This document shows positions 1 through 35,208 of a stretch of DNA of 35,208 nt, one piece after another. Position 1 is the stretch's first letter; the number at the start of each line of letters is the position of its first letter. The notes under the pieces are model-generated. The model did no database searches, had not been told where the DNA came from, and saw nothing but the letters and a program-made list of their open reading frames with translations. Position numbers and translations under genes: made by a program. Origin of the DNA: Parcubacteria group bacterium Gr01-1014_33 (lineage in GTDB: Bacteria > Patescibacteriota > Minisyncoccia > Sungbacterales > HO2-52-23); contig VMFQ01000003.1 in NCBI GenBank assembly GCA_007376125.1, forward strand, positions 1 through 35,208, read 5' to 3'.

Positions 1-2
1 TT

Positions 3-497
3 ACCACCGCGCCTTCCGGATTTGCCGAAGGGTTTATATTTACCTACTCCCGCTCTACTGGAGCGCTTACGAGAATTTTAGGCCCTTTTCTTGGGCTTAC
101 CACGACCTGGGCGCCCAACACACCGGTATTCTTTGCTTCGGCAACAAGAGAAGCCGGAAAACGGCTTGGCGCGAGCATACGAGAGGTTCCCGGCAAGTTC
201 CTCTCCGCTTTTCCCGCCACTATTGCCCAAAAATGCGCATGGGCAGACGTAAATCTGATTTATTGCGCGGTGCCACGTAGTATCCCCGAGTCTGTCTCGC
301 TTCCCGACGACTATATGCGCGGCGAATTTAATTCTTCGGATCGCATCATCTCCTTTGATCGCGTAAAAAAAGAAACAAAAGAGGTATTGAACGAAGGAAA
401 TTTTGACATGGAAAACCTCGTTACCACTAAAGACAAAAAATTCCTGTTTTTTGTGAGTAGGATAGATGGAACATTGTGGTCTCTTAAACTGGAATAG
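3..497 (+). CDS. C-terminal part of a conserved hypothetical protein (CPR-type, ends ...FLFFVSRIDGTLWSLKLE), truncated by the window start
   Basis: Frame 3 is open from base 3 to the TAG at 495-497. The listed 270..497 ORF starts at an internal GTG of this longer frame. Confidence 0.7.
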   Translation, partial: TTAPSGFAEGFIFTYSRSTGALTRILGPFLGLTTTWAPNTPVFFASATREAGKRLGASIREVPGKFLSAFPATIAQKCAWADVNLIYCAVPRSIPESVSLPDDYMRGEFNSSDRIISFDRVKKETKEVLNEGNFDMENLVTTKDKKFLFFVSRIDGTLWSLKLE

Positions 498-568
498 TAG
501 GTTGTAGGAGTTAGATTGTAGTCGCTTAATTTCTAATTTCCTACTACCTACTACCTAATTCCTACAAC

Positions 569-1063
569 CTAAGGGTACGGCTTAATCACCACCCTTCTTT
601 CCGGCTCCACACCAAACGACTCCGTAGCGATATCCGGGTATTCCGCCAACAGGAGATGGACAATCCTTCGCTCAAACGAGCTCATGGGGCGCAGGGGCAC
701 TTCTTTTTTATAGAGCCGCACTTCTTTTGCGGCGTTTTTTACGTTTTGTTTTAGGTCCTCAAGCCGCCTCATGCGATAGTCGTTTATATCCAGCGTAAAT
801 TTTTCTTCATCTTCATGTTTTTTCCATAGTATCCGTTTAAGCATATATTCAAGAGCCGCGAGGTTTGCCCCGCGCTCTCCTATAAGCATATTAGTCTGGG
901 GAACGCGGCTTGCCGGATCAGCATCCGCCGCATAGGTATTTCTAATTCTCACGCTCACACGATTTGCCCCTCCTTCGTGCACCTCAATATCCTCAATATC
1001 GTCAGAAAACCCCATAGAGCCAAGAAGTCCCCGTAATTCAGTTTTAATGCTCTCCATGTTCAT
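569..1063 (-). CDS. jag: Jag/KhpB-like R3H-domain RNA-binding protein
   Basis: 164 aa; KH-like N-terminus followed by an R3H-type C-terminus (YRMRRLEDLKQNVKNAAKEV...RPMSSFERRIVH); canonical position next to yidC/rnpA/rpmH. Confidence 0.85.
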   Translation of the reverse strand: MNMESIKTELRGLLGSMGFSDDIEDIEVHEGGANRVSVRIRNTYAADADPASRVPQTNMLIGERGANLAALEYMLKRILWKKHEDEEKFTLDINDYRMRRLEDLKQNVKNAAKEVRLYKKEVPLRPMSSFERRIVHLLLAEYPDIATESFGVEPERRVVIKPYP

Positions 1064-1082
1064 AATAACGATCCGAAGTACA

Positions 1083-1131
1083 AAGTACGAAGTACGAAGT
1101 ACGAAGTACGAAGTACGAAGTACGAAGTACG
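1083..1131. repeat. Tandem heptamer array, 7 perfect copies of AAGTACG
   Basis: Direct reading of 1083-1131. Confidence 0.97.
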
Positions 1132-1171
1132 AATAAATGCAGGATTTTCGCTTTTTCCTTCTTTTCCTTAT

Positions 1172-1213
1172 CGTAATTCGTAATTCTTACTTCGCGATTC
1201 GTACTTCGCTCTT
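1172..1213. repeat. Degenerate period-7 array CGTAATT/CGTAATT/CTTACTT/CGCGATT/CGTACTT/CGCTCTT, inverted relative to 1083-1131
   Basis: Direct reading; contains the yidC stop codon (1187-1189). Confidence 0.9.
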
Positions 1214-1915
1214 TCCAATTCTCCTCACCACCATTTCCTGGACAATACCAATAATATTAAGAACTGTCCAGTACAGAGGCAGGGCCGAGGGGAGACTCCA
1301 TGACCAAAGCAAAATAAGGCCCGGGAAAAGGTAGAGCGCTTGGTTTTGGAGGATTTGGCTGAAATCTCCTTTTGTTTTTGACGGCGGAGTACTGGGAAGT
1401 GTGAGCCGAGTTTGGAAATATTGGGTGAGGGCCGCAACCGCGCCCACCCAGATACTTCCTTTTGAAAGATCAAACACACCAAAACTTAACGGGTTAAGCG
1501 ATCCGGGGTTTTGTATAAACGAATAGAGATAACTAAGCTCGTCCGGGTTAAATCCCTTGTGAAATACCTGAAAAAGCGCGATTAAGACCGGAAGTTGGAT
1601 AATCAACGCGAGGCATCCGGAAAACGGATTTACGCGGTGTTTTGCGTAGAGCTCCATCATTGCGCGGCCCTGTTTTTCCTTGTCGTTTTTGAATGTTTCT
1701 TGGATTTTTTTGATCTCCGGCTGGAGTGCGGCAAGCGCGCGTTGGGCTTTCTGCCCTTTCCACAGAAACGGGGTAAGCGCGACGCGGATAACCATAGTGA
1801 GAAGTATTATTGAGACCCCAAGATCATGCACCGGAAGCGCCGTATAAAAAAAGACAAGCCCGTTAAAAAGAGGGCGATAGAGAAGTTCGATGTAAAGTGA
1901 AGACAAGATAGACAA
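1187..1915 (-). CDS. yidC: YidC/Oxa1-family membrane protein insertase (short form), TTG start
   Basis: 242 aa with YidC core motifs (LYRPLFNGLVFFY, DLGVSIILLTMVIRVALTPF, NPFSGCLALIIQLPVLIALFQVF); synteny with jag and yidD. Confidence 0.93.
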   Translation of the reverse strand: MSILSSLYIELLYRPLFNGLVFFYTALPVHDLGVSIILLTMVIRVALTPFLWKGQKAQRALAALQPEIKKIQETFKNDKEKQGRAMMELYAKHRVNPFSGCLALIIQLPVLIALFQVFHKGFNPDELSYLYSFIQNPGSLNPLSFGVFDLSKGSIWVGAVAALTQYFQTRLTLPSTPPSKTKGDFSQILQNQALYLFPGLILLWSWSLPSALPLYWTVLNIIGIVQEMVVRRIGKSEVRIAK

Positions 1916-1916
1916 C

Positions 1917-1998
1917 GAATTAGGAATTAGGAATTAGGAATTAGGAATTAAGAGAAAAGTCTTCCTTTTCCTAATTCTTAATTCGTGATTCCTGACTC
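1917..1998. repeat. Two inverted period-7 arms: (GAATTAG)4-5 and CCTAATT/CTTAATT/CGTGATT/CCTGACT
   Basis: Direct reading; the right arm encodes the last residues of YidD. Confidence 0.9.
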
Positions 1999-2252
1999 CT
2001 CTTTTTTATGGGGTCATACCCTCCGGCGCTCCACGGATGACAGCGAAGAATCCTCTTTAAGGAAACCATACTTCCGTCTAATAGTCCATATTGACGGATT
2101 GCCTCCGCGCTATACTCTGAACAAGAAGGGAAAAAACAACAACGCGATCTGCCAAATAGTTGTTTTCCCGCCCCATGATCCGGAGAACAGAGTATTTGAT
2201 AGACACGTATGAGAGCGCGCGCCGTTTCAATTGATAATTTTTTCTTTTGCAT
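1971..2252 (-). CDS. yidD: YidD membrane protein insertion efficiency factor (start trimmed to [19 protein letters not shown])
   Basis: YidD signature [50 protein letters not shown]; overlaps the rnpA 3' end. Confidence 0.92.
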
Positions 2253-2559
2253 TTGTGAGTTCCTTATAGAAATCGTTACGCGGAAGCGCCCACGCGGATT
2301 TCTTAAAAATAAAAGCGACATCCAGAGAAACATCGGTAAGAGGAAAAAATTTGCGTATCCACTCTCGGCTGCGCCTTCTTACCATGTTTCTCTTCACCGC
2401 CCGCTTTTCCGCGCTCTTTGCGGCGATAAAGGCAAACCGCGAATAGAGCAATTTATTTTTTCTTACTATAATGCGGAACGCGGGTGTTTCAATTCTTTTC
2501 CCGGCTTTAAAAAGAAGCTGGAAGTCTTTTTTGCTCCTTAACCTATATATACGCTTCAT
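2227..2559 (-). CDS. rnpA: Ribonuclease P protein component
   Basis: RnpA features ([44 protein letters not shown]); located between rpmH and yidD. Confidence 0.93.
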
Positions 2560-2653
2560 AGTATCAAGAAACTGTTTGAAAAGTCACCTTCTTGGATGTA
2601 TATAGTTAAAATGCCCCAAGAGAAGATTTCCCATAGGCGCGAAAAAGCTCGGG

Positions 2654-2788
2654 TTATACGGTAAGTTTCTTTCTGTTCTTTCTGCGCCGCCTTGAGAGCA
2701 CGCGTCTGCCCGAAGGACGTTCCATGCGGCTGCGGAATCCGTGCGCCCGCTTCCTTTTTACTTTTGACGGATGATAGGTAAACGACAT
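2654..2788 (-). CDS. rpmH: 50S ribosomal protein bL34
   Basis: My translation of the minus strand: [44 protein letters not shown], 44 aa and so below the ORF-track cutoff; canonical rpmH-rnpA-yidD-yidC-jag order. Confidence 0.95.
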
Positions 2789-3024
2789 AACAAAATAATT
2801 CCTAATTCCTAATTCCTAATTCCTAATTCCTAATTCCTAATTCCTAATTCGGTTATCCCCATATCATCCACATTCTTTCCACAGTTGCTTTGTTCTATGA
2901 GCGTGCAGGAGTGTGCTATACTTATTGTATACGTACTCTACGGTTTTTACAAGATAGGGAAGTCAGGCACAACCGCTCAAAACAGCAGTATACCAAAGGG
3001 GATTAGTTAAATTTTATCGCATCT
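2789..3024. other. oriC: Putative oriC (rpmH-dnaA intergenic region)
   Basis: DnaA-box-like 9-mers TTATCCCCA (2853-2861), TCATCCACA (2864-2872) and CTTTCCACA (2875-2883) at exact 11-bp spacing, next to an A/T-rich heptamer array and dnaA. Confidence 0.7.
2797..2850. repeat. Tandem heptamer array, 7 perfect copies of AATTCCT (2797-2845) plus a partial copy
   Basis: Direct reading. Confidence 0.97.
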
Positions 3025-4407
3025 ATGGAAAAGGAGGAATTGTGGCACACGGTGCTCGCAAAATTGGAGCTTGATATATCTCGTCCTAATTTCCTGACAT
3101 GGTTCCAGGAAACGGGTATTATGCATTTAGAGGATGGGGTCGCGACAATTTCCGTGCCAAACATATTTGTAAAAGAGTGGCTGCAGAACAAGTACCATAA
3201 AGTTATACTTCATACGCTCCGCGCCATTACCCCCGACGTAAAAGACTTGGTATATAATATTGGGAAGCTTGATGATGCGGCAGGATTCCCGTTTATACGA
3301 CATCACGGGGCGCCGCGAAAAAAGATGTTTTCTCCTCAATTTATCGAGGATGCGCTTGCCATAAAGGACCTTGCGGTAAATCCAATTACCAATCTTAATC
3401 CGCGCTACACGTTTGATTCTTTCATTGTGGGCTCATTTAACGAGCTTGCGCACGCGGCGGCGCAGTCCGTTATCAAGAACCCCGGACTTGCGTATAACCC
3501 CTTTTTCATATACGGGGGAGTGGGCCTTGGGAAAACACATCTTATGCAGGCCGTGGGAAACGAGATATTACGCTATTCCCCTTCGGCAAAAATCCGGTAT
3601 GTCCCATCAGAGCGGTATATGGGCGAGATTGTTGAGGCGCTCAAAACCCAACAGATGAATAAACTAAAGGACAAGTATAGAGAAGTGGATCTTTTGGTTG
3701 TGGACGACATCCAATTTATTGCCCGCACCGAAAAAATGCAGGAGGAGTTTTTCCACACATTTAACACGCTTTACGAACGGAATAAGCAGATTATTATTTC
3801 TTCCGACCGGCCGCCGCATGCGATCTCAACCCTTGAGGAACGGCTTCGCTCACGTTTTGAGGGCGGGATGATCGCAGATATCGGCCTTCCTGATTTTGAA
3901 ACGCGGCTTTTAATTTTAAAAACAAAAATTGACGTTAAGAAAGCGGACGTCCCCGAAGAGGTGCTCCGTTATCTTGCGGAAAAGATAAAAAATAACATCA
4001 GAGAACTTGAGGGGGCGCTCAACCGCGTTATTATTGAATCAAAAGTTTCCAACGCACCCATAACGGTGGACACCGCTAAAAAATCGGTGCTAAGCCATCT
4101 CGCGGCCCCCAAAAAATTTATTTCCGCGAAAAAAATAATAAAAGCGGTTGCGGAGTTTTATGATATGGATGAGCGCGAGCTTCTCCGTCGCTCCCGAAAA
4201 AAAGATGTGGTGAGGCCGAGACAAATCGCGATGTATCTTATGCGCGAAGAATTAAAAAGTTCTTACCCGTCTATCGGAGATAAGTTTGGCGGCAGGGACC
4301 ACACTACCGCGATTCACTCCTGTGAAAAAGTTGCGAAAGACTTGTTGGCAAACCCTGAATTTGAGGAGGAGATCCGCGCGATCCGCGATAAAGTTTTCGC
4401 AAAGTAG
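3025..4407 (+). CDS. dnaA: Chromosomal replication initiator protein DnaA
   Basis: 460 aa; Walker A GGVGLGKTHLMQAVGNE, Walker B LLVVDDIQFI, C-terminal DnaA-box binding motif FGGRDHTTAIHSCEKV. Confidence 0.98.
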   Translation: MEKEELWHTVLAKLELDISRPNFLTWFQETGIMHLEDGVATISVPNIFVKEWLQNKYHKVILHTLRAITPDVKDLVYNIGKLDDAAGFPFIRHHGAPRKKMFSPQFIEDALAIKDLAVNPITNLNPRYTFDSFIVGSFNELAHAAAQSVIKNPGLAYNPFFIYGGVGLGKTHLMQAVGNEILRYSPSAKIRYVPSERYMGEIVEALKTQQMNKLKDKYREVDLLVVDDIQFIARTEKMQEEFFHTFNTLYERNKQIIISSDRPPHAISTLEERLRSRFEGGMIADIGLPDFETRLLILKTKIDVKKADVPEEVLRYLAEKIKNNIRELEGALNRVIIESKVSNAPITVDTAKKSVLSHLAAPKKFISAKKIIKAVAEFYDMDERELLRRSRKKDVVRPRQIAMYLMREELKSSYPSIGDKFGGRDHTTAIHSCEKVAKDLLANPEFEEEIRAIRDKVFAK

Positions 4408-4655
4408 TCCGAGTGAGAAAGTTATCTCCATATTTTCACCCGGTTCTTCCTGCATTTTCCGCTTGTTCTCCACAGGTTTTCAGAGTGATTATTGGACAAA
4501 ATGGCTTTACATAAAGCATTTTACTGGGGTGTGTGAAAAGAAGCAGTGGCAGTAATAACAACAATAAGTAAGTATATTAAATTAATTTATTATTGTTATT
4601 GGAGGGTGCACTCTGCGTTATGCGGGCACATCCATAATGGCGTAAAAACAACACT

Positions 4656-5756
4656 ATGAAGTTTACCTGCCTTAAAAACTCGCTTGAGCGCGCGCTTGCT
4701 ACAGCGGAGAGATTTGCCGGAAAGAATGTGACACTTCCGGTGCTCTCCCACGTGCTTCTTGAGACGGACGCCAACCTCCTGCGCCTGACCGCCACCAATC
4801 TTGAATACGCGGTCCAGCTTGATGTACGTGGGACCGGCGGGTCTCCGGGACGGGCCGCGATCCCTGCAAAAGTGGCAAGCGCGCTCATGCAGTCTATACA
4901 AGAAGACAAAGTGGAGCTTTCTGATAAACAGAAAAATATCATTATAAAAACCGACGCGCGCGAGATACGAATAAACGGAGTGGATCCGGAAGAGTTTCCT
5001 CTGCTCCCAAAAATTAAAAAAACTCTGTCGCTTCGCGTACGCGCAGAGACGCTCTGCCGCGGCATTGAACAAGTGCTTCCCGCCTCTTCACCTTCCGAGT
5101 TTAAACCCGAACTTGCCGGTGTATTTTTTTCAGCCACCCAAGAAGAACTTCGTCTTGCCGCAACCGACACGTTTCGTCTTGCCGAGAAAATAATCCCTTT
5201 GAGCGTAAAAAGAAAAGAAGACGAAGTGTCGTTTATCCTTCCGCACCGCGTCTGCCAAGAAGTGGGGAGGGTATTTAGTGATCGCGATGATGATGTGATA
5301 CTATGGCTCGGAGATAACCAAGCAGTATTTGAAAGCGAAGGCATAACAGTTATTTCGCGCTTAGTTGAGGGAACGTATCCGGACTATGTGCGGATCATCC
5401 CCAAAACATTTGAGACCACGAGTTTTCTTCCGCGCGAAGAGACGCTCCTGGCGGTGCGTGCGTCAAGCATCTTCGCGTCTCGCCTTGAGGAAGTAAGCTT
5501 GCGGTTCCATACCGATGTATTAGAGATAGAATCCGCAAATACGGAAGTGGGGGAACATAAAACAAAAATCAGCGTAAAAAAAACCGGGAACGACAACAAG
5601 GCGAGCTTTAATTATCACTACCTCTTAGACGGGCTTCGCGCGCTTGAAGGGGAAGATTTCTTTATTGGGATCAATAACGAAAACTCTCCTTCGCTTTTAA
5701 AAAACAAAGAAGACACTTCGTTCCTCTACGTGATTATGCCGATACGGATCACTTGA
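4656..5756 (+). CDS. dnaN: DNA polymerase III beta sliding clamp
   Basis: 366 aa; MKFTCLKNSLERAL..., RGTGGSPGRAAIPAKV, C-terminal YVIMPIRI; directly downstream of dnaA. Confidence 0.96.
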   Translation: MKFTCLKNSLERALATAERFAGKNVTLPVLSHVLLETDANLLRLTATNLEYAVQLDVRGTGGSPGRAAIPAKVASALMQSIQEDKVELSDKQKNIIIKTDAREIRINGVDPEEFPLLPKIKKTLSLRVRAETLCRGIEQVLPASSPSEFKPELAGVFFSATQEELRLAATDTFRLAEKIIPLSVKRKEDEVSFILPHRVCQEVGRVFSDRDDDVILWLGDNQAVFESEGITVISRLVEGTYPDYVRIIPKTFETTSFLPREETLLAVRASSIFASRLEEVSLRFHTDVLEIESANTEVGEHKTKISVKKTGNDNKASFNYHYLLDGLRALEGEDFFIGINNENSPSLLKNKEDTSFLYVIMPIRIT

Positions 5757-5796
5757 GTATAGACCTGTTGCGGTAACCCCACACACCCCTTGTTCC

Positions 5797-5844
5797 GTCA
5801 TTGCGATCCAGCACCTTTCGCGAAAGGGGCTGGATCGCAATGAC
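5797..5844. repeat. 48-nt near-perfect palindrome GTCATTGCGATCCAGC...GCTGGATCGCAATGAC (REP-like)
   Basis: 24-nt arms with one mismatch; shares its GTCATTGCGA end with the repeats at 15717 and 21338. Confidence 0.9.
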
Positions 5845-5860
5845 ATGGCGGTGACGGGTT

Positions 5861-5910
5861 ACCTATTGCACAATAATTTCTGTAACGAAAAGGATTATTG
5901 TGCAATAGGT
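5861..5910. terminator. Hairpin between convergent dnaN and PBP genes (17-bp perfect stem ACCTATTGCACAATAAT)
   Basis: 5861-5877 pairs perfectly with 5894-5910; the right arm encodes the last PBP codons. There is no long T-run, so terminator function is inferred. Confidence 0.55.
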
Positions 5911-8447
5911 TGTATCGTGATTACCCGTTCCGCAACTTCTTTATTCCCCACACTGTCGTATGCGGTTATCCGCAATTGGTGGGTGCCCGGGAGAAGGGAG
6001 TCGCGCACCGGGAACACCATTACTCCCCCGAGAAGCGGGGCAGTTTTTGACTCAACAAGTTCGTCGTCTATAAAAAATGATACTTCGCGCAAAGGGAAAA
6101 AGGACGTAACATTTGCCGGGACATCGGAAAGCGTCGCGATCTCGTTTTCTGCCAGATCAATAGTGATCTTTGGTTTTTTACTTGGGGTATGGACATCGTC
6201 CTCTCCTTCAATGAGTGCCTGTATTGGGGCGGGATGGACGTTCATCCATTGGATAATGCTTTCCTGCCAGTTTTTATATTGTGGATCGTCAAAGGGGTCT
6301 GCGGGCGGCGGGCCCAAAGGATCGTCTTTTTTGATAAACGCGAGTAGGGAGCGCGTCTCGCCTTGGCACACTTCTTCCACGAGCTCGGGCGGAGTGTATT
6401 CGGTTGCGCGTTTTTTTGAAATGCGATCAATGCGAACGGGCGTACCCGCGCAAAGCATCCCGCGGAGCGCGGATTTTTCAGGGAGCGTTTTTTCAGGCGG
6501 AGAAAAGGATTCGGGAGGCGTAGAGGAAATCGCAAAATCCATAAAACTTCGCCATAAAGGCGCCGCAACCATTACCGAAAGTCCGGCTTTATTCATTGCG
6601 GTATTGTTGCTGTTTCCTACCCATACGCCGGCAACGAGCGATGGGGTGTAGCCAATCGTCCATGCGTCGCGGTAGTCCTGTGTGGTGCCAGTTTTTGCCG
6701 CAACCTGGCGGTCCGGGAAATAGAGCGAACTGGTCCGGCTAAATACCGGAACGCGGGATTCGTTGTCTGAAAGCACGTCATTTATTGTTTGGGCGACAGA
6801 AGTGTCCAGCGCCGGAGCGGAAGCATTCTTTGTTTCTTCAAGGACTTGTCCTTGGGAGTTTTCAATACGGAGCACCGCGGTTTTTTGGTGGAGAATGCCT
6901 TCCTGGGCAAATGCGCCAAACGCCGAAGTCATGTCAAGAAGCGTTACCTCCGCTCCTCCAAGAACAAGCGCCAGGCCATAGCGCCCTGGATCATCGGCAA
7001 GAGTGGTAATCCCCATGTCTTTTGCGGTTTGGATAGAATCGGCAATCCCCGCAAGATACAGGAGCTCAACCGAAGGAACGTTGAGCGATTGCGCGAGCGC
7101 TCTTCGCAAAGACACCGGACCGCGAAACGTATTGTCGTAGTTTTTGGGGTGGTAGCACTCTTTTAGATCACGGATGAGAGGTCCCGGGGTCCCGTCAGAA
7201 TTACATCCAGGGTTAAACTCGGTGGGTGCGTCAAAAAGCACGGTTTCCGGCGCGTATCCTTTTTTAAACGCGGTTGCGTACACAAAGGGCTTAAACGCAG
7301 AGCCCGGCTGGCGCGGACGTATTGTCACGTTTACGTGCGGATCAAATTTGCACGTAGCGCCCGCCGTGCAACCCTCCGGGCGCGGTTTGGTAAAATAGTC
7401 GCGCGATCCCACCATGCTTACGATTTCTCCGGTTTTGGGGTCCAGCGCAACAAGAGCGGCGTTATACGCCTGCACGAGCTTTTCATTTTTTTCCGCGCCC
7501 TCCTTGATTATTTTCTCGGCTTGTTCTTGGAGCCGCCAGTCAAGAGTGGTGGTAACCCGAAGTCCGCCGCGCTCCACAAAATCTTCCCCGTATTTTTCAT
7601 TGATATATTCCCGCACATACATTACAAAATGCGGAGCGCGAATGGATTCATGGGGAGGAGTGAACACAAGCACACTTTTTTTCGCCTGCTCCACCTTTTC
7701 CGCGCTTACAAGCCCAAGCGCTCCGACTCTCTCAAGAATGCGGTCTTTTTGAGCAAGGAGCGCGTCTTTATGCGAGCCGTACGGTGAATAGTAGGTGGGC
7801 GCTTTCGGGAGCACGGCAAGCGTCGCCGCTTCGGCGAGGGTAATTTCTTGAATTGGTTTCCCGAAATAGGTTTGCGCGGCCGCGGCAACTCCGTACGAGT
7901 TTGCGCCGTACGGAATCTGGTTTAAATAAAGTTCCAAAATTTCGTCTTTAGAATATTTCCGTTCTATTAAAACCGCAAGAATCGCCTCTTTAAATTTTCT
8001 CGCATACGTTTTTTCTGCGGAGAGGAGCGAATTTTTTACCAATTGCTGGGTAATGGTAGACCCTCCTTGAGAGGCGGCACCACTTTGGATATTGGTAATG
8101 AGCGCGCGGATAACGCCGCGCCAATCAAGGCCCGGGTGTTCGTAAAAATGCGCGTCTTCCGCCGCGATCGCCGCTATGCGCACTTCTTGAGGGATGTCGC
8201 GAAGTGGGACAACGGTTCTTTTTTCTTCTCCATGGATCTCGTACAAAAGCACGGTTCCGGTCCGATCGTATATTTTTGTGGATTCGGCGACCGCGCGGTG
8301 TGTGATACTCTCGGGCCCGGGAAGATTTTTTACGAGCGAGTACGCGCTCCATGCGCCTGCGAAAAATACCGCAAAAAAAACCGTCAAGACAAAAAAAACG
8401 GCGGTGCGCCGCGCTCTGGTGTTTTTCCGAGGGTGTAGGCGTCTCAT
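5895..8447 (-). CDS. Class A penicillin-binding protein (PBP1A family transglycosylase/transpeptidase)
   Basis: 850 aa; GT51 motifs (EDAHFYEHPGLDWRGVIRA, GGSTITQQLVKN, RKFKEAILAVLIERKYSKDEILELYLNQIPYG), transpeptidase motifs (RQPGSAFKPFVY, SLNVPSVELL, AAKTGTTQDYRDAW). Confidence 0.96.
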   Translation of the reverse strand: MRRLHPRKNTRARRTAVFFVLTVFFAVFFAGAWSAYSLVKNLPGPESITHRAVAESTKIYDRTGTVLLYEIHGEEKRTVVPLRDIPQEVRIAAIAAEDAHFYEHPGLDWRGVIRALITNIQSGAASQGGSTITQQLVKNSLLSAEKTYARKFKEAILAVLIERKYSKDEILELYLNQIPYGANSYGVAAAAQTYFGKPIQEITLAEAATLAVLPKAPTYYSPYGSHKDALLAQKDRILERVGALGLVSAEKVEQAKKSVLVFTPPHESIRAPHFVMYVREYINEKYGEDFVERGGLRVTTTLDWRLQEQAEKIIKEGAEKNEKLVQAYNAALVALDPKTGEIVSMVGSRDYFTKPRPEGCTAGATCKFDPHVNVTIRPRQPGSAFKPFVYATAFKKGYAPETVLFDAPTEFNPGCNSDGTPGPLIRDLKECYHPKNYDNTFRGPVSLRRALAQSLNVPSVELLYLAGIADSIQTAKDMGITTLADDPGRYGLALVLGGAEVTLLDMTSAFGAFAQEGILHQKTAVLRIENSQGQVLEETKNASAPALDTSVAQTINDVLSDNESRVPVFSRTSSLYFPDRQVAAKTGTTQDYRDAWTIGYTPSLVAGVWVGNSNNTAMNKAGLSVMVAAPLWRSFMDFAISSTPPESFSPPEKTLPEKSALRGMLCAGTPVRIDRISKKRATEYTPPELVEEVCQGETRSLLAFIKKDDPLGPPPADPFDDPQYKNWQESIIQWMNVHPAPIQALIEGEDDVHTPSKKPKITIDLAENEIATLSDVPANVTSFFPLREVSFFIDDELVESKTAPLLGGVMVFPVRDSLLPGTHQLRITAYDSVGNKEVAERVITIQPIAQ

Positions 8448-8481
8448 GCCGTTATTATACCAAGAAAGTATGGTTTTTCAA
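8448..8481 (-). promoter_or_regulatory. Promoter of the PBP gene: TTGAAA-16 nt-TATAAT with extended TGG, -10 element 6 nt from the ATG
   Basis: Minus strand reads TTGAAAaaccatactttcttggTATAATaacggcATG. Confidence 0.7.
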
Positions 8482-8530
8482 GAGAGCCCGAAAACAATTT
8501 GATTGCGCATCAAAAACAACAGCGGGCTGG

Positions 8531-8842
8531 TTAAGCCGCGCGTACGGGTTCCATAAGCTCTAATTTTAACCTCAATGTTTCTTCCAGCGCTATATCCTCA
8601 AAATCAGGAACATTGATTCGTAAAAACTCCATTCGTTCTTTCTCTGACGAATCACGGTTGCCAAAGAGAAGTTCAAACTCTGTCTGTTTTCCTCCATTAA
8701 GCCGCTGTTTTATGCGATCCGCGACTTCCCCCAATACAATAGTTGATACTTTTTCAAGCATCTCTCTTTTCTCGTCTTCCGAAGCATTGGTAAGCCCCAG
8801 AGGGCCTAAGATATCAAATTGAAGAATGGTTTTAAGATCCAT
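8531..8842 (-). CDS. Small acidic conserved hypothetical protein (103 aa; possibly the CPR DUF5663 type)
   Basis: Clean ORF with plausible composition, no competing gene on the other strand. Family assignment is from memory only. Confidence 0.55.
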   Translation of the reverse strand: MDLKTILQFDILGPLGLTNASEDEKREMLEKVSTIVLGEVADRIKQRLNGGKQTEFELLFGNRDSSEKERMEFLRINVPDFEDIALEETLRLKLELMEPVRAA

Positions 8843-8857
8843 TGTGCGAGAACTATT

Positions 8858-9379
8858 TTATTTATGGAAAATAGTCAGAGCTTCTTTTTGGAGCGTTTGC
8901 ATTGATGTTTTAAGTTGCGCCACCAGACTTTTTATTGCGTCTTCGCGCGGCTTGCCTCTTTCATAAAGAGCACGTCCGGCCTTATAGGCAGTTTTCCACT
9001 GCTCCCCAAAAAGCGTATCCATCCCAGACCTGGTGGCTTTTAATCCAAGATAAAGCGATCCGCCCAAGATGCCCGTGAGAGATCCTATAATTGTCTCATT
9101 ATGCCACCGGCGTACCCGTCCATGCACTGACTTTTCCCATTCTGCCGAATGTCCGGGCTTCATTGCTTTCTTAATCATCTGAAGACTGGACATAGCAGGT
9201 CCTCCCACATAATCAGGATTTACTTCACCTAAAAGGCCTGTTGTGATATGACGTTCCCGAGCGCGTTCCCACCTCGCTTTTATCGCATTGGAGAGACGCT
9301 CCTCTTTTTCTTGCAGAGAGTTCCATGCGCCTTCGCCTTTTTCTTTAATTTTTGACCATGCGGCATCCATACCCCTCAT
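8858..9379 (-). CDS. Hypothetical protein with charged helical N-terminus and a central Gly-rich hydrophobic segment
   Basis: Start trimmed to MRGMDAAWSKIKEKGEG because an extended -10 (TGGTATAAT, -10 at 9390-9395) lies inside the longer ORF. Confidence 0.6.
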   Translation of the reverse strand: MRGMDAAWSKIKEKGEGAWNSLQEKEERLSNAIKARWERARERHITTGLLGEVNPDYVGGPAMSSLQMIKKAMKPGHSAEWEKSVHGRVRRWHNETIIGSLTGILGGSLYLGLKATRSGMDTLFGEQWKTAYKAGRALYERGKPREDAIKSLVAQLKTSMQTLQKEALTIFHK

Positions 9380-9402
9380 AATACTCTTTATTATACCAAA
9401 AC

Positions 9403-9433
9403 AAAAAAGGGCCGTCAATAAGATTGACAGCCC
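9403..9433 (-). terminator. Rho-independent terminator of the 11808-to-9449 operon
   Basis: Minus strand GGGCTGTCAAT CTT ATTGACGGCCC followed by TTTTTT. Confidence 0.88.
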
Positions 9434-9448
9434 GGACTCATAAAAGAT

Positions 9449-10276
9449 CTAAGAAATAAATGTACCCCAAGGGAAATTCTTGAACGCGCGGACAATATAG
9501 TCAATTAGCGCGAAAAGCGGATTTGCATCCCCAAGGATGGGGGCGTGGATGAAATATCCCGCGGCAAAGAGCATCGCGAGCCACACAATCCTTCTCGCGT
9601 AATTATTACTTCTTATCCCAAGGATTTTAAGCGCGGTATAGATGATATAGACGCTCCAGAATAGTATCTGCCACACGTTCATTTTGGCAAATGCGTAAAA
9701 GAGAAGCACAAAACCCTGAAAAGAGAGCCATAGTATGCCAATCATTATTGCCACATATATTCCAAGGCGAAAAATTGTCTTTTGCGCCCGTTCGTTTCCG
9801 GTTGAAGAAGTATAGACAACTCCTCCTATTATTCCGGCGGTAAGGAAAATTCCAACCCATACCCATGGAGGAAGCGAGGGAAAGTCAGCGTGCGGGAGTG
9901 GAGATGTAAATCCTCCCGGTTTTTCTGCTTTCGGATCAGGGCAATGGAGCTCAACAAGCTCCGTCTTTATTGTAAACTCTCCTGTAGTACTTTTAAGTTT
10001 CGTGAATTCTTCGCAAGGGTTTATTGCGCCTTGGTATGACGAGTAGGCAATTATACCTATCACTATAAGCATACCCGCGCGTAATCCTCTTCGTATAAAG
10101 GCATCGCCGATGCGTGGAATAATCTGGAAGAGTCCGACAAAAAACGCTATCGCGATAACTGTGCGTAAGGTGTGGATAATATCAATTGCCCATAGTCCGG
10201 CAAGGATAAGGAGCAAACTTAATGTTATGCCAAACCATCCGGTTGATACCTCTATGGGTGTGTGATCTTCTTGCAT
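9449..10276 (-). CDS. Polytopic membrane protein (about 7 hydrophobic segments) of unknown function
   Basis: 275 aa; multiple hydrophobic spans and one longer polar loop with two Cys (NPCEEF...LHCPDPKAE). Confidence 0.75.
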   Translation of the reverse strand: MQEDHTPIEVSTGWFGITLSLLLILAGLWAIDIIHTLRTVIAIAFFVGLFQIIPRIGDAFIRRGLRAGMLIVIGIIAYSSYQGAINPCEEFTKLKSTTGEFTIKTELVELHCPDPKAEKPGGFTSPLPHADFPSLPPWVWVGIFLTAGIIGGVVYTSSTGNERAQKTIFRLGIYVAIMIGILWLSFQGFVLLFYAFAKMNVWQILFWSVYIIYTALKILGIRSNNYARRIVWLAMLFAAGYFIHAPILGDANPLFALIDYIVRAFKNFPWGTFIS

Positions 10277-10279
10277 GGC

Positions 10280-11059
10280 CTACCTCCTTACTAAATGGGC
10301 GAAAAGGTTAATCGCGCCGCCACCCAATTCAAAAAGAAGCTCATTCCAGAATTGCGCTCGCGTAAAATCCCCGTATGTGAGGGGACGATCACGCGATAAC
10401 GGAGCTTGCGCGGGCGCGATTCCCGCCGCTCCCGGGGTTGTTCCTGCCGGTTGATCGGGTAAATTTTCAGCGCCTTCTGTCCGTTCCCGATAACGTATTT
10501 TTGCTCTTTCCACCATGCCGCTAAAATCTCTTCGGAGAAGGTAGATCGCGAACGCAAATGTCCACAAGAGGAAAGCAATCATGCTTTGCCAAGTTACCAC
10601 GCACCACCACACGCTTTGCGCAGGATTTCCATAGGCGCCCGCCTGGTAAAGGATTGTTTTGGTTGTCCGTAAATAGCCGTATCTTGCAAGATTCACATAG
10701 CGTTCAAATTCTTCCGTAAATGAAAACACCGATTGCGGCGCGCCAAAGTCTTTGCAGTGGATTATGTAGATTCCTATTAATAAGAGGGTTATGCCCGCGA
10801 ATGGAAGAAACATGATACTTGGATCATGTCTCAATAAAAACGCATATTTCCAAGACCATCGTATTCCTGACCGGGTTGAGAGGAAAAGCACCAATCCAAA
10901 AGTTGCGAGAGAAAGATATACCGCAAATCCAGGGATAAGCCAGCGCCAGAAAAACACAAACGCGACAATGGTGCCGACGTTAACTACTGTAGGCAAGAAC
11001 CACGATCGAATGTATATCCTCCACCATACTCTTAATTGGATGCGGAGTTGGCGTATCAT
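10280..11059 (-). CDS. Polytopic membrane protein with Pro/Ala-rich cytoplasmic linker, unknown function
   Basis: 259 aa; several hydrophobic spans, then a PDQPAGTTPGAAGIAPAQAP linker; overlaps the upstream gene by 4 nt. Confidence 0.75.
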   Translation of the reverse strand: MIRQLRIQLRVWWRIYIRSWFLPTVVNVGTIVAFVFFWRWLIPGFAVYLSLATFGLVLFLSTRSGIRWSWKYAFLLRHDPSIMFLPFAGITLLLIGIYIIHCKDFGAPQSVFSFTEEFERYVNLARYGYLRTTKTILYQAGAYGNPAQSVWWCVVTWQSMIAFLLWTFAFAIYLLRRDFSGMVERAKIRYRERTEGAENLPDQPAGTTPGAAGIAPAQAPLSRDRPLTYGDFTRAQFWNELLFELGGGAINLFAHLVRR

Positions 11060-11808
11060 GTGTTCCTCCTCCCCATGTGTGTAAAGAGCGTACGCAGCGA
11101 CAAGGATACCGACCTAAACCAGTATGTATATGGCTTGTCGTAAGGTTCTAACTGTTCTAGGGTGAGACGCAGGGAGAGGTCGGGAACTTCAACCGGCAGT
11201 CCGCCCGTGGGAATCCCGGCAAGGACCAATTCTTGAATTCCAAGTTGCGTTCCCACTACCTCAAAGAGAAAGGCGCGCGTTGGATCAGTAAATGGTGGAA
11301 GATCAAAACCCATCCAATCACCGTACGCATCCGTTGTTTCTTCTCTCACAGGAGTTACAGTACCCTTTCTTTTGTCAAATATACGAACCTTAAGACCGCG
11401 AAGAGGGAGCTTCGCGCTACTTGTAATTGATCCCACAATCGCATATTTTCCATTTTCGCCCACTGCGTTCACATTTAACTCGTCAGGCAAAAGAGAAGAT
11501 GTAATTTTAGCGAGGTCCACGCTTCGCTGATATATCGCGGTGTTTGTCCCGATGGTGCGGCGTGCCTCAATAATAGAATTTGCCGTGCCCGCAGGCAGAC
11601 TGCATTCAATAGGTTCTGTATTTCCATATGGATCAGTATCTTTCTGGCCTAAGAAACGGCCGTCTTGGAAAAAGTCAAGCGTTTCTCCTTCCTGCATCTC
11701 GCGTCCGCGTTGGACCGTTGCCCATACGGTTAGCTTCCAACTTCCGTCCGGTAATTGTGTTTTTGTGTGCTTTAATTCTACCCTTACTTGCGGAGTCCCG
11801 GTAGCCAT
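11056..11808 (-). CDS. Predicted soluble beta-sandwich (Ig/CarboxypepD_reg-like) protein, unknown function
   Basis: 250 aa, beta-rich with repeated YGDW/DPYGN turns, no signal peptide; an AAGGAG Shine-Dalgarno precedes the ATG. Confidence 0.7.
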   Translation of the reverse strand: MATGTPQVRVELKHTKTQLPDGSWKLTVWATVQRGREMQEGETLDFFQDGRFLGQKDTDPYGNTEPIECSLPAGTANSIIEARRTIGTNTAIYQRSVDLAKITSSLLPDELNVNAVGENGKYAIVGSITSSAKLPLRGLKVRIFDKRKGTVTPVREETTDAYGDWMGFDLPPFTDPTRAFLFEVVGTQLGIQELVLAGIPTGGLPVEVPDLSLRLTLEQLEPYDKPYTYWFRSVSLSLRTLFTHMGRRNT

Positions 11809-11904
11809 ATATTTCTCCTTTTTATTTATTTTTTAATGTACTTTATTGATACATTAGTGCCATAAAACACTTAAAAAGTCAATATCGCTTGGGCGGTTTG
11901 AATA

Positions 11905-11913
11905 TGGTATGAT
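11905..11913 (+). promoter_or_regulatory. Extended -10 (TGGTATGAT) 6 nt upstream of the tyrS ATG
   Basis: Direct reading: TGGTATGATtcttccATGG. Confidence 0.6.
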
Positions 11914-11919
11914 TCTTCC

Positions 11920-13113
11920 ATGGCTAAAATAGATTCTCAATCAGAAGTACTTACGAGAGCGGTGGAAGAGGTAATTATCCGAGAGCACCTTGAACACGCC
12001 CTTGCATCCGGAAAAAAACTGCGGGTGAAATTTGGCATTGACCCGACCGCGCCTGATCTTCACTTGGGGCATACGGTGCCGCTGGGCAAATTACGAGCGT
12101 TTCAAGAGCTCGGCCATCAGGCCGTATTGATCATTGGTGACTTTACCGCAACAGTGGGTGATCCATCGGGAAGAAGCGAGGCGAGGCGTCCTCTCACCGA
12201 AAAAGAGATTAAGGCAAATATGAGGCAGTATCTCACGCAGGTGGGCAAAATTCTTGATGTAAAGAAGGCGGAAGTGCGCTACAACAGCGAGTGGTATAAA
12301 AAAGCGGGCGTGGCATTTCTTTACGATCTTTTATCAAAAGTGACGATCCAACGCGCGCTTGAACGGGATGATTTTCAAAAGCGCATCCGCGAGGAACAAG
12401 ATATAAGCATTCTTGAGGTCGTCTATCCGGTATTGCAAGGATATGATTCGGTGGCGGTCGGCGCGGACGTTGAGATCGGAGGCACGGATCAGAAATTCAA
12501 CCTTCTTATGGGACGCAGGGTACAACGGAAATTCGGGTATAAAGAGCAAGATATCGTAACCACGTGGCTTATTGAAGGACTTGACGGCGGCCGCAAAATG
12601 AGCAAAAGTCTTGGAAATTATATAGGGCTTTTAGAGCCGCCCGATCAAATGTTTGGCAAGATTATGTCTATTCCCGACAGTTTGATCGTTAAATACTTTA
12701 TCGCGCTGACAAGTGGTTCTCTTAAAGAAATTGCGGCGATGGAAAAAGAAATGCGCTTAAATCTTAATCCGCGCGATGCGAAACTTACTCTTGCAAAAAC
12801 AATCGTTGGAGAGTATCACGATGCCACGATTGCGCGCCGGGAATATGAACGGTTTTTGAAGGTATTTTCTAAAAGGGAGCTTCCCGACGATATCGCGGTC
12901 AGGGAAGTTACGGGAGGCAAGAAACGGATCTCGGCGCTTTTGGTTGAAATGCGGTTGGTACGCTCCAAGTCAGAAGGGTTTCGCAAGGTAAAAGAAGGGG
13001 CGGTGGAGATCAATGGCCGCAGAGTGGAAAATCCCAACGAGGAGCAAGAGGCAAAGACGGGTGATATAGTGCGCATGGGAAGGCGGTTCGCCAAGGTGAA
13101 AATCATGGAATAA
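11920..13113 (+). CDS. tyrS: Tyrosyl-tRNA synthetase
   Basis: 397 aa; HLGH signature (DLHLGHTVPLGKL), KMSKS motif, C-terminal S4 domain. Confidence 0.96.
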   Translation: MAKIDSQSEVLTRAVEEVIIREHLEHALASGKKLRVKFGIDPTAPDLHLGHTVPLGKLRAFQELGHQAVLIIGDFTATVGDPSGRSEARRPLTEKEIKANMRQYLTQVGKILDVKKAEVRYNSEWYKKAGVAFLYDLLSKVTIQRALERDDFQKRIREEQDISILEVVYPVLQGYDSVAVGADVEIGGTDQKFNLLMGRRVQRKFGYKEQDIVTTWLIEGLDGGRKMSKSLGNYIGLLEPPDQMFGKIMSIPDSLIVKYFIALTSGSLKEIAAMEKEMRLNLNPRDAKLTLAKTIVGEYHDATIARREYERFLKVFSKRELPDDIAVREVTGGKKRISALLVEMRLVRSKSEGFRKVKEGAVEINGRRVENPNEEQEAKTGDIVRMGRRFAKVKIME

Positions 13114-13183
13114 AATTAGGGAACTATATACAATATCACCCTGAATAGTATAATTTAATTGAAGTATTTTTTAAATCAAGATT

Positions 13184-13759
13184 ATGAAAAACGAGACGCC
13201 CATTCAGCAAGCCCAAATCAGCGCATCCCCACAAGCAACTATTACAGCAAAAGATCAGTTTAGCATTTCACTTCTTGATGTGATTGTCGCTATCGGGGTT
13301 GCTTCCATGATCGGGGGACTAATTTATATTGGTAAAAAATTACAGATTTTAGATACTCTTACTATTACAACCGAAAAAATAAAAACCAATCTTAGTGCCG
13401 TGGCAAATCATATGATTAAGAACTACAAATTTGATCCATCAGAACTTCATACATACAGTCCTGTACAATTAACAGAAGTCGGTAATAATTTTATAAGGAC
13501 TCTTGGCTTTGACAATGTATTTGAGAAAAATAAATCAGATTTCTTTTCATTTATAGATAGTGAGAACCCCAAACTGAAATATGATGTTGAATTAGCGGCT
13601 ATAAAATCTATATCGGTGCTATATGAAAAGGAGTATATAAACTTCTTAAAAGTTTTTTTCTACAATCACCCAGCAAGAAATATTGAAAATACTGCTCCCA
13701 CTCTTGGTATTTATATTAGAGATAAGTATCTTGCTGAACACCCTGAAATTACTCAATAA
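13184..13759 (+). CDS. Hypothetical protein with one N-terminal transmembrane helix
   Basis: 191 aa; hydrophobic span SISLLDVIVAIGVASMIGGLIYIGKKL; A/T-rich gene; TATAAT at 13148-13153. Confidence 0.65.
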   Translation: MKNETPIQQAQISASPQATITAKDQFSISLLDVIVAIGVASMIGGLIYIGKKLQILDTLTITTEKIKTNLSAVANHMIKNYKFDPSELHTYSPVQLTEVGNNFIRTLGFDNVFEKNKSDFFSFIDSENPKLKYDVELAAIKSISVLYEKEYINFLKVFFYNHPARNIENTAPTLGIYIRDKYLAEHPEITQ

Positions 13760-13825
13760 TTATAGTTACTATGAAAAAATTTCTGCCAAAATTATATGCG
13801 CGTGTGTGATGTTTAATATGCGCGA

Positions 13826-13857
13826 CATAAAAATCCCGGCATGCCGGGATTTTTATG
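13826..13857. terminator. 32-bp perfect palindrome, bidirectional intrinsic terminator (CATAAAAATCCCGGCA/TGCCGGGATTTTTATG)
   Basis: G/C core flanked by A-run/T-run; ends one base past the stop codon of the 13859-14017 ORF. Confidence 0.9.
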
Positions 13858-13858
13858 G

Positions 13859-14017
13859 TTATGTCTCTTTGTCGTCATCTTCCGAATCATCATCTTCTTC
13901 AAAGTCCGCGTCTTCCTCTTCTTCGTCCACCATACTCTCTTCCTCGTCGTCTGCCGCAAGGTTGTCTATATAATCGTCCGCCATATTGCGTATTTCAACT
14001 TTTTGTTGATAACTCAT
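13859..14017 (-). CDS. 52-aa extremely acidic small protein
   Basis: My translation: MSYQQKVEIRNMADDYIDNLAADDEEESMVDEEEEDADFEEDDDSEDDDKET*; own terminator directly downstream; below the ORF-track cutoff. Confidence 0.65.
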   Translation of the reverse strand: MSYQQKVEIRNMADDYIDNLAADDEEESMVDEEEEDADFEEDDDSEDDDKET

Positions 14018-14070
14018 AGGTTGCCGTATATCAACGTTACTTAACTTTTTACTAAGAACTCGACCTTTTT

Positions 14071-14308
14071 ATCCCGCACCTTCCAGAATACCCTGCGGTC
14101 TCTTGCCCCACCCCTTTTCTACAACTGAACCGCAAGAGATACAATAAGGGTAAATTTAGATATTCCCTTTTCGTATCAACTGGGCTCGCCAGTAGAAAAG
14201 GGGCGGGATGAACCGCAGGGATGGAATGGAGGTATACATCCCGCACTCACTTATGAGTGCGGGATACATCCTTCAACCGCATAGGTGTAATACCCTATGG
14301 TGAAGGTG
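14071..14308. repeat. Modular non-coding inverted-repeat element, copy 1 (ends ATCCCGCACCTTCC...GAAGGTGCTGGAT)
   Basis: Nested pairs CCCTGCGGT/ACCGCAGGG, CCCCTTTTCTAC/GTAGAAAAGGGG, ATCCCGCACTCA/TGAGTGCGGGAT; shares modules with 29737-29871. Confidence 0.7.
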
Positions 14309-14342
14309 CTGGATGTATTGGTGTGTAAAAAGGGGGAAAGTA

Positions 14343-14834
14343 TTACTTGGTGAGTGGAGTGGTAAATCTCTCAAGGAATCCACAGGTAAGGGCGATTGCG
14401 ATTGCGTCAAACACGTCATCCGAAGCGCGAAGCGCGCGTGCGTCCGGGAGAGTAAGCTGGACAATTTTTTTTACCTGCGTTTTATCCGCGCGTCCCTGGC
14501 CCGTAATCGCCTTTTTCACCTCTAAAGGCGTGTACTCAAAGACTTTAATTCCTCGCAAAAGAATTGTCAAGAGGATTGCGCCGCGCGCCTCGCTTACCGC
14601 CATCGCGGTCTTGGTGTTTTTGGTAAAAAAAAGTTTTTCCACCGCGGCCGCGTCCGGATTCCATTTCTCAAGGAGAGAACCAAGATGCGCGTGTATGTCG
14701 CAGAGCCGCTCTCCTGGATCGCGCGATATGACCCTAAGGAGTCCGGCATCAAGCAAGGCGGCATTTTGTTTCTGCCACCGAATGCACGCATACCCGATTG
14801 ATTGAGTTCCGGGATCAATGCCGAGGATGATCAT
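14343..14834 (-). CDS. ruvC: Crossover junction endodeoxyribonuclease RuvC
   Basis: 163 aa; MIILGIDPGTQSIGYA, VEKLFF, SEARGAILL, GRADKTQVKKIV, DVFDAIAIALT. Confidence 0.95.
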   Translation of the reverse strand: MIILGIDPGTQSIGYACIRWQKQNAALLDAGLLRVISRDPGERLCDIHAHLGSLLEKWNPDAAAVEKLFFTKNTKTAMAVSEARGAILLTILLRGIKVFEYTPLEVKKAITGQGRADKTQVKKIVQLTLPDARALRASDDVFDAIAIALTCGFLERFTTPLTK

Positions 14835-14836
14835 GG

Positions 14837-14950
14837 GTAGTAAGTTGTAGGTGGTAGGAAGTAGGTAGTAGGAAGATAGGGAGGAGAAAAGAATTTTCTC
14901 TCACTTTAAAACTGTCTCCTCCTACAACCTACCACCTACTTCCTACTCTC
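14837..14950. repeat. Inverted pair of degenerate period-7 arrays (GTAGTAA/GTTGTAG/GTGGTAG/GAAGTAG... and CCTACAA/CCTACCA/CCTACTT/CCTACTC)
   Basis: Direct reading. Confidence 0.88.
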
Positions 14951-15671
14951 CTAAGTTCGTATACACTTCCTCTATGTTGTCGTGTTCTTCAAGCGCGTGC
15001 AATAGGGGTTCAATTTTTCTCGTTACAGTCTCATCTGCGACGATGGGCGTTCGCGAGCGGTACTCGTGTCCGGTTTCTTTGACCACAAACCCGTTCTCTT
15101 CAAGGCTGCGGCGCACGCGGTCGCGCTCTTGAAAATCAGTTTCCACGATCCATGAATCTTTTTCTTCGCCAAAGTCCCGCGCGCCGGATTCTATAATAAG
15201 AAGTTCTTTCTCTTCATGCTCTTGTGTGGTTGCCGACAAGCGCTCTACCTCAATAATTCCGATCTTGTCAAAGTTCCAGAGAAGCGCTCCGGATTCGGCA
15301 AGCCGCGCGCCGCGTTCTGAAAGAATATGCCTCACTTCGGCAAATGTCCTATTTTTATTATCCGTGATGCCTTCAATAATAAGAGAGATGCCTCCGGGCG
15401 CGCTCGCTTCCAGGAGAAATTCGGAAAGAAGCGCGCCCTCTTCTTGGCTTTCAGCCCTTTGGATCGCGCGCTCAATAGTATCTTTGGGAAGTCCCGCGTT
15501 GCGGCCTCGCTCCATCGCGGCGCGCAGGCGCGGATTTGCATCCATCGCGCTCCCTCCTGTTTTTGCGGCAACGGTAATTTCCCGGACAATACGCGAAAAT
15601 AATTTTCCTTTACGCGCGTCCGTAAGGGCTTTTTTATGTTTTATCTGCGACCATTTTGAATGCCCTGACAT
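14943..15671 (-). CDS. yebC: YebC/PmpR family protein (start trimmed to MSGHSKWSQIKHKK)
   Basis: Family signature MSGHSKWSQIKHKKALTDARKGKLFSR. The 77 residues before it in the listed ORF are translated repeat. Confidence 0.95.
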   Translation of the reverse strand: MSGHSKWSQIKHKKALTDARKGKLFSRIVREITVAAKTGGSAMDANPRLRAAMERGRNAGLPKDTIERAIQRAESQEEGALLSEFLLEASAPGGISLIIEGITDNKNRTFAEVRHILSERGARLAESGALLWNFDKIGIIEVERLSATTQEHEEKELLIIESGARDFGEEKDSWIVETDFQERDRVRRSLEENGFVVKETGHEYRSRTPIVADETVTRKIEPLLHALEEHDNIEEVYTNLGE

Positions 15672-15716
15672 GGAGAAATAAGAGGCGTAGGACTTACGCG
15701 ATTGACCTCCATCCGC

Positions 15717-15821
15717 GTCATTGCGAGGAGGACAAACGATTAGCAATCGTTTGTCCGACAAAGCAATCCCGTGCGCGCGCGGCTTTATTCCTTGAGATTG
15801 CTTCGCTCCGCTCGCAACGAC
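15717..15821. repeat. REP-like inverted repeat GTCATTGCGAGGAGG...GCTCGCAACGAC
   Basis: Inverted ends plus an internal ACAAACGATT/AATCGTTTGT stem; same end motif as at 5797 and 21338. Confidence 0.85.
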
Positions 15822-15855
15822 AGAAAAACAGTCAAACGCGCAAATCTTAAGTCGG

Positions 15856-16371
15856 TTACATATGAGGGAAGTGATCATGTGAAGGGGTTTTTGCAAGCAC
15901 AAGCTCTTTTATGCGGTTTAATTCCGGAATCTCGTCAATCGTAAACTCGCGTTCGCCGGCAGTTTGAATCCTAATCGTGCCAAAGCGGAGAAATGTCTGG
16001 ATTGGGCCGGTGATTTCAATGGTAACGTCTTGGACGTGAGAAAGGGGAATGTCGGCCACCTCGCGGCTAAAAAGACCCTCTTGCTCAACGTCAATAATCC
16101 GTTCGTTTGAAATAATCCACATATCAAGGTAATAATCAGTCCAGGCGAGAAAGAGAACGAGTATCAGGATGAAAAGTGTGAGCGCGGAAAGAAATTGGGA
16201 GAACGGGAGAATCGCTTCAAAATCAAGTCCGAACGGGAGTGCCGAGGCAAAAAATAAAAGAAACGCAAGCAAAAGAAACGGGATCGCGTAGATGACCATC
16301 TGACGGAGAAGGGAAAACCAGTGTTTATGGACAACGGCAAGGATAGTTTCGTTTTCGTGGAGCGTGATCAT
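15856..16371 (-). CDS. PH-domain (bPH2/YdbS-like) membrane protein
   Basis: TM hairpin followed by YYLDMWIISNERIIDVEQEGLFSREVADIPLSHVQDVTIEITG...FGTIRIQTAGE. Start at MITLHENETILAVVHKHW. Confidence 0.85.
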   Translation of the reverse strand: MITLHENETILAVVHKHWFSLLRQMVIYAIPFLLLAFLLFFASALPFGLDFEAILPFSQFLSALTLFILILVLFLAWTDYYLDMWIISNERIIDVEQEGLFSREVADIPLSHVQDVTIEITGPIQTFLRFGTIRIQTAGEREFTIDEIPELNRIKELVLAKTPSHDHFPHM

Positions 16372-16375
16372 GGAG

Positions 16376-16573
16376 TTACGAATTGACGCGGATAAGAAAA
16401 GAAAAAGCAAGGAGCCAGAAAAGAGCCGCGGTAACGGCAAAAAGCGTTACCGGGAATACAGGGAATGATTCTCCCGGAGGCCGATAGATGCGAAGGTAAT
16501 ATATCGCAATACTGGACGCGAACGCGTATCCGATAGTAGCTATCAGAAAAAGCGAGAGTGCGAAAAGAAGCAT
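16376..16573 (-). CDS. Small two-helix membrane protein co-oriented with the PH-domain gene
   Basis: 65 aa with two hydrophobic spans; ends 4 nt before the PH-domain start codon. Confidence 0.55.
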   Translation of the reverse strand: MLLFALSLFLIATIGYAFASSIAIYYLRIYRPPGESFPVFPVTLFAVTAALFWLLAFSFLIRVNS

Positions 16574-16585
16574 AGTACGCTAAGG

Positions 16586-16715
16586 AATCACAAATTACAA
16601 ATGACAAATTACAAACAATGCCGAAGCCCTAAATTCAAAATCCTAAACGTTTCGGATTTAGAACATTAGAATTTTGAATTTATTTGTAATTTGGCGCTTG
16701 TGATTTGGAATTTAC
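16586..16715. repeat. Inverted period-7 arms (AATCACA/AATTACA/AATGACA/AATTACA and TTGTAAT/TTGGCGC/TTGTGAT/TTGGAAT) around an AAATTCAAAAT...ATTTTGAATTT stem
   Basis: Direct reading. Confidence 0.85.
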
Positions 16716-16733
16716 TAAACTTTAGTTTAGTAC

Positions 16734-17759
16734 TTATGACAATAAAGGAGCTTGCGAAGGGATTTTAATTCCTAAATGGCGGTACGCTTGGGGTGTGGCA
16801 ACGCGCCCGCGTGAAGTGCGCTCAAGGAATCCGAGCTGCATAAGATAGGGCTCGTATACTTCCTCAATGGAATCTCCCTCTTCAAATGATGCCGCGGCAA
16901 GCGTCTGGAGTCCTACCGGACCGCCGCCGAATTTCTGGACGATAATTTCAAGGATTCTCCTATCCATCTGCTCAAGCCCTTTTTCGTCAATTTCAAGGAG
17001 CGCGAGCGTGGACGCCGCAACGTCTTTTGTGATTTTCCCATTGCCGTGGACTTGGGCATAGTCGCGCATGCGTTTTAAAAGCCGGTTTGCCACACGCGGG
17101 GTAAAGCGCGAGGATCTGGCAAGAATCGCGTATGCGTCTTCGTCCATGCCGACTCCGAGAATGCGCGCCGAGCGCATGATTATTTTTTGTATGTCATCAA
17201 GCGCGTAAAAATCAAGGCGAAACGTCATGCCAAAGCGCGAACGAAGCGGGCTTGAAAGGAGTCCGGGCCGGGTAGTTGCGGCGATTAACGTAAACGGCGG
17301 AAGTTCAATCTGGAGCGTGCGCGCGGAAGGCCCTTTGCCAATGATAATATCAAGTGTGCGCGCTTCCATCGCCGGATAGAGCACCTCTTCCACAAGTTTA
17401 TTTAATCGGTGAATTTCGTCTATAAAAAGGATGTCGCCCGCAAGAAGGTTGGTAAGGATTGAGGCAAGATCTCCGACTCGTTCAATTGCGGGGCCGGAGG
17501 TAACGCGGACATTTGTGTTCATCTCGCGCCCGATCAAATGTGCCATCGTGGTTTTCCCTAAACCGGCCGGGCCGCTCAAAAGAATATGCTCTACGGGCTC
17601 GTTTCTGCCTTTTGCGGCGCGCAGTAAGATATTGAGGTTCTTTTTTACGTGTTCCTGCCCGATATATTCGTCCCATTTCTGGGGCCGTAGCGTGAGGTCT
17701 AACACCGTGTCTTCTTTTTCTTTTACGGGCGCATGAATGGGTGGATTTGACATATTCAT
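16734..17759 (-). CDS. ruvB: Holliday junction branch migration helicase RuvB
   Basis: 341 aa; [64 protein letters not shown]. Confidence 0.97.
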
Positions 17760-17766
17760 TTTATTT

Positions 17767-17775
17767 TGCTATAAT
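17767..17775 (+). promoter_or_regulatory. Consensus extended -10 promoter (TGCTATAAT) reading away from ruvB toward the ncRNA candidate
   Basis: Direct reading ttttgcTATAATgcaagtgg; a second TGGTATAAA follows about 13 nt downstream. Confidence 0.55.
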
Positions 17776-17870
17776 GCAAGTGGTATAAAGACGATGTGAG
17801 TTGTAATTTCAAAAGAAAGGGGGGAGACCTCTTCTTTTTTGTGTTTTACAATTTTATAAAAAAAGAAAGC

Positions 17871-18045
17871 GTCTTTAGAGGTCGTGGGCAATTTAAGGTA
17901 TGGGTAATGCCTTAATGGGGATTTTTACACCAGGGCATGCTGGATATTTAAATATTTAATATTTAAACGTTTCTGGTGTGTGCCTGGAAGAAATCCTAAC
18001 CTCCGTGTTCCTGAACCGGAGTAATTGCCCACGGCCTCTGGAGAT
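17871..18045 (+). ncRNA. Candidate structured ncRNA: 23-bp closing stem enclosing three hairpins; family not recognised
   Basis: P1 17871-17893/18023-18045; P2 17894-17901/17907-17914; P3 17919-17924/17991-17996 with ACACCAG 17927-17933/CTGGTGT 17973-17979 and TTTAAATAT/ATATTTAAA; P4 18001-18010/18013-18021. All imperfect pairs in P1 and P2 are G-U on the + strand. Confidence 0.65.
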
Positions 18046-18050
18046 ACCAA

Positions 18051-18152
18051 AAGAGTAATCTCGGAATTACAAATCAAACGCAAATATACGAATTTGAAAT
18101 TATTTGTATATTCGTATATTAATCTTAAATTTGTATATCCGCGATTACTCTT
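18051..18152. repeat. Inverted-repeat element IR-A (AAGAGTAATCTCGGAATTAC... / ...CGCGATTACTCTT)
   Basis: Shares a 36-nt identical left end and about 25-nt core with 19820-19932; overlaps the pilB stop codon. Confidence 0.9.
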
Positions 18153-19815
18153 ATGCTCCCACCACTCGATTGACCTCTTCAAAATCCGTAATCCCGATAA
18201 GAATTTTAAGAAGCCCGTCTTGGCGCATAGTGATTTGATTTTGACGTTCTCCCTCTTTCATTATCTCAAATTCTGACGGTTCGCGAAGCACTAATTGCTC
18301 CACATTTTTATCAACGAGGATAATCTCAAATACTCCGGATCTTCCTTTATATCCCGTATGATTGCAAAGGGGGCATCCGCCGCTGGCGGCGGCAAAAAGC
18401 GTCCAGAGCTGTTGTTCCGGCGTCGGGACTTTTTCAGGGAACGCGGCAAGCTCTTTTTTAATTTTTTCTTCCAATTCTCGCGTGAGGGTAAGAGCCGTTT
18501 TGCAATGTACGCAGAGTTTTCTTATGAGGCGCTGCGCCATGGAAACATTGATCGCGGGCGCAATAATGGAAGGGCGTACGCCCAAATCAAGAAGGCGGGG
18601 AATAGTGCCTGCGGCGTTATTGGTGTGCAGTGTGGAAAATACCAGGTGTCCGGTAAGAGAGGCGTGCATCGCGGTTTCCGCGGTTTCAAGGTCGCGGATC
18701 TCTCCCACTAAAATCACATCCGGGTCCTGGCGCACGATCGCGCGCAGGCCATTTGCAAAGTCGTACCCTTTTTCCGCGTCAACCTGCGTTTGTTCAATCC
18801 CCTCCAGGTGGTACTCAATCGGATCCTCAATGGTGATGATTTTGATCGTCGGCGAGTGTATTTTTTTTAAAAACGTATAGAGGGTGGTGGTTTTTCCGGA
18901 ACCGGTTGGGCCGGTCGTAAGGATCATGCCGTTTGGTTTTTTGAGCTCGGCGTCTATACATTCTGCGACCCAGGGCTGCATGCCAAGCTCTGAAAATTCC
19001 ACGCTTATTGATTTTGGGTTTAAGATCCTCATCACCACGTTTTCGCCGTCAGGTCCGGGAAGCGTGGAAACGCGAACCTCAATTTCAATCGTGCCGGTAC
19101 GTATGGTAAATCTCCCGTCTTGCGCTTTGTCTCGGATATTGAGTTTGAGCTCGGCAACGAGTTTTATGCGCGACAAGAGCAGGGCATAGAGTTTAAGCGG
19201 GACAAGGGCAACGTCCGCGAGTACGCCGTCAAGCCGGAACCGTATGCGCACCGTATCATGGCGCGGCTCTATGTGAATGTCGGAGGCGTCCAAGGCAAGG
19301 GCTCCGGCAAGAATTACCTCAAGCGTGTCGGTGATCCTCGTATGTTGAGTATCTTTGATCCGCGCGCTGATCTCGTCTGCTGTTTTTATCTCGCGCTGGA
19401 TTTGCTCAATTTTTTCGTGACTTACATGGATTGCGCCCGAAGGCGCGCGCGATTCTGCGGCAATTTTTTGATACAGCGCCCAGACGCGAGTAAGTCCTGA
19501 TTGCGATACTAAGAAAAGTTCCGGGATGTAGCGCTTTTCTTTAAGCGCGGCAAGAGTCTTGAGGGTTTCTTTGAAATCCGGATTACGGAGTCCTATTCGT
19601 ATCGTATTGCCGGTTTGCTGGAATATTGCCGTTTGACTCCGGCGCGCAGTCTCTTCCGAGATGATTTTTAACGCGTCCAGTTCAATGGGAAGGATGGTAA
19701 GATCGGCATACGGAAGGTCGTATTTTTGCGAGAGAATTTTGACGCTCTCCTCTTCCTCCTTTTTTCTAAGGGTTTCCAGTTTGCGCTGTGATTTTTCTTC
19801 AGGAAATAAGGGCAT
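18151..19815 (-). CDS. pilB: Type IV pilus assembly/type II secretion ATPase (PilB/GspE family)
   Basis: 554 aa; Walker A GPTGSGKTTTLYTFLKK, Asp box ITIEDPIEYHLEGIEQTQV, Walker B VRQDPDVILVGEIRDLETAETAM, zinc motif CVHC...CPLC. Confidence 0.95.
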   Translation of the reverse strand: MPLFPEEKSQRKLETLRKKEEEESVKILSQKYDLPYADLTILPIELDALKIISEETARRSQTAIFQQTGNTIRIGLRNPDFKETLKTLAALKEKRYIPELFLVSQSGLTRVWALYQKIAAESRAPSGAIHVSHEKIEQIQREIKTADEISARIKDTQHTRITDTLEVILAGALALDASDIHIEPRHDTVRIRFRLDGVLADVALVPLKLYALLLSRIKLVAELKLNIRDKAQDGRFTIRTGTIEIEVRVSTLPGPDGENVVMRILNPKSISVEFSELGMQPWVAECIDAELKKPNGMILTTGPTGSGKTTTLYTFLKKIHSPTIKIITIEDPIEYHLEGIEQTQVDAEKGYDFANGLRAIVRQDPDVILVGEIRDLETAETAMHASLTGHLVFSTLHTNNAAGTIPRLLDLGVRPSIIAPAINVSMAQRLIRKLCVHCKTALTLTRELEEKIKKELAAFPEKVPTPEQQLWTLFAAASGGCPLCNHTGYKGRSGVFEIILVDKNVEQLVLREPSEFEIMKEGERQNQITMRQDGLLKILIGITDFEEVNRVVGA

Positions 19816-19819
19816 CGGT

Positions 19820-19932
19820 AGTAATCTCGGAATTACAAATCAAACGCAAATATACAAACATACGAATAAGAATTCTCCTGATTTGTATATTCGTATATTA
19901 ATCTTACATTTCGTAATTCCGAGATTACTCTT
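19820..19932. repeat. Inverted-repeat element IR-B, second copy of the pilB-flanking element
   Basis: AGTAATCTCGGAATTAC and GTAATTCCGAGATTACT perfect 17-bp terminal inverted repeats. Confidence 0.92.
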
Positions 19933-19940
19933 ATTGTAAA

Positions 19941-21062
19941 TCAAAGCGCCTCGCCGAGTAAAGGCGAGAGGTATTCCTCTGCTTCTTGAAAAGTGGCGAA
20001 CGTACGCGTGAGGCGGAATAGGGATGCGGCGTTTTCTCCCTCCGCGCGGGCGCGTATGCGCGTACGGGTTTCTTCGGTTCCTGTGATATCGGCGCGAATT
20101 TTTTTTGTTTCCGGATCCTGCCAGACGAGCGCGATCGCATGGGCAAAGCCAAATTCTTTTTTTATATGCGCGGCGGTAGCCGGAATATCCCGCGAAGAGC
20201 GGTTTGTTTTTTCAAAATCCTCGCGCGTGAGAAAAGACCAGACAATATGTCGGTCGCGGGAGACCTTTGAGCGTACGGACGCGCGGCCGAAAAGTTGGAG
20301 GAGCGTGATGTCGCGTCCGTTGCTTTCTAGCGCGAGCGCTTTTTCATAGTCCGCTCCGTTCTGGAGGAGGGAAGCGGCGCGGGTAAATGTTTCCGGTTGG
20401 AGAGTAATAGCGGAAAACGCATTGGTGTGTTCAAGGATTCCGGCAAGAAGCAGTGTGCTTATATCAGGCGTAAGCTCCTGCGGCCGCCAATCTCGTATCA
20501 CGAGCGATACAATTTCAGACACCGCCGCATGCGCGGTTTCGGTAAGATGTATAGTGCCGTAGCCGGTATTTTCAGGCGAGGAGTCAATATTAATAACCGG
20601 ATTTTGCGCGAAAAAATCAGGATCAAGACCGGTGCTCGCCTTAAGCGGCTCAATGTCGGGTATGCCGATCGCAATCACGGTATCACATTGGGTCTTACCG
20701 GGATGAAATGAGATTGATCCTTCTTGGATGGGGATGGATTTCGGGGAAAGAGTGATATCAATGTGGTCTTCTTGCTTCTCATAGCGGAGCTGGGAGACGG
20801 GTGACTGAATGGTATCAACGGAGATCACAAATTCTTTGGGGAGCGCTTGGGCGGATGCAAGCGCGGTAAAAGGCGTATCCGACATGTGGAAACGAGTAAG
20901 AGTCGGAAGCGGAAGAGGAAATCCGACAATCTTCCCTTGATGCAGAAGAACGCGATTCAGCACCTCTGCGCTTGCGAGTATATCTAATCCGGCGTGTGCG
21001 GGAATGATAATTCCCACATGTTCGCTTTTTTCAAATACATCTATTGCGTTTTGCATGTCCAT
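19941..21062 (-). CDS. DHH phosphoesterase-like (NrnA-fold) protein with degenerate catalytic motifs
   Basis: Fold-level motifs (VGIIIPAHAGLDILASAEVL, FVISVDT, LLLAGILEHTNAF...PETFTRAA) but DHH replaced by IDSSPENTGYG. Start at MDMQNAIDVFEKSE. Confidence 0.7.
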   Translation of the reverse strand: MDMQNAIDVFEKSEHVGIIIPAHAGLDILASAEVLNRVLLHQGKIVGFPLPLPTLTRFHMSDTPFTALASAQALPKEFVISVDTIQSPVSQLRYEKQEDHIDITLSPKSIPIQEGSISFHPGKTQCDTVIAIGIPDIEPLKASTGLDPDFFAQNPVINIDSSPENTGYGTIHLTETAHAAVSEIVSLVIRDWRPQELTPDISTLLLAGILEHTNAFSAITLQPETFTRAASLLQNGADYEKALALESNGRDITLLQLFGRASVRSKVSRDRHIVWSFLTREDFEKTNRSSRDIPATAAHIKKEFGFAHAIALVWQDPETKKIRADITGTEETRTRIRARAEGENAASLFRLTRTFATFQEAEEYLSPLLGEAL

Positions 21063-21075
21063 AGTAATACACGAA

Positions 21076-21148
21076 CCCCGTAATACAACCTCGACTGTCC
21101 CGCTGAAAGCGGGACAAAAGCGAAGCTTGTCGAGGTTGATATACGGGG
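21076..21148. repeat. Inverted repeat CCCCGTAATACAACCTCGAC...GTCGAGGTTGATATACGGGG with inner TGTCCCGCT/AGCGGGACA hairpin
   Basis: Direct reading; lies upstream of the DHH-like gene and is translated in the over-long ORF. Confidence 0.88.
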
Positions 21149-21337
21149 CGAACAGACACGAACCTAAGGAGCACGAACAGCTCAAACAGAAAGACACGAA
21201 CAGACACGAATAATTGCTATTTAAGCTGTTGGTATGCCCGGTGTGTGTCTCATTTACCCATTCGTAGCGCGGGCGCGGGAAAAGTCAACACAAGAAATGT
21301 GGATAACTTTTTAATACACTGTAACCCCTCACACCTA

Positions 21338-21497
21338 TCATTGCGAGTCCCGCTGATAAAAACGAGTAACAATCGTTTTTATGGACGCGGCAATCTCATC
21401 CTCGGAATGGTCGATTACTCGGAAGTCAAGATTGCTTCGGAGAAATGATTGGAAAAAATGATTGCCAACCATTTTCTCTCATTTTTCCTCGCAATGA
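21338..21497. repeat. REP-like inverted repeat TCATTGCGAG...CTCGCAATGA
   Basis: Shares the end motif with 5797-5844 and 15717-15821. Confidence 0.85.
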
Positions 21498-21531
21498 CGG
21501 ACAGGGCCGTGAGGGGATACAACACGCCCTC

Positions 21532-21560
21532 TTGATTTTTGTATGAATATATTGTATTAT
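21532..21560 (+). promoter_or_regulatory. Promoter TTGATT-17-TATTAT upstream of the lipoprotein gene
   Basis: TTGATT 21532-21537, TATTAT 21555-21560; Shine-Dalgarno-like AAGGAGAGCGA before the ATG at 21611. Confidence 0.65.
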
Positions 21561-21610
21561 TTCTTTAGAAAAATTGCAAGAGACGGGCAAAAGCGCGAAA
21601 GGAGAGCGAA

Positions 21611-21956
21611 ATGAGGGAAATAGCTCTTTTTATTGGTATTATATTATTTGTGGGTGTAGGGCAATTTATCGGCGGGTGCGTGGCAGTAGTAAGGGAATAT
21701 CAAGTTCCTGCTGTTCCTCCCGCAGTGCAACAGTACTACTACTCTCCTGATCCTTTCGGATACCCTGGCGGCCTGTCAGTTGATCTATATATATCAGGGC
21801 AAACATGGAAAACACCACAAGAGACACCACTACGGGAAAAAACGGTTTATAGTAATTCCCGTAGTACCTGTTATTCCTCTCTATCCTTATTATGCTCCGC
21901 GAGTGGCTCCTTTACCACGGGTTCTGCTAATGCCGCCTGTTCTGCCAATGCGCTAA
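21611..21956 (+). pseudogene. Probable lipoprotein gene with a frameshift in a (TA)4 tract
   Basis: Signal peptide and lipobox-like MREIALFIGIILFVGVGQFIGGC; the biased, protein-like reading continues in the +1 frame after about 21792 (GKHGKHHKRHHYGKKRFIVIPVVPVIPLYPYYAPRVAPLPRVLLMPPVLPMR*) to the TAA at 21954-21956. Confidence 0.6.
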
Positions 21957-22054
21957 TAGTTCTTTTTATCATTCTATTCCGGCAACAAAAAAATGCGTTG
22001 GCGGAATTTTTTAAAAATTAACCTCTCGAAAATCTTTAAGAAATACGTTATTCT

Positions 22055-22567
22055 ATGAGTATGCGGACTATCACGACAAAAACTCCTACCGAGACGAAAA
22101 AGATCGCTTCTCTTCTCGCAAAAACAGCGTTGCATGTATCGGGTCCGCGGCCTCTTGTAATTGCGCTTGTGGGAAATCTTGGAGTCGGGAAAACCGCGTT
22201 TGCGCAAGGATTCGCAAAAGGATGTGGGATTAAGGAAAAAGTGCGAAGCCCCACGTTTGTTCTTATGAAAACGTATCGCATCCGGAAGAATGTTTCTTCT
22301 TCCTTGCGGCAGTTTGCGCGTCTTATCCATATTGATTGCTATCGTCTAAATACGCCGCGCGAGCTTTTGCACATCGGGTTTGCCGAAGTAAAGCGCGACC
22401 AACATGCGATTATTCTTATTGAATGGGCGGACAGGATAAAAAAAATTCTCCCAAAAGATACGGCGTGGATCCGATTCGCCCACGGACAAAAAATAAACGA
22501 GCGGAGTATTGCGATGGAAACTGGAATCTGGGAAAGAGGGAGGAGGGGAATAAGGATAAGAAAGTAA
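22055..22567 (+). CDS. tsaE: tRNA threonylcarbamoyladenosine biosynthesis ATPase TsaE
   Basis: GNLGVGKTAFAQGFAKG, SPTFVLMKTYRI, HIDCYRL, IILIEWADRI. Confidence 0.92.
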   Translation: MSMRTITTKTPTETKKIASLLAKTALHVSGPRPLVIALVGNLGVGKTAFAQGFAKGCGIKEKVRSPTFVLMKTYRIRKNVSSSLRQFARLIHIDCYRLNTPRELLHIGFAEVKRDQHAIILIEWADRIKKILPKDTAWIRFAHGQKINERSIAMETGIWERGRRGIRIRK

Positions 22568-22573
22568 AAAGGT

Positions 22574-23593
22574 ATGGATGTGGAAAATAAAATTACAATA
22601 CTTACTCCGGACGGCTGGACTGATTATGCGCTCCTTGACTCGGGTAACGGGAAAAAACTGGAGCGGTTTGGCGCATACACATTTGCGCGTCCGGAGGCGC
22701 AAGCATTATGGCGGCCAAAGATGTCTTTGCGGGAATGGCAAAACGCGGATGGAATTTTTACCGCATCTTCGGAAGAGGGGAACGGAAAATGGGAATTGAA
22801 AACGCGCGTTCCAGCGCGTTGGGAAATGGGCTACGGCAAACTCCGATTTTTCGCGCGGGCGACGCGGTTTCGCCACTTGGGAGTATTTCCGGAACAGGCG
22901 GTGCATTGGAATTGGATATTTTATTTGGTGGCAAAAGAAAAGCGCCCGATAAACCCCCACACCTATTTCCCGCAACAATCTTCAATGGTTCTTTCTGAAC
23001 CGGATACCCATATCCTCGGGAAAGAAAATTTTTCACAGAAAGCCAACCCTCGCCAAAATCAGCGGGAAATAAGTGTGGGGGTAAAAATACTTGATCTTTT
23101 CGGCTATACCGGCATTGCCACACTTTCCGCGGGGCTTGGGGGAGCGGAAGTGACGTATGTGGATGCGTCTCCAAAGGCAATGCAATGGGCGCGGGAAAAT
23201 CAAACGCTTTCGGGACTTGCCAAAAAGCCGATCCGATGGATCGCGGACGATGCGCTTAAATTTATCAAACGTGAAGTAAGGCGTGGGGCGCGCTATGATG
23301 GGTTTATTATTGATCCGCCGAAATTCGGGCGCGGTCCCAAAGGGGAAATCTGGGATTTTTATACATCACTTCCTCCGCTTTTGAATGAATGCCGTTCGCT
23401 TTTTTCAGACAATCTTTTATTTGTCGCGCTTACGAGTTACGCAATGCGCATGTCTTCCGTGAGCATCCGGCAGATGCTTGAAGAAATGGTGCACGCACGC
23501 GGAGGCGAGATTGAATCGGGTGAATTAGCCGTCCAAGAAGAAAATAGGGGAAGGATTTTGTCGCAGGCAATATTTGCGAGATGGACACGGTAG
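22574..23593 (+). CDS. Class I SAM-dependent rRNA methyltransferase (RlmI-like)
   Basis: ILDLFGYTGIATLSAGLGGAEVTYVDASPKAMQWARENQ, FIIDPPKFGRGPKGEIWDF. Confidence 0.88.
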   Translation: MDVENKITILTPDGWTDYALLDSGNGKKLERFGAYTFARPEAQALWRPKMSLREWQNADGIFTASSEEGNGKWELKTRVPARWEMGYGKLRFFARATRFRHLGVFPEQAVHWNWIFYLVAKEKRPINPHTYFPQQSSMVLSEPDTHILGKENFSQKANPRQNQREISVGVKILDLFGYTGIATLSAGLGGAEVTYVDASPKAMQWARENQTLSGLAKKPIRWIADDALKFIKREVRRGARYDGFIIDPPKFGRGPKGEIWDFYTSLPPLLNECRSLFSDNLLFVALTSYAMRMSSVSIRQMLEEMVHARGGEIESGELAVQEENRGRILSQAIFARWTR

Positions 23594-23710
23594 ACGTAAC
23601 ACCAACACGCGAACGCGCGCGAACAACGCTAATAATTAAGGAAGTCTATTCGCGTCATTCGCATACATTCGCGTATTGGCGTTATAATAATTTGTATTTC
23701 CTGCTAAATT

Positions 23711-26362
23711 ATGAAAAAAGTAATTCTCATTGATGCCCATGCCTTAATCCATCGCGCGTACCATGCGCTTCCGCCTTTGACGAGCGCGGGAGGGGAGATG
23801 GTAAATGCAGTATATGGATTTACTTCCATACTTTTGCGGATTATCCGCGAACTAAAACCCGATTATATCGCGGCGGCGTTTGATTTGCCCGGCCCCACGT
23901 TCCGGCATCTCGCGTACGAGGACTATAAAGCAACTCGCCCGAAAGCGCCGGATGATCTTATCAGCCAGTTTGCGAAAGTAAAAGAAATGACGGCCGCGTT
24001 CCAAATTCCGATTTTTGAAAAAGAAGGGTATGAGGCGGATGACGTGATTGGGACACTTGTAAAAAAACTGGAACGGGAAAAAGACACGGAAACGATTATC
24101 ATTACCGGAGATATGGATGCGCTCCAGCTTGTGGGGCCTCGCGTTCACGTCTATACGATGAAAAAAGGGATCACCGAAACCGCAATCTACGATGAACCAG
24201 CGGTGCGCGCGCGTTACGGGCTTACGCCTTCCCAGATTGCTGATTTGAAAGCGTTTAAGGGCGATGCGTCGGATAACATCAAGGGAGTAAAAGGGATCGG
24301 AGAGAAAACTGCGGCTGATCTTGTGAGCCGGTTCGGATCGGTTGAGGGAGTATACGCGGCATTGCAAAGAGGCGCGAACGATATTTCAGAATCGGTCGCG
24401 GAAAAACTTCGCGCCGGAGAAAAAGACGCATTCTTTTCAAAAGAGCTTGCCACGATCCATTCAGGCGTTCCGCTTGATTTTTCGCTTACTGCGATTGAAT
24501 GGAAAAACGGAAGCGCTACCGAAGAAGTGCGGACGATCCTCCAAAAATTCGGGTTCACAAGTCTTTTGAAGCGCGTAGAAGCCGGAGGGGACGCGGGATC
24601 TCGTCCCGCTCAAAAAAAGGCGAAAAATAAGGCTACATCGTTAGAAAATGCCCAAGGGTCTCTTCTTGATGTTGCTGTGGCCGCTTCTCCTTCGCGCACG
24701 GTGTTGAAAACAATGAGCGATGTGGCGCGCGTTATTGCGGATAAAAAAGGAAAAGAATGGGGGCTTATTCTCTCTTCTCCGGATTCGCTTTTACTCATCT
24801 CTCAAAAAGGAGAAGCGGCAGAAATTGGGCGCGCGCTTTTCAAAGAAAAAAAAGTAAAAAAGTTTTTGGAAGAAAACAGTTTTGCAGTACACGACGGGAA
24901 AACAATAATCCATTTTTTGCGGAAATTTGAAATTCAGTTGGAAGAAATCGCATTTGACAGCATGATTGCGGGACATCTTACAAGCGAAACAACTCTGCGC
25001 GATTTCTCGTATAAGGGAATTATAGAGAGCGCGCGCGCAGGCTCTTTTTCCGCGGGCGCGGGAGACGCATTCAGCCGATTTTTTGAACTTAAAAAAAGTG
25101 TGGAAGCAAAAATCGCGCTTTTTAACCTTCACCGCGTATATTACAAAATAGAACTGCCTTTAATCCGCATTCTTGCGGACATGGAAGAGCGCGGGATTCT
25201 GATTGACGCGCCATTTTTAAAAAAACTTTCAAGAGTCCTTGAAAAAGGTCTTGCCGCGCTCACTCAAGAAATTTATTCTCTTGCGGGCGAGCAGTTTAAC
25301 ATAAATTCTTCCCAACAGCTCTCGCGAATCCTTTTTGACATACTGCAATTAAAAACGCGCGGGCTTCGCAAGACCGAAAAAGGAGGCGTAGTCTCCACGC
25401 GCGAGTCCGAACTTGAGAAATTAAAAAATAGTCACCCGATTATCGTCCCTATTTTAAAATACCGCGAACTTACGAAATTAAAAACAACGTATGTGGATGT
25501 ACTGCCGGAACTCGCGGATTCAAAAACCGGACGGCTCCATACCACGTTTAACCAAATCGGAGCGTCCACCGGACGACTTTCTTCTTCGGATCCCAATCTC
25601 CAAAATATCCCGATACTATCCGAGTATGGGCGCGAGGTAAGAAAAGCGTTTATCGCAGAAAAAGGATTTTTACTCGTGTCGTGCGACTATTCGCAAATAG
25701 AGCTCCGGGTTGCCGCGCATATTGCACACGACGAGAAAATGATACACGCGTTTCAAAACGGGATGGACATTCATAAGATGACAGCGGCGGAAGTCTACAA
25801 TGTCTCGCTTGATAAAGTAACGCCGGAACTTCGGCGCGCGGCGAAAACATTAAACTTCGGCGTGTTATACGGCATGGGGCCGCACGCATTTGCCGAGTCC
25901 ACAGGACTTTCCATGACGGACGCAAAAAAATTTATTGACGAGTATTTCCGTGATTTTTCCGGAATCCGCGCGTATATAGAAAACACCAAACAATTTGCGC
26001 GGGAAAACGGGTATGTGGAAACGCTTTTCGGCAGACGTCGTTATATCCCCGAGATTCTCTCTCCTAATTGGCAGATAAAACGAGAAGCGGAGCGGATGGC
26101 CGTAAACATGCCGATTCAAGGGACGGCAACCGGAGACATTGTAAAAATGGCGATGGTCGCGGTTGATAAATGGATCCGCAAAGAAAAACTCTCTAAAAAC
26201 GTGCGGATGCTTTTGCAAGTCCACGACGAGCTTTTATTTGAGATTAAAGAGCCACTCGCGGAAAGAGTTGTTCCAAAAATAAAAGAAATTATGGAGGGAG
26301 TGAATAAACTTAAAGTCCCGCTTGTGGTGGATGTGAAGATGGGGAAGAGTTGGGATAAGTAG
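23711..26362 (+). CDS. polA: DNA polymerase I with 5'-3' exonuclease; central 3'-5' exonuclease domain apparently lacks catalytic acidic motifs
   Basis: 883 aa; N-terminal FEN-like domain (LIDAHALIHRAYHALPPLTS, GDASDNIKGVKGIGEKTA), PolA motifs (SCDYSQIELRVAAHIA, RRAAKTLNFGVLYGMGPHAFA, MLLQVHDELLFEI). Confidence 0.97.
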   Translation: MKKVILIDAHALIHRAYHALPPLTSAGGEMVNAVYGFTSILLRIIRELKPDYIAAAFDLPGPTFRHLAYEDYKATRPKAPDDLISQFAKVKEMTAAFQIPIFEKEGYEADDVIGTLVKKLEREKDTETIIITGDMDALQLVGPRVHVYTMKKGITETAIYDEPAVRARYGLTPSQIADLKAFKGDASDNIKGVKGIGEKTAADLVSRFGSVEGVYAALQRGANDISESVAEKLRAGEKDAFFSKELATIHSGVPLDFSLTAIEWKNGSATEEVRTILQKFGFTSLLKRVEAGGDAGSRPAQKKAKNKATSLENAQGSLLDVAVAASPSRTVLKTMSDVARVIADKKGKEWGLILSSPDSLLLISQKGEAAEIGRALFKEKKVKKFLEENSFAVHDGKTIIHFLRKFEIQLEEIAFDSMIAGHLTSETTLRDFSYKGIIESARAGSFSAGAGDAFSRFFELKKSVEAKIALFNLHRVYYKIELPLIRILADMEERGILIDAPFLKKLSRVLEKGLAALTQEIYSLAGEQFNINSSQQLSRILFDILQLKTRGLRKTEKGGVVSTRESELEKLKNSHPIIVPILKYRELTKLKTTYVDVLPELADSKTGRLHTTFNQIGASTGRLSSSDPNLQNIPILSEYGREVRKAFIAEKGFLLVSCDYSQIELRVAAHIAHDEKMIHAFQNGMDIHKMTAAEVYNVSLDKVTPELRRAAKTLNFGVLYGMGPHAFAESTGLSMTDAKKFIDEYFRDFSGIRAYIENTKQFARENGYVETLFGRRRYIPEILSPNWQIKREAERMAVNMPIQGTATGDIVKMAMVAVDKWIRKEKLSKNVRMLLQVHDELLFEIKEPLAERVVPKIKEIMEGVNKLKVPLVVDVKMGKSWDK

Positions 26363-26376
26363 ACACACATTCTTCA

Positions 26377-26406
26377 TTGACTTTAAGGATTTCTATCTGG
26401 TATACT
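26377..26406 (+). promoter_or_regulatory. Promoter TTGACT-18-TATACT (extended TGG) of the TA/kinase operon, 6 nt from the ATG
   Basis: Direct reading. Confidence 0.75.
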
Positions 26407-26412
26407 TAAAAT

Positions 26413-26700
26413 ATGACTACTGTGGAGATTGAAAAGAAAATAGCGCGGCTATACCCGCAAGGGAAAAAGTCAATGCAAAGCTTCGTGAAGGAAGCCCTGT
26501 TTTTACAGTTGCAAGAGGTAAATAAAAAAATTGCTCTTTTTGAAGGAAAATATAACAAGCAATTTGAGGAGTTTAAACGTAATTGGGCGAAGCAAAAAGG
26601 TTCTAAAAAATATTCGTATGAAATCGAAAGTGACTTTTTCGACTGGGAGGTGCTTGAAGAACAAAAGCGCGATATTATGAATGTATTACAGTCTCTGTAA
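26413..26700 (+). CDS. TumA-like antitoxin candidate
   Basis: 95 aa coiled protein with FVKEAL..LQEVNKKIALFEGKYNKQFEEFKRN...DFFDWEVLEEQKRDI, resembling antitoxins paired with TumE/DUF6516; immediately upstream of a TumE-like gene. Confidence 0.6.
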   Translation: MTTVEIEKKIARLYPQGKKSMQSFVKEALFLQLQEVNKKIALFEGKYNKQFEEFKRNWAKQKGSKKYSYEIESDFFDWEVLEEQKRDIMNVLQSL

Positions 26701-26709
26701 TCATAGTCC

Positions 26710-27072
26710 GTGGACGAACATATCGGGGAAATTAAAAGATATAAGGAACGCTTCTTTGAAAAGGCGCATTTTGTTATTATTGATGAGTCCTCTTTCTCTA
26801 TCAAGATTCGTCTTATAATCGCCAAGGATATATTTGTTGAAATTCGGATCAATATACGAAATAACCGAAAAAGTTATGTGGTAATAAAAGAGGGAAAGAG
26901 AATCGCGGGATTTGATAATTTTGGCGGCTGGCATATCCATCCTTTTGAAAATCCGGAAGCGCATCGCAGCTATACAGTAATTGATTCCTTCGCAACATCG
27001 TGGCATCTTATGTTGAAAGTAACAACTCCGTTTATCTTAAAGTATTCTATGAAAAGGAGAATGTATGAATAA
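26710..27072 (+). CDS. TumE (DUF6516)-like toxin candidate, GTG start
   Basis: FVEIRINIRNNRKSYVVIKEGKRIAGFDNFGGWHIHPFENPEAHRSY resembles the TumE family core. Confidence 0.68.
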   Translation: MDEHIGEIKRYKERFFEKAHFVIIDESSFSIKIRLIIAKDIFVEIRINIRNNRKSYVVIKEGKRIAGFDNFGGWHIHPFENPEAHRSYTVIDSFATSWHLMLKVTTPFILKYSMKRRMYE

Positions 27073-27298
27073 GATCGGACGCATTGAAGGATTATCTCCG
27101 CCGCCGGGAGACAATAGCGAGGAGTTGGTGCGGAAACTTTCTCGGACTGTTCTTCATACTGCGGAGCGAGGTCGGCGATCGCTTTTTGAACGAATGACCG
27201 CGGCAAATGCCCAAAAAATAGCAGAGTTGTTGAAAAAGAAACCGCTATTTTACAAGAACGAAAAAGATGCGCCACGCGAAATTCTCCTTATCCGGTGA
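27065..27298 (+). CDS. 77-aa hypothetical protein in the TA/kinase operon
   Basis: Overlaps tumE-like by 8 nt and the kinase-like GTG start by 4 nt (GTGA). Confidence 0.6.
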   Translation: MNKIGRIEGLSPPPGDNSEELVRKLSRTVLHTAERGRRSLFERMTAANAQKIAELLKKKPLFYKNEKDAPREILLIR

Positions 27299-28395
27299 TC
27301 GCAGATATGTTGCCTGATGAGTTCTTTGAAAATCCTACCAAATGGATTGAATCACAAAGGAATATAGAGAGGGGGTATGAAAATGAAACGGTACTCCTAC
27401 CAGGAGAGAAAATAGGGGAATTATTTGATTTCCCTTATGATGTTTCAAAAGTAAAGGAGCTTACATTTGATACGGGCGAGAAAAAGATTAAAATGGTTTC
27501 AAAGCGGCTTAACCCTAAGGAGAGCGGAGAAATAGCGCTTGCTCGCAAAGCGTGGGAGGCGGGGATTCCTACCGCAAAGGTATTGGGAGAGATTTTGGAT
27601 AGAGACAATCTTTACGCATTTTTTGAAAAAATTAACGGTATTAATCTTGAAGCGGCTCTCATAAGAAAAGAGTTGGAGCACTTGCCGGGTATTCCACCAG
27701 TAGGCGGGTCTAAGAAAGAATTTTTTGATGGACTTTCTGATACGGGACTTTATCCCTATTCATCGTATCTTTCCAATAGGGCGAGACAGGAAATAGAGAA
27801 ATGGTATAAAAAAGTTCATCTTATTGAAACAAGGCATAAAATAGTTGCTGATTTATATTCTGTTGTGTATAATACCGAAAGGGACGCAAGGATTGCGGCA
27901 ATGAGGAGCGACTCTATCCGCATTTCCTCATATGTTGAACGCGATATGCAGACGTTACGCGCTACACATCCTCGTACAATTCTCACGCGGGTTCTTCGGA
28001 GGTATGGGTGTGATACCTTGAATTCGTTTCTTGATGTGCTCATTGAGAAAGGTAAGACGCGTGACTGGGACTTTTTTAATCAACTTTTAGAAAAGTTTGA
28101 TTCAGAACGATATATGCTACGCCAAAGGATTGCGGCGCGAAAATATGAGTTTAATCTACTGGTATATCAAGATATTTTAGGCATGGATCCATTTAAAACA
28201 CGTGACGAATTTGAAGAATTATTGGGGCGGAAAGGAGTTGAACATAAAGATCTTGCGTATCGGAATATTATAATTGAATGAGACTTTGAAAAAGATGTGC
28301 CTATACGCGGAGAAGATGGTAAGGCAAAATTATGTTTGATCGACTGGGAACCGAAACCAAGAACCCCGCCAAGTAAACAAGAGGAAACCACTTAA
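27295..28395 (+). pseudogene. Protein-kinase-fold (APH/LPS-kinase-like) protein interrupted by in-frame TGA at 28279-28281
   Basis: N-lobe KMVSKRLNPKESGEIALARKAWEAGIPTAKVLG; catalytic loop GVEHKDLAYRNIIIE, then TGA, then same-frame DFEKDVPIRGEDGKAKLCLIDWEPKPR...TT*, where LIDWE is a DFG-equivalent. Confidence 0.7.
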
Positions 28396-28411
28396 GGATT
28401 ATGAAAATTAG

Positions 28412-28443
28412 TATCGCAACTTCTTGTTGCGATATGTTTTTAA
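28412..28443 (+). terminator. Rho-independent terminator (TATCGCAAC TTCTT GTTGCGATA, then TGTTTTT)
   Basis: 9-bp perfect stem 17 nt downstream of the restored kinase stop. Confidence 0.8.
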
Positions 28444-28541
28444 GAGAAAGTAAGTTGTAATATGCCTGAATTTCTTGTATGCACTCCTTCCAGTTGCTCC
28501 ACGGAAACGAAGGCGGACATTACTGTATACGCAACGTGTAT

Positions 28542-29456
28542 ATGATTTACTTTCTCCACGGTCCCGATACTTATCGGAGCCGGAAAAAACTAAATGAGAT
28601 TATCGGAGAATACCGCAAGAAAGCCGGGTCACATTTAAATATGTATCGGCTTGATGCGGAAAGGGACGATTTGCGAACGCTCAAAAACCTTTGTGAGATA
28701 CAGTCGCTCTTTTCCTCTAAAAAACTGATTGTTATTGAAAATGCACTTTCGGCAGGAAAAGATCTTGAGTTTCTCGCAGATGTCTTTTCGCGTGTAAGAG
28801 AGTCCCAAGATATGGTCGTGCTCTTATGGGATGGTGAATTGAATACTGCGGTAAAAAAGGGGCTTTCTCACATCGAGAAAATCGCATCCAAAATCCAGGA
28901 ATTCAAAATTCTCCAGGGTGAGGATTTACGCGAATGGATTCGTTTTGAAGCGCACGAGCGAAATGTCGCACTTTCTCCTTCGGAACTTTTGTGGCTTGCC
29001 TCTTTTGGCGGCGATGTATGGAAAATTACAAACGAACTTGAGAAACTGCTACTCACTGGAAAAAGTTCTGCGGGAGCACAGGAGAAAGAGCTTACCATAT
29101 TTAATCTTGGCGATTCATTTTTTATATCAAAAAAAGATGCGCTTCATACGTTCCACCGGTTGATTGACTCGGGGCAGGATGAATTTGGCATTTTTTCATA
29201 CCTTGCAAACCATCTTCGCACGCTCTATACGATAAAATTTTATTCAGAGAGAAATCGTCCTATTCCCTCAAGTCAGAAAATCCATCCTTTTGTGGTAAAG
29301 AAAGCGTCCGCGCTTGTGCGCTCACTTTCATTAAAGCGTCTCGCTCGTCTGATGACTAATTTTTTTGAGGAAGACGTAAAAATAAAAATCGGGCTTTCCC
29401 GCCCGAAAGATTCTCTCGTACGCATTCTTTTTGAAGGAAACGAGCGAAAAGAGTAG
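28542..29456 (+). CDS. holA: DNA polymerase III delta subunit
   Basis: MIYFLHGPDTYRSRKKLNEI, FSSKKLIVIENA, GGDVWKITNELEKLLL, C-terminal domain; start trimmed from the listed ORF. Confidence 0.88.
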   Translation: MIYFLHGPDTYRSRKKLNEIIGEYRKKAGSHLNMYRLDAERDDLRTLKNLCEIQSLFSSKKLIVIENALSAGKDLEFLADVFSRVRESQDMVVLLWDGELNTAVKKGLSHIEKIASKIQEFKILQGEDLREWIRFEAHERNVALSPSELLWLASFGGDVWKITNELEKLLLTGKSSAGAQEKELTIFNLGDSFFISKKDALHTFHRLIDSGQDEFGIFSYLANHLRTLYTIKFYSERNRPIPSSQKIHPFVVKKASALVRSLSLKRLARLMTNFFEEDVKIKIGLSRPKDSLVRILFEGNERKE

Positions 29457-29605
29457 TGCTATTTTCCTCCGAGCGGCGACATGGACGATTAAAATGGCGT
29501 ACAGTAAGGGTGGAGGCGTGGTGTGTTGAATATGGAAATCCAGTTTTGGCGCTAAAAGATCAACTCACCGTTTTTGCTCACAGGTCCTCCCCTATCTCCC
29601 AATAG

Positions 29606-29653
29606 AAAAATTCTTACATTTGTATGCGATCGCATACAAATGTAAGAATTTTT
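29606..29653. repeat. 48-bp perfect palindrome centred on GCGATCGC (AAAAATTCTTACATTTGTATGCGA/TCGCATACAAATGTAAGAATTTTT)
   Basis: 24-nt arms with no mismatch; A-run/T-run ends suggest bidirectional terminator activity. Confidence 0.92.
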
Positions 29654-29736
29654 TTGAAGGATGAAGATGATTATTATCTCGTGTATACAACAGCCGCATA
29701 GCCCGCATAGGCGTAAGGAAAGATGCGGAGAGTTTA

Positions 29737-29871
29737 TCCCGCACCTTTCCAGAATACTCCGCAGTCGGCTCTCGGGGATGAACCCCCACACCAAAACTTT
29801 TGGTGTGGGGGTGAATGGATTCAGAGCAATCCTTCCTGCGGGGTCTAATACCCTGCAGGAAGGTGTGGGAT
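29737..29871. repeat. Modular inverted-repeat element, copy 2 (ATCCCGCACCTTTCC...GGAAGGTGTGGGAT)
   Basis: Same ends as 14071-14308; internal hairpins CCCCCACACCAAAA/TTTTGGTGTGGGGG (29783-29811) and CCTTCCTGC.../...GCAGGAAGG. Confidence 0.72.
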
Positions 29872-30138
29872 TTACCGGGCGGCTTTGGAAAGAAGTTGAG
29901 TAAGGTGCGATTTTAAGCGGCTTGCTTTGTTGGGTGTAATAACGTTTGTTTTGGCGGCTTTATCAAGCGCTTTGTAGAGTGTGGGCACGAGCGCACGCGC
30001 TTCGTCTAATTTTGCGTCTGCCGCAAATTTCCGCACGTTTTTCACCGCGCTTTTATACGCCTCTTTTCTTTTGATATTTTGCGCGCGCCGCCGCACGGAC
30101 TGACGCAGCGCTTTTTTTGCTGATTTGGTGATGGGCAT
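29872..30138 (-). CDS. rpsT: 30S ribosomal protein bS20
   Basis: MPITKSAKKALRQSVRRRAQNIKRKEAYKSAVKNVRKF...LDKAAKTNVITPNKASRLKSHL. Confidence 0.95.
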   Translation of the reverse strand: MPITKSAKKALRQSVRRRAQNIKRKEAYKSAVKNVRKFAADAKLDEARALVPTLYKALDKAAKTNVITPNKASRLKSHLTQLLSKAAR

Positions 30139-30145
30139 AGTTGGT

Positions 30146-30174
30146 AATTTAGCAAAAGAAGCGCTATTTGTCAA
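30146..30174 (-). promoter_or_regulatory. rpsT promoter TTGACA-17-TAAATT, -10 element 7 nt from the ATG
   Basis: Minus strand TTGACAaatagcgcttcttttgcTAAATTaccaactATG. Confidence 0.75.
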
Positions 30175-30252
30175 CGATGATTTAATTGCGGGTGTGTGTG
30201 TACCGTGGTAGTATGAATATATCCCCCCTGAGGGAAGATATCGAAAAATAAA

Positions 30253-30924
30253 ATGAAGAGGATAGCAACTACAACAGGTAAAGTTATTTCAGTTTTTATA
30301 GGCGCTCCATTTGTTTTCGCGGTAGCTACTTATATTTCAATACTGCTTGGGCAGGTTTTCTTGCGGGCATTTTCTGGCGATATTATATTGCCCGACTGGG
30401 CAATAATAGGTGTGTGGCTTGTCTTGTCTTTAGTCCCTACACTTTTATTTATACATTTATTGTGGCGATACTTTGGGGAAAGATGGTATATTACTGTTTC
30501 CGGGCTCCTAGGAGTTGTGATATTAGTAGGAGGAGCTATTCTTCTTTCAAGCTTGAATTCGGGGCCGCATCGTCCTAATAGAGATACGCGGCGTATTGTT
30601 GATATCAAGCAGATGCAGCTTGCACTTGAGCTTTATTCTGATGGAGACGGCAAAGGCGGATATCCTCCATTGTCGGAAACTTGTCAAGACGCTTCTATTC
30701 TTCAAAATCATCTCTTTCCTAAGTATATTCCAATCATTCCACGAGATCGTCTGGCAGATAGCGGACATCCAAACTATCAGATTGCAGTTTCTTCTGATAG
30801 ACAACAGTATGTGCTTCAAGCGGTACTGGAGGACAAGAAGAGTAGCGTTTTACAATTTCTAGATATTGACGGACAAGTACTTGGCTGTGAGTGTGATGAC
30901 CCTATCTATTGCGCAACACCCTGA
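30253..30924 (+). CDS. Polytopic membrane protein with C-terminal pilin/pseudopilin-like domain
   Basis: Three hydrophobic spans, then ILLSSLNSGPHRPNRDTRRIVDIKQMQLALELYSDGDGKGGYPPL...YIPIIPRD, the typical CPR pilin body. Confidence 0.78.
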   Translation: MKRIATTTGKVISVFIGAPFVFAVATYISILLGQVFLRAFSGDIILPDWAIIGVWLVLSLVPTLLFIHLLWRYFGERWYITVSGLLGVVILVGGAILLSSLNSGPHRPNRDTRRIVDIKQMQLALELYSDGDGKGGYPPLSETCQDASILQNHLFPKYIPIIPRDRLADSGHPNYQIAVSSDRQQYVLQAVLEDKKSSVLQFLDIDGQVLGCECDDPIYCATP

Positions 30925-30985
30925 TATTTCTTAATCCGATCTCTTATCTTCGCTGTCAATTCGAAATTCATTTCTTTGGCGGTTT
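30906..30985 (-). other. In-frame UVR-motif-like extension downstream of the uvrB TAA
   Basis: Same-frame reading KTAKEMNFELTAKIRDRIKKYQGVAQ* immediately after the uvrB stop. Confidence 0.75.
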
Positions 30986-32941
30986 TTATTTCTTTTGGTA
31001 GGTCTTGATACGATCGCGGATTTTTGCAGCGAGCTCAAAATTAAGCTCCTTAACAGCTTTTTTCATTTCCCGCTCAAGTTCTTTTACAATTTCTTTTGCG
31101 GGGCCTTCCGGGAGGAGGTTTTCTTCTTCGGACGCATCGCCAAGAATTGATTTACGGATTTCTTTTTGAATTTGCGTGGGTGTGATGCCGTGCGCGCGGT
31201 TGTATTGTTCCTGAATTTTTCTGCGCCGGTTGGTTTCGTTGATTGCCGCCTTCATAGAGCCAGTGATGGTGTCGGCATACATAATTACTTTTCCTTGAAT
31301 GTTTCGCGCGGCGCGGCCAATGATTTGTAAAAGCGTAGTCTCGTTTCGCAGAAATCCTTCTTTGTCCGCGTCCAAGATCGCGATAAACGAAACTTCGGGA
31401 AGATCAAGACCTTCGCGCAAAAGATTGATTCCCACAATCACATCGTGTTGCCCGGTGCGGAGTTTTTTTAATACCTCGGGACGCTCAAGCGTTTTTATTT
31501 CCGAATGCATGTATTCGGCGTTAATCCCCGCTTCCTTTAGATATTCCGAAATATCCTCGGCAAGCCGTTTGGTGAGCGCAAGTACAAGAGAACGTTCTTT
31601 TTTTGCAACTCGGTTTTTTATCTCACTAATCACGTCCTGCATTTGATTTTTCGCCGGGCGGATTTCAGTTTCAGGATCAAGGATCCCGGTCGGGCGCACT
31701 AATTGCTCTACAATATATTCTCCTGATTCGCGCAGTTCATACGGTCCCGGAGTCGCAGACACGTAGACGCGGCGGTGTATCCGATCATTAAATTCTTCAA
31801 ATTTCAATGGTCTGTTATCGATTGCGGACGGCAAACGAAATCCGTAATCCACTAACACATTTTTTCGCGCAAAATCCCCGTTATACATCCCGCGGATCTG
31901 GGGAATGGTAACGTGCGACTCGTCAATAAAAACAAGAAAATCATCTCCGTGGGCATAACGGAAATAATCAATCAATGTGTGCGGCGGAGATCCTGTGGCG
32001 CGAAACGATAACTGTCGCGAATAGTTTTCAATGCCATTTACATAGCCGGTGTGCTCAAGCATCTCCATATCAAATTCGGTGCGCTGTTTCAACCGCGCGG
32101 CTTCTAAAATTTTCCCTTCTTTGTTGAGCGCCTCCACCCGTTCTTTTAATTCTTGTTTTATGTTGGCGATTGCGAGCGCAAGGGTATCTTTGGGAGTTAC
32201 AAAATGTTTGGCCGGGAAAACGCGAACAGTTTGTAGGTTGTAGGTTGTAGGTTGTAGGTTTCTTGCTTCGCGGCGCTCAATTGAAGTGATTATACCGCCT
32301 CCTATTGAAACAGCGATTATTTCTTCGCCGTTGGGAAGATAAATTTCAACCGTATTTTCCCGAATCCGAAAATGGCCTTGGCGCGGATCAAGAGGATTCC
32401 GGACATACTGGAGAAGCACGAGATTTTTGGTGAGTTCTTTTTGTGAAATTTTCTGCCCGACGGTAAGTTCAATGGAAACCTTCTCATATTCTTCCGGATC
32501 GCCAACGCCATAGATGCAGGAAACGGACGCGACAATAATCACATCTTTTCGCGTAAGGAGAGATGCGGTGGAGGCGTGGCGCAACGCATCAATTATCTCG
32601 TTTATTTTCGCGTCTTTTTCAATATAGGTGTCGGTTTGGGGGATATATGCTTCGGGCTGGTAGTAGTCGTAGTAAGAGACAAAGTAGTGCACCGCCGCAT
32701 CCGGAAAAAATTCTTTGAACTCTTGGTAGAGCTGGGCGCAAAGCGTTTTATTGGGGGAGATTATAAGCGCCGGCTTTTGCATACGCTCAATCACGTTTGA
32801 CATCGTAAATGTTTTTCCACTGCCGGTAACTCCCAAAAGCGTTTGTTCCATCACTCCCGCACGCAAATTTTCTGCAAGCTGATCTATTGCCTGCGGCTGG
32901 TCGCCGGTAGGGGCGTATTGACTTTTAAGGTGAAATTGCAT
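30986..32941 (-). CDS. uvrB: Excinuclease ABC subunit UvrB
   Basis: GVTGSGKTFTMSNVIERMQKPALIISPNKTLCAQL, SYYDYYQPEAYIPQTDTYIEKD, ILDADKEGFLRNETTLLQIIGRAARN, C-terminal UVR motif. Confidence 0.97.
   Translation of the reverse strand: MQFHLKSQYAPTGDQPQAIDQLAENLRAGVMEQTLLGVTGSGKTFTMSNVIERMQKPALIISPNKTLCAQLYQEFKEFFPDAAVHYFVSYYDYYQPEAYIPQTDTYIEKDAKINEIIDALRHASTASLLTRKDVIIVASVSCIYGVGDPEEYEKVSIELTVGQKISQKELTKNLVLLQYVRNPLDPRQGHFRIRENTVEIYLPNGEEIIAVSIGGGIITSIERREARNLQPTTYNLQTVRVFPAKHFVTPKDTLALAIANIKQELKERVEALNKEGKILEAARLKQRTEFDMEMLEHTGYVNGIENYSRQLSFRATGSPPHTLIDYFRYAHGDDFLVFIDESHVTIPQIRGMYNGDFARKNVLVDYGFRLPSAIDNRPLKFEEFNDRIHRRVYVSATPGPYELRESGEYIVEQLVRPTGILDPETEIRPAKNQMQDVISEIKNRVAKKERSLVLALTKRLAEDISEYLKEAGINAEYMHSEIKTLERPEVLKKLRTGQHDVIVGINLLREGLDLPEVSFIAILDADKEGFLRNETTLLQIIGRAARNIQGKVIMYADTITGSMKAAINETNRRRKIQEQYNRAHGITPTQIQKEIRKSILGDASEEENLLPEGPAKEIVKELEREMKKAVKELNFELAAKIRDRIKTYQKK
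32231..32258. repeat. Heptamer array (TTGTAGG)x4 inside uvrB, encoding NLQPTTYNLQ
   Basis: Direct reading and translation. Confidence 0.95.
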
Positions 32942-32988
32942 AAATTTATAGAAAAGCACTTTATATTTACAAATAGGGGAGGAAGAGT

Positions 32989-33351
32989 ATGCCTACAGTG
33001 AGGCGAGTCTATATTGGCTCTTGCGGCAAGTGTCCGGCAGAATACATAAGTGATACAAAAGAGGATGCGTGTCGGCGCGCGCAAGAATGTGAATCAAAAA
33101 AAGAAATGTTTGATTATCAACCGGGGCAATTGGTATTCGTATGCGCGGGATATACCGAGCCTCCCGGAGGTGGATGGCTTGGTGCGATATACTATGCGCG
33201 AGTAAGAATTATTTCAGTTCGTTACGAGAAAGGCTCACATTTTCCCGTATATACGGTTGAGGAGTTTCCCCAAGAGGGGCGGAGTAAAACAATCCTTTAC
33301 CCCTTCGAGGTGAATGGCTATGGCATACGGTTATCACCGAAACTTTCATAG
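32989..33351 (+). CDS. Hypothetical protein with N-terminal Cys cluster (CGKC...ACRRAQEC)
   Basis: 120 aa; GGGGAGG Shine-Dalgarno before the ATG; own terminator downstream. Confidence 0.7.
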   Translation: MPTVRRVYIGSCGKCPAEYISDTKEDACRRAQECESKKEMFDYQPGQLVFVCAGYTEPPGGGWLGAIYYARVRIISVRYEKGSHFPVYTVEEFPQEGRSKTILYPFEVNGYGIRLSPKLS

Positions 33352-33388
33352 AGCTGCCAATACTATACAGTAAGGGTAGCTTTTTTCT
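33352..33388 (+). terminator. Intrinsic terminator AGCTGCC aaTACTatacAGTAa GGGTAGCT TTTTT
   Basis: Stem plus T-run directly after the 32989-33351 stop. Confidence 0.75.
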
Positions 33389-33436
33389 TTATCAAAAGAA
33401 ATGGTATCATACATCTATGGAATCTTGATCCATTCA

Positions 33437-33464
33437 TAATTCTTAATTCATGATTCCTGATTCA
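33437..33464. repeat. Degenerate period-7 array CATAATT/CTTAATT/CATGATT/CCTGATT upstream of ruvA
   Basis: Direct reading. Confidence 0.8.
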
Positions 33465-33471
33465 AGTACTT

Positions 33472-34053
33472 ATGATTACTATCTTAGAGGGTACAATAGA
33501 ATTCAAAAGTGAAAAGTTTGCGGTAATTAACGTAAGCGGAGTCGGTTATAAAGTATTTGTAAGCAGTGATACGCTCGCAAAAATACCAGAAAAAAACTCA
33601 CCTGTCAAACTCTGGACGCACCAGCATGTGCGGGATGATGCGCTGGAACTTTACGGATTTTTGCACTACGGTGAGTTGGAACTTTTTGAAATGCTGATTT
33701 CCGTTTCCGGAGTGGGGCCAAAGAGCGCGCTCGGAGTGTTGGCAATCGCGCCGGCGGATAGTTTGAAAAAAGCGATTGCCGCGGGAGATTCTTCATATCT
33801 TACGCGCGTATCCGGCATCGGCAGGAAAACCGCCGCAAAAATCGTGATTGAACTGAAAGAGAAAATGGCCGGACGCGGAGTTTCAGTTTCCGCGCCCGAG
33901 CTTAAAGAAGAGGCAGACGCAATAGATGCGCTTGTAGCGCTTGGCTATTCTCCGCGCGAGGCGCGCGAAGCGCTCAATAATGTTTTGCCCGAAATAACAA
34001 GCGTTCAGGAAAAAATTAAGGAGGCGTTAAAAAGGGTAGGGGAAAAGAAATGA
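33472..34053 (+). CDS. ruvA: Holliday junction branch migration protein RuvA
   Basis: MITILEGTIEFKSEKFAVINVSGVGYKVFVS, LISVSGVGPKSALGVL, VSGIGRKTAAKIVIELK, C-terminal ALVALGYSPREAREAL. Confidence 0.96.
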   Translation: MITILEGTIEFKSEKFAVINVSGVGYKVFVSSDTLAKIPEKNSPVKLWTHQHVRDDALELYGFLHYGELELFEMLISVSGVGPKSALGVLAIAPADSLKKAIAAGDSSYLTRVSGIGRKTAAKIVIELKEKMAGRGVSVSAPELKEEADAIDALVALGYSPREAREALNNVLPEITSVQEKIKEALKRVGEKK

Positions 34054-34075
34054 CCCACCCAAAGGCAGGTCGTTT

Positions 34076-34507
34076 TCAGGGGGTATAAAAGATTACTTCT
34101 TGTTCTTGAAGGTCAATCAATTCCAGAATGGCAAGAAGAATGCCGCAAAGTTTTCTATAAAAATTGGAATACACATCTGGATGAGATTGCATTGTAATAA
34201 ATTCCGGGTATCTGTCATTAAGCTCATCTTTCAAAATGAGCAGTCTATTGAAAATTGCAATAGTAATATTACTGTGAGCGGTAGAGTTCCAAAGTACCTG
34301 AAGCGCGCGGGTTCGCTCCGCTAACGAATATTCTGTTGATCCAAGAATATACATAAAAGCCAAGATCGCTTCACGAGCCGGTATCTGAAAAATTTTATCT
34401 TCGGGGCGCGTGAACGGCGGCGAAGGTCTTTTGTCCATTGTGATATCGCCTTTTCGGAGGAACTCAAGGGCAAATGCGAGAATATTCGTTGCGGTACATT
34501 CATTCAT
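34076..34507 (-). CDS. Hypothetical protein
   Basis: 143 aa; strong purine-rich Shine-Dalgarno (GAGGAGGGAGAAGAG) directly before the ATG. Confidence 0.6.
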   Translation of the reverse strand: MNECTATNILAFALEFLRKGDITMDKRPSPPFTRPEDKIFQIPAREAILAFMYILGSTEYSLAERTRALQVLWNSTAHSNITIAIFNRLLILKDELNDRYPEFITMQSHPDVYSNFYRKLCGILLAILELIDLQEQEVIFYTP

Positions 34508-34527
34508 CTCTTCTCCCTCCTCGTATT

Positions 34528-35208
34528 ATGGATGTAAAAGACCAAAATTATAACTATACTACTACAGCGCGTTCATTCCTGCAATCTCCGGAATGGGAAT
34601 CATTCCAGCATTCTTTGGGGCGGGAGGCACGGCGGATTGCGGGCACGCTTCTGATACGCCATCCCTTGCCCCGCGGCTTCCATTATCTATATTGTCCCCA
34701 TCCCGAATTTCAAGAGGGCGGGCACGCACGCAAATTTTTTAGAGAAGCGGAACAATACGCGCGCAAAGAAAAAAGTATTTTTTTGAAAATTGATCCGAGG
34801 GACGAATTGCGGATTCCGGCGAATTATGAATATAAAAAATCGGATTCTCTTCAGCCAAGAAAAACGGCGCTTCTTGACGTAAAAAAATCGGAAGACGAGA
34901 TTCTCGCATGCATGCATCCGAAAACGCGCTACAATATCCGGCTGGCGGAGAAAAGAGGGGCAACGATAACGAATTACAAATTACAAATTGTGAATTACGA
35001 TACTGGACAAAAAAATCCATTTGAAACATTTTGGAAGTTACTGCAAGAAACCGCAAAACGGGATACATTCCATACTCACGAAAAACGCTACTACGAAAAA
35101 CTTCTGGCGATACATGCGCCGAATTTTTCCAACGAACTTTTCTTTGCAGAGTCTGAAGGGCGGATTCTTGCCGCGGCGCTGATTAATTTTTACCATGCCC
35201 AAAAGGGA
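34528..35208 (+). CDS. FemAB/FemX-like peptidoglycan bridge aminoacyltransferase, truncated by the window end
   Basis: My translation from ATG 34528, open to the end: FLQSPEWESFQHSLGREARRIAGTLLIRHPLPRGFHYLYCPHPEF...KTALLDVKKSEDEILACMHPKTRYNIRLAEKRG...FWKLLQETAKRDTFHTHEKRYYEKLLA...FAESEGRILAAALINFYHAQKG. Confidence 0.85.
   Translation, partial: MDVKDQNYNYTTTARSFLQSPEWESFQHSLGREARRIAGTLLIRHPLPRGFHYLYCPHPEFQEGGHARKFFREAEQYARKEKSIFLKIDPRDELRIPANYEYKKSDSLQPRKTALLDVKKSEDEILACMHPKTRYNIRLAEKRGATITNYKLQIVNYDTGQKNPFETFWKLLQETAKRDTFHTHEKRYYEKLLAIHAPNFSNELFFAESEGRILAAALINFYHAQKG

Follow-up and report, generated by a model that had tools for sequence, protein, structure and literature searches.

Tandem heptamer modules of about 31 nt in gene gaps and in-frame protein loops of a Parcubacteria genome

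Results

Heptamer arrays in the 35-kb window

The window, that is, the whole stretch of 35,208 nt presented here (contig C74 of the genome searched), carries arrays with a seven-base period in gaps between genes and in frame within two of them. Two unit families predominate in the genome, TRMTTCN (alpha) and TACHWCC (beta); in both, a core is fixed and the remaining positions are free. The features of the window are as follows.

495..521, degenerate beta-type 5' arm (TAGTAGGTTGTAGG..) between convergent genes, which begins at the upstream gene's stop codon
540..571, beta-type 3' arm (CCTACTACCTACTACC..), opposite 495-521; period 7 in TRF
1074..1136, alpha-type arm (CGAAGTA)n, 8.6 copies, in the gap between jag (R3H domain) and yidC; Pfam R3H, 60KD_IMP
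1171..1208, opposing alpha arm (TCGTAATTCGTAATTC..), overlapping yidC at its 3' end
1916..1955, alpha arm (GAATTAG)n in the yidC-yidD gap
1968..1998, opposing alpha arm CTAATTCTTAATTCGTGATTCC, paired with 1916..1955
2794..2852, alpha array (TAATTCC)8 without a partner, between rpmH and dnaA, roughly double the normal length of an arm
14837..14876, beta arm in the ruvC-yebC gap; Pfam RuvC, YebC
14877..14917, loop of the ruvC-yebC hairpin, closely similar to two copies on contig C48
14918..14948, opposing beta arm in the ruvC-yebC gap
16586..16615, arm of AATTACA/AATGACA heptads in the gap upstream of ruvB; TRF
16675..16715, opposing arm TTTGTAATTTGGCGCTTGTGATTTGG, with approximate ends read from the sequence
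30986..32959 (-), uvrB, whose UvrB_inter domain carries an in-frame array; UvrB matches in PDB include 2fdc
32231..32260 (-), in-frame beta array (TACAACC)n in uvrB, encoding LQPTTYNL
33432..33466, alpha array upstream of ruvA, without a partner
34966..34996 (+), in-frame heptad array (AATTACAAATTACAAATTGTGAATTAC) in a FemAB-family ORF

Every locus that the preliminary description had listed as heptameric has period-7 sequence at or near the coordinates given there. Its placement of these arrays between genes fails at 32231-32260, which lies in frame in uvrB, and at 34966-34996, in the FemAB-domain ORF, and the array that it gave as (AAGTACG)7 from 1083 exists but belongs to an arm that starts earlier and is longer (1074-1136, 8.6 copies). 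The arrays at 2794-2852 and 33432-33466 are single arms without a clear partner. The jag-yidC gap measures 123 here versus -18 in the relative G004, in which the two genes abut or overlap, and no array was found upstream of dnaA in the corresponding gap of the relatives. More diverged copies of the loop at 14877..14917 occur on contigs C48 and C15.

Genome-wide period and unit families

The genome searched (G000) comprises 1,047,668 bases (1.05 Mb) on 86 contigs, all of which were included, with 951 genes by simple in-house gene calls. Requiring at least 12/14 matches, 139 tandem runs were obtained at lag 7 in the whole genome, versus 23 at lag 6 and 15 at lag 8, while an order-3 Markov null gave 5 runs at lag 7 under the same threshold; the genome-wide excess of period 7, which had been set as a test of the original observation, is thus confirmed. 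At 13/14 matches the window alone holds five lag-7 runs, one at lag 9 and none at the other lags from 2 to 13. The suggested comparison of intergenic and coding DNA gave 31.6 lag-7 runs per 100 kb of non-coding DNA versus 7.7 in called coding DNA, about a four-fold difference. Allowing up to 3 mismatches, TAATTCCTAATTCCTAATTCC occurs 97 times in the genome versus once for the reversed control; pairs of TRMTTC spaced at 7 number 231, versus 4-5 each at distances 6 and 8, and even neighbouring alpha and beta units hold the 7-nt step (9 cases versus 0-3 at other distances). An assembly artefact is an unlikely source of the arrays, because heterogeneous arrays share one length and other genomes agree.

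Unit profiles were taken from interior units, read unconstrained. The alpha units read T, A/G, A/C, T, T, C, N and vary at positions 2, 3 and 7, with core positions 1, 4, 5 and 6 conserved at 86-96%, position 2 at 58/37% A/G and position 7 taking all four bases; the beta units read T, A, C, H, W, C, C, with a core at 88-98% and positions 4 and 5 free. In both families the core positions mostly exceed 84% and the free ones lie near 50%, and neither profile holds a run of three or more G per unit, as a G-quadruplex would. Units are homogenised within arms, being about twice as alike as shuffled units (0.243 vs 0.122, 9 sd). Isolated units occur at expectation (alpha 1.04x, beta 0.94x), and a single-motif uptake signal of the DUS type was rejected on this ground. 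Block transposition of arrays was likewise discarded, since multi-unit haplotypes are shared between arrays no more than in the Markov null. Low-copy families of other units, GCTCTCG and CGAAACC among them, likewise contain about four units each. Outside the alpha and beta families, an unusually long low-copy heptad array, (AGAATAG)8, was noted at L058:3827-3890.

A preferred module length

About 190 copies of a module of ~31 nt, each of 4 to 4.5 tandem heptads, were found in the genome. In base-by-base profiles the alpha arms have a median of 33 nt (n=129, 71 of them at 30-35 nt) and the beta arms one of 31 nt (n=65, 36 at 30-35 nt), with 6 and 5 false hits, respectively, in reversed genomes, and arm length is equal in coding and non-coding DNA. 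The module logo was drawn from modules of 28-37 nt, a selection that partly makes its ends sharp, and it is the unselected histograms that constitute the evidence. Lag-7 tracts collected without a profile peak at four units at all thresholds tried; the 30-32 nt bin holds 41/91 tracts in G000, 10/24 in the relative G004 and 33/95 in other phyla, for which loci were counted after masking of the seed regions, and periods 6, 8 and 9 gave few tracts in this length survey. Exact 7-nt units at many loci, mainly intergenic, place the arrays among heptanucleotide tandem repeats. Their copy number is not open-ended, and they were not filed as plain simple sequence repeats (SSRs) because tract lengths peak at 30-32 nt.

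Hairpins between genes

Using strict unit patterns, on which these counts hinge, 43 facing arm pairs were found, all of them ordered GAAKYA..TRMTTC or GTAGG..CCTAC and not the other way round, which bears out the earlier claim of inverted arms. Arm order may be family-specific: CAATTTT-type arrays, left out of this count, look reversed in the array listing. Both arms belong to one family in 40/43 pairs, and 37/43 pairs lie between co-directional genes, against a background of 520/636 gaps of at least 60 nt. The pairs cover a median of 83% of the gap and, in tandem gaps, the 5' arm begins a median of 3 nt past the stop codon and the 3' arm ends 10 nt before the start codon. At the variable positions, two arms from the same hairpin resemble each other no more than arms taken from different hairpins do, in or out of register, and both fold-back copying between arms and selection for pairing were rejected for this reason. 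Among the beta hairpins, one subfamily comprises at least four copies, on two contigs, whose loops are homologous; its closest loop pairs differ at 1/62 and 2/43 positions, and in its three closest copies the loops differ at 5/148 positions and the variable heptad positions at 12/36, with heptads aligned by hand, unit by unit. Most alpha loops are without a second copy.

Features expected of a functional RNA were sought in these gaps. The sense strand carries no wobble bias (p=1.0) and single alpha arms in tandem gaps are divided 7:7, without preference for the transcribed strand, so that selection at the RNA level was rejected. A TTTT within 15 nt of the 3' arm occurs in only 3/33 cases, on which ground a terminator was rejected, and a known RNA family was dismissed since an Rfam search of the window gave no match above the gathering score. 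Gaps that fold at z<-4 amount to 135/416 tandem, 20/39 convergent and 7/39 divergent ones, and the folding asymmetry of array-bearing gaps is no greater than that of other gaps. A cassette of stop codons in all frames does not apply in general, because by inspection beta 3' arms and AAGTACG arrays are without stop codons. As a separate observation, many tandem gaps of G000 hold long hairpins that are not heptameric, among them GTCATTCCCGCG..CGGGAATGAC, AATCGCGAATATACGAAT (19-nt lag) and CTAAACTAAGTTTAG palindromes, with example loci at L018:6890-6927, L045:3999-4088 and L075:5052-5179.

Arrays inside protein genes

Arrays of at least three units lie in 25 places within called genes, mostly conserved ones (UvrB, UvrA, LeuRS, TopA, GatA, GatB), as single arms of ~31 nt. 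Hosts confirmed by Pfam include RNase HII, LeuRS, MetRS, UvrA, topoisomerase I, UvrD, UvrB, RsmH and PheT, and further a GatA-type amidase, GatB, MurD-type and MurB enzymes and a YceG-family protein. Orientation is constant in 25/25 cases, with GAATTA in the sense strand of all 17 alpha arrays and TACAACC in that of all 8 beta arrays, because of a survival filter: those strands have fewer or no stop codons. Compared with G004, the median difference in local protein length is ~0 residues across 13 genes, and clear net gains were seen only in GatB (+16 aa), the YceG-family protein (+8) and TopA (+6).

The loop that houses the UvrB array is one residue longer than its counterpart in Bacillus UvrB. 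In the same loop, heptads of other spelling occur in G001, G008, G009 and G010, an in-frame GTCATTCCCGCG palindrome encoding SFPRKRES..NWIPDQVGNDR (L298, L291) in G006 and G011, and no array in G003, G005 and G007; array-bearing and array-free genera agree in the length of this loop. Palindromes of other sequence were noticed in the UvrB loop of G064, G069 and G075. At the place of the LeuRS array, G004 has a heptad tract of its own. The LeuRS at L020:16399-19485 (-) also holds a NUDIX domain (residues 413-529) between the editing domain and the rest, and the G004 homolog aligns only on either side of it. A near-perfect coding tandem repeat of 27 nt was noted at L015:10873-10995.

Relatives and other phyla

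The comparison with G004 covered 800 kb of its 923 kb. This relative uses other units, and again lag 7 prevails (42 runs vs 16 and 8 at lags 6 and 8), as it does in loci of other phyla outside the seed (70 vs 13 and 14). The preliminary description had named the lack of an excess over periods 6 and 8, or absence from relatives, as outcomes that would speak against the pattern; neither was seen, arrays being present in relatives, and its statement that unit length is constant while unit sequence varies holds in G000, G004 and other phyla alike. Array-bearing gaps lie between genes with G004 homologs more often than other gaps do (34/50 vs 139/492, p=4e-8), and the gene pairs flanking these 34 gaps are neighbours in G004 as well in 32 cases. 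Matching gaps have a median of 33 nt in G004 versus 109 in G000, and about one third of the pairs abut or overlap in G004, which makes the gap elements a net addition of ~80 nt. In three cases the matching gap of G004 has a lag-7 hairpin of its own, built from other units in at least two.

The yidD-yidC gap displays this lineage-specific spelling at one site across the order, with alpha heptads in G000, G003 and G017, CTAAGTT in G010 and other heptads in G020 and G021. Hairpins of other kinds occupy it in G004, G009, G019 and G022, and it is short, or the genes abut, in G002, G005, G006, G007, G011 and G018; in G012 (L227) it is filled by a hairpin with a 9-nt repeat (AACAGCACG / CTGTTCGCG) and not one of 7. 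Triples of the alpha type occur in 78/383 sampled genomes of the phylum, with a patchy distribution in the family and order. In a pattern scan of named genomes, the matches listed include Bacteroidales, cyanobacteria, Lentisphaerae, Treponema, Clostridia and Patescibacteria. The Y1 transposase family PF01797 is present in 34/57 relatives and shows no visible link with the number of arrays, being absent from G017 (31 matches) and G010 and present in array-free genomes. REP/RAYT elements were rejected because this transposase and the arrays do not co-occur.

Discussion

The STRR heptanucleotide repeats of heterocystous cyanobacteria comprise several heptamer families per genome, as is the case here, and the preliminary description had pointed to them as the nearest precedent. 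The suggestion is a fair one, although it does not cover in-gene placement and preferred arm length; we know of no STRR repeats with a preferred length of 31 nt, paired arms or in-frame copies. DNA uptake sequences of Haemophilus and Neisseria resemble the present arrays in other respects: they reach ~30 bp in Haemophilus, form inverted pairs between genes, are tolerated at coding sites and exist as genus dialects. Uptake sequences are single motifs, whereas here heptads are in tandem and isolated units are unenriched.

Among published systems, the heptameric repeats of Xanthomonas (GGGAATC / GGGANTN) and Nostoc (GGGGA(T/C)T), the majority of which have four units, are G-rich and have been discussed as G-quadruplexes (PMC4692102). 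They resemble our arrays in lying between genes, in having mixed units in which some positions are fixed and others free, in forming inverted pairs in some cases and in the four-unit mode, but the arrays described here are not G-rich, are often paired, lie in frame in conserved genes too and vary in unit spelling between genera at one site. The TAACTGA direct repeats of Beggiatoaceae, cyanobacteria and Bacteroidetes, proposed as RNA-level sites, differ by 7-nt indels between Cyanothece strains (PMC4679880); they too are heptamer arrays near start codons, with one fixed unit in direct orientation and a single indirect case, unlike the inverted pairs without strand preference found here. Rickettsia palindromic elements are insertions of 105-146 bp found between genes and in frame in conserved genes (PMC2229807), and our arrays have the same appearance of selfish DNA in both settings (25 arrays in genes), but they are single arms of ~31 nt with heptad substructure, mostly at near-equal loop length, and palindromic insertions of 105-146 bp that add residues were not the form found. 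REP elements with RAYT transposases are small intergenic palindromes without heptads (PMC3733652); GTAG occurs in beta units, and here the presence of the Y1 transposase does not go with array number. The heptamer excess, mixed heptads and four-unit modes (PMC4692102), 7-nt indels between strains (PMC4679880) and in-frame palindromes (PMC2229807) are already known. No description of heptamers in Patescibacteria was found in the literature searched, of which coverage was incomplete, and within the same partial coverage no account was found that combines a preferred length with gap-filling pairs, in-frame loops and dialects that occupy shared sites.

We hypothesize, at a probability of roughly 0.38, that a DNA-copying process that moves in 7-nt steps and stops at ~31 nt, whatever the unit sequence, lays down these modules. 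Such a process would advance seven bases at a time, halt after ~31 nt and be blind to what it copies, and its products would last only where the DNA is tolerated, namely in operon gaps and variable protein loops. In the former, two facing modules could fold into a hairpin reaching from stop to start codon; in the latter, only the strand without in-frame stops would survive, and each lineage would possess its own dominant unit families, here alpha and beta. We infer that a single process writes all modules, and that this process is of a mutational or enzymatic nature and not a product of selection. The four or so units of low-copy families fit a sequence-blind writer, the raised likeness of units within arms fits local copying, and a constant 7 and ~31 with changing spelling favours such a process over one recognition protein. 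Several observations argue against it: the position-specific constraint on interior units, for which random decay after writing would be insufficient; arms that belong to the same family in 40/43 pairs and yet are mismatched at variable positions; and a preferred length that would fit the footprint of a DNA-binding protein as well. The occupation of many sites by one family without shared multi-unit haplotypes leaves the manner in which a family spreads through the genome unaccounted for by this process.

The constrained core argues the opposite way, toward a DNA-level recognition signal, in which a genus-specific protein would read a degenerate code of heptads spanning ~31 bp, or three turns of the helix. 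This alternative, which we consider rather unlikely, survives better than the others; by analogy with Haemophilus and Neisseria, sites could accumulate by selection or by biased uptake or recombination. It agrees with the free positions around the core, the footprint-like length, the 7:7 strand distribution of single alpha arms, the absence of block copying, the enrichment in gaps whose neighbouring genes have homologs in G004 (34/50 vs 139/492), spelling that differs by genus and in-gene copies mostly at near-equal loop length. It is at odds with several unrelated unit families in one genome, some of very low copy number, with the same 7 and 31 in other phyla, with unenriched isolated units (1.04x, 0.94x) and with gap elements that are net additions of DNA relative to G004. 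The preliminary description had also proposed a protein that reads 7-nt spacing; the constrained core and free remaining positions are in its favour, but families differ within the genome, no candidate protein emerged, and neither a writer enzyme nor a reader protein was found in the analysis.

It is improbable that a MITE- or REP-like mobile element with heptad arms was transposed or copied among gaps. The beta subfamily of at least four copies with related loops on two contigs (closest 1/62 and 2/43), together with the ~80 nt added relative to matching G004 gaps, is in its favour, but most alpha loops are single-copy, unit haplotypes are not shared, target duplication was not obvious when checked by eye, PF01797 does not track the arrays, and copies inside genes consist of one arm only. 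Replication slippage of the ordinary kind, acting on local sequence, which would make the arrays SSRs with a 7-nt bias from the polymerase footprint, seems slightly less probable still. A bacterial heptamer excess is known and the footprint idea has been proposed in work cited by PMC4692102, and unit identity is raised within arms; against this stand the constrained core positions and one unit family at >100 places, unexpected from independent local events. The preliminary description had likewise envisaged copying or slippage with a 7-nt step, of which the constant step stands and open-ended slippage does not, since lengths peak at 30-32 nt and are not geometric. Very unlikely, finally, is an RNA hairpin acting in operons as terminator, attenuator or mRNA stabiliser: pairs lie between co-directional genes and gaps are rich in hairpins, more commonly when tandem or convergent than divergent, but TTTT rarely follows the 3' arm, arms do not covary at variable positions, sense-strand wobble bias is absent, the folding asymmetry resembles that of other gaps, and in-gene single arms do not form such a hairpin. 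Taken together, the lack of block copying, unenriched isolated units and absent covariation of arms argue against open-ended slippage, a DUS-like motif, selection for RNA hairpins and REP transposases.

The heptamer excess in bacteria has been noted for years, and the guesses offered have been a polymerase footprint or, for four-unit arrays, G-quadruplexes; a length of ~31 nt independent of the unit, as seen in G000, its relative and other phyla, would leave neither standing as a general explanation, and this length is the number that any mechanism must reproduce. That many phyla share a sequence-blind machinery of writing (or reading) with 7-nt steps and ~31 nt, giving genus dialects in the same loops and gaps, is a doubtful extension of this view. 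The replacement of arrays by other spellings at one site makes the rate and route of their turnover measurable and, since they alter essential proteins such as UvrB, UvrA, LeuRS and TopA, the arrays bear on how proteins evolve in reduced genomes.
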